Assembly (NCBI RefSeq): GCF_032878975.1
Contig: NZ_CP043875.1
Location: 1,170,370 to 1,234,369, forward strand
Source: Methanoplanus sp. FWC-SCC4
Lineage (GTDB): Archaea > Halobacteriota > Methanomicrobia > Methanomicrobiales > Methanomicrobiaceae
Direction: 5' to 3'
Length of the DNA stretch: 64,000 nucleotides
Of the stretch, positions 1 to 64,000 are shown piece by piece; position 1 is the stretch's first letter, and every line of letters starts with the position of its first letter. The position numbers and the translations under genes are program-made. The notes under the pieces are model-generated. The model saw nothing but the letters and a program-made list of their open reading frames with translations. It ran no database searches and was not told where the DNA came from.

Positions 1-549
1 GCCGGTGATGAAAAAACCGTATTTCTTGAAATAATACCTCCTTATTCAATTACAAAAGGGGATTATATTTTTGAATCAGTAATCAGATCATCAGATGACC
101 TGGAATATGTAACAGAACTTAAGGCAACAATCAAAGGAAGCTCTGATCTCCAGGTATTCTCTGAAAAATATCTTTATGAGATTACTAAAGGTGATTCTGT
201 CGAAATTCCGGTAAAGGTTCTAAACAACGGAAACGGTGTTGCACTGACAAACATAAAATTAGAGGTATCTGCACCCGAGGGATGGAAAGTTACGACTTTG
301 CCTGAGACAATACCTGTCATTGCCCCCGGTGAGAGGAAAACGGTTTCTCTCAGGGTTGTTCCGCCTTCAAATATTGCGGCATCAGAGTACAAAATAACCG
401 CAAAAGTGATATCTGATCAGGAGGAGGTTTCAGACAGTTTGAGGATTGTTGTAAATGAAAGCTCCATAATAGGTATTTTAGGAATCATGCTCATGTTTGT
501 TGTTGCAGGAGGAGTATATTATATGTACAGAAAGTATGAGAGACGCTGA
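1..549 (+). CDS. Surface protein with NEW3/CARDB-like domain, C-terminal part
   Basis: The reading frame is open from the first base, so the gene starts before the window; the last 182 codons are visible. They encode beta-rich sequence with a segment 'LNNGNGVALTNIKLEVSAPEGW', here quoted only as key residues N-G-N-G...L-x-V-x-A-P-x-G-W, which is typical of NEW3/CARDB-like immunoglobulin-fold domains that sit outside the cell. Near the end is one hydrophobic helix (IIGILGIMLMFVVAGGVYY) followed by a basic tail (RKYERR), so the protein is anchored in the membrane with its beta domains outside. Such proteins in methanogens are often S-layer-associated or partners of ABC exporters, but nothing here shows which. 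Function unknown; the fold and the anchor are the supported parts. Confidence 0.75.
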   Translation, partial: AGDEKTVFLEIIPPYSITKGDYIFESVIRSSDDLEYVTELKATIKGSSDLQVFSEKYLYEITKGDSVEIPVKVLNNGNGVALTNIKLEVSAPEGWKVTTLPETIPVIAPGERKTVSLRVVPPSNIAASEYKITAKVISDQEEVSDSLRIVVNESSIIGILGIMLMFVVAGGVYYMYRKYERR

Positions 550-758
550 TATGGTGAATCGCAGGGTCTTAATCTGATATTATTTTTCTCTCTCTTTTAG
601 CTTTTACCAACCCTTTATCTGCAGCTCATCTTTTTAGAACCGCTAAAAAAGTATTTAAAAAAAAAGCAGTAAGCCCGATAATGATTCGGTCTTTTTTACT
701 GTTACATGTATGGACAGATTGTTGATAGTAAAGATTCAAAACAAAATTCATCACAAAA

Positions 759-1520
759 TTAAGCGATGCATTTGGAATTTATTTTATTCATCACACCAAG
801 AGCAGACGGAGACAACCGGTACCTGACAACCCTGCCACACTTTGTTGAGAAGATAACACCTGCATCACAGAGTCTTCCCATGTGCCATGAAACCGTGGAA
901 CATGATGTTTGTATCATTCCGGCTATGTCATCTCTTGAAGCATCCGGAGAGTCAGAAAGATATTCACAGATCAAAAATTCGGTTTCATTTCGGAGACTTA
1001 CAAAAATCTTCATCTCAGAGTCGGAATAACTGCCGGAATTTTCAAAATAAAAGCTTCTGTTGTTCTTTAAAAAAACAGTGATTAAATGCTCCTGTTTAAG
1101 CATCCTGAGATGATAATCAAGTGTACCCCTGTTTACAGAAAGGCGGTTTTCAATATCAGTAAAACATGTTCCCGGATTATGGATGATAAACCGGTAGATC
1201 CTGTTGCGGAAATTATTCTCAAGTATCGTCTTTTTATCAATCCTGCGGAAATTAAGTGTAACCAGACCGGCACCTGCCAGAATTATCTGGGCCGGCAACA
1301 AGAAAGCGGGAGAGATTAACACAAGCATAACGGCAATAACTGCCAGCGGTTGTACTTCCCATAAGTCAAGTGGCACAGGTGCTTTTGCTTCACTTACCGG
1401 GGGACTCTCGTCCCACCCCTGAACAGAATATGACACGGATTGTGCAGATGCAGGAAGAACCAGGAACATCGCTGCCAAAAAAAAGATCAATACAATTGCC
1501 GCTTTTCTGTAAATTGCCAT
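759..1520 (-). CDS. Membrane-anchored double winged-helix transcription regulator
   Basis: A 253-residue protein with an N-terminal signal or anchor helix (residues 7-26), a short extracytoplasmic stretch, a second hydrophobic segment (about 58-90), then two winged-helix domains in the cytoplasm. The first (about 104-165) contains 'NRGTLDYHLRMLKQEHLI', the second (about 185-245) 'SCSTVSWHMGRLCDAGVI'; both are ArsR-like HTH patterns. Proteins of this build are common in Methanomicrobiales and are thought to pass a surface signal straight to DNA; the target here is unknown. The ATG at 1520 is preceded by a G-rich stretch that can act as ribosome binding site. It stands alone, convergent with the gene ending at 549, in front of the lipoprotein gene. 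Confidence 0.75.
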   Translation of the reverse strand: MAIYRKAAIVLIFFLAAMFLVLPASAQSVSYSVQGWDESPPVSEAKAPVPLDLWEVQPLAVIAVMLVLISPAFLLPAQIILAGAGLVTLNFRRIDKKTILENNFRNRIYRFIIHNPGTCFTDIENRLSVNRGTLDYHLRMLKQEHLITVFLKNNRSFYFENSGSYSDSEMKIFVSLRNETEFLICEYLSDSPDASRDDIAGMIQTSCSTVSWHMGRLCDAGVIFSTKCGRVVRYRLSPSALGVMNKINSKCIA

Positions 1521-1635
1521 TTATACCCCCCCGATTACTTTTAATCTTTTTATTTTAAGTATATAAGTTTTCTGTGACATGACCTTAAATATCGACAGTT
1601 GTGAAAAATATATATTAAAATAATTGATCTCTTTA

Positions 1636-2793
1636 TCATTCCCCGGGCATATAACCAAATGTCTGAATCCAGATGTCGCCATAAACAAGTCTGTAGATTT
1701 CTCCGGTATGGGCATCTATCCTTAATACGCCTATTTTAGGAGTGTCCCCGGTCTTTTCATGCACCTCACGGCTCTCCTTATCGCTGCATGCAATGTACCA
1801 GACAAGCGAAAGAGGTTTGGGATCATCGGCATAAACATATTCATCCGGGTCCCACCACAGAAGATAACTGTCATGTGTCCAGACTTCTGAGAACTCTAAG
1901 CCCAGATCATCAATATTGTATTTTTCTGAAATTTTGTCCTTAAATATCTGTTTTGCTTCTTCAAGTGTTATTTCAGGTTCAGGTGAAAGGGTTGTCAGTC
2001 CGTAAAGGAGTTTTGGATCTGTTGATTTATCAGAGTAAGACTGAACCTCATCCCGTGCCGTATCATAGGCAATAAAGACCTTGGAATTTTCATATTGAAC
2101 GCCATTGTATGAGTCAAATAACTCCATATATAATACAGGGATGTCCTCCGGCTCATATGCATTCAACTTATAATAAGATACATCCGGATTATATACAATA
2201 GAATTTTCTCCCTGTATGTTTTTTATAAGATTAATTGCATTTTTTTCAGCTTCCTCAAGAGAAATTTGTGGCTTCGGATTTTGTCTGTAATACTGATAAC
2301 CAACCCCGTAGGGTGCAAAATAAATTATTTCTCCGGATTGCGGATCAACTTTAATTTTAACTTCAATTTTGTCAGGGATCTTCGCAAATAAAGCTTTGGC
2401 CTTTTCAAATATAATATAAGGACGTCCTATTTCCTCATTATGGTTATAATCCAGTCTTGAATGCTCAACCCAGTTCCCCTTAAGTGTTGTTCGGTCCACA
2501 TTTGGAAAGACATCTGTTATCTCATCCTTTGCCTTTTCAATCAGCTTCGCTTTTGTCAGCTGATCACAATCCGGATAAATATCGGACCATGAAATTGCAG
2601 GTTTTATGTTTTCAGATTGTGCAGACTCTTTATTTATCATCTGAGTAGTATCCGCCGGGGATAATGTTGCTGTATTTGCAGGTGCATTCCCGAATTGAAT
2701 TGAGTTAAGTCCTGTGCAGCCTGATGCAACAATCATAAAAATTACAAAAAATGCCAGCGCAATAATTAATAATTTCTTTTTTTCTTGATTCAT
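1636..2793 (-). CDS. Lipoprotein with PepSY-like repeats
   Basis: Predicted 385-residue secreted lipoprotein. The N-terminus has a basic start, a hydrophobic stretch and a lipobox ending in A-S-G-C, so the mature protein would be lipid-anchored at Cys. Two segments with the pattern 'SLEEAEKNAINLIKN' and 'TLEEAKQIFKDKI', each followed by beta strands ending in a 'G-x-I-Y/I' motif (SGEIIYF, TGEIYRL), look like PepSY/YcdB-type domains, which in other proteins inhibit peptidases or bind peptides. I place the start at 2793 because GGTGAG lies just upstream of that ATG; an in-frame ATG seven codons earlier (2814) has no such site. Function otherwise unknown. Confidence 0.65.
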   Translation of the reverse strand: MNQEKKKLLIIALAFFVIFMIVASGCTGLNSIQFGNAPANTATLSPADTTQMINKESAQSENIKPAISWSDIYPDCDQLTKAKLIEKAKDEITDVFPNVDRTTLKGNWVEHSRLDYNHNEEIGRPYIIFEKAKALFAKIPDKIEVKIKVDPQSGEIIYFAPYGVGYQYYRQNPKPQISLEEAEKNAINLIKNIQGENSIVYNPDVSYYKLNAYEPEDIPVLYMELFDSYNGVQYENSKVFIAYDTARDEVQSYSDKSTDPKLLYGLTTLSPEPEITLEEAKQIFKDKISEKYNIDDLGLEFSEVWTHDSYLLWWDPDEYVYADDPKPLSLVWYIACSDKESREVHEKTGDTPKIGVLRIDAHTGEIYRLVYGDIWIQTFGYMPGE

Positions 2794-3752
2794 CTTCTCA
2801 CCATTCCTTTGCAAATGTCACGAAATTGGATTTATCAGGTTTGACAACTTATTTTAGGAACCCTGAAAATATCCGGAAAATTAGATTTTCACATGATTTC
2901 ATCAGGGATTATTTCACCACGAAAATACAAAGATCTGTAATATATTAAGAATTCTGTGAGAAAAATCTTCGAATGCTTCTGTTTTATATACCTGATCTAA
3001 ATTCATTAATTTTAGTGCAGTGCCCGTGTAAAAAGACATCTTTTCAAATGCCTATATTGGATTATAAGCTAAAAAAAGATTTGAATCATCAGTTTTTTTA
3101 GAAAAAAATGGCTCAGATAAAAAAATGATATTTTTTGGGGATTTTGGGTTTTTCTTTAATTTTTATCTAATTATGAGGTTTTTCATCAGATAGTCAATAA
3201 ATTTATGTGATTCATATTTTGTCTGTTGATTAAAAGATAATTCTTGGATCTGGTTTTTCCGGAATTCAGGTCTCCTGAACTCCTTTTCTTCATAGTGATT
3301 TTAGGATCATTTCCGGTTCTTTTCGAGAATTACCTGACTGCGAAATTAAAAAACATATTTGATATCAAAAATCAGGCATTTTATGAAATCATTCCTCCTA
3401 TCTTTTTTTGCAGGCTGCACCTCCTTTTTACTTTTTTTCTCATTCGTTAATATGTGATTTCTGTGAGAAAACTCGATTAATGGGGCAATTGTTAAAGCAT
3501 GAAAGGATAATTGTATTGATAGGCAATAATTTGCAAAAGGAAACGCATCTGGTGCTAAATTATCATGAATCAGATCTCCTCAAACCAGGAATTACTTGTG
3601 CTAAAAGTGATTTTAGTTGAAAATGCATGCTGTGATCATACGAAACAGAAATCATCTTAATAAAAAGAACATTCACGACGAATTCTCTCACAGAAATCAC
3701 TTACATAGATGATTCAAAAGAATGCTTTGCCATTAAAAGAGAGAGTGATAAA
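2794..3752. other. Long intergenic region without a convincing gene
   Basis: About 960 AT-rich bases separate the lipoprotein gene from the secreted-protein operon. Short open frames at 3244-3450 and 3408-3620 lack ribosome binding sites, overlap one another and give no recognisable protein. The only structure I see is a repeated motif TTCTGTGAGAAAA (2952-2964 and 3459-3471) and its inverted copy near 3686. The region may hold promoters for both flanking units. Confidence 0.5.
3454..3700. repeat. 15-bp inverted repeat pair upstream of secreted-protein operon
   Basis: GTGATTTCTGTGAGA occurs at 3454-3468 and its exact reverse complement at 3686-3700, 217 bp apart. The right copy lies about 53 bp upstream of the ATG at 3753. 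A shorter version of the motif occurs at 2952. It could be a regulator site or the ends of a vanished mobile element; no coding sequence lies between. Confidence 0.5.
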
Positions 3753-5171
3753 ATGAGAAGAATAAAAATCTGGATAAATAGCGTTCTTTTTATATCAGTA
3801 TTCCTGCTGATTTGCAATTTTCCGGTATCAGCGGATGATAAAATAACCTTTGTACGTCCGATACCTGATGAATTCTCACAAAATGATAATTTTGATATTT
3901 ATCTGAGAACAACATACCCGTCGGGATCGTTTATCAGCTTCAATTTTACTTTGGATACGCCATATCCTCACCGTGGCAAACTTAGTGGAAAAGGAGGTAC
4001 AGGCGGCGGGACATGCATATCTGATAACAGGACTTTCATATTCCATAAAAAAGAATCATTGCACGGTTTTATCCCAGGTGACTGGAATCTGACAATCTGG
4101 GAAGATAGTAATTTTGATAAGGCATATTCAAAAATAATTCACATATACCCTGCTGAACTAAACCCTGATAATAAATCAACACCAACACCGCCTGACAAAT
4201 GCTATGCAACTGAAAATTATCCCCTGAATTTTAAATTAAACCCTGACCCTGCCAAAACAGAGGGTGTATTTGCAAAAGGTCAGCCCCTTTATTTAACAGG
4301 AAAAGGACTGTCTGATTCAGATATTGGAATCTGGATCTATAAGGAAAAAGAACAGGGGGGAGAGGATTACTCACGCTTTGAAAAAATAAAGACCGACTGC
4401 AACGGGGATATTTCAGGCGATGGTGAAATTCTTTCGGTCTTTAATTCTTATACAATACCACCCGGCCGGTATTTCATATATGCTGTATCAGGAGATACTT
4501 CACTCATAAGAGATTCGAAAATACCTGAATCATACGCAGATCTTGAAAAGTCTCTTTCAGGATCAGGGTTATGGTATCAAAAATTTACAATTCTTGCAGA
4601 AGAACCGGTTATTTATTTCAACAAAAACATTCCAAAAGATGCAGTACGTGGCACACAGTTAACAATTGACGGAGGAACAAATCTTAAATCGGAAACCGTT
4701 CTGGAGATTTTTGTTAATCCGTCCGCTGTTGATGGCCCTGATTATCAGGGCATGATTATGCAGTCAGTGAAGGTTGAAAACAACGGAATATCAAATATCT
4801 GGACTTCGACAATTAATACTTCCGTACTTGGAGCAGGAGAATATATTATTTCAGTCGAAAGTCCCAAAGGACTTGGTGAAGCGGAAAATATTCTGAATGT
4901 GTATGACCAAAAATATGAAATTGTCGACCCTGCCGGGGATCTGCTCTCAACATTAACGTATATTGTTGATGATGATACCAAAAACATAAAAGAACAGGTT
5001 GAAATCCAACAAATACCTGATTCATCCAGAAAATCAGGGGAATTTCTGAAGACTCTTTTTCCTTTGGAAATATTGCAGATAACAGAAGAAAGAATGCTGA
5101 ATTCAGGATTATCTGCAACTAAAAAAGAGATGATAAACGGAATATTAATTCTTTCAAAGGGGAGGCGGTAA
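3753..5171 (+). CDS. Secreted beta-rich protein, paralogue of next gene
   Basis: A 472-residue exported protein with an N-terminal signal peptide (hydrophobic residues about 11-26, cleavage near VSA-DD). A Thr/Pro-rich linker (STPTPPDKC) divides an N-terminal beta domain (about 30-135) from two further domains. The middle part (SDSDIGIWIYKEK...DCNGDISGDG...YTIPPGRYFIYAVSGD) and the following one (GGTNLKSETVLEIFV...GAGEYIISVES) match the neighbouring protein at 5174-6487 block for block, so the two are paralogues. They resemble the repeat domains of large Methanomicrobiales surface proteins. Unlike its paralogue this protein ends without a transmembrane helix, so it may be released or held by a partner. 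First gene of a tight three-gene unit (2-bp then 6-bp gaps). Confidence 0.65.
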   Translation: MRRIKIWINSVLFISVFLLICNFPVSADDKITFVRPIPDEFSQNDNFDIYLRTTYPSGSFISFNFTLDTPYPHRGKLSGKGGTGGGTCISDNRTFIFHKKESLHGFIPGDWNLTIWEDSNFDKAYSKIIHIYPAELNPDNKSTPTPPDKCYATENYPLNFKLNPDPAKTEGVFAKGQPLYLTGKGLSDSDIGIWIYKEKEQGGEDYSRFEKIKTDCNGDISGDGEILSVFNSYTIPPGRYFIYAVSGDTSLIRDSKIPESYADLEKSLSGSGLWYQKFTILAEEPVIYFNKNIPKDAVRGTQLTIDGGTNLKSETVLEIFVNPSAVDGPDYQGMIMQSVKVENNGISNIWTSTINTSVLGAGEYIISVESPKGLGEAENILNVYDQKYEIVDPAGDLLSTLTYIVDDDTKNIKEQVEIQQIPDSSRKSGEFLKTLFPLEILQITEERMLNSGLSATKKEMINGILILSKGRR

Positions 5172-5173
5172 AA

Positions 5174-6487
5174 ATGTCATATTGCAGATACAAAAAGAGC
5201 CAGCATCTCTGTTTATTATTACAATCTCAAAAAGACAGTTATACTGTTCCTGAAAAGGTACTCAAATCTATTGACGAGAACAGGTCAAAATTGCACCTGT
5301 TTCATATAATTGCATTATCAGCAATTATTGTGTGTATTTTTGCTGCTTCACCATCAACAGCAGGAGAGATTACAACCAATCCGGTCTTCACCGGACTGAC
5401 AGACACAGATACTCTGACAATCTACAAAACAACCGTTTATCCGACAGGGACAGTGACAGAACCTGCATACAGACCCGGGTATGTAACCTGTCCAAAATCA
5501 GAATCCGCAACTGATGATTATTTCTTGAAAGAACGCCACATTTCTTCCGGTTTTGAACCTGAGATCAAATTGAACCCGTTAACTACATCCGGTGGGACAT
5601 TAGCCAAAGGTCAGACGCTTTTTGTATCGGGAAAGGCACAGTCTGATTCTGAAATTGGTATCTGGTTATACAAAGACGGCATAGGCAACCCTGACAAAAA
5701 CAGATTTGTAAAACTTCAGACTGACAAAAGCGGAGATATTATTGGCGACGGTATGATACTTGACCGTACCAGATCACATAAACTGCCTTCCGGAAAATAT
5801 TTTCTCTATATTGTCAGTGGAGATTCTGATTTTATAAATTCCGGATTTTTCCCTGATACAAACCGGGAATTTGAAGAAAAACTGAAAGAAACGGAAGTGA
5901 AAAACCCGTACCTGAAAGTAATGCTGCTTGCAGAGGAACCATGGATTTATTATGATCAGCAGATTATTGCCGATGTTCCTTTAGGCAAACCTGTTACAAT
6001 TAAAGGAACGACAAATCTGGCCGTGGGAACCTCTCTTTTTGTAACTGTTGAGCCGACATCTACCGATGATCCTTTATTTCATGATCAGATTATTGAGGTT
6101 ATACAAGTAACAAAAGGTGATGATTACAATCTCTGGGAACTGACATTTCAGACATCTGAATTGGGATTTGGGGAATACATCATCAGCGTTGAAGGGGCAG
6201 ACATAACTGTTGATTCAGTCAGTATTTTCAATATCTATGATGAAACTTATGCCGCTGAAAATCCCGGTAATGACTCGATTTTGGTAAAATCGTATTCAAT
6301 TGATTCTGATTCAAAAAATCTGGCTGAAAATTCAGAATCGACTGAGGGATATATTGTTAAATCCGGTACAAAAAATTCAGATGGTTTTACAGGCACCCTT
6401 TCAAGTCCTTTGGAATCTGCATTTCTGGTGTGTGGAATCGCATTAATATTAGGGATTTTTAGATTTTATTCGAGAAGGAGGGGATGA
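5174..6487 (+). CDS. Membrane-anchored paralogue of upstream secreted protein
   Basis: A 437-residue protein with an unusually long N-terminal cytoplasmic tail (about 40 residues) before a signal/anchor helix (residues about 43-58, ending ASPSTAGE), two beta domains shared with the gene before it (SDSEIGIWLYKDG...KSGDIIGDG; GTTNLAVGTSLFV...GFGEYIISVEG) and a C-terminal transmembrane helix (AFLVCGIALILGIFRFY) with a basic RRRG end. The start at 5174 is supported by a strong GGGGAGG ribosome binding site about 8 bases upstream, so the long tail is probably real. Only 2 bases separate it from the preceding stop, so the two are cotranscribed. Role at the cell surface is inferred, not known. Confidence 0.65.
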   Translation: MSYCRYKKSQHLCLLLQSQKDSYTVPEKVLKSIDENRSKLHLFHIIALSAIIVCIFAASPSTAGEITTNPVFTGLTDTDTLTIYKTTVYPTGTVTEPAYRPGYVTCPKSESATDDYFLKERHISSGFEPEIKLNPLTTSGGTLAKGQTLFVSGKAQSDSEIGIWLYKDGIGNPDKNRFVKLQTDKSGDIIGDGMILDRTRSHKLPSGKYFLYIVSGDSDFINSGFFPDTNREFEEKLKETEVKNPYLKVMLLAEEPWIYYDQQIIADVPLGKPVTIKGTTNLAVGTSLFVTVEPTSTDDPLFHDQIIEVIQVTKGDDYNLWELTFQTSELGFGEYIISVEGADITVDSVSIFNIYDETYAAENPGNDSILVKSYSIDSDSKNLAENSESTEGYIVKSGTKNSDGFTGTLSSPLESAFLVCGIALILGIFRFYSRRRG

Positions 6488-6493
6488 TATACA

Positions 6494-7873
6494 ATGATAA
6501 AGAAAATTGCAGTTTCTTTGATCCTGATAATATCCTCCCTCATCTTCCCGTGCTTTGCGCAGGAGATTCCTGATGCAGAACTTATTGCAATGGGTGATGT
6601 GGCGAGATATAATTCCATGGCTTTTAAGGACAACGTAGTGGCGTGGATTGAATATGGACAGGACGAAAATGATATTCTGATAAGTTCGATTCATAAATAT
6701 AACATTTCTACAGGCATGCAGGAGACAGTAATAGCAGATCCTTCCGGAAAATTCAGCCTTGATTTTTCAGGAGACCGTTATGTATGGTCAGATCAGCGGG
6801 GTATTTTCTTCTATGATGAATCTGAAAACAGACTTACGTTTCTGTATTCTAAAAATCCCCAGCGTTCTCCTGTGATTGACGGTGATATTATTATCTGGGT
6901 GGAGGATATTGATGATAAACGATCCACACTGAAGAAGTATGACATCTCAAATGGTGAATACGGAGAAGTTGCACAAGGAGGAATGTTTGATTCATTTGAT
7001 TATCCTGCAATCTCCGGTGACAGGGTGGTTTTTATAAATGAGGATATTTATGATCATACCCTCCGGTTGTGCCTGTATAATTTAAATGACAAGAATAGAT
7101 ACACCTGCTTTGCCGACGTTCCGGATGTTTGCCAGCCTCCTGCGATTGACGGTGACATTATAGTCTGGACCGGAAAATATAATGATTTCTATACGACATT
7201 TATGTATGATATCCAAACAGGAAAGACAAAACCGGTTTCTCCTTTTAAATCAGCACAATTATGTCCTGATATTTCCGGGAGTCATGTAGTGTGGCTTGAT
7301 TTCGGACCATATCCATCCAATCTGCCATGGGGAGGGGATGTATACATGCATAACCTGGATTCAGGAGTTACGGAGAAAATATCAAAATCCCATAAACAGG
7401 ATTATCCCAAGGTTTCAGGCGATTATGTCGTGTGGCTTGATAACTGGGGCAGTGGCCATGATATTTACCTGTACAGTTTTTTAGATGAGGGGAGAGATTT
7501 TTTGAGTGACGATGCGGGAAGTATTTATGATGCAACCCCTACTCCTCTCCCTACCCCTGAAACAAAGGTTCGTTTTTACAGTAAAATTAAATATGGGGAA
7601 GTTGAGTGGTATTCACTCACAACCTCCGGCAATTTACAGTTATCATTTGAACTTCGGTGGAGTGATCCGGATACAAAACTTTCATTATCAGTTGTAAGTC
7701 CGTCAGGTGCTGTCTGGCATTTCACGGATGGCAGTGATAAAGATGATGATAATGCCATCAGGATGACTATTTCAAATGTGAACAGTTATTTTATGGATAA
7801 TGGAAAATGGACAATTGCCGTTTCAGGCGATGCGGTTTCCTGTGAATCTGATTATGATCTGTGTTGGTACTGA
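6494..7873 (+). CDS. Secreted TolB-like beta-propeller with C-terminal PPC-like domain
   Basis: A 459-residue protein with a signal peptide (residues 3-22, ending CFA-QE). Residues about 30-330 contain six or so repeats of the type 'P-x-I-D/S-G-D-x-I/V-x-W' (PVIDGDIIIWVED, PAISGDRVVFINE, PAIDGDIIVWTGK, PKVSGDYVVWLDN), which form the blades of a TolB-like propeller. A Pro/Thr linker (TPTPLPTPE) joins it to a roughly 95-residue beta sandwich that resembles bacterial pre-peptidase C-terminal domains (S-P-S-G-x-V-W...W-T-I-A-V-S-G). It is the third gene of the surface-protein unit, 6 bases after the preceding stop, with a GGAGGGG site upstream. Probably a cell-surface binding protein; the ligand is unknown. 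Confidence 0.7.
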   Translation: MIKKIAVSLILIISSLIFPCFAQEIPDAELIAMGDVARYNSMAFKDNVVAWIEYGQDENDILISSIHKYNISTGMQETVIADPSGKFSLDFSGDRYVWSDQRGIFFYDESENRLTFLYSKNPQRSPVIDGDIIIWVEDIDDKRSTLKKYDISNGEYGEVAQGGMFDSFDYPAISGDRVVFINEDIYDHTLRLCLYNLNDKNRYTCFADVPDVCQPPAIDGDIIVWTGKYNDFYTTFMYDIQTGKTKPVSPFKSAQLCPDISGSHVVWLDFGPYPSNLPWGGDVYMHNLDSGVTEKISKSHKQDYPKVSGDYVVWLDNWGSGHDIYLYSFLDEGRDFLSDDAGSIYDATPTPLPTPETKVRFYSKIKYGEVEWYSLTTSGNLQLSFELRWSDPDTKLSLSVVSPSGAVWHFTDGSDKDDDNAIRMTISNVNSYFMDNGKWTIAVSGDAVSCESDYDLCWY

Positions 7874-8052
7874 AGTTCTTTTTTATATTAGCCTGAACAG
7901 CAGGTAATTATTTGTTTCAGGATATTTCTGCTTTTGTTAAAATCGATTTAATATTCTAAATTAAGACTGATATTTGAATAAAATGTTATGTCTAGTAAAA
8001 ATTTAAACTGAAAAAACACAACTGAATTTTAATGTTTGTAATGATAAAATAG

Positions 8053-8067
8053 TGCTGATATGGGGAT
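8053..8067. repeat. Left attachment core (15 bp)
   Basis: TGCTGATATGGGGAT, identical to the end of the tRNA-Glu gene at 29252-29266 and in the same orientation. The match ends exactly at 15 bp on both sides. It forms codons 17-21 of int(N) on the minus strand. Confidence 0.85.
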
Positions 8068-8071
8068 GTCT

Positions 8072-8085
8072 GGGTTGACCTTCAC
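8072..8085. repeat. Left integrase arm, inverted copy of right arm
   Basis: GGGTTGACCTTCAC lies 4 bp inside the left core. Its exact reverse complement is at 29234-29247, 4 bp inside the right core. In the circular form both would flank the core symmetrically, as binding sites for an integrase dimer would. Similarity continues weakly beyond the arm. Confidence 0.75.
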
Positions 8086-8251
8086 TGCTGAAACATTTTC
8101 GCAGTGATTTTTCATTTTTAACCTCTTGTTTTTATTTTTAAATATTACATTATTGTATTTAAAACTTCAACTTTCTATCATTCAAACTTGAAATTATAAT
8201 TGAAAGAACAAATTCAGCTACAATATGCCTATTTTTTTATTTTTTTATAAT

Positions 8252-8400
8252 TTCAGTACTTCTCTAATTTTAAAGAGTCATCACTAAGATCAAGATAACT
8301 GAAAACAGACCGACACCCAGATATAACTCACAGGAGAGGACGATTTTGCTCTTAAATGCCTCCGAAACTGCCTGTAAATGAAGAATTGTTATAAAATCAT
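8252..8400 (+). mobile_element. Solo left end of an insertion sequence
   Basis: The stretch begins with TTCAGTACTTCTCTAA, the exact inverse of the right end of the IS remnant at 10905-10920. From 8257 to 8339 it is identical over 83 bp to 10403-10485, and similarity continues to about 8400 with small gaps. No transposase sequence follows this copy: the ATPase gene starts about 145 bp later. The rest of 7874-8544 (chromosomal tail to 8052, int(N), then AT-rich sequence) contains no other gene that I can support. Confidence 0.75.
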
Positions 8401-8544
8401 AAGAAAATAATCTATCTATTAATTGATTCGTTAAAAGTGAGATTATAGTAGTTCTCTACAGTTAAAAATTCAACCTTATTGATGAATAGAACCCATAGAT
8501 TAATATGAGAAAACATATATGTGTTAATACATAATTTTAAAATA

Positions 8545-9894
8545 ATGGTAATAAAGGAATGGTATGACTATTGGAATTTACGAGAAGATCCTTTTACTTT
8601 ATCTCCTTTAGATTTTAAAGGGTCAATTTCATATGAACTCTTTATAGATACAGATAATATAAAAAAAATCGAAACTGATATTTCAAGTATTGTTAATGGG
8701 GAACTAAAGAAAAAACTTATAATATTAGGTGGAAGGGGTATAGGTAAAAGTACAAGCTTGAATTACTATTACCACCAAATAGCTACTCGTGTTTCAAAAT
8801 CATATTCTGACATCAGCTTAAAAAAGTATCAGTATATTTTACCTTTATTGATCACCTTTAATAATCCCACAATTTTCCAAAATATATCAACATTCACTCA
8901 AGGATTTATCTTAGAATTTTTAGATTCATTGTCGACGGCATTAATAGATTCAGAATTAAACCCTAATATTACTGGAACAGGATATATTGTTAATTACATC
9001 AAGAAATTAAAAGATAATAATGAAATCTCACCAAACAATCTTAAGGATATCATTGATCTAGTTAATCAACATTTCCAGAAAACTATTATTTTTATTGACA
9101 ATCTCGACAAGATCAAAGATGATGAAATTATTCTTAATTGGTTGAATTATTCTCAAGGCTTATTTGAAAATATCTTCTGGCAAGAAAACGTTGCTACAAT
9201 AATTTGTGGTGGAGCTCAAGTTACTTGGTTATATACTTCTGATTCTGATGACTTCAGTTGGTTTTTTGATAAACCTATAGTAATGGATCCATGGAATTCT
9301 CAAGATATTAAAGCTTTAATAACCAAACGATTGTCTTACATGTCAAAAAATTCAAAATCATATTCTATTAACGATTATTTCGAAGATGAAGCATTAAATT
9401 TAATTATCACTGGATGTTTAGGTTGTCCAAGAAAATGTCAAGATGTTGCAAGACGCTTCCTCATCTATGGTGCAGAAAAAGAATGCAAACCCATATCCCA
9501 TAAATTTTATATTGATAATAAAAATTATTTTGAAAAATTCATGACGAGAGATCCAGAGGAATATTTATGCCATTTCACGAACTGGTTTTTATTGAGTACA
9601 AAGATGCAAAAAAGCCATAGAACTGCTCTTAAAAATGTTACGACCTTATTAAAAAAGAATAAAATTAAAGCAAAAAGTTTGGTTGATGATTTATTTATTC
9701 TTTATAACACAGATAATTTCGAAAGTGTATCAAATCCTACAGATCTACAAATAGGAAATATTGTACAATACAACAAAATTGACAATACATATATACTAGA
9801 TATTAAGGTATATAACTTATTAAAAGACATCCATGAACATAATTTCAATGATCAGAATTTAACAGAACAATTTCTTTTAAACGTAGGGATATAA
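8545..9894 (+). CDS. P-loop ATPase of AAA/STAND type, coupled to a membrane protein
   Basis: A 449-residue protein, not assignable to a named family. Residues 62-70 (GGRGIGKST) are a Walker A loop and 181-188 (IIFIDNLD) a Walker B with Asp-Asn-Leu-Asp, followed by a sensor-like 'ATIICGGAQVTW' and a helical winged-type tail. The start 'EWYDYWNLREDPFTLSP' resembles ORC/Cdc6- or ExeA-like ATPases that begin with a Y/F-G/N-L-x-x-x-P-F motif. I chose ATG 8545; a GTG at 8521 would add eight residues. Its stop overlaps the ATG of the next gene (TAATG), so the two proteins are translationally coupled. Together they could form a membrane-linked sensor-effector pair; a defence role is inferred from the setting, between two IS ends inside the element. 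Confidence 0.7.
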   Translation: MVIKEWYDYWNLREDPFTLSPLDFKGSISYELFIDTDNIKKIETDISSIVNGELKKKLIILGGRGIGKSTSLNYYYHQIATRVSKSYSDISLKKYQYILPLLITFNNPTIFQNISTFTQGFILEFLDSLSTALIDSELNPNITGTGYIVNYIKKLKDNNEISPNNLKDIIDLVNQHFQKTIIFIDNLDKIKDDEIILNWLNYSQGLFENIFWQENVATIICGGAQVTWLYTSDSDDFSWFFDKPIVMDPWNSQDIKALITKRLSYMSKNSKSYSINDYFEDEALNLIITGCLGCPRKCQDVARRFLIYGAEKECKPISHKFYIDNKNYFEKFMTRDPEEYLCHFTNWFLLSTKMQKSHRTALKNVTTLLKKNKIKAKSLVDDLFILYNTDNFESVSNPTDLQIGNIVQYNKIDNTYILDIKVYNLLKDIHEHNFNDQNLTEQFLLNVGI

Positions 9895-10355
9895 TGAGCA
9901 CTTCTTTCTTTGATTATTTATTGACCATAATAATTTTAAATAATGCCTCATCATCTATGTTAAATGGAATTAGTAATCAAAACATTCCAATATATGTATT
10001 CGTCGGAGCTATAGGTGCAATCATTGCATCAATAATTAGTGGTTTATTCCTGTTGAAAATCTCTAAACACTCCTTAAAACAAAATTCAAGATTAACTTTT
10101 TTTTCAACTTTACTGAGTAATGATGAATTCATCGAATCATTACGTAACCTCATGGATACACTTGAAAAAAGAAGTAGTAATCAGAAAACACTATTAAGTA
10201 AGGAACAAATAATTATTGAGGTGAATAGACCTTGGTGTATTTTACTTTTTTTGCTATCAAATAACCATTATCGTTCATTCGTTGAGTTAATTAACAAGGA
10301 AGAATGGAATAAAGCATTAGATCTTCTTAAAAAATATCTTATTGGATATTGGTGA
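9894..10355 (+). CDS. Small single-helix membrane protein, partner of upstream ATPase
   Basis: A 153-residue protein with one clear transmembrane helix at residues 31-54 (VFVGAIGAIIASIISGLFLL) preceded by a weaker hydrophobic stretch at 8-16, and a cytoplasmic helical tail with 'NRPWCILLFLLSNNHYRSFVELI'. No catalytic motif is visible. Translation starts inside the stop of the ATPase gene, which argues that the products act together. It could be a pore or anchor for the ATPase. It differs in sequence from the membrane protein at 20424-21089, but the two have a similar plan (N-terminal helix plus cytosolic helical tail). Confidence 0.6.
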   Translation: MSTSFFDYLLTIIILNNASSSMLNGISNQNIPIYVFVGAIGAIIASIISGLFLLKISKHSLKQNSRLTFFSTLLSNDEFIESLRNLMDTLEKRSSNQKTLLSKEQIIIEVNRPWCILLFLLSNNHYRSFVELINKEEWNKALDLLKKYLIGYW

Positions 10356-10397
10356 TCATTTTCAATTGAAAAAAATCAATAAATACCTTTATACAAA

Positions 10398-10920
10398 TTC
10401 ACTACTTCTCTAATTTTAAAGAGTCATCACTAAGATCAAGATAACTGAAAACAGACCGACACCCAGATATAACTCACAGGAGAGGGCGATATGCTCTTAA
10501 ATTTCTCCAAAGACCACCTTTAAATGAAGAATTGTCATAAAATCAAAAGGATGTATCGATACAATCCTAAAACCCCTGATTGAATATATCGATATTCCAA
10601 TAAACAGTAATCTCACTACAAAAGATCGATTTCACACAATCAATACAGGATGAGAAATATTGTTAAACCAAAGGCATCAAAGAAGGATGTTACTATCAGA
10701 TATCTCTATGCATTGATATCATTCCTAATGAAGAATGCATGGCTGTATCTCCAAAAGAAGCATTTTACAATTCGAAAACAAGGACCACCTGTCATAGAAG
10801 AGGATTCTTTCAGTTTTAGCATGTTTATAATTCTTGTAGAGGAATAGATCAGGAATGAGCTAAAGGTCAGAACTTATGTGGAGTTTATCAGATGAGTAGA
10901 GGTTTTAGAGAAGTACTGAA
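10398..10920 (+). mobile_element. Insertion-sequence remnant with terminal inverted repeats
   Basis: Left end TTCACTACTTCTCTAA at 10398-10413 and right end TTAGAGAAGTACTGAA at 10905-10920 are inverted repeats of one another with a single mismatch. Between them lie 83 bp identical to the solo end at 8257-8339 and a decayed transposase C-terminus. At about 520 bp it has lost most of the transposase gene. No target-site duplication is evident. Together with the solo end it brackets the ATPase/membrane-protein pair, which suggests that IS recombination brought in or trimmed that module. Confidence 0.75.
10626..10846 (+). pseudogene. Transposase C-terminal fragment (DDE type), decayed
   Basis: The frame contains 'YRMRNIVKPKASKKDVTIRYLYA' followed by 'LISFLMKNAWLYLQ', here given as two pieces, which is the usual tail of archaeal IS4/ISH3-like DDE transposases: a Y-R-x-R-N motif after the catalytic Glu, then a hydrophobic helix with N-x-W. 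The residues before Y-R (S-I-S-H-N-Q) look like a mutated S-I-E-T-x-Y-R, so the catalytic Glu is probably lost. It is followed by a stop at 10844, and the frame reopens with related residues beyond it. The family cannot be named with certainty. Confidence 0.6.
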
Positions 10921-10998
10921 TTTCACTATTAAAAATAGAATTAAGTAAATCTTATATTCCTACCAGTTATAAAATAATATAATTATAGAGGGGGTTAC

Positions 10999-12139
10999 AT
11001 GGTCCAAACCGAGTTAAACGCTTCACCGTCTTCGAGCAGAGCTACAATATACCAACTTTGGGTTGCAGTAGAAAAGTGCTTTGAAATGGATGCAGAAAAC
11101 CAAAAGGTTATTATTGAAATCCTTGGTGATGTAACAATAGAAAATAAAGAACTAATCGAAGTAAAAGCTCTTTCTGCCTCTTTAACAGATAATGATATTG
11201 CTTTTTGGAAGACTCTATATAATTGGACTCAGAACACTTTTGATATCAATAATTACTCCTTAATTCTTCATACAACTCAGGAATTTGGATCTACTTCTAC
11301 TCTGTCTGAATGGAATAAAAGAGATAAGAATGAAAAATATGATATTCTTAAAGGAATTTATGAAAAATCTGAGAGTGGATTTACTAAAAAAAAGAAAAAG
11401 GATGAAAAGGCCAAGCCGTCTAAGGTTTTGTTATTACAGAGACTAATTCTAAACGAAATAGCGGAAGAAGAATTATTACGACTACTTGATCGTTTATATA
11501 TTGCTGCTTCTTCATTAGAACAAAAAGAATACTATGAACGAATAAAGATACGAGAGTTAAAAGGAATTCCCCAAAATAGACAGAACGAGTTTTTAAACTC
11601 ATTACTGGGATTCGTTTCAAAACCAAGTTTAAAGAAAAAAGATATGTGGGAAATTACTTATGCTGAATTTAAAGTATATCAAGAAAGTTTAAATTCAATG
11701 TATTGTAAGGAATCAAAGTTCTTTCCTAGAATAAATAGTCATGAATTAAATGATGAAGAATTAAGAAATTATGAAGATTACCCATTTATTCAAAAAATTA
11801 ATGATATTCAATACCCACAAGTTGTAAGAAGGGCTGTAATAGATTATTTAAGTGCATTAATAACAATCAATCAAGAATTTGAAAAACATTCTTTTCCTTT
11901 AGATAGATTACAGATATATTTAGATGACTCATTAGATGTTTTTCATAGAAAATATGAGGTTCATTCGTATAATTGCTCGAATATTATCGAAGATTCTAAA
12001 AAATTTTATAATGAAATTACAACTAGAGAGATTCCCCAAATGGAGGAATTTTATCAAACTCCTCATTATTTCCATAATGGTCTTTTACATTCAGAAATGA
12101 ATAACCCGAAAAAAGAATTAAAATGGAGATTAGATAAAA

Positions 12140-12147
<8 letters not shown>
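10999..12147 (+). CDS. ABC three-component system, nuclease-like first component
   Basis: A 382-residue protein whose first 100 residues read like the DUF4297/Cap4 class of PD-(D/E)xK nuclease domains: Glu40 in 'VIIEILGD', Asp44, then Glu54-Val-Lys56 in 'LIEVK', and 'FWKTLYNWTQN' after it. The rest is a helical domain. It starts with ATG 10999 behind GAGGGGG. Its end overlaps the next gene by 8 bp and that gene overlaps the ABC ATPase, giving the gene order of predicted ABC-3C conflict systems: variable effector, middle component, ABC ATPase. The likely job is to cut nucleic acid when the ATPase senses invading DNA; this is inference from the family, not shown by the sequence. Confidence 0.7.
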
Positions 12148-14655
<2,508 letters not shown>

Positions 14656-14768
14656 TTTTTTTACTTATGTATTGCCACATTTATTAATATGCAACTGTAA
14701 TATAATAAAAAGTAAGTATTTATAGTTTAATAAAAAAATATATATAATATTAGAACTAATATATATTT

Positions 14769-15098
14769 ATGACAATAAAATGCGGTGAACTTTTAGAAGT
14801 TCTTAATTCTACAAAGTGTAATGTTAACAACCAATTTTCTCAACAAATGAAGGATTTCATTTTTGCAAATCCTGAGCTTGCTGTTGATTTTATTGCAAAT
14901 TGCGATCCTGAATTAAAGGATTTTTGTTTTGATTGCGTGTGTGAAAAATATAGGAAACAAGAAGAATCTGAGGATGAAACGATAAAAGAATCCATTGAAA
15001 AAACAGGTTTTAGTGCAGATCAAATTGAAGAAGAGACCATAGATGATCATATAGATGAAATCATTACTGAGAATAATTTAGATAAAGAAGAGGAATAA
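14769..15098 (+). CDS. Small acidic protein of unknown function
   Basis: A 109-residue protein with a strongly acidic C-terminal half (about 27 Asp/Glu in the last 50 residues) and a Cys-rich middle (NCDPELKDFCFDCVCEKY). No known domain recognised. It follows the ABC system after 113 bp with its own AT-rich promoter region (TATATATAATAT around 14740), and starts close to that box, so its mRNA may be leaderless. An acidic small protein next to nuclease genes might be an inhibitor or DNA mimic, but this is speculation. Confidence 0.55.
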   Translation: MTIKCGELLEVLNSTKCNVNNQFSQQMKDFIFANPELAVDFIANCDPELKDFCFDCVCEKYRKQEESEDETIKESIEKTGFSADQIEEETIDDHIDEIITENNLDKEEE

Positions 15099-15202
15099 TT
15101 CCTCTATTATCTAGCTTTCGTAATTTGATCAAATGTTCACTGCTTAGATACTTATTTTTTCCAATATTTTTTCTCAATCGTTAATTTTCGCAAAAAAGAG
15201 AA

Positions 15203-15266
15203 TTAACGTTAAAATTAACGTTAAGTTCCGATTTGACCAAATTCGATTAATTGTAGTTAATCGAAT
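15203..15266. promoter_or_regulatory. Tandem palindromes and inverted repeat before helicase-nuclease gene
   Basis: The 10-bp palindrome TTAACGTTAA occurs twice, at 15203-15212 and 15215-15224, with a 12-bp spacing. Then ATTCGATTAA at 15241-15250 and its perfect reverse complement TTAATCGAAT at 15257-15266 form an inverted repeat with a 6-base loop. The group lies 66-130 bp upstream of the ATG at 15332. Two sites one helical turn apart suggest cooperative binding of a repressor; the regulator is unknown. Confidence 0.55.
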
Positions 15267-15331
15267 CGTAATTGGAAAATATTACTTGTCAAAAGATAAT
15301 TTATTCTCTTTTGTATTTGAATATATGATTT

Positions 15332-17857
15332 ATGGTTGATTTTAAAAGATTAAAAGAAAAAGAATTGAAATCAAAAAATACAGATCCTATCGTTATTTTT
15401 GAAAATCTTGATAAAAATGTAGGAAAAGAATACCTTAGACCTATTCAGGAAGATATTTTAAATAAATGGTTTACTGAATATCAAGATAACAAAGATACTA
15501 TTATTAAATTACCAACAGGTGACGGGAAAACATTAATTGCTTTATTATTACTTCAATCCTCTTTACACGCAGGTAAAGGGCCTGCATTATACATCTGCCC
15601 GAATGACATTTTAGTTAAACAAACAATAAAACAAGCAGAAGAATTTGGTATAAAAGTTGTTTCTACTGAAAGAAGAGAAGATATACCTACTGAATTTATA
15701 AATTCCCAAGCAATCTATGTAGCAAATTGTAATAAGTTATTTAATGGGTTTTCAAAATTTGGTATAAGTGGTTCAAGAGATATTGAAAAAATTGGGTCTT
15801 TAATCATGGATGATGCGCATAAATGTCTTGATATTATTAAAGACTCTTTTACTCTAAAAATTTTAAAATCTAAAAATACTGAGATTTACAATAATATATT
15901 GCGCTTATTTTCTAATTCATTAAAAAGCCAATCTATTGGAAAATATGATGATATAATTATTGGATTCCACGAATCTCTTTTAATTGTTCCATATAGAGAT
16001 TATATTGATAAATTGGATGATATTTTTGAAATATTAAAAGAATCAGACTCTGTAAAAAATCTTAAATTTCAATGGAATTTATTAAAAGACCATTTGAAAT
16101 ATTGTGATTGCTATGTTACAGGAAAAGAAATACAAATTATACCTCGAAAAATTCCTATAGATAAATTTCCATCCTTTACAAATTGTGAACATAGATACTT
16201 TTTATCCGCTACATTGACAGAAGATGCTTTTCTTATAAAAAATTTGGATATTGATAAAGATGCGATTAAACACCCTTTGACTTATTATAAAGAAAATGAT
16301 CATTATGGAGAAAGATTGATTGTTATTCCTTCAATTATTGATCCAAGTATAAATCGAGATGATTTAATCTCTTGGTTGAAATCTTTTAATTCTAAAAAAG
16401 GGGAATTTGGAATAGTCTCAATTGTACCTTCTAAAAAGTTAGCAGAGGATTGGAATGATTGTATAATTACTGACTATTCAAATTTGGATATCGAAAAGTC
16501 AAATTTTGATACGGCTATAGAACAGAAAAAATCAGATAAAATACTAGTTTTAGTAAACCAATACGATGGAATTGATTTTCCTGATAATAAGTGTAGAATT
16601 TTATGCATAGATTCTCTTCCTGATTACAGTTTTTTAGATGATAGATATTATGAAATTCTCTTTCCGAACTCTAAAATAAGCGAACGAAAATTGGCTCAAA
16701 GAATAGAACAAGGTTTTGGTCGTTCGATTCGAGGAAAAAGCGATTATTCAATCGTTTTAGTTATTGATAATAAAATATCTAGATTTTTAAGTATTCATTC
16801 AAAAAGAAAAAATTTCTCTTTTGAAACTATTAGACAAATTGAGATTGGTGAAAATGTCTGTAAAAATTTTAATGAATCCAATGTTTTTCTAGAATTAGAG
16901 GATCTTTTTGAGCAGTTTTTATCTAGAGATGAAGATTGGAAAGATTATTATAGAGGTCAAATGTCGTCAGTGATTCGATCTAGTGGTTATACTTCTGATA
17001 AAATTATAAATAGAGTAATACTGGAAAAAGGTGCTGAAGAAGCATATCAATGTGGAGAAATATCAAATGCTATTAAAAAAATTGATGAACTTATTAATTC
17101 AATAGAAAATGATTACGAAAAAGCATTTTATCTTCAGCTAAAGGCATGCTATATCTATGAAATTAATCCGAATGAGTCAAATAAAATACAACACGTTGCA
17201 TATAGAAAAAATAACCTTCTTTTAAAGCCTCTTGGTGAAATAGAATATACAAAAATTAATCCTTTAGAGTATAACCGTATTCAAAGAATTAAAAATTATA
17301 TTGGGAAGTTTCAATCAAAAAATTCGCTAATTATTGATATAAATTCTACTCTTGATGAGGTAAATTTTGATAGTTATTATAAAGATTTTCAAAGAGGTAT
17401 TTTAAATATTGGTGAACTTTTAGGATATATTTCAGACTCCCCTGAAGATAAGACAAATAAAGGCCCTGATAATTTTTGGATAACTTCAAATAATGAATGT
17501 ATGATTATTGAATGCAAAAATGAGGTGAAAGGGGAGAGAGAATTTATTTCAAAAGATGAGTCTAATCAAATGCTTAGTAGTATTGAATGGGGTAAAGAAA
17601 CATATCCTGATTTAACAGGTTATCCCTTATTCTTCCATCCTGCATATAAACTTGGAGACCAGGCATTTATTTCAGGCGATTTTTTTATAATGACCAATTC
17701 GAGATTAAACATATTAAAACAAAATATCACTAAATTTTATAAATCTATTGATGATCCGCAATTAGTTGATGAAAAATTAATAAATGAACTTCTAACTAAA
17801 AATAACTTGGAGAATAAGGATTTAATCAAAACTTATTGTATAAAGGGTCAACATTAA
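15332..17857 (+). CDS. DEAD/DEAH-type helicase fused to a PD-(D/E)xK nuclease
   Basis: An 841-residue protein. Helicase motifs: a Q-like motif YLRPIQEDIL (34-43), Walker A PTGDGKT (61-67), a DDAH box in place of DEAD/DEAH (160-163), motif III SAT (292-294) and motif VI QRIEQGFGRSIRG (457-469). The C-terminal 140 residues contain GPDNFW (711-716) and IIECKNE (725-731) followed by K-x-x-x-x-x-I-S-K-x-E-x-x-Q, which is the pattern of a PD-(D/E)xK nuclease. A translocating nuclease of this kind would act on invading DNA. No methyltransferase gene is nearby, so self-protection, if needed, must work differently from classical restriction. It is followed after 74 bp by the Mrr-type gene, which has its own promoter. 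Confidence 0.72.
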   Translation: MVDFKRLKEKELKSKNTDPIVIFENLDKNVGKEYLRPIQEDILNKWFTEYQDNKDTIIKLPTGDGKTLIALLLLQSSLHAGKGPALYICPNDILVKQTIKQAEEFGIKVVSTERREDIPTEFINSQAIYVANCNKLFNGFSKFGISGSRDIEKIGSLIMDDAHKCLDIIKDSFTLKILKSKNTEIYNNILRLFSNSLKSQSIGKYDDIIIGFHESLLIVPYRDYIDKLDDIFEILKESDSVKNLKFQWNLLKDHLKYCDCYVTGKEIQIIPRKIPIDKFPSFTNCEHRYFLSATLTEDAFLIKNLDIDKDAIKHPLTYYKENDHYGERLIVIPSIIDPSINRDDLISWLKSFNSKKGEFGIVSIVPSKKLAEDWNDCIITDYSNLDIEKSNFDTAIEQKKSDKILVLVNQYDGIDFPDNKCRILCIDSLPDYSFLDDRYYEILFPNSKISERKLAQRIEQGFGRSIRGKSDYSIVLVIDNKISRFLSIHSKRKNFSFETIRQIEIGENVCKNFNESNVFLELEDLFEQFLSRDEDWKDYYRGQMSSVIRSSGYTSDKIINRVILEKGAEEAYQCGEISNAIKKIDELINSIENDYEKAFYLQLKACYIYEINPNESNKIQHVAYRKNNLLLKPLGEIEYTKINPLEYNRIQRIKNYIGKFQSKNSLIIDINSTLDEVNFDSYYKDFQRGILNIGELLGYISDSPEDKTNKGPDNFWITSNNECMIIECKNEVKGEREFISKDESNQMLSSIEWGKETYPDLTGYPLFFHPAYKLGDQAFISGDFFIMTNSRLNILKQNITKFYKSIDDPQLVDEKLINELLTKNNLENKDLIKTYCIKGQH

Positions 17858-17894
17858 TTTAAATCTCATTAAATTTTTAAAAACATACAAAACT

Positions 17895-17907
17895 ATATTT
17901 TTATATA
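17895..17907 (+). promoter_or_regulatory. Likely TATA box for the Mrr-type nuclease gene
   Basis: An A/T box of the TTTTTATATAAA type lies about 30 bases before the ATG at 17932, the distance expected for archaeal promoters with a start site at or next to the first codon. Confidence 0.45.
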
Positions 17908-17931
17908 AACTTATTTTTTTATAGGAATAAT

Positions 17932-19785
17932 ATGACAAATAAAGGACATTTGGAAATTAATTATCGATGGCCAGGAAAATATTCATTTAATCTAATTGAT
18001 ATCTCCATAAAAAGAGATAATCAATACTTTGTCGCAGAACTTCAACATAATGGTCTTAATAAATTAAAAATTATTCGTAGTAAAAACTCTGATGAAGTAA
18101 AGAAGAAAACTGATGTCCAGATAATCCAATGGGAGGAAATGTACAATAAAAAATTAGAAAAAATTAGAAAAAATGAATTAAAAGAAGAAAAAGAAAAACA
18201 AATCAGCAAGAACATTCAACTTGCCGAAGAAAAAACAAGAATCTATCAACAAATGATCGAAGATACTGAAAATATATTAAAAGTAGGTCTTTCTCAAAAA
18301 CTTATCGTTAATTGGAATGATTTAAAAAAGAATCAAAAATTTGAAAAAGTATCTCCCAAAAAACCTGAAATTTTAACAATAGATTATTTTTCAGACAGAA
18401 TAGGCACTTTTGAAGAAGTACCTATACCTCCAGGACCTGACAAGAATTCAAATAAATATTCATATAGAAATTCTTTGTCTACTTTATTTTCTAAAAATAA
18501 AAAGACAGAAAAGATACAATCTTTAGAGAAATTATATGAAGAAGATTACAATAAATGGATAAATGACAGAGATTCAATAATTCTCAAAAATAAAAATAAT
18601 TTGGAAGAATTCAAAGCTAAAAAATCTAAATTAGAACTTGAATTAAAAGATCTGAACCAAAAAAATTTAGAGAAGTATTCTAAGGAACTGGAAAAATGGG
18701 AAAAAGAAAAAGAATCATTCAAAAAAGCCCAGAATAAATCTAATGATCTTATTGATGAATTAAAAGAAAAATATCTTCAGAAAGACTCAGAAGGTATGTG
18801 TTTTTATTGTACGCAGATATTAATTCAATCACAATATCCAGATTTTATTGAAAAATCTTTTGATTTAGAATATAATTCTGAGAATGGAACATTAATTGTG
18901 GATTATAGTTTACCATTTATTGACGATATTCCACAACTTTCTGAGGTTAAATACATAAAAACACAAGATACTTTTTCTGAAAAGAATTTATCCAAATCAG
19001 AATTAAATAGACTATATGATTACTGTATCTATAATCTAATTTTAAGAAGTTTATATGAACTATATTCTACTGATCAAAATGATCTTCTTCAATCGATTGT
19101 CTTTAATGGTTGGGTGAATTCAATTGATAGATCAACTGGAAAAAAGAAAAATGCCTGCATTGCATCGATACAAACAACAAAACCAGAATTTCTTGAATAT
19201 AACCTAGAAAATGTTGATTCAAAAGATTGTTTTAAGAGTTTGAAAGGAGTTTGTAGCTCTAAATTACATTCACTTACTCCGATTCCACCAATCCTTAACA
19301 TTGACAGATCTGATAAAAGATTTATTGATTCATATAATGTTTCTGAAAATATTGATGATTCTACAAATATTGCAGCTATGAACTGGGAGGAATTTGAATA
19401 CTTAATTGGTGAATTGTTTGAAAAAGAATTTGCTGTTAATGGAGGAGAAGTAAAAGTAACTCAAGCAAGTAGAGATGGGGGTGTCGATGCTATTGCCTTT
19501 GATCCAGATCCGATTAGAGGAGGGAAAATTGTTATCCAAGCTAAACGATACACAAACACGGTAGGTGTATCTGCTGTAAGAGATTTATTTGGAACAGTTC
19601 ATAATGAAGGGGCTATAAAGGGAATTTTAGTTACAACAGCGGATTATGGTCCCGATGCCTACAGTTTTGCTAAGGATAAACCAATTACACTTCTCAATGG
19701 AAACAATCTATTACACTTAATAGAGAAACATGGTGGCAGGGCAAAAATAGATTTAATTGAAGCCAAAAAATTAATAAATGGATGA
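17932..19785 (+). CDS. Coiled-coil protein with C-terminal Mrr-type restriction nuclease
   Basis: A 617-residue protein. Residues about 66-115 and 195-282 are charged coiled coils (E/K-rich heptads); between them is a Pro-rich patch (VPIPPGP). CFYC at 290-293 may bind metal. Residues 482-600 form an Mrr-type nuclease: W-E-E-F-E-x-L-I...D-G-G-V-D (515-519), then I-Q-A-K-R-Y (535-540), and 'GILVTTADYGPDA' and 'ITLLNGNNLL' typical of the fold. Family members cut modified or foreign DNA. The coiled coils suggest an assembly on DNA. It probably works with the helicase-nuclease just upstream, though each has a separate promoter. Catalytic residues look intact. Confidence 0.75.
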   Translation: MTNKGHLEINYRWPGKYSFNLIDISIKRDNQYFVAELQHNGLNKLKIIRSKNSDEVKKKTDVQIIQWEEMYNKKLEKIRKNELKEEKEKQISKNIQLAEEKTRIYQQMIEDTENILKVGLSQKLIVNWNDLKKNQKFEKVSPKKPEILTIDYFSDRIGTFEEVPIPPGPDKNSNKYSYRNSLSTLFSKNKKTEKIQSLEKLYEEDYNKWINDRDSIILKNKNNLEEFKAKKSKLELELKDLNQKNLEKYSKELEKWEKEKESFKKAQNKSNDLIDELKEKYLQKDSEGMCFYCTQILIQSQYPDFIEKSFDLEYNSENGTLIVDYSLPFIDDIPQLSEVKYIKTQDTFSEKNLSKSELNRLYDYCIYNLILRSLYELYSTDQNDLLQSIVFNGWVNSIDRSTGKKKNACIASIQTTKPEFLEYNLENVDSKDCFKSLKGVCSSKLHSLTPIPPILNIDRSDKRFIDSYNVSENIDDSTNIAAMNWEEFEYLIGELFEKEFAVNGGEVKVTQASRDGGVDAIAFDPDPIRGGKIVIQAKRYTNTVGVSAVRDLFGTVHNEGAIKGILVTTADYGPDAYSFAKDKPITLLNGNNLLHLIEKHGGRAKIDLIEAKKLING

Positions 19786-19865
19786 ATTTATCTTGACTAT
19801 TTTTTATTTGAAGATTATATTTAAATCCAAAACCTTTTCAATTTAAAAAAATTAATAACTCTCAT

Positions 19866-20411
19866 ATGGTATCATCGGTTCATAAAGTTTTTGTGAGCTA
19901 TCATCATGCAAATGATCAAGCATACAGAAATAAATTTGAAGAAATATTGCGAGATTCTGAAATATCTATATTAAAGTCTGTACAATTAGGAGATATTGAT
20001 GAAAACTTAAAAACTGAAACAATAAGGCAAAAAATAAGGGATGATTATCTAAGTGATTCAACTGTTACAATTGTACTAATTGGTACTGAAACTTGGAAAA
20101 GAAAACATGTTGATTGGGAAATAGGTTCAAGTATACGTCATACTGAAAAAAATTCTCGTTCAGGTCTTTTAGGTATAATTCTTCCATCTTATCCGTCATA
20201 CAAAGAAAACAAATATAATCCGTATACTATACCTCCACGTCTAAACGATAATTTAGAGTGTGATTATGCAAAAATATATCCTTGGAACGACAATCCTCAA
20301 ATTTTAAAAGAATGGATTCATGATGCTTATAATCGTAGATTTAAAGCAAATCCAAATAATGTTAGACCTTCATTTGGACAAAATAGATCTGGTGATCGTT
20401 GGTTTGATTAA
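19866..20411 (+). CDS. TIR-like (MTH538/ThsB type) protein
   Basis: A 181-residue protein. It opens with 'KVFVSYHHANDQ' (7-18), continues with 'ETIRQKIRDDYLSDSTVTIVLIG' (key residues I-R-x-K-I-R...S-T-V-T-I-V-L-I-G) and 'KHVDWEI' (80-86), with Glu85 at the place of the TIR catalytic glutamate, then 'GLLGIILP'. This is the TIR-like family (DUF1863) to which the Thoeris signal producer ThsB belongs. Such enzymes use NAD to make a nucleotide signal when infection is sensed. No ThsA (SIR2 or Macro effector) is present; the next gene, 12 bp on, encodes a membrane protein that could be the effector. Confidence 0.78.
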   Translation: MVSSVHKVFVSYHHANDQAYRNKFEEILRDSEISILKSVQLGDIDENLKTETIRQKIRDDYLSDSTVTIVLIGTETWKRKHVDWEIGSSIRHTEKNSRSGLLGIILPSYPSYKENKYNPYTIPPRLNDNLECDYAKIYPWNDNPQILKEWIHDAYNRRFKANPNNVRPSFGQNRSGDRWFD

Positions 20412-20423
20412 TCGGTAATAATA

Positions 20424-21089
20424 ATGCAAATAGTAAATGTCTCTACATCTAACCAATCTATTGATTTTCAAATCCATTTGTTAATTGATTGGCTTTTAGT
20501 TATTGTCATATTATTAATTATTATCATCATTTTACTATCTTTGATTTTAGCTAAAAGGAACAGCCGTTCCCAAAAAAATTTTGAATTAAAAAATCTTACA
20601 CTTAAATTTGGGAGTTTAAGTTGTAATTATGAAATTAAAAGGAATTATCAAAATTTAGAAATTGCCCATAGGATTTATGTTGAATTAATAACAAGAAAAG
20701 CTGCTCTTCCATTTGAAGAGGATTTAGATGTAATTGTAGAGATATATAATTCATGGTATACTCTTTTTTTGACAATTAGGACTGAAATAAAGGGTTTTTC
20801 TGGAGAAACTTTGTATTTACAAAAGGATACAGAAGAAGTTGTAAAAATGGCTTCTGATATATTGAATGTTGGATTAAGGCCCCATTTGACAAAATATCAA
20901 GCAAAGTTTAGAAAATGGTATGAAGAACAAATTGAAAATAGTTCTGGTAAATATCCCCAAGATATCCAAAAAGAATATCCTGAATATAAAGAGCTTGTTG
21001 CAGATTTAAAAAAAGTAAACGAATATCTTATTCAATACAAAATACAGCTTGAAGAATTTATTTATGATAAACAAAAATCAAAAACGTAA
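20424..21089 (+). CDS. Membrane protein with cytosolic helical domain, partner of TIR-like protein
   Basis: A 221-residue protein with one strong transmembrane helix (residues about 19-43, LLIDWLLVIVIL followed by LIIIIILLSLIL) and a basic stretch after it (KRNSRSQK), then about 170 residues of amphipathic helices ending in a charged tail. No enzyme motif seen. It follows the TIR-like gene after 12 bp in the same direction, so the two form a unit. By analogy with CBASS and Thoeris, it could be a membrane-disrupting effector opened by the TIR product, or only an anchor. Neither is shown by the sequence. Confidence 0.6.
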   Translation: MQIVNVSTSNQSIDFQIHLLIDWLLVIVILLIIIIILLSLILAKRNSRSQKNFELKNLTLKFGSLSCNYEIKRNYQNLEIAHRIYVELITRKAALPFEEDLDVIVEIYNSWYTLFLTIRTEIKGFSGETLYLQKDTEEVVKMASDILNVGLRPHLTKYQAKFRKWYEEQIENSSGKYPQDIQKEYPEYKELVADLKKVNEYLIQYKIQLEEFIYDKQKSKT

Positions 21090-21121
21090 TTTATCAAAAT
21101 TTGATGAGGGTTTAGATTTTG

Positions 21122-21236
21122 AATAACCGCATAAAAGCATAGAATAGCAGCGATTCTATACTATTCAGATCTATCTACCATACCATCACAATCTCTTATG
21201 CGGTTAATAGTAAAATGAAAGGCCCCTAGAAGGGGT
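21122..21236. other. Nested inverted repeats; possible structured RNA or origin
   Basis: TAACCGCATAA at 21124-21134 pairs perfectly with TTATGCGGTTA at 21196-21206. Inside this stem lies a small hairpin, TAGAAT (21140-21145) with ATTCTA (21153-21158). After it comes a third hairpin, CCCCT (21223-21227) with AGGGG (21231-21235). This order sits in a 374-bp gene-free region between the cargo genes and the element's own genes. It could be a small RNA, a replication origin or a resolution site. No gene is visible in the rest of 21090-21463 apart from AT-rich promoter sequence (TATATAAT near 21394). Confidence 0.5.
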
Positions 21237-21463
21237 ATCTAAGGTCTCACAATTGAAATAAAAAAACTAAAATTTTGCATACCTCTCTTCAAAATCCTTC
21301 AGTATTTCTGATTATTGAATGAGCATTTGAAAGATTTCGTTTCATTTTGGATATGATTTGAATTCTTCTGAAATTATAGTTGGGGTAATTATATATAATA
21401 TTGATTATAAATATATTTGTAGAATTATATAACTATTTGATAAATTAATTTTCGAGGTTTACG

Positions 21464-21676
21464 ATGATTCGCTGCATGTATTGTAAAGAAAAGTGGTTCA
21501 AGTCACGGCAGGCTTTAAGAGCACATTTACGGTTCTGTCCTGCATATCAGGAAGCCAAAATAAAGGCTGGTATTAAGGGAAAATATCTACAAGCTATTCC
21601 AGACGGTCATACGCTGCGTTACGATAATAAGGCTAATCCTGATGCGTTGTGGAGGGATTACATTGATTCAATGTGA
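21464..21676 (+). CDS. C2H2 zinc-finger protein of the element
   Basis: A 70-residue protein starting C-M-Y-C-K-E-K-W-F-K-S-R-Q-A-L-R-A-H-L-R-F-C-P: two Cys pairs with His (C-x2-C-x12-H-x4-C) form a single zinc finger. GAGGT seven bases upstream supports ATG 21464. Such one-finger proteins are typical of archaeal plasmids and viruses, where they often regulate copy number or transcription. It overlaps the next gene, which encodes a related finger. Confidence 0.65.
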   Translation: MIRCMYCKEKWFKSRQALRAHLRFCPAYQEAKIKAGIKGKYLQAIPDGHTLRYDNKANPDALWRDYIDSM

Positions 21677-22013
21677 GTGTGGGAGTTGGTTCAAAAGTAA
21701 ACGGGCCTTGGCAGCTCATCAGGCCAAGTGTCCAATTGTATTAAGAATCAAGGAAGAAGAAAAGGCAAAGAAAACCTATTATGCAGAGCTTGAACAGATT
21801 GCCACAGAATTAAAGGAATTAGCGTGTAAATTCTCTGAAGAAAATCAAGTTCTGGTTCAGGAAAATAAGGAACTAAAAAATGAATTAAAACGATTTGATG
21901 AATATAAAGAAGCATTTTTTATTCTTAAGGCAAGGCGAGAATATTTGGAAGAAGAAAACTCTTCACTAAAAGAACAGCTTAATGAATTGTCTGTATTATG
22001 TTCAGGATCTTAG
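21663..22013 (+). CDS. Zinc-finger protein with coiled-coil tail
   Basis: A 116-residue protein if started at TTG 21663, which has GGAGGG (21651-21656) in front at good distance; an ATG at 21642 would add seven residues but has no such site. It begins with a finger close to the one in the previous gene (C-E-C-G-S-W-F-K-S-K-R-A-L-A-A-H-Q-A-K-C), followed by a long leucine-rich coiled coil (about residues 40-110: ELEQIATELKELACK, ENKELKNELKR, LEEENSSLKEQL). Probably a dimeric DNA-binding protein. Its start lies inside the upstream gene, so the two are coupled. Confidence 0.65.
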   Translation: MIQCECGSWFKSKRALAAHQAKCPIVLRIKEEEKAKKTYYAELEQIATELKELACKFSEENQVLVQENKELKNELKRFDEYKEAFFILKARREYLEEENSSLKEQLNELSVLCSGS

Positions 22014-22316
22014 AGTCCTTTAAATAGAAAATGTTTTTTTAAGTGATTGTTGTCATAAATCTCAAAGATGCAGGCGGGGATTGGTGGATGTCTCAAGGAA
22101 TATGTTCGTTTTTTGAATCCAAACATAATTTAAGCGCAATATATAATTATAATATTATATTAATAAAAAAGCAATGCAGATCCTTTAAATTAGCCCTGCT
22201 TTTAACATTTGGATAAATTTAGGACGTAAAACTGAATTTAAGAGTTGCTTCTTTTAAAAAAATAAATAGTAGAAATAAAAAATGATTGTTATGGATTTTG
22301 ATCTATTTTCATTATC
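22014..22316. other. Intergenic region between convergent element genes
   Basis: About 300 AT-rich bases between the zinc-finger gene (plus) and the primase gene (minus). The only structure noticed is AAAAGCA (about 22169) facing TGCTTTT (about 22197), a weak stem followed by T-rich sequence that could end transcription. No gene seen. Confidence 0.4.
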
Positions 22317-25300
22317 TTAACTACTATCGATTTTCTCTATAAATTTTTCATAAAATCCCAAATAATTTGAATTCATGAATTTTCCAATATCAGATATGTG
22401 CTCATAATCGATGTAATAAAATGTCGTTGTATCTATTTTATTCTCTGAAGGGTCATAATCATCATATTTTGATAAAAATTCGTCTTCATCGACTAGGATA
22501 TCAAGACAGTTCTTAATAACGGAATCTGACCAGATCACATCTTTCTTCCTTTCTTTAATCCAAGAGATTAAACTTTCCTGACTGCAACCCTTTGAACAAT
22601 TTTCATCTTTAATAGATGTGAAAAAGTTAGGATGACTAAGGATGGTTTTAATTCCAGTATAGATCTTTGAATTTCCAACAATCGATAAATAATTCAAATC
22701 ATCCTGCAAATCGACATAAGATTTGCCTAAATCTACAGCCTCGTTGTTTAATGCTTCTTTAATTTCTTCTTCAGAGAAGTTTGAAATCAGCTTCTTAAGA
22801 TTATCACCAATTGCTCTTTTTGTTGCAGTTTCAACGTCAATCTTGATTGAATAATTGTGAACTAATTTTACAATTTCCTTCATATTTTCGTTTGTAAGAT
22901 CAAAACTTTGGAATTTTGAAAGGGCCTCGTCTTTTAAATAGTCTAAATCGTCTTGTTTCAGGAACAAAAATTTACAATTTTTTTCGCAATACTCTTTGAC
23001 TGGTGAAAATCTGAGCATAGAGTTCGTAGATTCATCCATTATCAGTTTTTCGAGATTCAATTTGGACTTAGATAAAATATCTCTGTAATTTATCTCTGTC
23101 TCTAATAACAAATCTCTCTCTTCCATTAACAAATTTATTTCTTCGTCATTAGAATCGCAATTCTCTGAAATTTCCTTTAATCTTTTAGAATTTTCATGAA
23201 ATTTTGTTTTGATGCCTGAAAGACTCCTTTCTAAGCCCTCAATTTTAGCTCTATAATAAGGCAATGAGTAGTGGCAACTATCCACAAACATGATGTCTAT
23301 CCAAGGGATATCCAAACCTCTGCTGATTATTGAATTCTGATAAAAGACAATGTGCTTTCCAATACAGAAATTCAAGAATAAATCAAATGGATTTTCTTGA
23401 TGAACATTAACTAGTTTGATGTTATTTTTTAAACGCGATGCAAATGTCTCCTGATGCTTTATGCTTGATGTAAGAACCATAAAGGGGCATGTAAATTTCT
23501 CAGATTCATTGTACCTAAGTAATTTCTGAATGAAATTATCAAGCAGTCTTTTTTGTTCTCTTTTATTTTTACCACAAGCGACAATTAAAACAAAATTCTC
23601 TGAATAATCAAATCTCTCTGTTTTTAGCTCCAGAATATCATCAGGGCTGCTTACAAGATTTTCAGAAAAAATTTCTGCCTCAGTATATCCAATCAATAGA
23701 AATTTTTTCGCACATTCAGGTAATCTACAAAATCCGTATTGCTCTGGAATTAAATACAACTCGTTTTTATTCCTTGTTTTAAGATTAGCTAAAGGATTTA
23801 ACGATAAAGGATAAAGTACCGCAATAAAAATATTGATAATATCACCCCTTTGATTATGTTCAGATTTCTCAGAACAGAGACTTTCGATTAATTTTAGAGC
23901 ACTTCGCTTTAAATCGTCCTCAATCTCTGAAACGAGTTTCTCTTTTCCTTCAACACTTGGATTAATTTCTAATAAATTCTGATAGAACGTATCAAAATCA
24001 ATCGTGGAGTTATTTCCCGTTGAAACGCTATAATCATCAATCTGATTAGAGAGAGAGACCAAGTAATCGATGATTGAATTTAAGATAATCTTTTCATTTT
24101 TAAAATTCTTCTTTTTGAGAATATGTTGTTCTTTTATTTCTTTAAGGGAAATTACCAGATCTGAAAGATTATTTTCGATTTTTATAACATTATTAGATTT
24201 TTGCAATGAGGCGATCAAGAACTCTTTTGCCATAAAGTGTCTAATCGATGTATCTTCATCGATAACCATGATCTCTCTCTCCTTGAAGCATAGATGGGGC
24301 CATTTCTCCTCATCAGCTACAGTATAAAATGGAATTGTGAATACGTAATCCACGAAATCCTCACATGTATGAAGGAAGTAATATTTACACAAATCTAAAT
24401 TTAGACTCTCTAAATCAATTTTTTTATGTTTAGAGCAGTAATTTTTAGCTTTATTTTCCAATTCACTAAATGTGATAACCTCATCCTTCAGGTATGGATC
24501 ATTTTCAATTAATTTCTTCTTTTGATCAAAATTATAAGCGGGTCTTAGAGAACATGAACTGCAATTCTTTTTCTCAGTACAACTACAGGCCCTGTTCTTT
24601 CCGTACAATATTACAGCCTTTTTGTCTGGGTACAACTCGCAGAATTTTTTGAATTGTTTCTCCAAAATTGCATAATTTGGAGCTACATAAATTCCTGATT
24701 CATGTTTGCCAAGCTGAATAAGTGAATAATGTGATTTACCAGTTCTTGGCAACCCGTTTAAAATTACACATTTTTTATCTGGTAACGTATCTGGAAAAAA
24801 CTCACATTCTTTGACTTCGAATGGTAGTTCATCATAAAATTTTTTTGATGGTGAATAATCAAATTCATCATACTCGCTATAAGCTTTGATTATAGTAAAT
24901 TCAAGATAATTTTCATTCTCTGTTTTTTCATATGGTCTGAAATTTACAAATATGGCATATGCCTGTTCTGGTGAAAATTTATATTTCTTTAATTGTTTAC
25001 ACACATACCAATCAGATGCACTACGATCATAGTTTTTGTTTTCATCCAGTTTGTAAATCTCATAATCCTCAACACATGTTAGGGCAAGATCAAGTCGCCT
25101 ATTTTGTTTCCTGATCTCAGCTAATGTGATTCCATATTGATTTTTAAGAAGATCTGGATCTTGATTGGTTAAATCCTGAATTAGATCATAGTTTAGTTGG
25201 ATGTCAGAAAACTCATAATTACTATTTTCTGAGCATCTTCTTCTACTATTTGATGATCTATTTTTCTCTCCAAAATTTATCCAATCAGGAAAGTCATTTT

Positions 25301-25709
25301 CATCAATGAATTTTATTGGTTTGTTGATAAAAACCTTGTAAATTCCATCTGCTTCTGGATTATTAACCGATTTTTCATTCAATGATTTTGGAGGTACATA
25401 TGACCCTGCTCCAACAATATATTGTGAAGCCAATCTCAATTCGCCGAAATCTTTACCTTTATAATATGGATGTGGATTTCGTGTTTTACTTCTTATTCTG
25501 TATTTCTCTTTAAATGATTTTATGAAAGAACTTTTTGTGGCAAAGTAAAGATGGTATCCTCCAGAACGAGTTTGTACAGTGAAGGTATCCATATACCTCA
25601 GTAGTTCAAATAATTTATCAGAAGGTAATTTTGGTTCACCATTTTTATCCAAATCTATGTCTAAAAATGTAAGTGAGACATAATTTTCATCTTCACTTTC
25701 AACAGACAT
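22317..25709 (-). CDS. Primase-polymerase/helicase, main part downstream of a frameshift
   Basis: A replication protein of the element. Counted from the ATG at 25709: the primase-polymerase (AEP) motifs are L-D-I-D-L-D (16-21), S-G-G-Y-H-L-Y-F (49-56) and G-E-L-R...Y-I-V-G-A-G-S (89-103). A helicase domain follows with Walker A NGLPRTGKS (318-326), a four-cysteine cluster C-S-C-T-E-K-K-N-C-S-S-C (375-386) that might hold zinc or an iron-sulphur cluster, and Walker B VIDEDT further on. The frame is open upstream of 25709 to a stop at 25830-25832, and that stretch (KKWIEERESLHQDH, IINNHGNFGIVGT) is clearly primase sequence although it has no start codon. The N-terminus lies in another frame at 25802-26017. 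Full product about 1,230 residues. Confidence 0.78.
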   Translation of the reverse strand: MSVESEDENYVSLTFLDIDLDKNGEPKLPSDKLFELLRYMDTFTVQTRSGGYHLYFATKSSFIKSFKEKYRIRSKTRNPHPYYKGKDFGELRLASQYIVGAGSYVPPKSLNEKSVNNPEADGIYKVFINKPIKFIDENDFPDWINFGEKNRSSNSRRRCSENSNYEFSDIQLNYDLIQDLTNQDPDLLKNQYGITLAEIRKQNRRLDLALTCVEDYEIYKLDENKNYDRSASDWYVCKQLKKYKFSPEQAYAIFVNFRPYEKTENENYLEFTIIKAYSEYDEFDYSPSKKFYDELPFEVKECEFFPDTLPDKKCVILNGLPRTGKSHYSLIQLGKHESGIYVAPNYAILEKQFKKFCELYPDKKAVILYGKNRACSCTEKKNCSSCSLRPAYNFDQKKKLIENDPYLKDEVITFSELENKAKNYCSKHKKIDLESLNLDLCKYYFLHTCEDFVDYVFTIPFYTVADEEKWPHLCFKEREIMVIDEDTSIRHFMAKEFLIASLQKSNNVIKIENNLSDLVISLKEIKEQHILKKKNFKNEKIILNSIIDYLVSLSNQIDDYSVSTGNNSTIDFDTFYQNLLEINPSVEGKEKLVSEIEDDLKRSALKLIESLCSEKSEHNQRGDIINIFIAVLYPLSLNPLANLKTRNKNELYLIPEQYGFCRLPECAKKFLLIGYTEAEIFSENLVSSPDDILELKTERFDYSENFVLIVACGKNKREQKRLLDNFIQKLLRYNESEKFTCPFMVLTSSIKHQETFASRLKNNIKLVNVHQENPFDLFLNFCIGKHIVFYQNSIISRGLDIPWIDIMFVDSCHYSLPYYRAKIEGLERSLSGIKTKFHENSKRLKEISENCDSNDEEINLLMEERDLLLETEINYRDILSKSKLNLEKLIMDESTNSMLRFSPVKEYCEKNCKFLFLKQDDLDYLKDEALSKFQSFDLTNENMKEIVKLVHNYSIKIDVETATKRAIGDNLKKLISNFSEEEIKEALNNEAVDLGKSYVDLQDDLNYLSIVGNSKIYTGIKTILSHPNFFTSIKDENCSKGCSQESLISWIKERKKDVIWSDSVIKNCLDILVDEDEFLSKYDDYDPSENKIDTTTFYYIDYEHISDIGKFMNSNYLGFYEKFIEKIDSS

Positions 25710-25801
25710 CTGATGTGTACCTACAATTCCAAAATTTCCATGATTGTTAATGATATCAAGGATAATGTCATCATGATCCTGATGGAGAGATTCTCTTTCT
25801 T

Positions 25802-26017
25802 CTATCCATTTTTTCCTGATGATGGTATTTTACCATTTTTTACTAAAGGCAGGGCATAATAATCAAATTTAAGATCAGTATCTTTGCAATTCTGGTCTAA
25901 TTCTTCTAATCTGTGTTTAAATTTTTGATATTCCCGATGCCTTATTTTTGTTCTTAGAGGAGTTGTTTCATCTTTTAAGACTTCATCTACATATTCATTA
26001 AATTCCTCGTCCTTCAT
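25802..26017 (-). CDS. N-terminal piece of the primase-polymerase, before the frameshift
   Basis: A 71-residue frame ending F-D-Y-Y-A-L-P-L-V-K-N-G-K-I-P-S-S-G-K-N-G. The A-L-P-L-x-x-x-G-K-I-P pattern is the usual start of archaeal primase-polymerase domains, which continues with a conserved Trp. Here the frame stops four codons after it, while the -1 frame continues with W-I-E-E-R-E into the large protein. The start ATG (26017) overlaps the preceding small gene by 4 bp. Read alone it would be a truncated protein with no catalytic residues. Confidence 0.6.
   Translation of the reverse strand: MKDEEFNEYVDEVLKDETTPLRTKIRHREYQKFKHRLEELDQNCKDTDLKFDYYALPLVKNGKIPSSGKNG
25809..25814 (-). other. Frameshift site (A6 run) in the primase gene
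   Basis: On the minus strand the sequence reads GGA AAA AAT GGA TAG. A slip of one base backward on A-AAA-AAT leads to TGG ATA GAA GAA, exactly the frame of the downstream primase. The heptamer has the X-XXY-YYZ form of -1 slippery sites and the zero-frame stop follows one codon later. One A missing from a run of seven (mutation or sequencing error) would look the same. Confidence 0.65.
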
Positions 26018-26187
26018 AGGGTCACCTCCTGAAGAAGTTTACTAATTCTTATTCTGTAGCCATTCTCGTTCACTAAAATTAGTTTCTTATTTTCTTCAAG
26101 CACTAACGCGACTAATTTTTGAAATAAGTCTAATTTATCGAATATTTCTTTTGTAATTAAATAATCTACTTTCAAATTTTTTTGCAA
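26014..26187 (-). CDS. Small protein of the element, unknown
   Basis: A 57-residue protein if started at TTG 26187, which has AAGGAG upstream; earlier in-frame GTG and TTG codons (26196, 26208) lie on or before that site. Sequence: basic N-terminus, then 'ITKEIFDKLDLFQKLVALVLEE' and 'YRIRISKLLQEV' in pieces; helical, no known domain. It ends overlapping the ATG of the primase N-terminal piece, so it is in one transcription unit with it. Possibly a small regulator of replication. Confidence 0.5.
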   Translation of the reverse strand: MQKNLKVDYLITKEIFDKLDLFQKLVALVLEENKKLILVNENGYRIRISKLLQEVTL

Positions 26188-26266
26188 AGTATTCACTCTC
26201 CTTATCAAAATTTTGTTAAAATTTTGGAGAGGGTTTACAAATTTTGTAAAACGCCTTATTCTCCTT

Positions 26267-27481
26267 CTATACCAAATTATTTGCCTGAGATGCGGCTATT
26301 TTCTGAATTATATCTTTGACAAGTTTGAATTCAGATGTATCCTCAATAACTTTAGTGAATTGCTCCAAATGACCCGTAGAATAAGCTTCTAACGGGTTGT
26401 TACAATTTGCACATATTTTATAATTACCTGGATTAATGTGATTACAGAAACTACATTCTTTAGCATCCAGAATATGGTTGTTTACATGATCATTATCGGA
26501 GGTCTTGAGATTGTTTAAATTATCAATAGCATAATCAAGATCCTTATTTGCAATATGTGAGTAAGTAGCCAATTCATTTGTTTTTAAATTACCCCACATT
26601 ATCATTTTGATTGCATATTCTGATACACCAGAATTTATCATGTGAGTTATTCTGGCGTGCCTAAAGCAGTGAGGAGTAATATTATTTGTTATCCCTGCAC
26701 GCTTTAGAACATCAATTAATTGCTCTCTAAATGCTGCATATTCTAACTTCTTCTGATTTTTATCTAAAAATACATAATTGTTCCCCTCAGGCTTGAGTGG
26801 ATAAGTGTTCTTGTGCATTTTTAGATATTCAACAGAACTTCGAAGCGGAACGTGTCTGCTTTTGTTTGTTTTTCCTCTGACAGTTAGCGATGCTTTACCA
26901 TTATTTTGAAAATTAATTTGGTTCCATCTCAAATTGCAAACTTCGCTCGGTCTGAGTCCAGCTTCATAAGTTAGATTATAAATTGTTTTATCCCGAACGG
27001 TGATTGAATAATCTATAATCTTTTTAATTGTTGGTTGATCAGGAATATTTTCCTGCAACTTTGTATGTGAATCTTTGCCATCTGGCTTAATTGATTCAAT
27101 ATCGCCAATTAAAATTTTAGAGTGAGCCTGATTTACAAGAAACCTGAAAAATGATTTGGTTATTGACACGTAATCATTAATGGTATTTTGTTTAAGCTTC
27201 TTTGAATCCTTTGAACTTGGATGTCTCATTTCGAAGAAAAGATTTTTTAAATCTTCAAAATTGCACTCACTAAACTGTTTATTTAAGCCATACATTTTTC
27301 TTAGGCCAACAAGGTGATATGAAATTTTCTTCATTCTTCTGTCTGAGATTCCTCCTCTAGTCATATCAACATTGATGCAATACTTTTTTATCAATTCAGA
27401 GTCTAATTTTGTAATGTAACCTAACTCGATTAATTTTTCATGATATGTGGTGATATCATGAAGAATCATTTTTTCACGCAT
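26267..27481 (-). CDS. Tyrosine recombinase/integrase with C-terminal zinc ribbon
   Basis: A 404-residue integrase. N-terminal SAM-like DNA-binding domain (about 10-130), then the catalytic domain with Arg177 in E-A-G-L-R-P-S-E-V, His271-x-x-Arg274 in H-C-F-R-H-A-R, and Tyr307 in A-T-Y-S-H. A C-terminal zinc ribbon (C-S-F-C...C-A-N-C) follows. All catalytic residues are present, so it is probably active. It is a diverged paralogue of the split integrase at 27884-29266, sharing the whole layout. As an intact gene it could serve excision when the other is partitioned, or another reaction such as resolving dimers. Confidence 0.85.
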   Translation of the reverse strand: MREKMILHDITTYHEKLIELGYITKLDSELIKKYCINVDMTRGGISDRRMKKISYHLVGLRKMYGLNKQFSECNFEDLKNLFFEMRHPSSKDSKKLKQNTINDYVSITKSFFRFLVNQAHSKILIGDIESIKPDGKDSHTKLQENIPDQPTIKKIIDYSITVRDKTIYNLTYEAGLRPSEVCNLRWNQINFQNNGKASLTVRGKTNKSRHVPLRSSVEYLKMHKNTYPLKPEGNNYVFLDKNQKKLEYAAFREQLIDVLKRAGITNNITPHCFRHARITHMINSGVSEYAIKMIMWGNLKTNELATYSHIANKDLDYAIDNLNNLKTSDNDHVNNHILDAKECSFCNHINPGNYKICANCNNPLEAYSTGHLEQFTKVIEDTSEFKLVKDIIQKIAASQANNLV

Positions 27482-27883
27482 CCTTGCATTTTTATATTTT
27501 CCATTTTATATGATAACATATTTTTATCTCTCCTGTGACAATTTTCTTTTCGCCACAAAAATAATACGATTTACTCAATATATAAGTTTTATAAACACTG
27601 AATTATTTATATATTCTTTTATAAAAAACCAAGATTTTTTTAAAAAAGCTCGGAGAGCTTTTTATATTTATCTGACGATATATTAATGATTTTTTTCATT
27701 TGTGTTTTTCTATATAGAAAATATAAAACTAATCTCATCAAAATATGGGTTTTGTCGCAAGCATATCCGTCCGTTTTAGACCCTCAAAAAATGTTAACAT
27801 AGTTTTAGCTCCCCAGATATCTTTATATATGAGAACTACATAATATCGGCCTAGTGCTATTTATTGATAAAAATAATTAAAAA
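27482..27883. other. Intergenic region between the two integrase genes
   Basis: About 400 AT-rich bases with no gene. It contains the hairpin at 27643-27663 and T/A-rich promoter-like sequence near 27600. Nothing else recognised. Confidence 0.5.
27643..27663. terminator. Perfect hairpin followed by T run
   Basis: AAAAAGCTC (27643-27651) and GAGCTTTTT (27655-27663) are exact reverse complements around a GGA loop. On either strand a GC stem next to T residues would result. It lies downstream of the split integrase gene and may end its transcript, or be an operator for the second integrase. Confidence 0.5.
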
Positions 27884-29266
27884 TTAGTCTTTATTTTCCA
27901 AAAAACCTTCTAATAATGCTAAAATCTGGTTGTATATGTCTGGAGGGAGATTTTTCCGTACTGAATTTTTTTGAAAGCCATGATTGTCAGAACTCGCGCA
28001 CAAATCTAGTGATCGCCCACACCTTGCGCACACAGAAAATGTCTTGGGATTTACAGTTTGACAGTTGGGACATTGAACAGCATCCAACCTATGGTTTTCG
28101 TCCTGATTGGAGATCCTTATCCCGTTTCTAAGAAAGATCTCATTGTCGATATCCTGATTACATAGATGAAGATAAGTCTCAAATTCCTTTGTGTTGATAT
28201 TCCCCCACATCATCTTCTTGATCATACTTTCGGAATATCCATCCCTTATCATCTGAGTAATTCTGGAGTGTCTAAATAGATGTGGTGTGACTTTTTTCTC
28301 AAAACCAGTCCGTTTTGCGATTAAATTAAATTGGGCGCGGATTGCAGAATATGTCAATGGTGTGTTGTCATTTTTTAGAAAAACGAAGTTCTCTCCACTT
28401 GGTTTAAATGGATAATTGTTTTTCCACTGAATAAGGTATTCTTTCGCAGCTACAAGACGAACATAACGCTCCTTCTTCGTCTTCTCATCAACATTGATGA
28501 TAACTCCATATTCGTCAATTTTTACCTGATTCCATTTCATATTCCCAATTTCACATGCTCTAAAACCACCTTCGTACATCACATAGATAAGGGCCTTATC
28601 ACGGATTGTGAAAGAACACCTAATCATACTGGCAATCTCTGATTCGCTTAAAATATCATTGGCAGTTTTAGTCTGACAGTCTTTCAATGAAGTCTTGATT
28701 GATTTGATATCTTCAATGTCAATATCGGATAATTTGTTCTTTATCAGGAACTGGTAGAAGCCCTTGAGAATAGTCTTGTAATCGTTTTTAGTGTTCAGCT
28801 TATATGGCAGACCCTTTTGTGAATTTGCATAATCCAGTTTTTCTATAGCATCAAGTATATCATCAAAAGAGCATGTGGTGTATTCATCCAACCCTAAGAA
28901 TTTTCTCCAGCCTATCAAATGTTGAGAGATCTTCATCATCCGATTTTCACTAAGCGTGGAATTCTTATTCCTGACGAACTTGAAGTATTTCTTAATGAGT
29001 TGATATTCATCTTCTGTGATATGTCCTTCATCAACGGCTTTCAGAAGGTTCTCATCAACTTTTTTTCTGCTGACCTTGTGGAAACCCTTATACTCAAAAC
29101 TGTTAGCATCTGATAGGTTCTGTAATGGTTTGTGTGAAGAATAGAATGACGGCTCAGTTCTAGATACTTGTAAGTCTTGAGTTAAATTTTCAAAATTGTC
29201 ATGCCTTCCAAGCTCAACTTTTTCGTTTGAGATGTGAAGGTCAACCCCGAATGCTGATATGGGGAT
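27884..29266 (-). CDS. int(C): main part of the partitioned tyrosine integrase
   Basis: The frame is open from inside the tRNA-Glu gene through the attachment core to the stop at 27884. There is no ATG, GTG or TTG in frame between the core and the ATG at 28939, yet the sequence in between (VDEGHITEDEYQLIKKY, NSTLSENRMMKI) aligns with the N-terminal domain of the neighbouring integrase (ELGYITKLDSELIKKY, GGISDRRMKKI). So 28939 is an internal Met and not the native start. Catalytic residues: Arg in G-G-F-R-A-C-E-I, H-L-F-R-H-S-R, and Tyr in E-T-Y-L-H-L. A zinc ribbon (C-P-N-C...C-A-R-C) follows. The missing first 16 codons plus the core are at 8053-8115. In the chromosome this fragment may be silent or expressed in truncated form. 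Confidence 0.85.
   Translation of the reverse strand: MPISAFGVDLHISNEKVELGRHDNFENLTQDLQVSRTEPSFYSSHKPLQNLSDANSFEYKGFHKVSRKKVDENLLKAVDEGHITEDEYQLIKKYFKFVRNKNSTLSENRMMKISQHLIGWRKFLGLDEYTTCSFDDILDAIEKLDYANSQKGLPYKLNTKNDYKTILKGFYQFLIKNKLSDIDIEDIKSIKTSLKDCQTKTANDILSESEIASMIRCSFTIRDKALIYVMYEGGFRACEIGNMKWNQVKIDEYGVIINVDEKTKKERYVRLVAAKEYLIQWKNNYPFKPSGENFVFLKNDNTPLTYSAIRAQFNLIAKRTGFEKKVTPHLFRHSRITQMIRDGYSESMIKKMMWGNINTKEFETYLHLCNQDIDNEIFLRNGIRISNQDENHRLDAVQCPNCQTVNPKTFSVCARCGRSLDLCASSDNHGFQKNSVRKNLPPDIYNQILALLEGFLENKD
29234..29247. repeat. Right integrase arm, inverted copy of left arm
   Basis: GTGAAGGTCAACCC, exact reverse complement of 8072-8085, 4 bp from the core on the element side. Confidence 0.75.
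29252..29266. repeat. Right attachment core (15 bp) within tRNA-Glu
   Basis: TGCTGATATGGGGAT, the plus-strand reading of the last 15 bases of the tRNA (part of the T stem, acceptor strand and discriminator base). Repeated at 8053-8067. Integration leaves the tRNA complete. Confidence 0.85.
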
Positions 29267-29324
29267 TTGAACCCCAGTCGCCGGCGTGAAAGGCCGGCAT
29301 GATTGGCCCCTACACTATATCAGC
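29252..29324 (-). tRNA. tRNA-Glu (anticodon UUC)
   Basis: A 73-base cloverleaf: acceptor stem GCTGATA/TATCAGC with discriminator A, anticodon stem GCCGGC/GCCGGC with loop CTTTCAC giving anticodon TTC, and T arm TGGGG-TTCAAAT-CCCCA. The variable loop is short. The gene ends in A without an encoded CCA. It is the integration target of the element that begins immediately downstream. Confidence 0.93.
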
Positions 29325-29349
29325 TCTGCATCACATCAGTGTTGCCTTA

Positions 29350-29376
29350 CTATATATGCAAATTCAGCATATATAG
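29350..29376. promoter_or_regulatory. Palindromic TATA region upstream of tRNA-Glu
   Basis: CTATATATGC (29350-29359) and GCATATATAG (29367-29376) form a perfect inverted repeat with a 7-base spacer. The inner arm on the minus strand (GCATATATAG) is centred about 30 bases before the tRNA, the right place for its TATA box. The same hairpin could end the ilvE transcript, which runs toward it. Confidence 0.55.
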
Positions 29377-29412
29377 ATTTTGATTTGATACGTATTGTTA
29401 AAAATATTAAAT

Positions 29413-30282
29413 TTATTTGTATATTTCAGTCCCTTCACCATTCGTCTTTGTCCTGAATGCCTCAACAAGCTGTGATGCAAAAGGACCGGGTTTGCCTGTA
29501 CCAATCTTCCTTCCGTCAATTACGGTCACAGGAGCAATCTCCGCGGCAGAGCCTGTAACAAGCACCTCATCTGCAGAATAGAGATCAAAATATCCAAGAT
29601 TCTGTTCCCTGACAGGTATTCCCATCTCACCTGCAATCTCCAGAAGAACAAGACGTGTGATCCCACGCAGATTGTTCAGAGTATGCGGAGTAAACATTGT
29701 CCCGTTCTTCACAACAAATATATTGTCCCCGGAACCCTCCGCAACATAACCGTTTGTGTCAAAGAAAATCGCTTCATCCCCGCCCTTATAATTTGCCTCA
29801 ATTTTTGCAAGAATATTATTGAGGTAGTTAAGACTCTTGACATTAGGAGGCAGGGCATCTGCGGGGTTTCTCCGGACTGACACAGTGACAGCACTGAGGC
29901 CTTTTTCATACAGGTCACCATACATTGCACCCCATCCCGTTGCAATAATGAAAATTGTAGGTTTTGAACATTTTCTGGGATCAAGTCCGAGATCACCAAC
30001 ACCCCTTGTTACAACAAGCCTGATGTATGCATCACTTAGCTCATTTCTCCGAAGAGTTTCAAGAACTGCTTTGGACATCTCATCCTTCGTCATCCCGATA
30101 TCAAGATCAATTGTTTTTGCCGAATCGTACAGCCGGTCAAGATGCTCATGAAGCCTGAAAACCCTGCCTCCGTAAGCACGAATACCTTCAAAAACACCAT
30201 CCCCATACAAAAGACCATGATCAAAGACTGATACCTTTGCCTCCTCACGCGGAACAAATTCGCCGTCAAGATAGATTATCAT
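29413..30282 (-). CDS. ilvE: Branched-chain amino acid aminotransferase
   Basis: A 289-residue class IV PLP aminotransferase that exchanges amino groups between glutamate and the 2-oxo acids of valine, leucine and isoleucine in the cytosol. It starts [11 protein letters not shown] and has '[19 protein letters not shown]', the PLP lysine in [10 protein letters not shown], then '[13 protein letters not shown]' and '[10 protein letters not shown]', all family hallmarks. I chose ATG 30282 because the family starts there; a frame extension of 20 hydrophobic residues upstream (30342) is not conserved. It is the first chromosomal gene right of the integrated element. Confidence 0.93.
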
Positions 30283-30457
30283 AGAAATTATATAAGCAGG
30301 AAAGAATAACAATTTTTTGATTGAAAAAGCCGGAAAACTCAACTATGTTAAAATCAGGAAATTCAGCATGAATCCGGTTTGATATTGGTATTATCACAGA
30401 TTATTGAATATATTCTAAAAAATGTTAATTATTTCCGGCCCGGTAAAAATTTTGTAT

Positions 30458-31834
30458 TTATACAGGATTTCTGCACTCATCAACAAAATTTTTAAACATC
30501 TCACGGGATGCCACAGGGTGAAGATGCGTATATCCTGCAAGAGTCCTGTTTTTCAATGCACCGTCATAGCCGTCACGAATGCCCAGACCTCTTGAAAGAC
30601 TGTAACAAAAATGCGTATCCTTTGGGAGAATTACATCACTGTGGTGGAATTCATGACCCTTAAATTCAGAAATGCCCAAAGGTGATTTTGAATTTGAAAC
30701 ACCGTCAACATACCCGATGACTCTCTTTGCCGGCATCCGGGTTTCCCCTTCAAAAACGCCCGCCATTGAATATGACATATCAGCAGGCTGATTGTTCCAG
30801 TCCTTTTTGAGAGTGAGCTTTTCTGTCAGATAAATAAGACCCCCGCACTCTGCATATACCGGTTTTCCATTCAGGGATTCTTCAAGGACTGCCTCACGCA
30901 TTGAATCATTTGACTCAAGCTGCTCTGCAAACATCTCAGGATAGCCACCGCCAAAAATATAACCGTCACAATCAGGAAGTCTGTCATGAATGGGACTAAA
31001 TGTTACAACTTCTGCACCAAAAGAAGAGAGTATCTCATAAATATCGTTATAATAGAAATTGAATGCCTCATCCACTGCCACTCCCAGCTTCACATCGCAG
31101 GCTGATGATTTTGCAAATATTGCAGGTTTTTCTGTAACATCCGGCTTTTCACCTGCAATATCAAGAAGAGCATCCATATCGACATTATTCTCAATAATAT
31201 TCACCACATTGTCAAGGCGTGACATAAATTCCCCCCCTGTCTTTCCCTCCAGGAAAGGAACAAGTCCAAGATGACGCATCGTAAGTTTCATCTCTTCCCT
31301 GCGTGGTATTGCGCCTATTACAGGAATGCCGGTCTCATGCTCAATTGCTGTTTTCGCCTTGTACTTATGCTTCTCACTAATAACCTGGTTTAGAATAATA
31401 CCTTTAATTTTTACAGCCGGATCAAAACTGCAAAAACCCTTCACTATTGCTGCCGCACTCCGTGTAATACTCTGTGCGTTTACAACAAGAATCACATTCT
31501 GATCAAGCATTTTTGCAACACTTGCAGTAGAGCCGGTATCCAGTATAGCATCAGAACCCTCATAAAGCCCCCTTACACCTTCAATTATTGCAATATCAGA
31601 GCCAATGCAGGCATTATCATAACTCGCCCTTATCTGTTCAGGACTCATCACATAGCTGTCAAGGTTTCTGCACATCCTACCGGTTACACCTGTGAGATAA
31701 GAAGGATCAATGTAATCCATTGCAACCTTAAACGGCTGCACCTCATACTGCCTTGACAAATATGCTGATATCCCAAGCGTTATGCTTGTCTTGCCGCTTC
31801 CGGAACGATCACCTGAAATCAGGAGACTTTTCAT
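30458..31834 (-). CDS. cfbB: Ni-sirohydrochlorin a,c-diamide synthase
   Basis: A 458-residue cobyrinate a,c-diamide synthase homologue, in methanogens the enzyme that amidates the a and c side chains of Ni-sirohydrochlorin with glutamine and ATP during F430 synthesis. P-loop GDRSGSGKTS (8-17), 'VAMDYIDPSYL', 'IIEGVRGLYEG', and a C-terminal glutamine amidotransferase domain with the Cys in Y-A-E-C-G-G-L and H-P-V-A near the end. Assignment to CfbB rather than CbiA rests on its place beside cfbD, cfbE and cfbA. Its ATG overlaps the cfbD stop by 4 bp. Last gene of the cluster. Confidence 0.92.
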   Translation of the reverse strand: MKSLLISGDRSGSGKTSITLGISAYLSRQYEVQPFKVAMDYIDPSYLTGVTGRMCRNLDSYVMSPEQIRASYDNACIGSDIAIIEGVRGLYEGSDAILDTGSTASVAKMLDQNVILVVNAQSITRSAAAIVKGFCSFDPAVKIKGIILNQVISEKHKYKAKTAIEHETGIPVIGAIPRREEMKLTMRHLGLVPFLEGKTGGEFMSRLDNVVNIIENNVDMDALLDIAGEKPDVTEKPAIFAKSSACDVKLGVAVDEAFNFYYNDIYEILSSFGAEVVTFSPIHDRLPDCDGYIFGGGYPEMFAEQLESNDSMREAVLEESLNGKPVYAECGGLIYLTEKLTLKKDWNNQPADMSYSMAGVFEGETRMPAKRVIGYVDGVSNSKSPLGISEFKGHEFHHSDVILPKDTHFCYSLSRGLGIRDGYDGALKNRTLAGYTHLHPVASREMFKNFVDECRNPV

Positions 31835-32895
31835 TTCATGCTCCTCATTACATCACCGGACTCACTTCTGACAATCTCTTTTACGCCCAGAGTCTTTGGA
31901 TGAAGATCGACCTCAACCACAACGTGGTCATGCCCAAACTCCTTTAACGGTTCAACCTGCCGGGGTCCGTTTGTAATTGAAAAAACCTCAATGCCTTCAA
32001 GATATTCAGGAGGAATTGCATGCGGCACTCCTGAAATCAGGGCAAAATCCGGTTTTGTTGCCTTTATAATCTCCCCAAGCCTTTCACCGTTTGCACCATA
32101 TTCATCAAGAGACCCCGCATACTCAACCTCAACTCCGGATTCCAAAAGACCTTCTCTTATGTTTTCAGCATCTTTACGGACTTTTGGAAGACCGCGATCT
32201 TCAAGATTTGCAACATACCTGATATCACATTCCGGACAGACCTCTCTTAATGCAATAAGAGCATCTGCAAACATGTATGCAGTTTCTTTTTTTGCATTCA
32301 TTATTGCAATACCCTTTTTCCCGGAATTTGCAAGTTCCAAAAGCCTCTTTGCAAAGAGATGTTTTAAATCCCCTCTTGAAGGCTGAACATATGGTTTGTA
32401 GGCGGCACCCCTTTGTCTTTCAACCAGATTTGCGGCAGCCAGAAGTTTTTTCTGGCGTTCAAGCTCATCCTCATCAATCCAGCCTGCTCTTGCCGCAGGT
32501 TCAAGGGCAGCGATTACCCCGTCAATATTCTCACGGAATCCCGCATGGATTTCAACAGCAATGGCAGGAGTGCTTATTCCGGAATCCTCAATAGCAGCCT
32601 CCATATCTTCTCCGATGATCATAGAAACGCATGTACCCACAACTGCGATACGTTTTGGAGAAAATTCTTTTTCAGCATATCTTAAGACTCTCTCAAGGAC
32701 ATCCTGTCCGCCAAAAATAAATTCATTATCCCCAAGCGATGTTGTAAGCACCCTTAAGCCATCCTCTTCCAAAAGCCTTGCATGCTTAAAAGAGCATCCG
32801 GAAGGCCCGTGCAGTATTGCCAAATCAACACCAAGATCACGCACAGTATAGAGACCTGCAACAATTGAACTTGGTCTTGGCTGAATATATTCCAT
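31831..32895 (-). CDS. cfbD: Nitrogenase-like reductive cyclase, catalytic subunit
   Basis: A 354-residue NifD/BchN-like protein. With its reductase partner CfbC it carries out the six-electron reduction and ring closure of Ni-sirohydrochlorin a,c-diamide to seco-F430. Likely cluster-ligand Cys residues are in G-P-S-G-C-S-F-K-H and V-V-G-T-C-V-S-M; 'ISGVPHAIPPEYL' near the end is also typical. I start it at ATG 32895 (M-E-Y-I-Q-P-R-P-S), with GGAGGT at 32906-32911; an ATG six codons earlier (32913) overlaps that site. The partner cfbC is not in this window. Gene order here is cfbA-cfbE-cfbD-cfbB. Confidence 0.9.
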   Translation of the reverse strand: MEYIQPRPSSIVAGLYTVRDLGVDLAILHGPSGCSFKHARLLEEDGLRVLTTSLGDNEFIFGGQDVLERVLRYAEKEFSPKRIAVVGTCVSMIIGEDMEAAIEDSGISTPAIAVEIHAGFRENIDGVIAALEPAARAGWIDEDELERQKKLLAAANLVERQRGAAYKPYVQPSRGDLKHLFAKRLLELANSGKKGIAIMNAKKETAYMFADALIALREVCPECDIRYVANLEDRGLPKVRKDAENIREGLLESGVEVEYAGSLDEYGANGERLGEIIKATKPDFALISGVPHAIPPEYLEGIEVFSITNGPRQVEPLKEFGHDHVVVEVDLHPKTLGVKEIVRSESGDVMRSMK

Positions 32896-32903
32896 TTTAA
32901 TTT

Positions 32904-34124
32904 TTACCTCCATGTTTTAACACAAAGAACAACACTGCCAAATCCGGCTGCTGCTTTAATGGCAGTCTTCTTTCCTTCTGTCAGATTATCAGCATAATAA
33001 GACCGGATATCCCCTGCAATTTCAGATACAAAATCCTTCAGGGTATCACCGACAATTACAACAATATGGGGTTTTATTCTTTTTATTGCATCTGAAACCA
33101 TTCCGGCAGGAAAACCCTCACATATGTTTGCAGCCTCTATACCGATTACAAGAGTAATAATGTCACTGCCGCTGATTTCCCGTGCAAAACGGGCGGCCTC
33201 AACCGAGGTCATGACATTTACACCACTGTTGGAGTTATCAACAACAACGACACCATCCTCCGATGAATAAGAAAGCCTGCCTTCAAGCGGCCTGAAACTC
33301 TCAAGTCTTTTCGGAGAAATACCAATAGTGCATGCAAGTGCTGCTGCGGTTATTAATGCCTGGACGTATCCTGTCATTAGCAAAAGAGGATTTTTAAAAC
33401 TCCCCTCAAAACCTTTAAAAGAATATCTGCATTCATCACCAATGACTTTTGCAATGTCAGAAGAATAAATGGAATCGGTTTCAAAGGTTTTTATACCGGC
33501 GCCGGGTGAAAATATTCTGCTTTTACATGACTTAAGCAGCTTCATTTTTTCTTCAATTGCACTTTTTTTACCAAGAGCACAGGGATAATCCTCATTTGAT
33601 GTTAAAATTCCGATGTCACCCAAACCGGAAACTCCCAGTGATTCTTCTGCAACAAGCCATCTTTTGTTGTCATGTGCATATATTGCCGCATCAATAACTG
33701 ATGCAGGAGTTATGCTTTTTTTAAAGATTAAATTCATCTCAGGAATTTCAAAAGTTCCTTTTGAGGTATGCAAAACACCTATTCCCCCCAACACACAGGC
33801 AAGAGCATAGGATGTTGTCGTCTTGCCTCTTGCACCCGTTACTTCAATCATCAGGGAAGGCTTTTTTCCCATCTCCAAAAGCAGCATTCTTACAGCTTCA
33901 TGATGACTAACAACAGGTGCTTTTGAATAATTCAAAAGTGGATGATCCGGATCAAGATGAACAGGAGAAATTATCAGATCATAGCTTCTGTTTAATGCTT
34001 CTTCAGAAGAAATGGAGCCCTTGCCCCGGTAGACATCAACAGTATCTGTTGCATACCCAAGACTCCTGAAATGACCGGCAATCTCCTCACCGCCGTGAAT
34101 GGTGTCAAGCACCAGTATTTTCAT
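32904..34124 (-). CDS. cfbE: Coenzyme F430 synthetase, Mur-ligase type
   Basis: A 406-residue Mur-ligase homologue that closes the last lactam/carbocyclic ring: it uses ATP to convert 15,17-seco-F430-17-acid to F430. ATP loop G-A-R-G-K-T-T-T (about 96-103), 'GVLHTSKGTFEIPE', 'ILTSNEDYP' and 'VVDNSNSGVNV' mark the central domain. Start at ATG 34124 (M-K-I-L-V-L-D-T-I-H-G-G-E-E); upstream in-frame codons encode a non-conserved extension overlapping cfbA. It is 13 bp after cfbA on the same strand, so it is part of the operon. Confidence 0.9.
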   Translation of the reverse strand: MKILVLDTIHGGEEIAGHFRSLGYATDTVDVYRGKGSISSEEALNRSYDLIISPVHLDPDHPLLNYSKAPVVSHHEAVRMLLLEMGKKPSLMIEVTGARGKTTTSYALACVLGGIGVLHTSKGTFEIPEMNLIFKKSITPASVIDAAIYAHDNKRWLVAEESLGVSGLGDIGILTSNEDYPCALGKKSAIEEKMKLLKSCKSRIFSPGAGIKTFETDSIYSSDIAKVIGDECRYSFKGFEGSFKNPLLLMTGYVQALITAAALACTIGISPKRLESFRPLEGRLSYSSEDGVVVVDNSNSGVNVMTSVEAARFAREISGSDIITLVIGIEAANICEGFPAGMVSDAIKRIKPHIVVIVGDTLKDFVSEIAGDIRSYYADNLTEGKKTAIKAAAGFGSVVLCVKTWR

Positions 34125-34137
34125 AAAAATAGTTTTT

Positions 34138-34542
34138 TTAAAGGTGTTCTTCAACTGCACGCTTTGCACTTGTAATCATAAGATCAGCAAGCATCGGGTT
34201 TTCACCGATAGGACGTGCATAAATCAGTGGAATCTCACCACTTTCAAGAGTGAATACGCCTTTATGGCTTCCCTCTTCAAGACCTAAAATTCCGGGAATA
34301 TCTTCATCTATGTGTACACCCCTGGCGAGAAACAGAGGGACAACAACAAGTGATTCAATGTCTTCTTTCCTGAATTCGTCAAGCATCTCCTCAATTGTAG
34401 GGGAACTGTTCTCCATAAATGCAGACTTTACGATATAATCCGCTTCTTTCTTTGCAATCAATTCTGCTGTGTTATCGATCAGTTTTTTATTGTATGGCTT
34501 TTTACTGCCATGACCGACCAGTAAGAATCCTGTCTTAGACAT
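34138..34542 (-). CDS. cfbA: Sirohydrochlorin nickelochelatase
   Basis: A 134-residue small CbiX-type chelatase that inserts Ni(II) into sirohydrochlorin, the first committed step of F430 synthesis. The metal-binding histidines are visible at His11 (L-L-V-G-H-G-S) and His77 (A-R-G-V-H-I-D-E-D-I-P). The length is normal for the archaeal homodimeric form. First gene of the cfb operon; it is transcribed away from the nuclease gene at 34625, with a symmetric promoter region between. Confidence 0.92.
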   Translation of the reverse strand: MSKTGFLLVGHGSKKPYNKKLIDNTAELIAKKEADYIVKSAFMENSSPTIEEMLDEFRKEDIESLVVVPLFLARGVHIDEDIPGILGLEEGSHKGVFTLESGEIPLIYARPIGENPMLADLMITSAKRAVEEHL

Positions 34543-34543
34543 A

Positions 34544-34619
34544 TAATACTATGTACCACAATATTCAATAAAATAGTTACCGATTCTTTTTTTTGGCAAC
34601 CGGTATAAACATAGTATTA
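34544..34619. promoter_or_regulatory. Divergent cfbA / nuclease promoter with 11-bp inverted repeat
   Basis: TAATACTATGT at 34544-34554 and its exact reverse complement ACATAGTATTA at 34609-34619 lie 1 and 5 bases before the start codons of the two divergent genes. On the right strand a TATA-like GGTATAAA (34602-34609) directly precedes the repeat. A single regulator could bind both sites, or the repeat may be the shared start-site sequence of the two promoters. Confidence 0.55.
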
Positions 34620-34624
34620 CACAT

Positions 34625-35101
34625 ATGAGTGATTTTGAAAGGGACACAATTCATTGCATTAACGATTTTTTTGATACCAGGAGATTGAAAGGATACGCAT
34701 ACAGACTAAAACAGTCTAAGTTCAACACACAGTACGTTGACATACTTGTGGATTCACTTGATCCCCGTTATTATCTTGCAATCGAATGCAAATCAATACA
34801 GGGTAAGAAATTATATTTTTCCCAGCACTTCCATGAAGATAAGAATAATGTTCATCAGATAGATTCAATTACAGATTTTATAAAAAAAACCGGCAGGCGT
34901 GGTTTTCTTGCAGTAGAATTCCGGGGAGGAAGAGGAAAACAAAATGTGGCATACCTGCTCCCATGGGAGAAATTACAGGAATTTCGTGAAAATTCACCGG
35001 GAATTTCAAGAGAAGATTTCAAATGCGGGATTGAACTAAAAAGATCATCAGGTTGTTATATTCTAAATGATCTATACCCAAAGGAATTAGATATTTTATA
35101 A
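34625..35101 (+). CDS. Holliday junction resolvase-like PD-(D/E)xK nuclease
   Basis: A 158-residue protein with the PD-(D/E)xK core: Asp39 in Q-Y-V-D-I-L-V-D, then Glu54-Cys-Lys56 in L-A-I-E-C-K-S, followed by 'LYFSQHFHED...HQIDSITDFIKKTGRRGFLAVEFR', a pattern like archaeal resolvase/RecU-type nucleases. It probably cuts branched DNA in recombination repair; substrate not shown. Divergent from cfbA, and 17 bp upstream of the methanogenesis-marker gene with which it may be cotranscribed. Confidence 0.7.
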   Translation: MSDFERDTIHCINDFFDTRRLKGYAYRLKQSKFNTQYVDILVDSLDPRYYLAIECKSIQGKKLYFSQHFHEDKNNVHQIDSITDFIKKTGRRGFLAVEFRGGRGKQNVAYLLPWEKLQEFRENSPGISREDFKCGIELKRSSGCYILNDLYPKELDIL

Positions 35102-35118
35102 CAAACAGATACGGAAGA

Positions 35119-36252
35119 ATGATGGATCCATATGATCGTTACGAGCTGATGATTAACGGCCGTACAGTAAAAACACCGGTTGCAATTGCATCCATGGCAG
35201 GAATTGTGGATGCCAATTATGTACTGGAAAGAAAGGATTATGCGGGTATTGCATTTTTGGGAGGATTTTCAATAGATGAACCTGCAATGAATGCAAGTCT
35301 TATAATGGAAGAAGAAGGTAGAAAAGAATTCATTTTAAAAGACCCTGTAGAAGAAATAAAAGAGCAGGTCTTAAAATTAAAGGATACGGATGTTATCCCC
35401 GGAATCAATCTTCGCGGTACAAACCCGGAATCATTTGTAAATATCGCCACAGCCATAGGGAAGGATGCCATATATGAAATTGACGCACACTGCCGACAGC
35501 CTTCAATGATAAATGCAGGAAGCGGAGAATTCCTGTTAAAAAATACTGACCATCTTTCTGAAATTATTAAATCACTAAAAGAGCTTGATGTAACGGTTTC
35601 AGTAAAAATCCGTGCAGGTGTTGCGGAAGATGACGCTGAACTTGCAAAATTAATCTGGAAAGCGGGCGCAGATATAATTCATGTTGATCTGATGGACTTT
35701 GGACACGCTAAACTTCGTGTTATCAGAAACAGCTGCCCCCTTTTAATTATCGCCAATAATTCAATAAACAATTTTGAAAAAATGAGGGAAATGCTTACGC
35801 ACGGGGCTGACATCGTATCCCTGGCACGCCATTCAGATTCAGAAACACTTAAAAATTTAAGTGAATCCATTGCAAAATATGCGGATGAAACAGGATGGTA
35901 CAATTCACCAAAGCAGCTTTGCCGTGGCGGAGATCTAAGAAGTCTTACATTTTGCTGTAAGCCGGTAAAACAGTGCCCCCTTCTTCCTGCAATAAAAAAA
36001 ATAGGGATGTCTCCAAAAGAGTTTCACGATTTAAAAGTGTCAATAGTTGAAAACACCCCGCTTGCATCAGGTGAAAGCACATGTTTTGGAAGCCTTGCAT
36101 GGTGCTGCAAGAGTTCAACTCCATGCATGTTCAGAGACATATCACTTAGAAAAGAAGGACTGTCGCACAGCGATTATATGCGTTACAAGCACCGTCTCTC
36201 TGAAAAAATAATGAAAAAGATTTTTGAGGAAAAAGATGAGGTCTCCTGCTGA
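35119..36252 (+). CDS. Methanogenesis marker protein 9, dihydrouridine synthase-like
   Basis: A 377-residue protein. The first 260 residues follow a TIM-barrel FMN enzyme pattern related to tRNA-dihydrouridine synthases (P-V-A-I-A-S-M-A-G-I, 'VKIRAGVAEDDAELAKLIWKAGADIIHVD' in key residues, 'GADIVSLAR'). The last 100 residues hold two Cys-rich motifs, C-R-G-G-D...F-C-C-K-P-V-K-Q-C and C-F-G-S-L-A-W-C-C-K-S-S-T-P-C-M-F-R-D, which define the methanogenesis marker 9 family and probably bind an iron-sulphur cluster. The reaction is unknown to me. It overlaps the next gene by 17 bp. Confidence 0.82.
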   Translation: MMDPYDRYELMINGRTVKTPVAIASMAGIVDANYVLERKDYAGIAFLGGFSIDEPAMNASLIMEEEGRKEFILKDPVEEIKEQVLKLKDTDVIPGINLRGTNPESFVNIATAIGKDAIYEIDAHCRQPSMINAGSGEFLLKNTDHLSEIIKSLKELDVTVSVKIRAGVAEDDAELAKLIWKAGADIIHVDLMDFGHAKLRVIRNSCPLLIIANNSINNFEKMREMLTHGADIVSLARHSDSETLKNLSESIAKYADETGWYNSPKQLCRGGDLRSLTFCCKPVKQCPLLPAIKKIGMSPKEFHDLKVSIVENTPLASGESTCFGSLAWCCKSSTPCMFRDISLRKEGLSHSDYMRYKHRLSEKIMKKIFEEKDEVSC

Positions 36253-37048
36253 AAATGCTCAGCTTGCAATGATGCTTGAGGTCTGCGCCGAGGTAAAACC
36301 CGGAAACGTAGACCGCCACCATGACTATGAAGATACTTCATTGCAGCATTTTCTCGCATCCACTATTTTTGTCCGCCCTGTCTTCAAACGTGCGGAAAAT
36401 TCATCAGACAATATCGGACGTCTCATATATGACGCAGTTTCGGTTACAAACACCCACTCCGGCGGCAACACCCATTTTGGCGCATTTATTCTGTTAATAC
36501 CCCTCATTGCAGGAGGAGGAATAAAAGGCGCAAAAGAGATTGTAAAAAATACAACTGTCGATGACGCGGTTATGTTTTACAGGGCATTTGGGCTTACTAA
36601 AGTCAGAATGAAAGATTCTGATCTTGAAATGGATGTAAATGACCCTTCTGCCACAGACTCACTGATTGAAAATAATACAACACTTTACGATGTGATGGAA
36701 TATTCATCAACAGTAGATATGGTTGCAGCCGAGTGGATTAACGGATTTTCACTCACCAGAAAAACAGCTGATTTTCTGAAAAATTCTGACAACGGCCAAA
36801 AGGCCATCATTGACGCTTTTATGAATCTCTTAGCCTCTGAAACGGATACCTTTGTTGTAAAAAAACTGGGATCCAAAACTGCCGAGAAACTGAAAAACAA
36901 GGCAAAAGAAGCACTTGACGGGAATATCTCTCTTGAAGAACTTGACAGAATATGCCTTTTAAAAGGAATTAATCCGGGTTCTCTTGCAGACATCACAATT
37001 GCAGGTATTTTTGTTGCTTTAATGGAGGGTTGGAATTGGGACTTTTAA
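36236..37048 (+). CDS. CitG/MdcB-type triphosphoribosyl-dephospho-CoA synthase family protein
   Basis: A 270-residue all-helical protein with the family motif K-P-G-N-V-D-R-H-H-D-Y and T-N-T-H-S-G-G-N-T-H-F-G-A. In bacteria such enzymes join ATP and dephospho-CoA for citrate lyase, which is absent here. Archaeal members next to DUF447 proteins, as in this case, have been connected by gene context with methanopterin metabolism; I treat that as a hypothesis. Start at ATG 36236, with GAGG six bases upstream, inside the marker-9 gene; a TTG at 36224 is less likely. It overlaps the next gene by 13 bp. Confidence 0.72.
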   Translation: MRSPAENAQLAMMLEVCAEVKPGNVDRHHDYEDTSLQHFLASTIFVRPVFKRAENSSDNIGRLIYDAVSVTNTHSGGNTHFGAFILLIPLIAGGGIKGAKEIVKNTTVDDAVMFYRAFGLTKVRMKDSDLEMDVNDPSATDSLIENNTTLYDVMEYSSTVDMVAAEWINGFSLTRKTADFLKNSDNGQKAIIDAFMNLLASETDTFVVKKLGSKTAEKLKNKAKEALDGNISLEELDRICLLKGINPGSLADITIAGIFVALMEGWNWDF

Positions 37049-37599
37049 GAGAAGGAATTAATGAAGTCATTGCCACAACAAAATTAAATGCAGCTCCCAT
37101 CGGGATTATAAAAAGGAATGATGCAACACCAAAGATGGTACTGTTCCACGGCACACATACTAAAAAAAATATTCTGGATTCAGGAGTGGTTGTTGCAAAC
37201 CTGATATATGATCCGGTGTGTTATGTGAAAACAGCTTTTGAGGATATTTCAAAAGACCATTTTGTTGAAAAAAAGGTGAACGATTTTACAGTATGGCACC
37301 TCAGAGAAGCAGAGGCATGGGCCGCATATGAAACAAAAGTCCTGCACGACACTGAAGAATCAATTGTGGTTGAACTAACTTTGATAAAAGAGGAAATTCT
37401 CAAATCCGAAACTCATCCGGTGAACAGGGGATTCAATAATATTATTGACGCAACAGTTCATGCAACGCGTTACGTTTTAAACCGTGATCCAAATCTTAAA
37501 TCACTTATTGATTATCATCTTTCAGTTGCAAGGAAATGCGGCGGTAAAAGAGAATTAAAAGCAGTTGAACTTTTAAATTCTTATATTGATTCAGAATAA
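37036..37599 (+). CDS. DUF447 family protein, flavin-binding split-barrel type
   Basis: A 187-residue protein with 'EGINEVIATTKLN-AAPIG' at the start, 'LFHGTHTKKNIL', 'ANLIYDPVCYVKTAF' and a C-terminal helical part ('NNIIDATVHATRY'), the features of DUF447, which has an FMN-binding split-barrel fold. I choose TTG 37036 as start since GGAGGG (37024-37029) lies at the right distance; TTG 37030 is too close. It overlaps the CitG-like gene by 13 bp. Homologues of both genes occur, as I recall, in the tetrahydromethanopterin gene clusters of methylotrophic bacteria. Confidence 0.75.
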   Translation: MGLLREGINEVIATTKLNAAPIGIIKRNDATPKMVLFHGTHTKKNILDSGVVVANLIYDPVCYVKTAFEDISKDHFVEKKVNDFTVWHLREAEAWAAYETKVLHDTEESIVVELTLIKEEILKSETHPVNRGFNNIIDATVHATRYVLNRDPNLKSLIDYHLSVARKCGGKRELKAVELLNSYIDSE

Positions 37600-37632
37600 A
37601 TTAAAAAATTTTTGATTTTTTTGTTTTCAGAT

Positions 37633-38025
37633 TTATGTCTTTGCAAGAACCTGTGAGGTTCCGTCATTGAATGTTGCTGTCAGAACAACTGATGAATCGC
37701 CTTTGGCAAACGGAGTTGGAAGCTGAGCACCTACAGTTGTATTTTCAGCACCTGTAAATACAATGTCGCTGGTAGCAGTACCGTTTGATGCGGTCAGAGA
37801 GCTAATTGATCCAAGATCACTTCCTGAAAATATAACAAATACTACATTACCTGCTGAATCTGATGATACCTGAACTCTTACATCCTTCTGTGCACCGCTT
37901 TCAAGATCGCCGGCAAGGCCAAACACGAACACTGCAATAACTGCTGCGAGAATGACAGTAATTGCGACCATGAGGATCACACCAATAACAGGTGAGACAG
38001 CCTCTTCTTCTTTTGTAAACCTCAT
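37633..38025 (-). CDS. Archaeal type IV pilin-like protein (DUF1628 type)
   Basis: A 130-residue protein with a class III signal: short basic/acidic leader M-R-F-T-K-E-E-E, then A-V-S-P-V-I-G-V-I-L-M-V-A-I-T-V-I-L and a continued hydrophobic helix. Prepilin peptidase would cut just before A-V-S-P. The mature head (about 90 residues) is Ser/Thr/Gly/Asp-rich beta sequence. This is the standard archaeal pilin N-terminal domain; the pilus type (adhesion or other) is not known. AATTCACCTC at the start region reads GAGGTGAATT on the coding strand, a good ribosome binding site. Confidence 0.85.
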   Translation of the reverse strand: MRFTKEEEAVSPVIGVILMVAITVILAAVIAVFVFGLAGDLESGAQKDVRVQVSSDSAGNVVFVIFSGSDLGSISSLTASNGTATSDIVFTGAENTTVGAQLPTPFAKGDSSVVLTATFNDGTSQVLAKT

Positions 38026-38250
38026 CTTAATTCACCTCATCTATCACCGGCAACCCGGCAACAAAAGGTCTTTTAACAATACTACATCATCCTCATTTAT
38101 TTAAATATATTTTGAGTTCATTTCGTTTCTGAAAAAATACACCTGCACTTTGCAACAAAAGAAATAATATTTCATAGAGAGGTATAACATGAAATGAATC
38201 TGTATCTCCAAACATGATTTAAAATTGAAAATAATTTTAAAAAAATATAT

Positions 38251-38694
38251 TTATGGATTTTTTAACTCTACTTTAAAATATTCACCTATATCGGAAATAT
38301 CTGCTCCGGGTGCAATCCGGGTAATAAACCCGCGGATATAGGAAGCACTTATTTCGGTATTAACATCCATACATGAAATTATCTGCCTGATCTCCTTTTT
38401 AAGAATAAAAGAATGGGAACCATCCTCCTCAACAGACTTATAGTCAATTCCTGAAACAATCAGCATCCCTTCAAAGAGATCCAGAAGTTCCATACGCTGC
38501 TGCATCCTCTCTACGATCTTTTCAGCATCACTCTGCCCTATCCCATAGGATATTTCAGAGACCTTCTTCATAATTTCAGGACTTGCGTCTGTAAGTAAGC
38601 CTTTGAGAATTTCGCCTGATCTGTCATCCGGCTTCCAGTTACGCGATAATTTCATCAGTTGCCAGTCACGCGCAAAGGAACGGGTATCCGCCAT
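38251..38694 (-). CDS. Unknown helical protein in an Lrp-linked operon
   Basis: A 147-residue soluble, mostly helical protein with no family that I recognise. It ends with 'IRGFITRIAPGADISDIGEYFKVEL'. A GGAG-type site precedes the ATG. It is 4 bp behind a three-helix membrane protein, which itself overlaps an Lrp-type regulator, so all three form one unit. The shared operon suggests that the pair is controlled by, or works with, that regulator. Confidence 0.6.
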   Translation of the reverse strand: MADTRSFARDWQLMKLSRNWKPDDRSGEILKGLLTDASPEIMKKVSEISYGIGQSDAEKIVERMQQRMELLDLFEGMLIVSGIDYKSVEEDGSHSFILKKEIRQIISCMDVNTEISASYIRGFITRIAPGADISDIGEYFKVELKNP

Positions 38695-38698
38695 CTTT

Positions 38699-38992
38699 CT
38701 ACTCCTTTAATATGGAATAAATGATCACAATGATGCCGATAATCACAAGAAGCCTGGAAAACAACTCAGACCAGAATATCCAAAACAAATCTGAAGTGAA
38801 TATTGATGTGAGATCAGTCAGAACAATTCCTACAACAAGAACAAAAAGACCGTAAATCAATAGAAGAAGACTTTCCTCTTTTACGTGTCTGTAAGCATCA
38901 TAAAGGTACACAATCAGGGCAGCTCCAAGGCCAAGCGTAATAATCGCAATAACAGACAATACCTGATTCATCAAAATCGGATCAATTTCCAT
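38699..38992 (-). CDS. Small three-helix membrane protein
   Basis: A 97-residue membrane protein with three hydrophobic helices: about residues 10-30 (VLSVIAIITLGLGAALIVYL), 40-60 (LLLLIYGLFVLVVGIVL) and 75-95 (FSRLLVIIGIIVIIYSIL). No motif known to me. The ATG at 38992 lies inside the last codons of the Lrp gene; an ATG three codons earlier (39001) is also possible. Confidence 0.6.
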   Translation of the reverse strand: MEIDPILMNQVLSVIAIITLGLGAALIVYLYDAYRHVKEESLLLLIYGLFVLVVGIVLTDLTSIFTSDLFWIFWSELFSRLLVIIGIIVIIYSILKE

Positions 38993-39449
38993 GTAAATCA
39001 TACTCCTCTATATTCCAGAATTGTTCTTTTACTTTTTTCACAGTAAGTATCGGTTTTATTTCTCTGACACCGGGCAGTTCACTCAAAGGTATAAGGATAT
39101 CACTTTTAAGTTCGCCTATTTCATGAACTCTGACTTTTGCCAGAAAATCACTTGGCTCAAGTGTTTCATAGACCTCAAGCATATGGTCCATTCTCAACAG
39201 GAAGTGTTCAACTTCGGGTTTTTCCATAGGATCTACTGTAATTGAGAGAAAAACGATAATTGAATGTTTAAAGTATTCCGGATTTACCACAATTGTAAAA
39301 CGCTGGATTATACCACTTGATTTAAGTTTTTCAATTCGCTTAAACACAGTAGACGGCGCAATGTTTAATTTTTTGCCAAGATCGGCCATGGATGTTCTTC
39401 CATCTTTGGCAAGTTCATTCAGGATTGCATTATCAACTTTATCCAACAT
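38982..39449 (-). CDS. Lrp/AsnC-family transcription regulator
   Basis: A 155-residue protein: N-terminal winged helix-turn-helix (L-D-K-V-D-N-A-I-L-N-E-L-A-K-D-G-R, 'IAPSTVFKRIEKLKSSGII') and a C-terminal alpha/beta ligand-binding RAM-like domain (about 65-145). In archaea such proteins bind amino acids or related effectors as dimers to octamers and regulate transcription. It probably controls its own operon, as it is the first of three overlapping genes. Confidence 0.88.
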   Translation of the reverse strand: MLDKVDNAILNELAKDGRTSMADLGKKLNIAPSTVFKRIEKLKSSGIIQRFTIVVNPEYFKHSIIVFLSITVDPMEKPEVEHFLLRMDHMLEVYETLEPSDFLAKVRVHEIGELKSDILIPLSELPGVREIKPILTVKKVKEQFWNIEEYDLHGN

Positions 39450-39516
39450 TAATACCAGTTTCTTTAAATCTAATTTTTTGAGATATAATGCTTATTATTT
39501 TCAGGGTAATGCAAAT

Positions 39517-40302
39517 TTACCAGTCAGGATTAATACTGTAATGGTTATTATTTGATAATATTGCATATTTTATCGATTTATTTACAAATTCCTTGGCATA
39601 AAGGCATGAATCTCTGACACTATAATTTTTCGCAAGACCTCCTGTAATGGCAGCGGAAAGGCAACACCCGGAACCATGAACATCAAAAGACATACGTTTA
39701 GCGCAGAAGATTTCATGAGAACCGGGGGTTATCAGCATGTCCTTTGAAAACTCTCCTTTCTGGTGTCCGCCTTTGATTAAGACTGATTTGACTCCAAAAT
39801 CAAGGATTTTTCTTCCGCATCTGATAATGTCAGAATCATCACGGATTGATTTTACCCCCGCAAGTACACATGCCTCGGGAATATTGGGAGTAACAATGGC
39901 TGCTTTTGGGAGAAGTCTTTCTATCATGACATCCACTGCCTCTTCTTCAATCAGTCTTTTTCCACTTGTGGCAATCATTACCGGGTCTATTACCAGAGGA
40001 ATATCCCTAGGAAGTGCATCAGATACAGTTCGAATTGTGGACGCATCAGGAAGCATCCCTGTTTTGATGGCAGATACCTCAAATCCCTCCATTACCGCTT
40101 CAATCTGTTTCCTTATAATTTCAGGGGGTACTGTAAACGATTCTTTTACCTCTATTGGATTTTGTGCAGTCACAGCAGTAATTACCGTGCACCCCCATAT
40201 TCCAAGTGCTGAAAATGTTTTTAAGTCGGCCTGTATTCCCGCACCTCCGCCGGAATCAGAACCGGCAATTGTGCAGGCAAATGGTATGTGCGCCTCTTTC
40301 AT
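39517..40302 (-). CDS. thiD: Hydroxymethylpyrimidine/phosphomethylpyrimidine kinase
   Basis: A 261-residue ribokinase-fold kinase that phosphorylates HMP and HMP-phosphate for thiamine synthesis. Motifs: A-G-S-D-S-G-G-G-A-G-I-Q-A-D (13-26), V-I-D-P-V-M-I-A-T-S-G, 'VTPNIPEA', and D-V-H-G-S-G-C-C-L-S-A-A with the catalytic region (a Cys replaces the more usual Thr). Many archaeal ThiD proteins carry a C-terminal ThiN domain; this one does not and has the bacterial length. Confidence 0.9.
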   Translation of the reverse strand: MKEAHIPFACTIAGSDSGGGAGIQADLKTFSALGIWGCTVITAVTAQNPIEVKESFTVPPEIIRKQIEAVMEGFEVSAIKTGMLPDASTIRTVSDALPRDIPLVIDPVMIATSGKRLIEEEAVDVMIERLLPKAAIVTPNIPEACVLAGVKSIRDDSDIIRCGRKILDFGVKSVLIKGGHQKGEFSKDMLITPGSHEIFCAKRMSFDVHGSGCCLSAAITGGLAKNYSVRDSCLYAKEFVNKSIKYAILSNNNHYSINPDW

Positions 40303-40386
40303 CTGAATGAAGTTATTGATTTAGATCATGTTGAATTTTGTTTGTCATTTCAACTGATTTTTAGTATATGCCATAAAAGAATTAGT

Positions 40387-41712
40387 ATGGATGTTGAAGA
40401 GTTCGCACGAAAAGGACTTTTGAAAGGTGCGGCTGAAGATACGATAGTCAATAATCTTAAAGAAAAAATTATTGAAATAAAATCATGCCCTGAAGAATAT
40501 GCAGCAGAATTTGCTAAAGCCATATTAAGCGAAGTAAAGAATTCATCAGGTCATGAAGGCGATTTTTTTACGTATAAAAAAGCAGGCGTTTCCATGGGCG
40601 AATTTGGAGTCGGGTCCAGAGGCGCAGGGGATTTTTTTGCTCACAGGCAGTTTCCGAGAATCATCGGGAAGAGCAGCGCCAATGTGGGTGTTGACGAAAT
40701 GGACGACGGAGGAGTCGTCAAAGCCAATGGTCAGTACATTATTACGACAGTTGACGGAATGCACTCGCGCCTTTCCGACTTCCCGTTCCTTGCAGGTTTT
40801 CATGTAACAAGGGCAACACTAAGGGATGCCTATGTAATGGGCGCAAAGCCGGTTGCACTTTTTTCAGACATACATGTTGCAGATGACGGCGATGTGGCAA
40901 AAATATTTGATTATACTGCCGGCATTTCAGTTGTAAGTGAAATGATGGACGTCCCGCTGGTGTCGGGCTCCACACTTCGAATCGGCGGTGACATGGTACT
41001 TGGAGAGCGTCTTACAGGATGTGTGGGAACTGTTGGTGTTGCAAACCACCTTACAAAAAGATCTGCCACAAAACCAGGAGATGTTCTTTTAATGACAGAA
41101 GGTGCAGGCGGAGGAACAATTGCAACAGCTGCAATATATTCCGGATACCCACGGGTTGTTGAAAAGACGATCAATCTTTCATTCCTAAAGGCCTGTGAAG
41201 CTCTCCTTTCAAGTGAAATTCTGGATAAAATTCATTCAATGACTGATGTTACAAACGGAGGTCTTAGAGGTGACGTTTATGAGATGGCTGAAACTGCAGG
41301 ATGCAGAATTGTAATTGAAGAAGACAACCTCAGAAGCCTTGTTGAACAAGAAGTCCTCAGAATGCTTGACGCACTTGAGATAGATTATCTTGGAGTCTCA
41401 CTTGACGCTCTTTTGGTTGTTGCACCACCCGAATATGCAGAGAGGATAATTGAAGTCGTGGCATCAACAGGAGTTACAATGAAAAAGGTTGGTTATGTGA
41501 CAGAAGGTCCTTCAGACTCCAAACTTCTTGTAAACGGCGAACTTCAGGACTTCCTCCCACGTTTCAGAGAGGCTGCATACACCCCTGTCAAAAAGATCGT
41601 TGATAAAAGCCAGCGGGATTTTGATGAGATGAAAGAACTTGTTAAAAACGCGGCTGATGAAGCAATTAGTAAAAAACAGAGAGTTTTAGAAACACTCAAA
41701 AAGAAATATTAA
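40387..41712 (+). CDS. AIR synthase (PurM)-superfamily protein
   Basis: A 441-residue protein of the PurM/HypE/ThiL superfamily of ATP-dependent enzymes. 'TVDGMHSRLSDFPFLAGFHVTRATLRDAYVMGAKPVA' in key residues (D-G-x-H, R-A-x-x-D-x-x-x-M-G-A-x-P) forms the N-terminal nucleotide domain; 'LLMTEGAGGGTIATAA' and 'MTDVTNGGLRGDVYEMA' belong to the C-terminal half. An extra helical domain of about 70 residues precedes it and a charged tail follows. The reaction is unknown. I start at ATG 40387; the frame is open 99 bp upstream but those residues are not conserved-looking. Divergent from thiD. Confidence 0.75.
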   Translation: MDVEEFARKGLLKGAAEDTIVNNLKEKIIEIKSCPEEYAAEFAKAILSEVKNSSGHEGDFFTYKKAGVSMGEFGVGSRGAGDFFAHRQFPRIIGKSSANVGVDEMDDGGVVKANGQYIITTVDGMHSRLSDFPFLAGFHVTRATLRDAYVMGAKPVALFSDIHVADDGDVAKIFDYTAGISVVSEMMDVPLVSGSTLRIGGDMVLGERLTGCVGTVGVANHLTKRSATKPGDVLLMTEGAGGGTIATAAIYSGYPRVVEKTINLSFLKACEALLSSEILDKIHSMTDVTNGGLRGDVYEMAETAGCRIVIEEDNLRSLVEQEVLRMLDALEIDYLGVSLDALLVVAPPEYAERIIEVVASTGVTMKKVGYVTEGPSDSKLLVNGELQDFLPRFREAAYTPVKKIVDKSQRDFDEMKELVKNAADEAISKKQRVLETLKKKY

Positions 41713-41720
41713 AATAAAAT

Positions 41721-42434
41721 TTATTTTTCTGGTTTTTTTCCGGAAACACAGAGATTAAATGCCAGATAAGGTACTTTCTCTTCAACAAAGGGTTCTACTT
41801 TTTTTGCAATTGAATACAAAGACGGCTTTAAATCAACATGTGCAAAAGATATACGCTCAACTTTTACATCTTCAAAACCGGCTTTTTCAAAAAGCTCCCT
41901 TATTTCATCTTCCCTGTAATAATGCTCCTTGAAAGTTCCGACTCCGACACGCTTTATCTTTAATTTTTCACCGATCCTGTAAGCCACAGGAACCATTTTG
42001 GTAAACATGTTATGCCCGAGGGTGCATACTGACAATGCACCTCCGGGTTTGAGCAGCCGGTATGACTCATCTAACATTGAATTTGGATTTTGAAGATATG
42101 AAAATGCAAGAATGCTTGAAATACAGTCAAAAACACCGTCACAAAACGGCAAAACCTCGGCATTGCCTGAGAATACATCAGAACCGTCACGTCCATGTGC
42201 TTTTATAATCATTCCGCGACTTATGTCAAGCCCAAATGCCTCACCGCCCGAACTTACATATCTGTGCATAAAAAGTCCTGTTCCACATCCCAGATCAAGA
42301 AGTTTTCCTCTCTTTGGAAGGTTTTCCATCACTTTACTGCAAATGTGTCCGTAGTATATTTTTCCCTGTTTTTGATCATACTGGCTGTCGTATACAGCTG
42401 CTACCTGATCGTAATGTGTTGCTACTTTAGTCAG
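41721..42434 (-). CDS. SAM-dependent methyltransferase, CTG start
   Basis: A 237-residue class I methyltransferase of the UbiE type: L-D-L-G-C-G-T-G-L-F (motif I), 'CDGVFDCISSILAFSYL', 'LLKPGGALSVCTLGHN'. The first 34 residues (T-H-Y-D-Q-V-A-A-V-Y-D...G-K-I-Y-Y) match the usual N-terminus of such enzymes but contain no ATG or GTG before 42332. A perfect AGGAGGT (42441-42447) lies 6 bases before CTG 42434, which overlaps the stop of the upstream RFC gene as CTGA. I therefore choose CTG. Substrate unknown. Transcribed with the RFC-like gene. Confidence 0.75.
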   Translation of the reverse strand: MTKVATHYDQVAAVYDSQYDQKQGKIYYGHICSKVMENLPKRGKLLDLGCGTGLFMHRYVSSGGEAFGLDISRGMIIKAHGRDGSDVFSGNAEVLPFCDGVFDCISSILAFSYLQNPNSMLDESYRLLKPGGALSVCTLGHNMFTKMVPVAYRIGEKLKIKRVGVGTFKEHYYREDEIRELFEKAGFEDVKVERISFAHVDLKPSLYSIAKKVEPFVEEKVPYLAFNLCVSGKKPEK

Positions 42435-43429
42435 TTGAAAACCTCCTTTATAACGCGTGCCAATAATGCATTAACCTGTATAAACTCATTTCCTGCGTGG
42501 CACAGATTATGATCTGCGTCCGATAATGCCACCGCAATTCTTTTGTCATTATATTCTCTTTTTGCCGCTTTGGAAATCTCTAAAACAACGTCGGTTCCTG
42601 AAAGGCCATATTCAGTCATCAGCATCTCTGCAATTTCCTTTGACCTTTTCAAATCACCTTTCATGAGATATGAAAATAAAGAGGAAGATATTGCAGAAGT
42701 TTCAGAACCTGTAATTTCCGAAAAATCAACATCCCCCCCTTTTGTTACCATTACCTGAAGATAAATCAGAGCTTTTCTGCAATCACCACGGGAAAGCTGG
42801 GCAATAATCTCCAGATCATCGTCAGAAACCGTACCTGGAAGAACTCCTTCTTTTCTAAGAACATTCTGCATAACAGAAATTATTTCCTCGGCTTCAAGGG
42901 GAGAAAAGAAAAGCGGCAGACATCTTGAGGCGATAGCAGGTATAATCGAAGTCTGCTGCTTTGCAATGAACACAAAACGGCAGGTCTGACTGTATCTTTC
43001 CATAATACGCCTCAAAGCAGCCTGGGCATCAAAGGGCAGACTTGAAGCTTCTTCAAACACCACAATCTTGAAATCCGCATCAAGGGGTTTCATTGAGGCG
43101 TACCATTTTACAATATGCTTGAAATTTGTAATCAGACTTTCATCTTTCATATATAAATGAGAAAAACGATCCTCATTTTCAAGCCATGACTTTCCCTGCC
43201 TGAAAAGAACACCGGAAGGGATAATGCTCAGATTTTCATCCAGGTAACCCCCATAAAGATCACCTGCCATGGATTCAAGAGCCACACTTTTTCCGGTACC
43301 ATGAGGACCGAAAATAAGAAGATGGGGTACATTTTTTTCGGATGCAAATTTTTGCATATGCCTGAGTACTTCACCCTGCCCGCAGATTTCCTCAAATTTT
43401 ACAGGTCTGTATTTTTCAATCCATAGCAT
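42431..43429 (-). CDS. Second replication factor C small-subunit-like AAA+ protein
   Basis: A 332-residue clamp-loader-type AAA+ protein, M-L-W-I-E-K-Y-R-P-V at the start. Walker A G-P-H-G-T-G-K-S (about 44-51); Walker B is V-V-F-E-E-A-S-S-L instead of the usual L-D-E-A-D, so the first acidic residue is shifted or lost; sensor/arginine-finger motif A-S-R-C is present. It resembles the RFC1/RFC2 subunit pairs of Methanosarcina and would join RfcS (51892-52869) and a large subunit elsewhere to load PCNA. ATG 43429 lies in the last codons of the upstream gene, with AGGAG in front. Confidence 0.8.
   Translation of the reverse strand: MLWIEKYRPVKFEEICGQGEVLRHMQKFASEKNVPHLLIFGPHGTGKSVALESMAGDLYGGYLDENLSIIPSGVLFRQGKSWLENEDRFSHLYMKDESLITNFKHIVKWYASMKPLDADFKIVVFEEASSLPFDAQAALRRIMERYSQTCRFVFIAKQQTSIIPAIASRCLPLFFSPLEAEEIISVMQNVLRKEGVLPGTVSDDDLEIIAQLSRGDCRKALIYLQVMVTKGGDVDFSEITGSETSAISSSLFSYLMKGDLKRSKEIAEMLMTEYGLSGTDVVLEISKAAKREYNDKRIAVALSDADHNLCHAGNEFIQVNALLARVIKEVFN
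42432..42447 (-). promoter_or_regulatory. Ribosome binding site that decides a CTG start
   Basis: On the minus strand: AAAGGAGGT, six bases, CTG. No other start codon lies at a usable distance, and the stop codon of the preceding gene (42431-42433) overlaps the CTG by two bases. Confidence 0.65.
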
Positions 43430-44147
43430 TCGATAAATTCTCCTGAATGGCTTCGATGGCACCTTTCAGAATCTCTTTGTTATTGAGATTTTCAATGAGT
43501 AATTTTTGTTCCTCATCACCTAAATCTCTGCATGCTGCTGTAATGTTTGGAAGTGCACGTGTAAGTTCATCTGTGATAGTCAGTGTGGCAGTCTGTGCAG
43601 TCCTTGAAAGAGGATTTAGATCAATTGTAATGACTTTTTTCCCCATATTTACCAGCGCTTCGCACCTGTCACCATCTTCAAGGGGAACAAGAATTACATC
43701 ACTTTTGTATATGCCCTCACGCAGACAAAGCGCCCTGTCATGGGAAAGATCCAGGAGTTTCTCAGCCCTGCCCGACAATACACTAACTCCTGCATCTTCG
43801 AGAATTTTTGTTATTTTTACAATTCTCTCTTCAGTCCGGTGAAAAAGATTTACCTCAACAACCGCTCCTGTTGCTTTTTGAAGTTCTGCAATCTCGGCTG
43901 CTGCTAAAACAGCAGTATTGCCGTTAACGGAAATTACAGGAAATGATGCGTCCAGGAACAATGCGGCAGCTGTTTTTTCCGCAAGTAACGCACTTTCAAT
44001 CGTTTTCTCCCCGATAAGATAGTCAAATGCCTCTCCTCTCCCATGAGAGCCTACCCCTTCCATTGCAACAACTCCGTCCCAGGCAGACTCCGCAATTTTT
44101 TCTCTTTTTACAAGTGACGCATAGCGCGGATGATCTTTTGGAATCAT
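43416..44147 (-). CDS. 4-phosphopantoate--beta-alanine ligase (phosphopantothenate synthetase)
   Basis: A 243-residue archaeal enzyme (DUF137/COG1701 family) that joins 4-phosphopantoate and beta-alanine with ATP, replacing bacterial pantothenate synthetase and kinase. It begins I-P-K-D-H-P-R-Y-A-S-L-V-K-R-E, with 'GVVAMEGVGSHGRGEAFDYL', 'VEVNLFHRTEERI', 'DVILVPLEDGDRCEAL' and 'TIDLNPLSRTAQTA', all family hallmarks. ATG 44147 overlaps the pantoate kinase stop region; a TTG eight codons upstream is less likely. It works directly after pantoate kinase, the adjacent upstream gene. Confidence 0.92.
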   Translation of the reverse strand: MIPKDHPRYASLVKREKIAESAWDGVVAMEGVGSHGRGEAFDYLIGEKTIESALLAEKTAAALFLDASFPVISVNGNTAVLAAAEIAELQKATGAVVEVNLFHRTEERIVKITKILEDAGVSVLSGRAEKLLDLSHDRALCLREGIYKSDVILVPLEDGDRCEALVNMGKKVITIDLNPLSRTAQTATLTITDELTRALPNITAACRDLGDEEQKLLIENLNNKEILKGAIEAIQENLSNAMD

Positions 44148-44148
44148 A

Positions 44149-45006
44149 TTAATCGTTTCTCCTTGTTTCAAACCCGTATTTTGACATATTTAAATTATAT
44201 ACTTCACCAAAACCCGCAAGGATTCTTTCTGCATTCTTACCATAAGCAAAAACTCCCTCTCCGAGCATTGTCATACTTGCAGGAATATTATTTTGATCGC
44301 ACTTTAAAAGAACACTTCTTATTCTTTCTGATATAAGACCTGAATTCTCTGCAAATTCTCGCGAGATTTCAAAGAATTCAGCAGGTGTTTTAGGGCAGAC
44401 CTCCCTGAATGCGGATGATATTTTTTCCATGGCTTTTGGATTGCCAAGAATACTCTCTGTCGGGAGCGGCCCAAAACTTATGACAGATATGGAATCATTC
44501 ATATCATAATTCCGAATTATATCTCCCATAATGCCTGGTTTTTGCCTGCAGATGTAACCTCCGCCGGTAAGCGCTGCCACATCACCAAGACCTGAATTAA
44601 ATTTAATTTCTGATTCATGTGCAATTTTGGCAATCCCTGCATTGTCAAGACCAAGATCAAACAGACTGTTTGCAGCACTCAGAGATGACAGAAGTGAAGC
44701 GGCACTCAGACCAAAACCGGAACCTGCCGGAAGTCTGGTGGTTGTAATTACTTCTGCCAAAATCCCCAGTTTTTCAAAAGCATATTCGATAGGAGGAGAA
44801 CCTGAGAAAAGTGATGATATACTTCCGTCAGCTTCTTTTTTTAATGCCTGAACAGACATTGCATCAGACTCCCTCACCTCTGATGTAACGCCCTTATTTA
44901 CAACTATTCCTCCGCCGACACTCCCTTTTACACCATTTTTTGGATCTGCCCGCTTAAACCATCCTGAAATATGGCCGGGACAAAAAGCTACAGCAGTTCT
45001 TCCCAT
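44149..45006 (-). CDS. Pantoate kinase
   Basis: A 285-residue GHMP-family kinase that phosphorylates pantoate, the first archaeal-specific step of CoA synthesis. Starts 'TAVAFCPGHISGWF'; the ATP loop is L-P-A-G-S-G-F-G-L-S-A-A (key residues P-x-G-x-G-x-G-x-S-A); 'NSGLGDVAALTGGG' follows. Its start codon overlaps the end of the coaBC-type gene by 19 bp and its stop lies next to the start of the synthetase gene, so three CoA genes are coupled. Confidence 0.92.
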   Translation of the reverse strand: MGRTAVAFCPGHISGWFKRADPKNGVKGSVGGGIVVNKGVTSEVRESDAMSVQALKKEADGSISSLFSGSPPIEYAFEKLGILAEVITTTRLPAGSGFGLSAASLLSSLSAANSLFDLGLDNAGIAKIAHESEIKFNSGLGDVAALTGGGYICRQKPGIMGDIIRNYDMNDSISVISFGPLPTESILGNPKAMEKISSAFREVCPKTPAEFFEISREFAENSGLISERIRSVLLKCDQNNIPASMTMLGEGVFAYGKNAERILAGFGEVYNLNMSKYGFETRRND

Positions 45007-46133
45007 ATCGCTGCCGCAACCTCCTCTTTATCACCGGAAATTTCACGGGACCATCCTTTTTTTAGAATAGTATAATTTCCGGTAGCCCCTCCCATTGAAT
45101 CAGGGGTGTTGACAAGCACCATGTCAACACCGGAATCTATCATATTCAGCGCTTTTTGTGATTCATCCCATCCGAGTTTGAAAGCGACTGTTTTCACATC
45201 ATATTTTGAAAGGACTTCACTGATTAATTTTGGAAGTTTCAAAAGTCCAAGAGATATTTCAGCTCCGCTTGGTATTTTGCCTTCATAGTATTCAGGTTTA
45301 TAATCGGATATTGCGGCAGAACTGATGTAATAATCATAATCCCTGCCTGAAAGCAGATCATGAACTGCTTTTCTCATATCATCGGCAGATTCGGCATAAA
45401 CATTTTCAACAAACGGAATCTCATCTCCATTGTGGATTATTGTAACATCTGCCCCAAGACGATAGCCAAAAAGAGCAATTTCACGGCCCATCCTGCCGCT
45501 TGCACGTGTGGTCATAACTCTCACATCGTCAATTCTCTCCCTGCATGCACCGCCGGTTATGAGAACTTTTTTCCCTTCAAGGGGTCTTCCCATAACAGAC
45601 CTTTCAACTGTCAGAATAATCTCTTGTGATGATGCTATTTTTGCCTTATTTTCAGATATATTCGGATCTGAAAAGACAATCCCCCAGGACTTCAATTTTT
45701 CAATGCTGTCTGTAACTGCCGGATGCCTGTACATGCTCTCATGCATTGCAGGCACTATTACAACAGGCATTCCTCTTCCGATGGCAGTCGTTGCAAATGT
45801 CGTAACCGGGGTATCATCTATTCCGGCTGCAATTTTACAGATGGTATTTGCAGTTGCAGGTGCAATTAAAAGAATATCTGCACATCCGCCGATTCCGCAG
45901 TATTTGACATGCTCAATCATGCCAGAAATTTTTGTAATAGTCTCTCTGTCACATGCGTAAGTTACTGAATCAGGATGAATTATCCCGCATGCCGCATCAC
46001 TCATGACCCCCTGTACAATAGCACCTTTTCTCCTGAGGGAACGGGCGAGTTTTATATCTTCCACTGCGGCAATACTCCCCGTAATCCCAAGAACAACCAC
46101 TTTTTCTTTTAATGTCAGCACTTTAGCATTCAT
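44988..46133 (-). CDS. coaBC: Phosphopantothenoylcysteine synthetase/decarboxylase
   Basis: A 381-residue two-domain enzyme. The N-terminal flavin domain (about 1-185; 'GITGSIAAVEDIKLARSLRRKGA', 'LIAPATANTICKIAAGIDDT', 'PAMHESMYRHP') decarboxylates phosphopantothenoylcysteine; the C-terminal domain (V-L-I-T-G-G-A-C-R-E-R-I-D-D-V-R, 'YISSAAISDYKP', 'LVNTPDSMGG') forms it from phosphopantothenate, cysteine and a nucleotide. ATG 46133 overlaps the stop of the taw2 gene (ATGA). The GGACRE variant replaces the usual GGT/GPT seen in bacteria, as in other archaea. Confidence 0.93.
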   Translation of the reverse strand: MNAKVLTLKEKVVVLGITGSIAAVEDIKLARSLRRKGAIVQGVMSDAACGIIHPDSVTYACDRETITKISGMIEHVKYCGIGGCADILLIAPATANTICKIAAGIDDTPVTTFATTAIGRGMPVVIVPAMHESMYRHPAVTDSIEKLKSWGIVFSDPNISENKAKIASSQEIILTVERSVMGRPLEGKKVLITGGACRERIDDVRVMTTRASGRMGREIALFGYRLGADVTIIHNGDEIPFVENVYAESADDMRKAVHDLLSGRDYDYYISSAAISDYKPEYYEGKIPSGAEISLGLLKLPKLISEVLSKYDVKTVAFKLGWDESQKALNMIDSGVDMVLVNTPDSMGGATGNYTILKKGWSREISGDKEEVAAAIWEELL

Positions 46134-46999
46134 GATAAAACCACATCCGAGACTATATGCCACCTGCCGGGCGCATATTTCTTGACTTTGTTTATTTTAA
46201 TATCCGCATTAAATCCAAAAGTTTCCGCCTGTCTGATAATTTCTTCAGACACAGGGTTTATGCTGTGAACGTGAAGAACTCCACCGGAATTCATATGCGA
46301 AAGAATGTCTGGAAGCATATTGGGAGAATCAAAATGACCCATTACAGCTCTGTCGTATTCACCCTTTAAGAGTTTTCTGCAGTCACCCTGTTCTGCCAGG
46401 ATAAACTCTTCCAGGTTGTTTGCAGAGACATTTTTTTTTAAAAAATAATATGAATCAGGATTGATTTCCATTGAATGAATATATGCTCCCGACTTAGCAA
46501 AGGGAATTGTAAAATAGCCGATTCCGGCAAACATGTCAGCAACTCTTTCGCCGGGTCTGACAATTTTTGCCATCCTCTTTTTTTCCTCGCGGTTCCCTTT
46601 TGAAAACATGACTTTCACCGGGTCAATCCAGAATTTGCAACCTATCTCTTTGTGACAGACTTCTTTGGATTCACCATAAAGCAATTCTGATTTTGGAATC
46701 CGCTTTATCCCGTCATAACCGTAAATTAATACAACCCCTCGTGGATGTACCCAGTTTATGAGGCTTTTGAGTTCCTCTTCTGAAGGTAATTCGCCATGAA
46801 TTAATGCAATATCCCCGATCATCTGGTATTTGATACCGCAATAGCGGCTTCTCTCCTCAATATTTGTATCAGCATCAAACCCGTTTTTTACCGGAATATA
46901 TGCATTGCCGGAGCTAACAAAAGGACGCCTGGAGTGATCCACCCACTCTTCCTTCATTGCATCTTTCAGATTTAAAACAGGGACTGATCTGACACGCAT
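46130..46999 (-). CDS. taw2: tRNA wyosine aminocarboxypropyltransferase, Taw2-like
   Basis: A 289-residue Trm5/TYW2-fold protein. 'HKEIGCKFWIDPVKVMFSKGNREEKKRM' in key residues (K-V-M-F-S-x-G-N-x-x-E-K-x-R), then A-D-M-F-A-G-I-G-Y-F-T-I-P (SAM site), 'HSMEINPDSYYFLKKN' and 'VMGHFDSPNMLPD...GGVLHVHS'. The last motif replaces the N-x-P-P of true Trm5 methylases and agrees with Taw2, which transfers the aminocarboxypropyl group of SAM to imidazoguanosine-type bases at position 37 of tRNA-Phe. Trm5-like methylation cannot be excluded by eye. Confidence 0.8.
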   Translation of the reverse strand: MRVRSVPVLNLKDAMKEEWVDHSRRPFVSSGNAYIPVKNGFDADTNIEERSRYCGIKYQMIGDIALIHGELPSEEELKSLINWVHPRGVVLIYGYDGIKRIPKSELLYGESKEVCHKEIGCKFWIDPVKVMFSKGNREEKKRMAKIVRPGERVADMFAGIGYFTIPFAKSGAYIHSMEINPDSYYFLKKNVSANNLEEFILAEQGDCRKLLKGEYDRAVMGHFDSPNMLPDILSHMNSGGVLHVHSINPVSEEIIRQAETFGFNADIKINKVKKYAPGRWHIVSDVVLS

Positions 47000-47005
47000 A
47001 AAATT

Positions 47006-48049
47006 TTACCCTACAAAAATAATTCTCTCTTTTTCATAATCCCTTAAAAAGCGGACTTCCTGACCTTCATGAATCTCAAGCCACGGGTATATGATGCACT
47101 CAAGATTTTCGTATGTTTTGGGATCCATAATTCCTGCCACATCACCTTCAATATAATTTACAAATGCGGATTCCGAATCACTTACATTTCCAATAAGTCT
47201 TCCGTCATCATTTTCTTTGTAAACCTTCCCTGCTCCCTCTTTTAGATCAAATACCCAGAGCTGATTGGAATCATACCCTCTTACTTCGTAATAGTGGTCT
47301 CTGTTTTCAAAAACATCTCCTTTACGATAACGTGGAAGACGAACAAGATATGTAATCCGGTAAACAGGCCTGCCCTTCTTTTCACCGATAAGTTTTGGAT
47401 GCCTTGTTACTTTACCGCCAAGCTGTTTTTTGATCTCCCTTGTGATGAAATCACCAATGCTGTGACTTGAAATAACAATATCAACACCGTCTTTTGTCTC
47501 TTCTGATTTTGTCACAAACGACAGACGTTCCCCTACTTCCTGAAGTTCATCTTCACACTTCTGTGAAATCTGAATTGCTCTTTCCTTTTCAAAATCATCA
47601 GGTTTTCTGCCATCTGCACGCAGCTGAATAGTACCGGAATAATAACTGCCTGCAAGTCTGCTGCATCTGTCACACTGCTCTTTTGACCAGACGATTAAAA
47701 CCCTGCAGGTTGATTCCACAGGAACCCCGTAAATTTCTCCATTTACTTTTACTCCAACCGAGGTTCTGTTAGGGCTTGGATCATGGTACTTATAACTGAC
47801 TTCAACATCCATAACATCCTCATGAAGATGTACGGCATCCATTGAAAGATTGAAGATAAGCTCTTCTCTTTCAAGATGGGAATCCGTCCATGTATTTCCA
47901 TGCCTCAAAGAACCGCATGTAGGGCAGTGAACGCACTGCACTCTCTCGTCACATATAATCCAGTCTACTGATTCTGCTTTGCAATTGTTGCAAAGCCCTT
48001 CCTCTGAAGGCCCACCGCATTTAGGGCAGATGTTTTGTTTGATATCCAT
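47006..48049 (-). CDS. NMD3-family ribosome export/60S-associated protein homologue
   Basis: A 347-residue protein starting with three zinc-ribbon pairs: C-P-K-C, C-N-N-C and C-V-H-C-P-T-C, as in eukaryotic NMD3, followed by two beta/alpha domains ('CRVLIVWSKEQCDRCSRLAGSYYSG', 'DIVISSHSIGDFITREI'). Archaeal NMD3 homologues bind the large ribosomal subunit or its tRNA exit region; there is no nuclear export here. ATG 48049 begins M-D-I-K-Q-N-I-C-P-K-C; an upstream in-frame start adds only nine residues. It lies 6 bp before the taw2 gene. Confidence 0.85.
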   Translation of the reverse strand: MDIKQNICPKCGGPSEEGLCNNCKAESVDWIICDERVQCVHCPTCGSLRHGNTWTDSHLEREELIFNLSMDAVHLHEDVMDVEVSYKYHDPSPNRTSVGVKVNGEIYGVPVESTCRVLIVWSKEQCDRCSRLAGSYYSGTIQLRADGRKPDDFEKERAIQISQKCEDELQEVGERLSFVTKSEETKDGVDIVISSHSIGDFITREIKKQLGGKVTRHPKLIGEKKGRPVYRITYLVRLPRYRKGDVFENRDHYYEVRGYDSNQLWVFDLKEGAGKVYKENDDGRLIGNVSDSESAFVNYIEGDVAGIMDPKTYENLECIIYPWLEIHEGQEVRFLRDYEKERIIFVG

Positions 48050-48181
48050 AATATTCACAATATAATAATTATTCAAACCACGTTGTGATCTGTTATTCTA
48101 ACGATTGCGAAAACAAGGGCTTCCGCACAATTTTTGATAATTAAACGTACGGAAAAGTCCGTGTTCTCCCAAGATTCCTTC

Positions 48182-48469
48182 TTATATTATCTGTGCGTGA
48201 GGAATGCCGCCAATTGAAATACACATATCTCTTTCGACAAAACCCAGTTTTATCGCTGCCTCAATTACTTTTTCTCCGATTAAATTGGCACTGCAGTCTT
48301 TTGACAATGCCTCCCTTAATTTATCTTCCGGAAATTCCTCCGTCCCGTAAAATTTGTCAGATATGAATATCTCAATGTCTCCGTCACAAATAGTGGTGTT
48401 TAAAAGATCACTGTCACATGCAGCGACGATATCTCTGCTTCCGGAGACATGGTGGATTTTCAGGTACAT
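48182..48469 (-). CDS. DUF424 family protein
   Basis: A 95-residue small protein found in most archaea. 'CDSDLLNTTICDGDIEIFISDKFYGTE' (key residues G-D-I-E-I-F-I-S-D-x-F-Y-G) and 'SANLIGEKVIEAAIKLGFVE' and 'GGIPHAQI' define the family. Function unknown; context in archaea is translation and tRNA modification genes, as here next to NMD3 and taw2. Confidence 0.82.
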   Translation of the reverse strand: MYLKIHHVSGSRDIVAACDSDLLNTTICDGDIEIFISDKFYGTEEFPEDKLREALSKDCSANLIGEKVIEAAIKLGFVERDMCISIGGIPHAQII

Positions 48470-48523
48470 TGCATATAATATTTGTTGTCACTAATAAAAT
48501 TGATGCCGGATATTTCAATTTTT

Positions 48524-49351
48524 TTAGAGATTAATCTCTACACCATAGACTTTTTCAGGAGTATCCTTATGAATTCTAAAGGCGTCCTCTTCTGAAATCA
48601 GATTGTTTTCAAGCATCTTTCGTGTGAAGCGTGGAACCGACTTTGGCCCGATAACAGATCCGGGGCGCTGATTATCATCCATGTAATCGCTTTCCATTGT
48701 AAAACTCCTTTTTTCAGAGGCCATATCAGGAATTGATTCATGTTTTGCAAGCATTGAAGGAGTAAGGGGCGTTTTTGGACTTGCAAAATGTTTTACTACC
48801 CTGAATACAGGAGTGCCTGCTTTTTTGGCCATATCCACAACATCAGAACATGGGCCCGTTTCAGCATGTATCTGAAGCGCACAATCCTCTTCACCTGCAA
48901 GAGTCAGTGCATGAAAAAGTATTCTGTTTGATGACTCAAGGACCAAATCTTCAACAGGATAATGCGGACGCCCGCTTTTAATTGCAACGGCTCTTTTTTC
49001 CCTCACATAACCAGCTGCAAGGCTTAAACCGTCACACATGATCTTTTCAGCCTCATTTAAAGTCATAAACTGATTTAACTTTGTTAACTCTGCCGGATGA
49101 ACACCAAGGATGGGATAAACAACAACTCCGGTTTCCCGGATTTTTTCAGCAGTTTCAAGAGTTATATCAAATACCTTCCTGTAATCCTCTCCGGATTTAG
49201 GGATTATTCCAAAAGACCATGCAGGTTTTGAAACCAGAAAGATGTGTGTTCCACCCGAACGGTGAAAATCTTTTGCAGCTTCTATTCCCCTTCCGTTAAT
49301 CAGGTCTATATGTATGTGGTCATCTGTGACTGGAACATTTTTTAAAATCAT
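48524..49351 (-). CDS. TatD-like archaeal metal-dependent hydrolase
   Basis: A 275-residue amidohydrolase-fold protein: D-D-H-I-H-I-D near the start supplies the first metal histidines, 'YPILGVHPAELTK', 'LQIHAETG' and 'VVKHFASPK' give the others, and 'TMESDYMDD' the catalytic Asp. It belongs to the archaeal branch (COG1099-like) of TatD-related enzymes, whose substrate is not known. Its start overlaps the stop of mptD by 4 bp. Confidence 0.82.
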   Translation of the reverse strand: MILKNVPVTDDHIHIDLINGRGIEAAKDFHRSGGTHIFLVSKPAWSFGIIPKSGEDYRKVFDITLETAEKIRETGVVVYPILGVHPAELTKLNQFMTLNEAEKIMCDGLSLAAGYVREKRAVAIKSGRPHYPVEDLVLESSNRILFHALTLAGEEDCALQIHAETGPCSDVVDMAKKAGTPVFRVVKHFASPKTPLTPSMLAKHESIPDMASEKRSFTMESDYMDDNQRPGSVIGPKSVPRFTRKMLENNLISEEDAFRIHKDTPEKVYGVEINL

Positions 49352-49674
49352 CTAATCTCAAGAATTTTCATCATAGGATATTCATTTTCAAGCTGAAGTT
49401 GTGCAATACATGTTGCATTTCCAACCTTTGTGGTGATCTTAACATCAAACATTTTTCCTGCAAGTTCGCTGTATCCAAAGGAATTGAGTGTCATGAGTTC
49501 AGTGTTTATGCTTACTTTTATTTCCTCAACAAAAGGCTGAAGACCAACTGCATTTTCAATGGCTTTTTCTACAGAAGATGCTGTTTCAGGAGATATGGGT
49601 GTACCGACCCACTGATGATATAGTGCACCGAGTTTGATTCCTGCTTCAAAAGCAGCCTGTGTTTTCTTGTCCAT
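49348..49674 (-). CDS. mptD: Archaeal dihydroneopterin aldolase
   Basis: A 108-residue protein of the DUF372/MptD family: 'AAFEAGIKLGALYHQWVGTPIS' (key residues F-E-A-G-I-K-L-G-x-x-Y-H-Q-x-x-G-T-P) and 'QPFVEEIKV' and 'ENEYPMMKILEIR' at the end. It cleaves 7,8-dihydroneopterin to the 6-hydroxymethyl pterin in tetrahydromethanopterin synthesis. Coupled by overlap to the TatD-like gene, with which it may share the pathway. Confidence 0.88.
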   Translation of the reverse strand: MDKKTQAAFEAGIKLGALYHQWVGTPISPETASSVEKAIENAVGLQPFVEEIKVSINTELMTLNSFGYSELAGKMFDVKITTKVGNATCIAQLQLENEYPMMKILEIR

Positions 49675-49738
49675 GTCTAAAAATATTAGACCTGATAAAT
49701 AATAGAGATGATGGGAATAGTTCCCTTCTTTTTTAAAA

Positions 49739-51880
49739 TCAGATTAATTTTATAATGCCGTGTCTTGGCTGCATAGCCTCTCCGCTTCTCAACAGATCAT
49801 CAATGCGTCTTTTGACATCGTCCTTATCATGACCTTTCTGGGATAAAATATCAATAACTTCCTCAATTCTGGCATAGCCGGAATCGTCAGCATTCACCTT
49901 TATCGCTTCTTTTATCTCACGTATAATATCCCTTCTCTGCTTTGGAATACCTGTGACAAGCTTGTCTATGTCAAAAGATCCACTGTCAGGATCGTATGCA
50001 ACATCTCTTAGACAGCGATCCACGATCTTTATGACACGTTCCGCATCGCTCTCTTCCACTTGGGGACTGAGTCTGATCCTCGCACTTGCTTCCGCAAGAC
50101 GAACCATTGCCTCGAGTTGTCTTGCAGTAACAGGAACCGGTTTACTATTATCCGCCGCAAGATTTCTGAGACTTAAATAGTATGCAACCAGTTTCTCCTT
50201 TGCCTCAGCTGACAAAAGAGGGAAACAATTCCTCTTGGAATATGCGATATATTTCCTGAATATCAGGGGATCGATCTCAGGAGTGACGGGAGAGAGTTTT
50301 TGATCGATGTAATTATCGTCAATTCCTTCAATCGGATTTTTCTTGATATGTTCTATCAGCTCCCCAACTTCATGGGACTTTAAGATATGTTCACCAATTG
50401 CCCTGTCAAGACTGTCATTTGGTTTATCTCTCATTACAAAAATGAGATCGAAACGTGAGAGCAGTGACGGGGGCATATTAATCTGCTCGGCTATTGGTGC
50501 GTATTCATCAAAACGCCCCATCTTAGGGTTTGCAGCACCCAGTAATGCACAGCGTGACCTTAAGGTCGCAGTAATACCTGCTTTGGCAATGGATATTGTC
50601 TGCTGTTCCATTGCTTCGTGAAGCGAACTGCGATCGTCCCTGGTCATCTTATCCATTTCATCCACTGCTGCAATACCCATGTCCGCAAGGACAAGTGCTC
50701 CTGCCTCAAGAGTCCAGCGTCCGTCACCAAACTCGTCTTTGACGGCAGTTGCTGTCAGACCGGCGGATGTGGATGATTTACCGCTGGTATAGATTCCCCT
50801 TGGAGAAAGCCGGATGACATAACGGAGCATCTGGGACTTTGCAATACCCGGGTCACCAACCAAAAGCATGTGTATATCTCCCCTTAAATGACTGCCATCA
50901 GGGAGTTCTTTCATGATTCCCCCAAACAATATAAGAGTGATAGCCTCTTTTACTTCGGAATTGCCATAAATTGAAGGTGCTATTGATTTACCGAACTTTT
51001 CGTAAATCTCAGGGTCACTGCTCAGCTGAAGAATTTCCTCTTCGTCCTCTTCTGAAATTGCAACCTCTTCAAACTCTTTTTCACCGATTTCTATCGAATT
51101 GGCTTCCAGATATATATCAAAAAGAGAACTTTTGTTGCCCTGTGTTACTCTCTGGATAGACCGCAAAATCCCGTTTATTACAACCCTGTCACCCGGTGCA
51201 GCATTCGCAACAAGATCATCGGTAATATCTACATCAAGCGTTTCAGGCTGTTCCCCGCCGCGAAGACCTTCTGGAGATTCCTGTATTCTTAACTTCTGTA
51301 CATCCAGAAATTTTGAAAGCTGCGGAACAAGTTCCATCTTTGTCTGCCGCTCACACTGAGTACAGTTTCTGTAAGGCTCCTGAAATTTACCATATCCCTG
51401 TTTATAGGCAGGAGTCAGCTCACCACAGTTTAAACACCTGAATACTGCATAAGTGAGTCGAGGACGAACCTCTGTTGTTTTCCTTATAATTCCCTCTACC
51501 GAGAGGAAGGTATTGATGTGATGTGCACGGATGTCACGGACATCTATTTTTCTGGGAAGATGGATAAAACGGATGTTGACGTTCTCAGCTTTTTCCTCTT
51601 CATCTTTTGTAAATATGAGATTGAAATTTTTTATCGCATCTCTTACATCCCCTACTACCTTCCCGGGATTTTTTAAGAGTTCATCAGATATTTCAAGCCC
51701 TTTTTTACCCCACTTCTCAAGCTTTTGGAAATCTATAATTAATGAGCGCCTGTACGGGTACTCTCTTGCAATTTCTCCCAGCTCAGCTTTATAGTGCTTT
51801 TTTAAAAAGCGGTTCCAGTCGCCGGTTCTGTCTGTTACTTTTACTTTCTCTGTTTTGGTATCCGCCAATGCAAAAATCAC
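49739..51880 (-). CDS. mcm: MCM replicative DNA helicase
   Basis: A 713-residue minichromosome maintenance protein that forms the hexameric replicative helicase. Zinc finger C-L-N-C...C-T-Q-C (about 149-176), OB-fold N-terminal part, Walker A G-D-P-G-I-A-K-S, Walker B L-A-D-M-G-I-A-A-V-D-E-M-D-K-M, arginine finger L-L-S-R-F-D-L-I-F and a winged-helix C-terminus (about 640-713). No intein. It starts 11 bp after rfcS, so clamp loader and helicase are cotranscribed. Confidence 0.97.
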   Translation of the reverse strand: MIFALADTKTEKVKVTDRTGDWNRFLKKHYKAELGEIAREYPYRRSLIIDFQKLEKWGKKGLEISDELLKNPGKVVGDVRDAIKNFNLIFTKDEEEKAENVNIRFIHLPRKIDVRDIRAHHINTFLSVEGIIRKTTEVRPRLTYAVFRCLNCGELTPAYKQGYGKFQEPYRNCTQCERQTKMELVPQLSKFLDVQKLRIQESPEGLRGGEQPETLDVDITDDLVANAAPGDRVVINGILRSIQRVTQGNKSSLFDIYLEANSIEIGEKEFEEVAISEEDEEEILQLSSDPEIYEKFGKSIAPSIYGNSEVKEAITLILFGGIMKELPDGSHLRGDIHMLLVGDPGIAKSQMLRYVIRLSPRGIYTSGKSSTSAGLTATAVKDEFGDGRWTLEAGALVLADMGIAAVDEMDKMTRDDRSSLHEAMEQQTISIAKAGITATLRSRCALLGAANPKMGRFDEYAPIAEQINMPPSLLSRFDLIFVMRDKPNDSLDRAIGEHILKSHEVGELIEHIKKNPIEGIDDNYIDQKLSPVTPEIDPLIFRKYIAYSKRNCFPLLSAEAKEKLVAYYLSLRNLAADNSKPVPVTARQLEAMVRLAEASARIRLSPQVEESDAERVIKIVDRCLRDVAYDPDSGSFDIDKLVTGIPKQRRDIIREIKEAIKVNADDSGYARIEEVIDILSQKGHDKDDVKRRIDDLLRSGEAMQPRHGIIKLI

Positions 51881-51891
51881 TCCGGTATATT

Positions 51892-52869
51892 CTATTCGGC
51901 TGAATACTTCTCTGCGCTGATAATGCAGCGTGCAAGCAGTGCTTCCATCTGAATGTCGGGATTCGCACCTTCACTTATTCTAAAGTCAGCGTCACCAAGA
52001 TGGCTTATAAGCTCCACTTTTAAGGAACGCTTCATACCGGTTTCGGAAATAAGTGTTCTGTAACACTGATTTAAGAGTTCATTTGGAGCTATTCCACGTC
52101 TTATAGTCAGTTCATGAAGACAGTGCTCTGCCGCATCAAAATCACCTTCAAGGATAATCTGCAAAAGTTCGAGTATTTCATCCGGTTTTGCTGTGGATGT
52201 AATCTCATATATCATCTCAGGTGAAATATCACTGCTTATTATGGCAGCACCCTGAAGAGCGTTAATCGCCTTTCTCATATCGCCCTGTGCAACATAGACC
52301 ATGGCGCTTTTTGCACTCTCACTCACATTAAGGCCTTCATTTGCCGATATCCTGTTTATCTCCTCAATTATTGCCTCATCAGCAAGAGGCTTGAAACGAT
52401 AAATGGCACATCTGCTCTGAATCGGATCAATTATTTTTGACGAATAATTACATGAAAGAATGAAACGGCAGGTCTGGGCATAATTTTCCATGGTTCTTCT
52501 AAGAGCCGCCTGTGCATCTGTGGTAAGGGCATCGGCCTCATCCAAAAACAATATCTTAAATTCAGCACCCCCCATTGGAGATGTGCGTGCAAAACTTTTG
52601 ATTTGATTCCTGACTACATCAATTCCCCTCTCATCAGATGCATTCAGTTCCCTGAAATTAATCTGCCAGTCATCGCCAAAGAACTCTCTTGCAAGTGCAA
52701 CAGCAGAGGTTGTTTTGCCTATTCCCGCACTGCCGGTGAATAACAGATGAGGAAGGCTTTTTGACCTCACATAGTTTTTGAGACGCTCCACAATCTCTTT
52801 TTGCCCGACAATGTCATCCAGTGTCCGGGGTCGGTATTTTTCAATCCATATTGTATTTTTTTCATCCAT
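51892..52869 (-). CDS. rfcS: Replication factor C small subunit
   Basis: A 325-residue AAA+ clamp loader subunit: [12 protein letters not shown], Walker [12 protein letters not shown], Walker [10 protein letters not shown], the S-R-C arginine-finger motif in Q-S-R-C, and the collar domain after residue 230. Together with the large subunit it loads PCNA at primer ends. Start ATG 52869 (M-D-E-K-N-T-I-W); an ATG six codons upstream is possible. Compare the second paralogue at 42431-43429, which has a changed Walker B. Confidence 0.95.
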
Positions 52870-53062
52870 TGCAAAATGCCCCGTCAAAAAATATCTGTAT
52901 AAATAAAATTAGTATCAGATCATTCTATAGTTTTGTTTCTGACTTTTAATAATAGCTGCATGAGACAAATTCCATTTCATGACGATGTCATATTGCCATA
53001 TATTTTTGCTATAAAAATTAAAGAATACTATAATTAAATTCAGCCGGGGATTTTTTGAAATT

Positions 53063-53782
53063 ATGAAGTCAGGCTCTGCACAACTATTCGCAGGCGAATT
53101 AAATCTCTCTAAAGAGGAAAAGACAGGTTTTCTAATATCACCCTCAGGTGTACATTTTAAAAAAGTCTATATTACAGGCGCTCTCACAGAGGTCTTAGAG
53201 AAAAATTCATATTCACCAGTCAAAGCACGAATCGCAGACCCGACCGGTGTTTTTCTAATTCATGCCAGGAGATCAAATCCTCATGTAATCTCTGTCCTTA
53301 AAAATTCGCAGGTGCCGGCTTTCATGGCGGTTTACGGCACGGCGGAGGTTTTCAGGGAACAAAAACATGAGTCTGTCCGGATAATACCTGAAAATGTCAG
53401 TGTTATATCAAAAGAAAACAGGGATTCCTGGATAAATGGAACTGCGCTGCTTGCAATTGAAAGAATTGAAGATGAAGAAAAAAAGATTAGTCAGAATGAT
53501 GTGAAAATTCTACTCGGGTACATAAACACAGCAATTCGTGCGGTAAGTATTCATGAAGAAGCTCATGAAACATGTGAAGAGAATCTGATCTTAAAAAAGA
53601 TACCCTTAATTACAGAATATATTGAAAGAAACAGCAAAAGCAAAGGCATGCTTTTAGAAGATCTTTATGCATACTGCAATTCTATTGGGATCAGCGAAGA
53701 AATTACAAAAAAATGTATAGAAAATATCCTGGATGAGGGTGACTGTTACCTTCCGGCAGGAGGATACATAAAACTGCTTTAA
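53063..53782 (+). CDS. OB-fold protein of the RPA-associated (COG3390-like) family
   Basis: A 239-residue protein. Residues about 30-125 have OB-fold strands (VYITGALTEVLE, PVKARIADPTGVFLIHARR, AFMAVYGTAEVFRE) like the RPA-associated proteins of euryarchaea; the last 60 residues form a winged-helix-like domain ('GMLLEDLYAYCNSIGISEEITKKCIENILDEGDCY' in pieces) like that of RPA32. It probably binds single-stranded DNA or assists RPA in replication and repair. Divergent from rfcS, upstream of the phosphoesterase and Lhr genes. Confidence 0.72.
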   Translation: MKSGSAQLFAGELNLSKEEKTGFLISPSGVHFKKVYITGALTEVLEKNSYSPVKARIADPTGVFLIHARRSNPHVISVLKNSQVPAFMAVYGTAEVFREQKHESVRIIPENVSVISKENRDSWINGTALLAIERIEDEEKKISQNDVKILLGYINTAIRAVSIHEEAHETCEENLILKKIPLITEYIERNSKSKGMLLEDLYAYCNSIGISEEITKKCIENILDEGDCYLPAGGYIKLL

Positions 53783-53794
53783 ATCCTGCAAAAT

Positions 53795-54562
53795 ATGATT
53801 CCTGAATTTCTTCCAAATGGACCTGCAATTCTCGTTGAAGATGAACAAAGAATACTTGTAGTGGCCGATACACACTTTGGAGCAGAAACAGGACTTGCAA
53901 GGCACGGACTTCACATAAAGAGCAACAGCAAAGAGCGTCTTTTAAGATTACTAAACTGTATTGATGATTCAGATCCGGATCTCCTGCTCCTCCTTGGTGA
54001 CGTAAAGCACTCAATTCCCGTAACCACAAAACAGGAATTTTTTGAAATGCCCAATATATTCAGGGATATCAGACGAAAAGTTCCTTTTAAAGTTATTCCG
54101 GGAAACCACGACATAGGAATTGAAAAATTTTTGAAGCCTGATGAAATATTATCAAAAGAAGGAGTGTTAATCAACAACACAGGATATATGCACGGGCATA
54201 CCTATCCTTCAAAAAATCTGCTGGGACACCTCATTCTGGCAGGTCACCACCACCCTGTCGCATACCTCTATGATGAGGTAGGATGTTCACTAAAAGCACA
54301 GCCCGCATACGTTCTTTCTGAAATTTCTGTTGAAAACACCAGATATGATTCAGAAGTACCCAAAGAGACAACAAGGGTATTATTTGTACCTGCATTCTTT
54401 GAGCTTGCCGGCGGAATGGATGTCAGGGAACTTTCTAAAAGCAGACTCAGCCCCCTTTCACGAAGTATTATCGAAGAAACAGCCGAAGTTTTTCTAAGCG
54501 ACGGAACGTACATTAACAACCTCAAAATGATGCATGATGACAAGTGCGATAGATCTTCTTGA
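53795..54562 (+). CDS. Metallophosphoesterase of the Lhr-associated type
   Basis: A 255-residue calcineurin-like phosphoesterase: A-D-T-H-F-G (metal site 1), L-L-G-D-V-K-H-S, P-G-N-H-D-I-G and G-H-H-H-P provide the metal ligands. It belongs to the COG1407 type often found beside large helicases or DNA ligases. Twelve bp behind the OB-fold gene and overlapping the Lhr helicase by 26 bp, so a joint role in DNA or RNA processing is likely. Confidence 0.82.
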   Translation: MIPEFLPNGPAILVEDEQRILVVADTHFGAETGLARHGLHIKSNSKERLLRLLNCIDDSDPDLLLLLGDVKHSIPVTTKQEFFEMPNIFRDIRRKVPFKVIPGNHDIGIEKFLKPDEILSKEGVLINNTGYMHGHTYPSKNLLGHLILAGHHHPVAYLYDEVGCSLKAQPAYVLSEISVENTRYDSEVPKETTRVLFVPAFFELAGGMDVRELSKSRLSPLSRSIIEETAEVFLSDGTYINNLKMMHDDKCDRSS

Positions 54563-57233
54563 TGAAAAAATAAAATCACTTCTTGAAAAACGCAATTTTA
54601 AGGAGCTTTCCTACACACAGGAAGAAGCAATCCCTCCGATTTTTTACGGCAAAAATACACTGTGTATTGCACCGACCGGCACAGGCAAAACAGAAAGTGC
54701 AATGCTCCCCGTGTTTGACAAACTGTTAACATCAGAAGGGGAGGGGTTTAAAGCAATTTACATCACCCCGCTTAGGTCCCTAAACCGTGATATCCTAAGC
54801 CGTCTTGAATGGTGGTGCGGTGAACTGGGTCTTAGAGTGGGAGTCAGACACGGTGATACCTCACAGTATGAAAGGAGAAAACAGGCCCTGAATCCGCCGG
54901 ATCTTTTAATTACAACACCCGAAACACTTCAGGCAATGTTCATGGGAAAACGTCTCAGGAAACATCTGGAAAATGTGAAATATGTAATAATTGACGAAAT
55001 CCATGAGCTTGCGGGAAACAAAAGAGGGGCACAGTTGTCTGTTGCACTTGAACGCCTGGTAGTATATTCAGGTGAATTTCAGAGAATCGGTCTGTCGGCA
55101 ACGGTAGGAAACCCAAAGGACGTTGCCACATATTTATGCGGAAAGAGAAATTTTGAACTTGTAAATATACCGGTTGCACCGCATCTTTCAATATCGGTAA
55201 AATATGCCGGCGATGATTTTCAAAAACAGGCTAAATTTGTAGAAAAATGTATTGATTCTGAAAAATCATCCCTCGTTTTTGTAAACACCAGGATTACCGC
55301 AGAGGCACTCGGACACCATTTGTTCGAAAGGGGGGACGTTGATGTACACCACGGATCACTTTCACGCGATGTAAGAATAGAAGCAGAAGATAAATTCAAA
55401 AGCGGGAAGCTAAAGTCACTTATATGTACTTCCTCAATGGAACTTGGTCTTGATATTGGACATGTTGAACATGTCATTCAGTTTGGATCACCGCGTGAGG
55501 TTGCAAGGCTATTGCAGAGAGTAGGCCGTGCCGGACACCGCCTCGAAACTGTATCAAGAGGAACTGTTCTTGCTACCGGCTTTGATGATCTGCTTGAATC
55601 TTTGGTAATATCACGAAGAGCCCTTGAAAATGAATGCGAAAATCTGAGTCTTATCGTTGATGCGGCAGATGTCCTTTCAAACCAGATATCCGCAATCGCC
55701 GTAGAATACGGACAAATTAGTTTCGATAAAATCTGCTCCATTGTCTTTAAAAGTGCCTGCTTTTCTGACGATAAAGAGTTTGTCCTAAAAGTTTGCAGGC
55801 AGATGGAACAACACCGCCTGATAAGAATGGAAGAGGGGATGATTACAAAAACCGGAAGAGCGAGGACATATCTGTATTCAAACCTCTCAATGATCCCGGA
55901 TGAGAAAAAAGTAAAAATTTTTGATATTGTTTCAAGGCGTTATGTCGGGACACTTGATGAATCATTTGTTGTGGGATGGGTTTATACCGGTGCTGTTTTC
56001 ATCACAAAGGGGCAGTTATGGCAGGTTGTTGCACTTGAAGACGGAATGATAAAAGTTGAACCTGCGTATAAAATGAAAGGTGAACTTCCCTCATGGGAAG
56101 GCGAACAGATACCGGTACCTTTTGAAGTGGCTCAGGAGACAGGCAGACTGAGACGAAACAGAAATTTTTCCCGGTATAAGTCAGATAGGAAATCAATTAA
56201 TTTTGCAGAAAATTTCCTTGAAGGCATGGACAAATCAAATTCCCTAATCCCGAATGATAAACTGATAACAGCAGAACATTATGATGAAGGTGTTGTTCTC
56301 AATGTCTGTGGAGGACACAGGGCAAATGAGGCTCTTGGAAGAGTCATATCAGTCCTGCTGGCCGCCCGCTTTGGAACATCCGTCGGAATCGAAGTCGGCG
56401 CTTATCGTATTCTTTTCAGACTGCCAAAAGATATCCGCGCAACTGATGTTGTTGAAACCCTGAGATCCATAGAACCCCCGGCAATCATGGGAATTTTAAT
56501 GATAGCGCTTAAAAGAACTGCAATTTTCAAATGGAAACTGGTTCAGATAGCCAAAAAATTTGGTGCCATCGATACTGATGCCGATTATGAAAAAATCAGC
56601 ATTCACAGATTAATCGATCTCTTTGATAAAACGATTATTGCAGAGGAGGCTTATCGCGAACTTTTCACACAGCATATGGATACCCAAAAAGCAGGTTTGC
56701 TCGTAGAGAATATTCAAACAGGAATTACGGATGTTTTAATCACTCCTTTAAGCGCAATCGGTCGTGAAGGACTCTCTTCTTCAAGAGATGTAATACCGCC
56801 ACTTTCAACAGATCAGGCTGTTATCAATACAGTCAGGCAAAGAATCGAAAATGAAAATATAATTCTGTTATGCATGAACTGCCGGAAATGGAAAAGCAAA
56901 ACAACAGTCGGACGCGTCCCCGACGATATTGTGTGTCCCCTATGCGGAGCAAGACTTATTGCGGCATTGAAGCCATATGAAGAAGAGAATATTAAAGCCG
57001 TTTTAAAGAAGGAAAAAACAAATGAAGAGAGAAATATTGAGATCAGACTTTTGAGAAATGCCAACATTGTTCTCTCAAGCGGGAAAAATGCAGTAAGGGC
57101 ACTTTCTGCAAGAGGTGTCGGTCCGGATTCAGCCTCACGAATTATTGCAACAATGTCTTCGGGAGATGCATTTTACAGGGAAATTTTAAAAGCAGAAAGA
57201 AATTACATCAAAACTCACAGATTCTGGCAATAA
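54537..57233 (+). CDS. lhr: Lhr-family superfamily 2 helicase
   Basis: An 898-residue helicase. Motifs: Q-like Y-T-Q-E-E-A-I-P-P, Walker A A-P-T-G-T-G-K-T-E, D-E-I-H-E-L, G-L-S-A-T-V-G, 'SLVFVNTR', 'HHGSLSRDVR', 'TSSMELGLDIG' and Q-R-V-G-R-A-G-H-R. The Lhr winged-helix and beta-barrel regions follow, and the C-terminus has a zinc-binding pair C-M-N-C...C-P-L-C (about 781-804) and a helix-hairpin-type tail. Archaeal Lhr proteins unwind DNA and RNA-DNA hybrids with 3'-5' polarity and act at stalled forks. Start ATG 54537; an adjacent ATG at 54534 is equivalent. Confidence 0.92.
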   Translation: MTSAIDLLDEKIKSLLEKRNFKELSYTQEEAIPPIFYGKNTLCIAPTGTGKTESAMLPVFDKLLTSEGEGFKAIYITPLRSLNRDILSRLEWWCGELGLRVGVRHGDTSQYERRKQALNPPDLLITTPETLQAMFMGKRLRKHLENVKYVIIDEIHELAGNKRGAQLSVALERLVVYSGEFQRIGLSATVGNPKDVATYLCGKRNFELVNIPVAPHLSISVKYAGDDFQKQAKFVEKCIDSEKSSLVFVNTRITAEALGHHLFERGDVDVHHGSLSRDVRIEAEDKFKSGKLKSLICTSSMELGLDIGHVEHVIQFGSPREVARLLQRVGRAGHRLETVSRGTVLATGFDDLLESLVISRRALENECENLSLIVDAADVLSNQISAIAVEYGQISFDKICSIVFKSACFSDDKEFVLKVCRQMEQHRLIRMEEGMITKTGRARTYLYSNLSMIPDEKKVKIFDIVSRRYVGTLDESFVVGWVYTGAVFITKGQLWQVVALEDGMIKVEPAYKMKGELPSWEGEQIPVPFEVAQETGRLRRNRNFSRYKSDRKSINFAENFLEGMDKSNSLIPNDKLITAEHYDEGVVLNVCGGHRANEALGRVISVLLAARFGTSVGIEVGAYRILFRLPKDIRATDVVETLRSIEPPAIMGILMIALKRTAIFKWKLVQIAKKFGAIDTDADYEKISIHRLIDLFDKTIIAEEAYRELFTQHMDTQKAGLLVENIQTGITDVLITPLSAIGREGLSSSRDVIPPLSTDQAVINTVRQRIENENIILLCMNCRKWKSKTTVGRVPDDIVCPLCGARLIAALKPYEEENIKAVLKKEKTNEERNIEIRLLRNANIVLSSGKNAVRALSARGVGPDSASRIIATMSSGDAFYREILKAERNYIKTHRFWQ

Positions 57234-57305
57234 ATTAAAAAATTATGAATTGGTTTCATTTTTTAAAATTAAATATTTTTTTTTGTTTTTTAGATCATAA
57301 AAAAA

Positions 57306-57860
57306 TTACATTATATTGTCAAGCTTTGCCTCAAGGAAATCAAGACCTCTTTTTATATCCTCAAGGTTTTTACCGCCTGTCAGAATAATTTTACCTGATG
57401 AAAAAATTAAAGCGACAATTTTTGGCTCTTCAATTCTGTAAACAAGACCCGGAAACTGTTCAGGTTCGTACTCAATATTTTCAAGGTTGAGTGTAACAAC
57501 AACTCTGTTCAGGTTGATCTGTTTTCCAATATCATATGAGCATACTATGTTTGTAATCGCAACTTTTGGTTCATCATATGTTGCGACCCCTACTTCATTT
57601 AATGAATTAATAATAATATCCAGACCTTTTCCAAGATCTGCCTTATCCCTGATTCCTGTAAGAACAATTTTACCGGATGAAAATATTAAGGAAGCAATCT
57701 TTGGATTTTCTATCCTGTATACCGCACCGGGAAAACGCTTGGTGTTAAGCTCACAGTTATCAATCTTTCCTGAAACGTCTTCGAGATTGATTGAATCTGC
57801 AATTTCTCCGGAGGCGACGATATTCTCTATTTTTAAAGAGGCATAATTTTTGTCAGCCAT
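57306..57860 (-). CDS. tbp: TATA-box binding protein
   Basis: A 184-residue general transcription factor made of two direct repeats of about 90 residues: 'IENIVASGEI...RFPGAVYRIENPKIASLIFSSGKIVLTG' and 'ITNIVCSYDI...QFPGLVYRIEEPKIVALIFSSGKIILTG' in key residues. Both repeats keep the DNA-intercalating and minor-groove residues. It recruits TFB and RNA polymerase at archaeal promoters. The length is standard with a short acidic-free tail. Convergent with lhr. Confidence 0.97.
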   Translation of the reverse strand: MADKNYASLKIENIVASGEIADSINLEDVSGKIDNCELNTKRFPGAVYRIENPKIASLIFSSGKIVLTGIRDKADLGKGLDIIINSLNEVGVATYDEPKVAITNIVCSYDIGKQINLNRVVVTLNLENIEYEPEQFPGLVYRIEEPKIVALIFSSGKIILTGGKNLEDIKRGLDFLEAKLDNIM

Positions 57861-57981
57861 TGTATATTCATTTTCAGTCTTTTGACCATAATACTAACTG
57901 TATGGAATTGAACCTATCTTTCAAAGTGATAATACATATCTGATGAAATTAATGAAATATTATAGGCAGCTCCTACAAAAA

Positions 57982-58001
57982 CATACATCATGCCATGTAT
58001 G
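57982..58001. promoter_or_regulatory. Inverted repeat upstream of the HTH-acyl-CoA synthetase
   Basis: CATACAT (57982-57988) and ATGTATG (57995-58001) are perfect reverse complements with a 6-base spacer CATGCC. It is centred about 55 bp upstream of the likely TATA box of the following gene. Candidate operator for the HTH domain encoded there. Confidence 0.45.
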
Positions 58002-58045
58002 AAATGTACCAGAAGGACGAGATGTTGCAGACACCAAACAACATT

Positions 58046-58055
58046 CATATATTTT
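58046..58055 (+). promoter_or_regulatory. Likely TATA box for the HTH-acyl-CoA synthetase
   Basis: CATATATTTT lies with its centre about 27 bases before ATG 58077. No ribosome binding site is seen, so the transcript is probably leaderless. Confidence 0.5.
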
Positions 58056-58076
58056 TAGATCATATTATCATAATAG

Positions 58077-59951
58077 ATGAATTCTGACAAAGAACACTAT
58101 TATACCCCGCAGGAAGTTGCAGAAGCTCTGAAGGTAGAGCAAAGGACTGTACATACATGGCTTAGAGAAGGGCAGATAAAAGGTGTAAAAGTAGGAAGGC
58201 TTTGGAGAATACCTGAAAGTGAACTTAAAAAAGCTAAAAAGAGTGATCAGGCAGAACCGGCATCCAAAAGGATCAGACACAAAGAATCCTTTGAAATTCC
58301 TGCTAATATGAAGGATTATGATGAAACCTTCAAAAAATTCAAAATTGAAGTTCCGGAATATTTCAATTTTGGATACGATGTCATTGATAAATGGGCTAAA
58401 ACGGACAGAAACAAACTTGCAATGATATGGACAAATCAAAAGGGCGAGGAAAAAAAATATTCATTCAGAGATCTTAAAAATCTGTCAAATCAGGTTGCAA
58501 ATATTTTACTAAAATACAATATCAATAAAGGAGATCGAATACTTATCATGCTCCACCGTGTGCCTGAATGGTGGATATTTGTAATTGGATTAATAAAACT
58601 CGGCGCAGTGGTTTGTCCGTGCCCCACACTTCTGACTCCAAAAGATCTCAAATACAGAATTAATGCTGGCAAATTCAAAATGGTGATTACAGATATTGAA
58701 AATGCCGGTAAAATCGATGAAATCTGTAAGGAATGCCCCACACTAAGATCACGGATGGTTGTTGATGGTGAACTCGAAGGCTGGGCAAGTTATCCTTTTG
58801 AGCTGCTTTACCCTGCACCCGTATCACACAAATCTGTCAGCATGCCTGCCGATTCAAGAACCAGGTCAAAAGATCCAATGCTGATTTACTTCACATCAGG
58901 AACGACAGGCGAACCAAAGATGGTGCTTCACAACAATGCCTACCCGCTCGGCCATATAGTAACAGCACAACTATGGCATGATTTAACACCAAATGATGTT
59001 CATTTCACATCGTCCGATACCGGATGGGCAAAATGTGCATGGGGTAAAATATTCGGCCAGTGGATCGTCGGAGCATGTCAGCTCATTATAGACTTCAGAG
59101 GAAGATTTGAGGCTACAAAACTGCTCCCGTTCATAGAGAAATATGAAGTTACCAGTTTCTGCTGCCCGCCAACAGTATACAGAATGCTCATACTTGCAGA
59201 CTTAAGCAAATTTGATCTTTCAGAGCTCCGCCATTGCACAAGTGCAGGAGAACCACTAAATCCCGAAGTTATTAAAATCTGGGAAGAAGGGACGGGACTC
59301 ACAATCCATGAAGGATACGGCCAGTCAGAAACATGCTGTGCAATAGCTTCATTTACATGTATTGAAAATAAACCGGGTTCAATGGGAAAACCATCCCCCG
59401 GCTGGAATATCGAACTTCACGATGAAGACGGAAAACCTGTTGGAAACTATGAGGAAGGCAGAATTGCAATATCACTCAACCCAAGACCGGTGGGGCTGAT
59501 TGTTGAATATATTGACAATGAAGAAGCGAATAAAGAGTCATTCCAAAACGGATTTTATTACACCGGAGACAAGGCATATCGCGATGATGACGGATACCAC
59601 TGGTTTGTTGGAAGAAATGATGATGTGATTAAAAGTTCAGGTTACAGAATAGGTCCTTTTGAAGTCGAATCAGCGCTTTTAGAACATCCGGCAGTAAAGG
59701 AATCTGCAGTTGTAGGCTCACCGGACAGAATCAGAGGGATGATTGTAAAAGCGTTTATCGTCTTAAATGACGGCTTTGAACCGAGTGAATCCCTGATATC
59801 AGAGATACAGAAATTTGTAAAAAATTCAACGGCCCCTTACAAATACCCGCGTGCAATTGAATTTGTTGAAGAACTTCCAAAAACAATTTCAGGAAAAATA
59901 AAAAGAAAAGAACTCCGTGATCAGGAACTTAAGAAATTTAAAGGAGAATAA
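58077..59951 (+). CDS. Acyl-CoA synthetase fused to an N-terminal MerR/excisionase-type HTH
   Basis: A 624-residue protein. Residues about 7-54 (Y-Y-T-P-Q-E-V-A-E-A-L-K-V, 'RTVHTWLREGQIKG', 'KVGRLWRIPESEL') are a helix-turn-helix of the HTH_17/excisionase type. From residue 75 on is a complete AMP-forming acyl-CoA synthetase of the medium-chain type: Y-F-T-S-G-T-T-G-E-P-K (phosphate loop), Y-G-Q-S-E-T, 'YYTGDKAYRDDDGYHWFVGR', and the acylation Lys in T-I-S-G-K-I-K-R. It activates a carboxylic acid (acetate to branched or medium chain; not decided by sequence). The DNA-binding domain on a metabolic enzyme is unusual and suggests direct control of transcription by the substrate state. A paralogue with a different DNA-binding domain follows. 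Confidence 0.88.
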   Translation: MNSDKEHYYTPQEVAEALKVEQRTVHTWLREGQIKGVKVGRLWRIPESELKKAKKSDQAEPASKRIRHKESFEIPANMKDYDETFKKFKIEVPEYFNFGYDVIDKWAKTDRNKLAMIWTNQKGEEKKYSFRDLKNLSNQVANILLKYNINKGDRILIMLHRVPEWWIFVIGLIKLGAVVCPCPTLLTPKDLKYRINAGKFKMVITDIENAGKIDEICKECPTLRSRMVVDGELEGWASYPFELLYPAPVSHKSVSMPADSRTRSKDPMLIYFTSGTTGEPKMVLHNNAYPLGHIVTAQLWHDLTPNDVHFTSSDTGWAKCAWGKIFGQWIVGACQLIIDFRGRFEATKLLPFIEKYEVTSFCCPPTVYRMLILADLSKFDLSELRHCTSAGEPLNPEVIKIWEEGTGLTIHEGYGQSETCCAIASFTCIENKPGSMGKPSPGWNIELHDEDGKPVGNYEEGRIAISLNPRPVGLIVEYIDNEEANKESFQNGFYYTGDKAYRDDDGYHWFVGRNDDVIKSSGYRIGPFEVESALLEHPAVKESAVVGSPDRIRGMIVKAFIVLNDGFEPSESLISEIQKFVKNSTAPYKYPRAIEFVEELPKTISGKIKRKELRDQELKKFKGE

Positions 59952-60143
59952 AAAGAAAATCTGCCAAAAATGCCAGAAAAATAAATAATATCTTATTTTT
60001 CCACTCACAGGGCATATTCAGAACAATCATGAAATACAAGAAATAAAACAAACAGGAAATTAATAAAAAATTAACCATTAAACTGAAGCTTGATTTCAGG
60101 TTTGAAACAGAACAAACCAATCATCTTTTTTTAACAATTCTCA

Positions 60144-60182
60144 TGAACCAGATCAGATTATTTTTAAACAACATCTGGTTCA
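60144..60182. promoter_or_regulatory. Perfect 10-bp inverted repeat, candidate operator of the RHH-acyl-CoA synthetase
   Basis: TGAACCAGAT (60144-60153) and ATCTGGTTCA (60173-60182) are exact reverse complements 19 bases apart. The right half ends 14 bases before the TATA box. Ribbon-helix-helix proteins bind such repeated half-sites as pairs of dimers, and the following gene encodes an RHH domain. Confidence 0.6.
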
Positions 60183-60196
60183 CACTAAAAACAAAA

Positions 60197-60206
60197 TTTA
60201 TATAAT
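60197..60206 (+). promoter_or_regulatory. TATA box for the RHH-acyl-CoA synthetase
   Basis: TTTATATAAT, centred 28 bases before ATG 60230, preceded by A-rich sequence that can serve as BRE. The distance means that transcription should start at or next to the ATG. The remainder of 59952-60220 carries no gene. Confidence 0.6.
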
Positions 60207-60229
60207 TTCTGCACCACATTATGATATTA

Positions 60230-62092
60230 ATGGTGCGATTCTCAGTTACAATGGATGATGAACTCGTAAATAAAATAGATAATGCATCATCCGTTTCAGG
60301 AAAGTCACGCTCTGAATGGATAAATGAAGCCTGCACCACAGGCGTTGAAAATATATCCGTTACAGGCGGCGGACAATGTGTTAATGATCTTTTAGCGCTT
60401 CGTGATCATATTCCAAAAGATATCCCGAATATGACAGATTATGACAGCCTTTACAATAATTTCAAAATTGAAGCACCCGAATACTTCAATTTTGGGTTTG
60501 ATGTTATCGATGCATGGTCTAAAATCGATCGCAACAAGAGAGCAATGATCTGGGTCAACCAAAGCGGATATGAAAAGATATACTCTTTTAGGCAACTCTC
60601 AAACAAATCAAATGAAGCAGCAAACATGCTTCTTAAATATGGCATTAAAAAAGGCGATCGTGTCGCAATAATGCTGCATCGCGTATCTGAATGGTGGTTT
60701 TTTGCCATCGCATGCATCAAACTTGGCGCAGTTTTTGTTCCATGTCCGACAATGCTGACAGTAAAGGATCTCAAATACAGGATCAATATTGCCAGCATAA
60801 AGATGTTCATAACAGATATGGAAAACGCTCCTAAAATCGAAGAGATCTGTCATGAATGTCCTTCCCTTCAGTCCAGAATTGTAGTAGACGGTACACGCGA
60901 CGGATGGGTCAGTTACCTTGTTGAACTTGATTATCCCGCACCTGTTTCAAACAAACTTGTAACAAGCGGACTTGAAAAAACACGTTCAACAGACCCAATG
61001 GTCATATACTTTACTTCAGGCACCACAGGAGAAGCAAAAATGGTTCTTCACGATCATGCACTCCCGATAGGACACATAACAACCGGTGCATACTGGCTTG
61101 ATTTAAAGAAAAATGATGTACACCTCACATTATCAGATACCGGATGGGCAAAATCATCCTGGGGTAAATTTTTCGGCCCATGGATTCAGGGAGCATGCAG
61201 CCTGGTTTACGATTTCAGAGGTAAATTCAATGCAACAGAGATACTCCCGATTCTGGAAAAATATGAGGTTACAACATTCTGCTGTCCGCCAACAATTTAC
61301 AGAATGCTTATTATGGCAGATCTGGATAAATTTGACCTCACATCACTTCGTCACTGCGTCAGTGCAGGTGAACCCCTAAATCCCGAGGTCATAAAGATAT
61401 GGAAAGAGAGCACAGGCCTTACAATTTACGAGGGATATGGACAGACCGAGCTCACTTTAAGCATAGGGACATTCCCGTGCATGAAAGCAAAGGCAGGTTC
61501 TATGGGAAAACCATCTCCGGGATGGCATGTAGAACTGCATGACGATGACGGAAAACCTGTTGAAACAGGCGAATCGGGAAGGATTGCAATTAAAATGGAT
61601 CCAAAACCTCTCGGTATGTTTATGAGATATCTTGATAATCCGGAAGCAAATGAAGAGTCCTTCATCGGTGATTATTATTATACCGGAGACAAGGCATACC
61701 AGGATGAAGAAGGATATTTCTGGTTCGTTGGAAGAAGTGATGATGTTATAAAAAGTTCAGGATACAGAATAGGCCCCTTTGAAGTAGAAAGTGCAATTAT
61801 GGAGCATCCGTCAGTAAAGGAGGTTGCTGTTGTCGGATCACCGGATCCAATAAGAGGCATGATTGTAAAGGCATTTGTAATTTTAAAAGACAATTTTGAG
61901 CCTTCCGAAACTCTCATACGTGAAATTCAAAAGCATGTCAAGAACACAACCGCACCTTACAAATACCCAAGAGCCATCGAATTTGTTGATGAACTCCCAA
62001 AAACAATCTCCGGAAAAATTAAAAGAAACATCTTAAGAGACGCTGAAATTAAAAAATTCCAGAATAATGCTTTTAGGAATAATGACAACTAA
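60230..62092 (+). CDS. Acyl-CoA synthetase fused to an N-terminal ribbon-helix-helix domain
   Basis: A 620-residue protein. Residues 1-40 (M-V-R-F-S-V-T-M-D-D-E-L-V-N-K-I-D, 'SGKSRSEWINEAC') are a CopG-type ribbon-helix-helix. The rest is an acyl-CoA synthetase close to the one encoded upstream: Y-F-T-S-G-T-T-G-E-A-K, Y-G-Q-T-E-L, 'YYTGDKAYQDEEGYFWFVGR', T-I-S-G-K-I-K-R. Catalytic motifs are complete in both copies, so this is not a dead enzyme used as a sensor. I choose ATG 60230, where typical RHH proteins start and to which the TATA distance points; ATG 60221 would add three residues. The two genes arose by duplication but carry unrelated DNA-binding heads. Confidence 0.88.
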   Translation: MVRFSVTMDDELVNKIDNASSVSGKSRSEWINEACTTGVENISVTGGGQCVNDLLALRDHIPKDIPNMTDYDSLYNNFKIEAPEYFNFGFDVIDAWSKIDRNKRAMIWVNQSGYEKIYSFRQLSNKSNEAANMLLKYGIKKGDRVAIMLHRVSEWWFFAIACIKLGAVFVPCPTMLTVKDLKYRINIASIKMFITDMENAPKIEEICHECPSLQSRIVVDGTRDGWVSYLVELDYPAPVSNKLVTSGLEKTRSTDPMVIYFTSGTTGEAKMVLHDHALPIGHITTGAYWLDLKKNDVHLTLSDTGWAKSSWGKFFGPWIQGACSLVYDFRGKFNATEILPILEKYEVTTFCCPPTIYRMLIMADLDKFDLTSLRHCVSAGEPLNPEVIKIWKESTGLTIYEGYGQTELTLSIGTFPCMKAKAGSMGKPSPGWHVELHDDDGKPVETGESGRIAIKMDPKPLGMFMRYLDNPEANEESFIGDYYYTGDKAYQDEEGYFWFVGRSDDVIKSSGYRIGPFEVESAIMEHPSVKEVAVVGSPDPIRGMIVKAFVILKDNFEPSETLIREIQKHVKNTTAPYKYPRAIEFVDELPKTISGKIKRNILRDAEIKKFQNNAFRNNDN

Positions 62093-62211
62093 ATTTTAAA
62101 ACTAAATTTTTTTAAAAATAATAATAGACTTTTTTTAAGATTGAAGTAATTAAATGAAGTTATTTGAATATATGTTGGTTTTACATCAGTTAACAAATCA
62201 AAAACAAAAGC

Positions 62212-62218
62212 TATATTT
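62212..62218 (+). promoter_or_regulatory. TATA box for tRNA-Leu
   Basis: TATATTT, about 30 bases upstream of the first base of the tRNA, after an A-rich stretch. Confidence 0.5.
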
Positions 62219-62244
62219 CCTTAAAGCTCGTATTATGTTGCAGT

Positions 62245-62329
62245 GCGAGGGTTGCCGAGCTTGGCCAAAGGCGCTAGGTTCAGGGCCTAGTCAATTAGTT
62301 GTTCGCAGGTTCGAATCCTGCCTCTCGCA
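62245..62329 (+). tRNA. tRNA-Leu (anticodon CAG)
   Basis: An 85-base class II tRNA: acceptor GCGAGGG/CTCTCGC with discriminator A, anticodon stem CTAGG/CCTAG with loop TTCAGGG giving anticodon CAG, a long variable arm, and T arm GCAGG-TTCGAAT-CCTGC. CCA is not encoded. No attachment-site repeat of its 3' end is seen in the window. Confidence 0.94.
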
Positions 62330-62439
62330 TTCACTTTTTGAATTCTGATTAATCCGGATAAATAAATAGTTTTTAATCAGGGTTTTACATTAAAACGTAA
62401 ATTTGTATAAAATTAATTTTTGAAGAAAATATTATAATT

Positions 62440-63363
62440 TTAAAAAGCTGTATCTGAACATTTACTTTTGATCTCTTCACAAATTTTCAAATCAAGAATT
62501 GCCTGTTCTGCAGGGATTTCAAAATCAGTATTATTTCCGACACAGTCAATAAAACTGCAAAGCTCCATTTTTAACGGTTCAACTTTATTTACCATTACCT
62601 TCTCAATAATATTTTCCTGAACATACCTGGATCTTTCATGACTGTACTTTTCCGGTTTTCTGTGGATAAAAATCTCCTGAGTCATAAAGTCCCCTTCTAT
62701 TGTAAAATCTTCTTCTTCAACATAGATCATTCTTATTTTCTTTGAGGACTTTCTGCTCGTAGAAAGGTAAACCGGCAGGTCACCAAAATTAAAAAGTGCA
62801 CCACAGAGATCATTGCTGCCTGAACATGACAACTGATAAGGCAAGGCGAATTTAAAGTTGTTGAATAAAATGTCTATATCATGGATCATTAAATCTTCAA
62901 CAACAGAGCTGCCTGATATCCTGCCGGAAGCAGGATTATGCCGTTTTATTTCAATATATAATGGATTTTTGATTATTTTTTGAATTTCCTTTACTATCGG
63001 GTTGAATCGTTCGATATGCCCAACACCAACAACAATATCTTTTGGAATATTTTCATTTAGCAATTCTGCTTCTTTGGAATTCAGACAAATTGGCTTTTCT
63101 ATGAGCATATTTACTCCGACTTCTGCAACACTCATTGCCACGTCATAGTGATACTCGGTCGGAACACAGATACTGACTGCATCAATTTGTCCAAGCATTC
63201 TGTCAAGTGAACTGACAGCTTTTGCTCCGTTTCTTTTTGCAAGTTCTGTTGCTGCATCACTATTAATATCATACAAATACAGGTCATTCACTTTTTTTAA
63301 TTCCGAATAAACGCGTACATGATTCCTCCCCATTATACCGGTTCCAATCACACCAACATCCAT
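62440..63363 (-). CDS. Gfo/Idh/MocA-family NAD(P)-dependent oxidoreductase
   Basis: A 307-residue protein: Rossmann start V-G-V-I-G-T-G-I-M-G-R-N-H (4-16), 'AVSICVPTEYHYDVA', and the catalytic-site motif I-E-K-P-I-C (about 94-99), with Lys and a later 'VVEDLMIHDIDIL' where the catalytic His lies. Members oxidise or reduce sugar nucleotides; short ones like this are often UDP-sugar 3-dehydrogenases in surface polysaccharide synthesis. The substrate cannot be told. It starts about 640 bp from the window end with an upstream region without clear genes. Confidence 0.82.
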   Translation of the reverse strand: MDVGVIGTGIMGRNHVRVYSELKKVNDLYLYDINSDAATELAKRNGAKAVSSLDRMLGQIDAVSICVPTEYHYDVAMSVAEVGVNMLIEKPICLNSKEAELLNENIPKDIVVGVGHIERFNPIVKEIQKIIKNPLYIEIKRHNPASGRISGSSVVEDLMIHDIDILFNNFKFALPYQLSCSGSNDLCGALFNFGDLPVYLSTSRKSSKKIRMIYVEEEDFTIEGDFMTQEIFIHRKPEKYSHERSRYVQENIIEKVMVNKVEPLKMELCSFIDCVGNNTDFEIPAEQAILDLKICEEIKSKCSDTAF

Positions 63364-64000
63364 TTATACCACCCCATAAATCAGATTACAAATTATGCTG
63401 AAATTTTTTGAATTAAACCACTCAATGAAAGGCAAATCCATATCTGTTTTTTTTGAAAATTTAGCAGACTCTTTCTCCAATACAAATGAATTATTATCAA
63501 TTCTCTGTAAATTCGAACATATGTTCGTAAAATTAATCCGGAATATTTTATAGAACAAAATTCCGGATTCTAAAACATTATGACAGATAAATAATTCCCC
63601 CCTCAGATTACTTCACTATTTATCGAGTATAACGCTCAAAAGGGTAAACGGGCCTTAAATAATATGCCAAGCAGTGTTGTTGTGCACACATTGGTCAAAA
63701 TCTACAGTGATTCTAAAAGGACAATTTTTCCATCAACTAAATATATCCCACACGATTTATTGAAAATATACAAAATAATAAATAGTCCTGTTGTTAATTA
63801 GATAGTAATTTTAATTCAAAACTCTGAAAATAATAAATTCTAAAAAAATGATCCTGAAATCTTTCGATTTAAAATTTATATTCAATAGTTTCAGAATTTT
63901 TTAATTTATTACATATAGAGGGTTCTTCTACAAAACAATTAATAGGATTATTTCTCTCATTTTGAAGGGGGTTTACGGAACATATGACCTGAAAACCGCC
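63364..64000. other. Gene-poor end of the window
   Basis: About 640 AT-rich bases. Open frames here are short and lack ribosome binding sites. One open stretch on the plus strand (about 63600-63800) contains a piece reading K-R-A-L-N-N-M-P-S-S-V-V-V-H but has no start codon and no known match; it may be a remnant of a lost gene. No RNA gene recognised. Confidence 0.4.

Follow-up and report, generated by a model that had tools for sequence, protein, structure and literature searches.

An element integrated at a tRNA-Glu gene

We have analyzed a 64,000 nt stretch of the Methanoplanus sp. FWC-SCC4 chromosome (contig NZ_CP043875.1, positions 1,170,370 to 1,234,369), which we call the window. Positions given below refer to the window, unless another sequence is named. 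It contains an integrated element of 21.2 kb, with 29% GC vs 40% in the host. The element is bounded by two copies of the 15 bp 3' end of tRNA-Glu: attL (8053..8067) is its left end and attR (29252..29266) its right end, the latter being part of the tRNA-Glu gene (29252-29324, minus strand). Three more genomic copies of these 15 bp (G000:C1:1142597, 1350876 and 1558591) could correspond to other tRNA-Glu genes or to integration sites.

The C-terminal part of a tyrosine recombinase is found next to attR (27884..29251, minus strand; PF00589 Phage_integrase, E 5.5e-23). This frame is open through the att site and has no start codon in place: it has been cut off from its start at attR. The integrase gene begins at the other end of the element, 21 kb away in the chromosome, where its 16 N-terminal codons are found together with the att core (8053..8115, minus strand; ATG at 8115, Shine-Dalgarno GAGGTT). 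When the element ends are joined, a single integrase frame is obtained, with GAGGTT followed by the start MKNHCENVSAVKVNPD and continuing through the att core. Because the joined ends give one frame through the core, the recombinase can be classified by its sequence as an SSV-type ("suicidal") integrase, with predicted recombination activity, split by integration in the tRNA-Glu gene of a methanogen. In the joined form the att core is flanked by inverted arms, GTGAAGGTCAACCC and GGGTTGACCTTCAC. An element of this type cannot easily leave the chromosome without outside help. The element has another tyrosine recombinase (26267..27481, minus strand), which is unsplit and shares 40% identity with the split one; it might be a source of such help for excision.

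The element also carries a series of genes similar to defence genes (10999..20411, plus strand). They comprise LmuA/LmuC/LmuB-like genes of the ABC-3C/Lamassu type (10999-14655, plus strand; LmuC/MC3 and LmuB DUF3732), a PDC-S28-like helicase (15332-17857, plus strand), an Mrr type IV nuclease (17932-19785, plus strand) and a ThsB-like TIR protein (19866-20411, plus strand). At its left end, a direct repeat of 162 bp flanks two genes; the copies of the repeat (8242-8403 and 10388-10549) are 85% identical.

A primase-polymerase gene in two frames

Two open frames on the minus strand cover the gene studied here. ORF a (25802..26017, minus strand) extends from ATG 26017 to TAG 25802 and codes for 71 aa, its start being preceded by a good Shine-Dalgarno sequence of the GGAGGTGA type. 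ORF b (22317..25829, minus strand) has 1170 codons and is offset by -1 from ORF a. At the break, ORF a reads ..CCA TCA TCA GGA AAA AAT GGA TAG, while ORF b reads ..AGG AAA AAA TGG ATA GAA.. The offset is located at an A-AAA-AAT heptamer (25808..25814, minus strand) in the zero frame of ORF a, and the zero-frame TAG lies two codons past its AAT. A second in-frame copy of A-AAA-AAT is found in ORF a, nine codons upstream of the break (25841-25835), where a -1 slip would meet TAA at once. The first ATG, GTG or TTG of ORF b is an ATG (25707..25709, minus strand), 40 codons into the frame and about 93 nt past the ORF a stop. A small ORF with a TTG start (26014..26208, minus strand, 64 aa) shares 4 nt with the start of ORF a and is probably on the same transcript; a Pfam search with it gave no match.

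Taken by itself, ORF a scores 30.1 bits (E = 1.1e-7) with a profile built from the relatives, and 12 bits with a broader profile. Between the P of ORF a and the W of ORF b, which begins the string W-I-E-E-R, there are five residues across the break, the same spacing as in the two nearest homologues. Because of this match and this spacing, the two frames are parts of a single gene, shifted by a net one base and otherwise without visible damage; ORF a holds the N-terminal 71 codons. The original prediction had described a primase-polymerase gene divided between two frames at GGA-AAA-AAT, with no downstream start for about 40 conserved codons. These claims agree with our results, since both pieces match one family and the first start is ATG 25709. 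The second heptamer in ORF a had been missed.

The gene appears to code for a primase-polymerase of the ORF904 type fused to a putative helicase, which would be the replication protein of the 21.2 kb element. A profile made from seven family sequences of the first domain matches the ORF904 structure 3M1M over residues 19-328 (E 5.4e-13), and also 1RNI and 1RO0. The match takes in the N-terminal K-x-P..W region, which is now in ORF a. The rest of the domain is in ORF b (approximately 25829-24840, minus strand), where the alignment indicates that the residues of the primase metal site are kept: DID 57-59, H93 and E130, corresponding to the catalytic D-x-D/E, the H and the third acidic residue. 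ORF b alone reaches 15.6 bits with Pfam PF09250 Prim-Pol, under the cut-off of 22.8. Foldseek, used with a low-confidence model of ORF b (pTM 0.53, ORF a not included), lists the same ORF904 structures first as the profile search; 3M1M is the top match (E 1.7e-8), with poor TM-scores (0.27 for 3M1M). Aligned with ORF904, the gene is broken within the first strand-loop of the primase fold (K-K-P..W), so the 71 aa product would lack all the catalytic residues.

The C-terminal 840 residues (24839-22320, minus strand) contain, in the alignment, a Walker A motif (GLPRTGKS), a Walker B motif (VIDED) and an SRGLDIP motif. This half has no significant match to solved helicases or Pfam families, so "helicase" is a label that we infer from its motifs. 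An iron-sulphur (XPD-like) reading of a Cys cluster in the same half was dropped, as no significant match was found.

Homologous genes

We have found 16 homologues which cross the position of the break, from 14 genomes that belong to the same order or phylum. All of them (16/16) do so in one frame, as a single continuous gene; only the copy in the window is split, at 25808-25814. None of the 16 is split at the equivalent place and none has a slippery heptamer there. Unsplit homologues with no slippery sequence were precisely what the original prediction had named as evidence against a programmed frameshift. Only two of the relatives are close (28-35% identity), the remaining homologues are distant. 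A search at the class level gave the same genomes as at the order level, and no relative was found when ORF b was used to search viral contigs, phages, plasmids and genome contigs.

The nearest homologue (L002, in genome G057 of the same archaeal order) is an unsplit protein of 1276 aa with the same two domains and 34% identity. Its G-K-K-P codons, only a few codons from the equivalent place, contain an A7 run, and still it is not split. Another homologue (L068) has an in-frame A-AAA-AAT near the equivalent place and is also unsplit. The arrangement in G057 differs from that in the window: in addition to the unbroken gene, it has a partial paralogue of the primase domain directly upstream (L003:1174-2409). 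This paralogue also crosses the position of the break in one frame. Its first catalytic Asp has been lost, with FIVLDRD vs FIDLDLN in the full gene.

The two frames might also be considered as two functional genes, a small protein encoded by ORF a and a helicase/primase of 1130 aa starting at ATG 25709. This ATG is a possible internal start, with AGGT nine bases upstream, and the domain which follows it is intact. On the other hand, the 40 codons before it are conserved coding sequence (W...GNFGIV), and the homologues carry both parts in one chain, so the 1130 aa product would be without the conserved GNFGIV strand, a part of the primase fold. We regard two separate genes as very improbable. 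Slippage of RNA polymerase at the A run, giving mixed mRNAs of which some would be in frame, appears even more improbable. There is indeed a homopolymer at the break, but it is not conserved in the relatives. Transcriptional slippage usually takes place at runs longer than six, and the run found here has only six.

The heptamer and the recoding signals

A programmed -1 ribosomal frameshift at A-AAA-AAT would produce the 71 aa peptide and the full-length primase-helicase in a set ratio. Several features agree with such a mechanism. The heptamer is in the zero frame and belongs to a type proven in archaea, in the fucA1 gene of Sulfolobus solfataricus, which codes for an alpha-L-fucosidase (PMC8037382, PMC8211752). 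The zero-frame stop follows closely, and the long downstream frame is otherwise intact.

Against these features, the heptamer is also common in intact genes. In the genes of the element, A-AAA-AAT is found in frame 25 times in 5,998 codons (one per 240 codons), two of them inside ORF a; slippery heptamers of any form are found 73 times in the same codons. Its presence at the break is no more than chance in such an AT-rich element. Nor do the recoding signals looked for around the heptamer go beyond chance. A downstream RNA stem-loop is not supported (z = +0.51; 136 of 200 shuffled sequences fold at least as well, in a model without pseudoknots). There is no Shine-Dalgarno-like element 8-14 nt upstream of the heptamer, and the only Shine-Dalgarno core in the 26 nt upstream is an AGG which touches the A run. 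The product of the zero frame would stop short within the first strand-loop of the fold, a further argument against a programmed shift.

In fact, a slippery heptamer is a common by-product of a one-base lesion in an A/T run. We have simulated the removal of one base in A/T runs of at least 7 inside genes, 22 cases in the element and 406 in the host. A zero-frame slippery heptamer is left in 8/22 and 114/406 of them, respectively, which is the basis of this statement. A heptamer followed by a stop within 5 codons is left in 3/22 cases in the element and 17/406 in the host.

The original prediction had left the choice between a programmed -1 frameshift and a broken replicase. The 16 single-frame homologues, the frequency of the heptamer in intact genes and the lack of downstream structure favour the second, and they make a programmed shift unlikely. 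It should be noted that the lack of conservation does not disprove recoding, since most relatives of fucA1, including other copies in Sulfolobales, are also in one frame (PMC8211752). A lineage-specific shift of the fucA1 kind, which would keep the primase-helicase at a low level while the element is integrated in the methanogen, might be proposed; we consider it decidedly unlikely.

Mutation or base-calling error

If the split is due to a lesion, it may be a real mutation or an error of base calling or assembly in the A6/T6 run, in which case the gene would be intact in the organism. In order to find similar cases, we have scanned 864 kb for frameshifts, the host being sampled as two stretches of 400 kb. 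A frameshift-aware HMM, for which host genes were the training set, reported 109 frame changes; almost all were gene overlaps. Four were left when the absence of a start codon was required: two genes which appear to start with CTG, a sensor kinase with a T8 run and the region at L004:10337. The HMM did not flag the primase gene, which was flagged by a simpler scan.

The sensor-kinase gene is chromosomal (L021:11892-14155, corresponding to G000:C1:2011892-2014155). It is broken with a -1 offset at G000:C1:2012690, in a T8 run; the sign is the same as in the primase gene, and pieces of 266 and 496 aa are left. In relatives (G113 and G118) the gene is in one frame, with 746-750 aa. The region at L004:10337 is a candidate broken gene near an A7 run, with pieces of 170 and 362 aa and the opposite sign. 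The other two cases, at about 42433 (minus strand) and L004:14161 (methyltransferase, YcaO), have no ATG, GTG or TTG near the conserved start, a CTG is found there behind a Shine-Dalgarno sequence.

A base-calling error would fit with the position of the break in a homopolymer, and with the other break of this sign, in a chromosomal gene which is intact in relatives. Nevertheless, A6 is a short run. The long genes in the host sample contain about 1,250 A/T runs of at least six, and we have found only one or two other breaks; the general error rate must be low, which favours a real mutation. We conclude that an error is possible, and that a mutation is the somewhat likelier cause.

Origin of the split gene

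Our preferred explanation is a recent one-base lesion, or a base-calling error in a homopolymer, in the replicase of an integrated element, rather than a programmed shift; we assign it a probability of roughly 0.86. One base would have been lost by a slippage mutation in the DNA, or miscalled, in the A run which is found after some 70 codons of the gene. The lesion must be recent or only apparent, because the 1170 codons of ORF b are uninterrupted and the residues of the primase metal site are retained. The ends of the element and its split integrase suggest a locked state in which it would be copied passively with the chromosome (PMC8371274). Its own replicase would not be needed in such a state, and lesions in the replicase gene could therefore be tolerated. 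The lesion would leave a 71 aa fragment with no catalytic residue. Leaky, low-level frameshifting may take place at the heptamer, so perhaps a little full-length protein is made by chance slippage; a truncated protein of 1130 aa from ATG 25709 could be made instead.

A programmed shift at this site would be, judging from a review (PMC8211752), one of the very few well-founded cases of -1 recoding in archaeal genes outside viruses, and the gene affected would be one with which an integrative element replicates. Most likely, the split is an ordinary small lesion of the common one-base kind, or a miscalled base. Caution is required in similar cases: The loss of a base from an A/T run in an AT-rich gene often leaves a textbook slippery heptamer.

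Comparison with known systems

The primase domain of the gene shares its profile match with ORF904 of the Sulfolobus plasmid pRN1 (PDB 3M1M, 1RNI, 1RO0; PF09250). The gene in the window differs from ORF904 in being split, and in a C-terminal half with Walker A/B and SRGLDIP motifs for which solved helicases and Pfam give no significant match.

The split itself may be compared with fucA1. Both genes have A-AAA-AAT in the zero frame, a short upstream ORF (81 aa in fucA1, 71 aa in the window) and relatives in a single frame. On the other hand, tandem rare codons flank the site in fucA1, a putative stem-loop is present there and the product is proven, while the site in the window has no structure beyond chance.

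The element resembles integrated archaeal elements with SSV-type integrases, such as SSV1, pTN3 and pT26-2 (PMC8371274). As in these elements, integration splits the integrase gene, which contains the att core, and the core is also located at a tRNA gene 3' end. There are also two differences: The core has 15 bp, vs the usual 40-50 bp, and an unsplit paralogue of the integrase is present alongside the split one.
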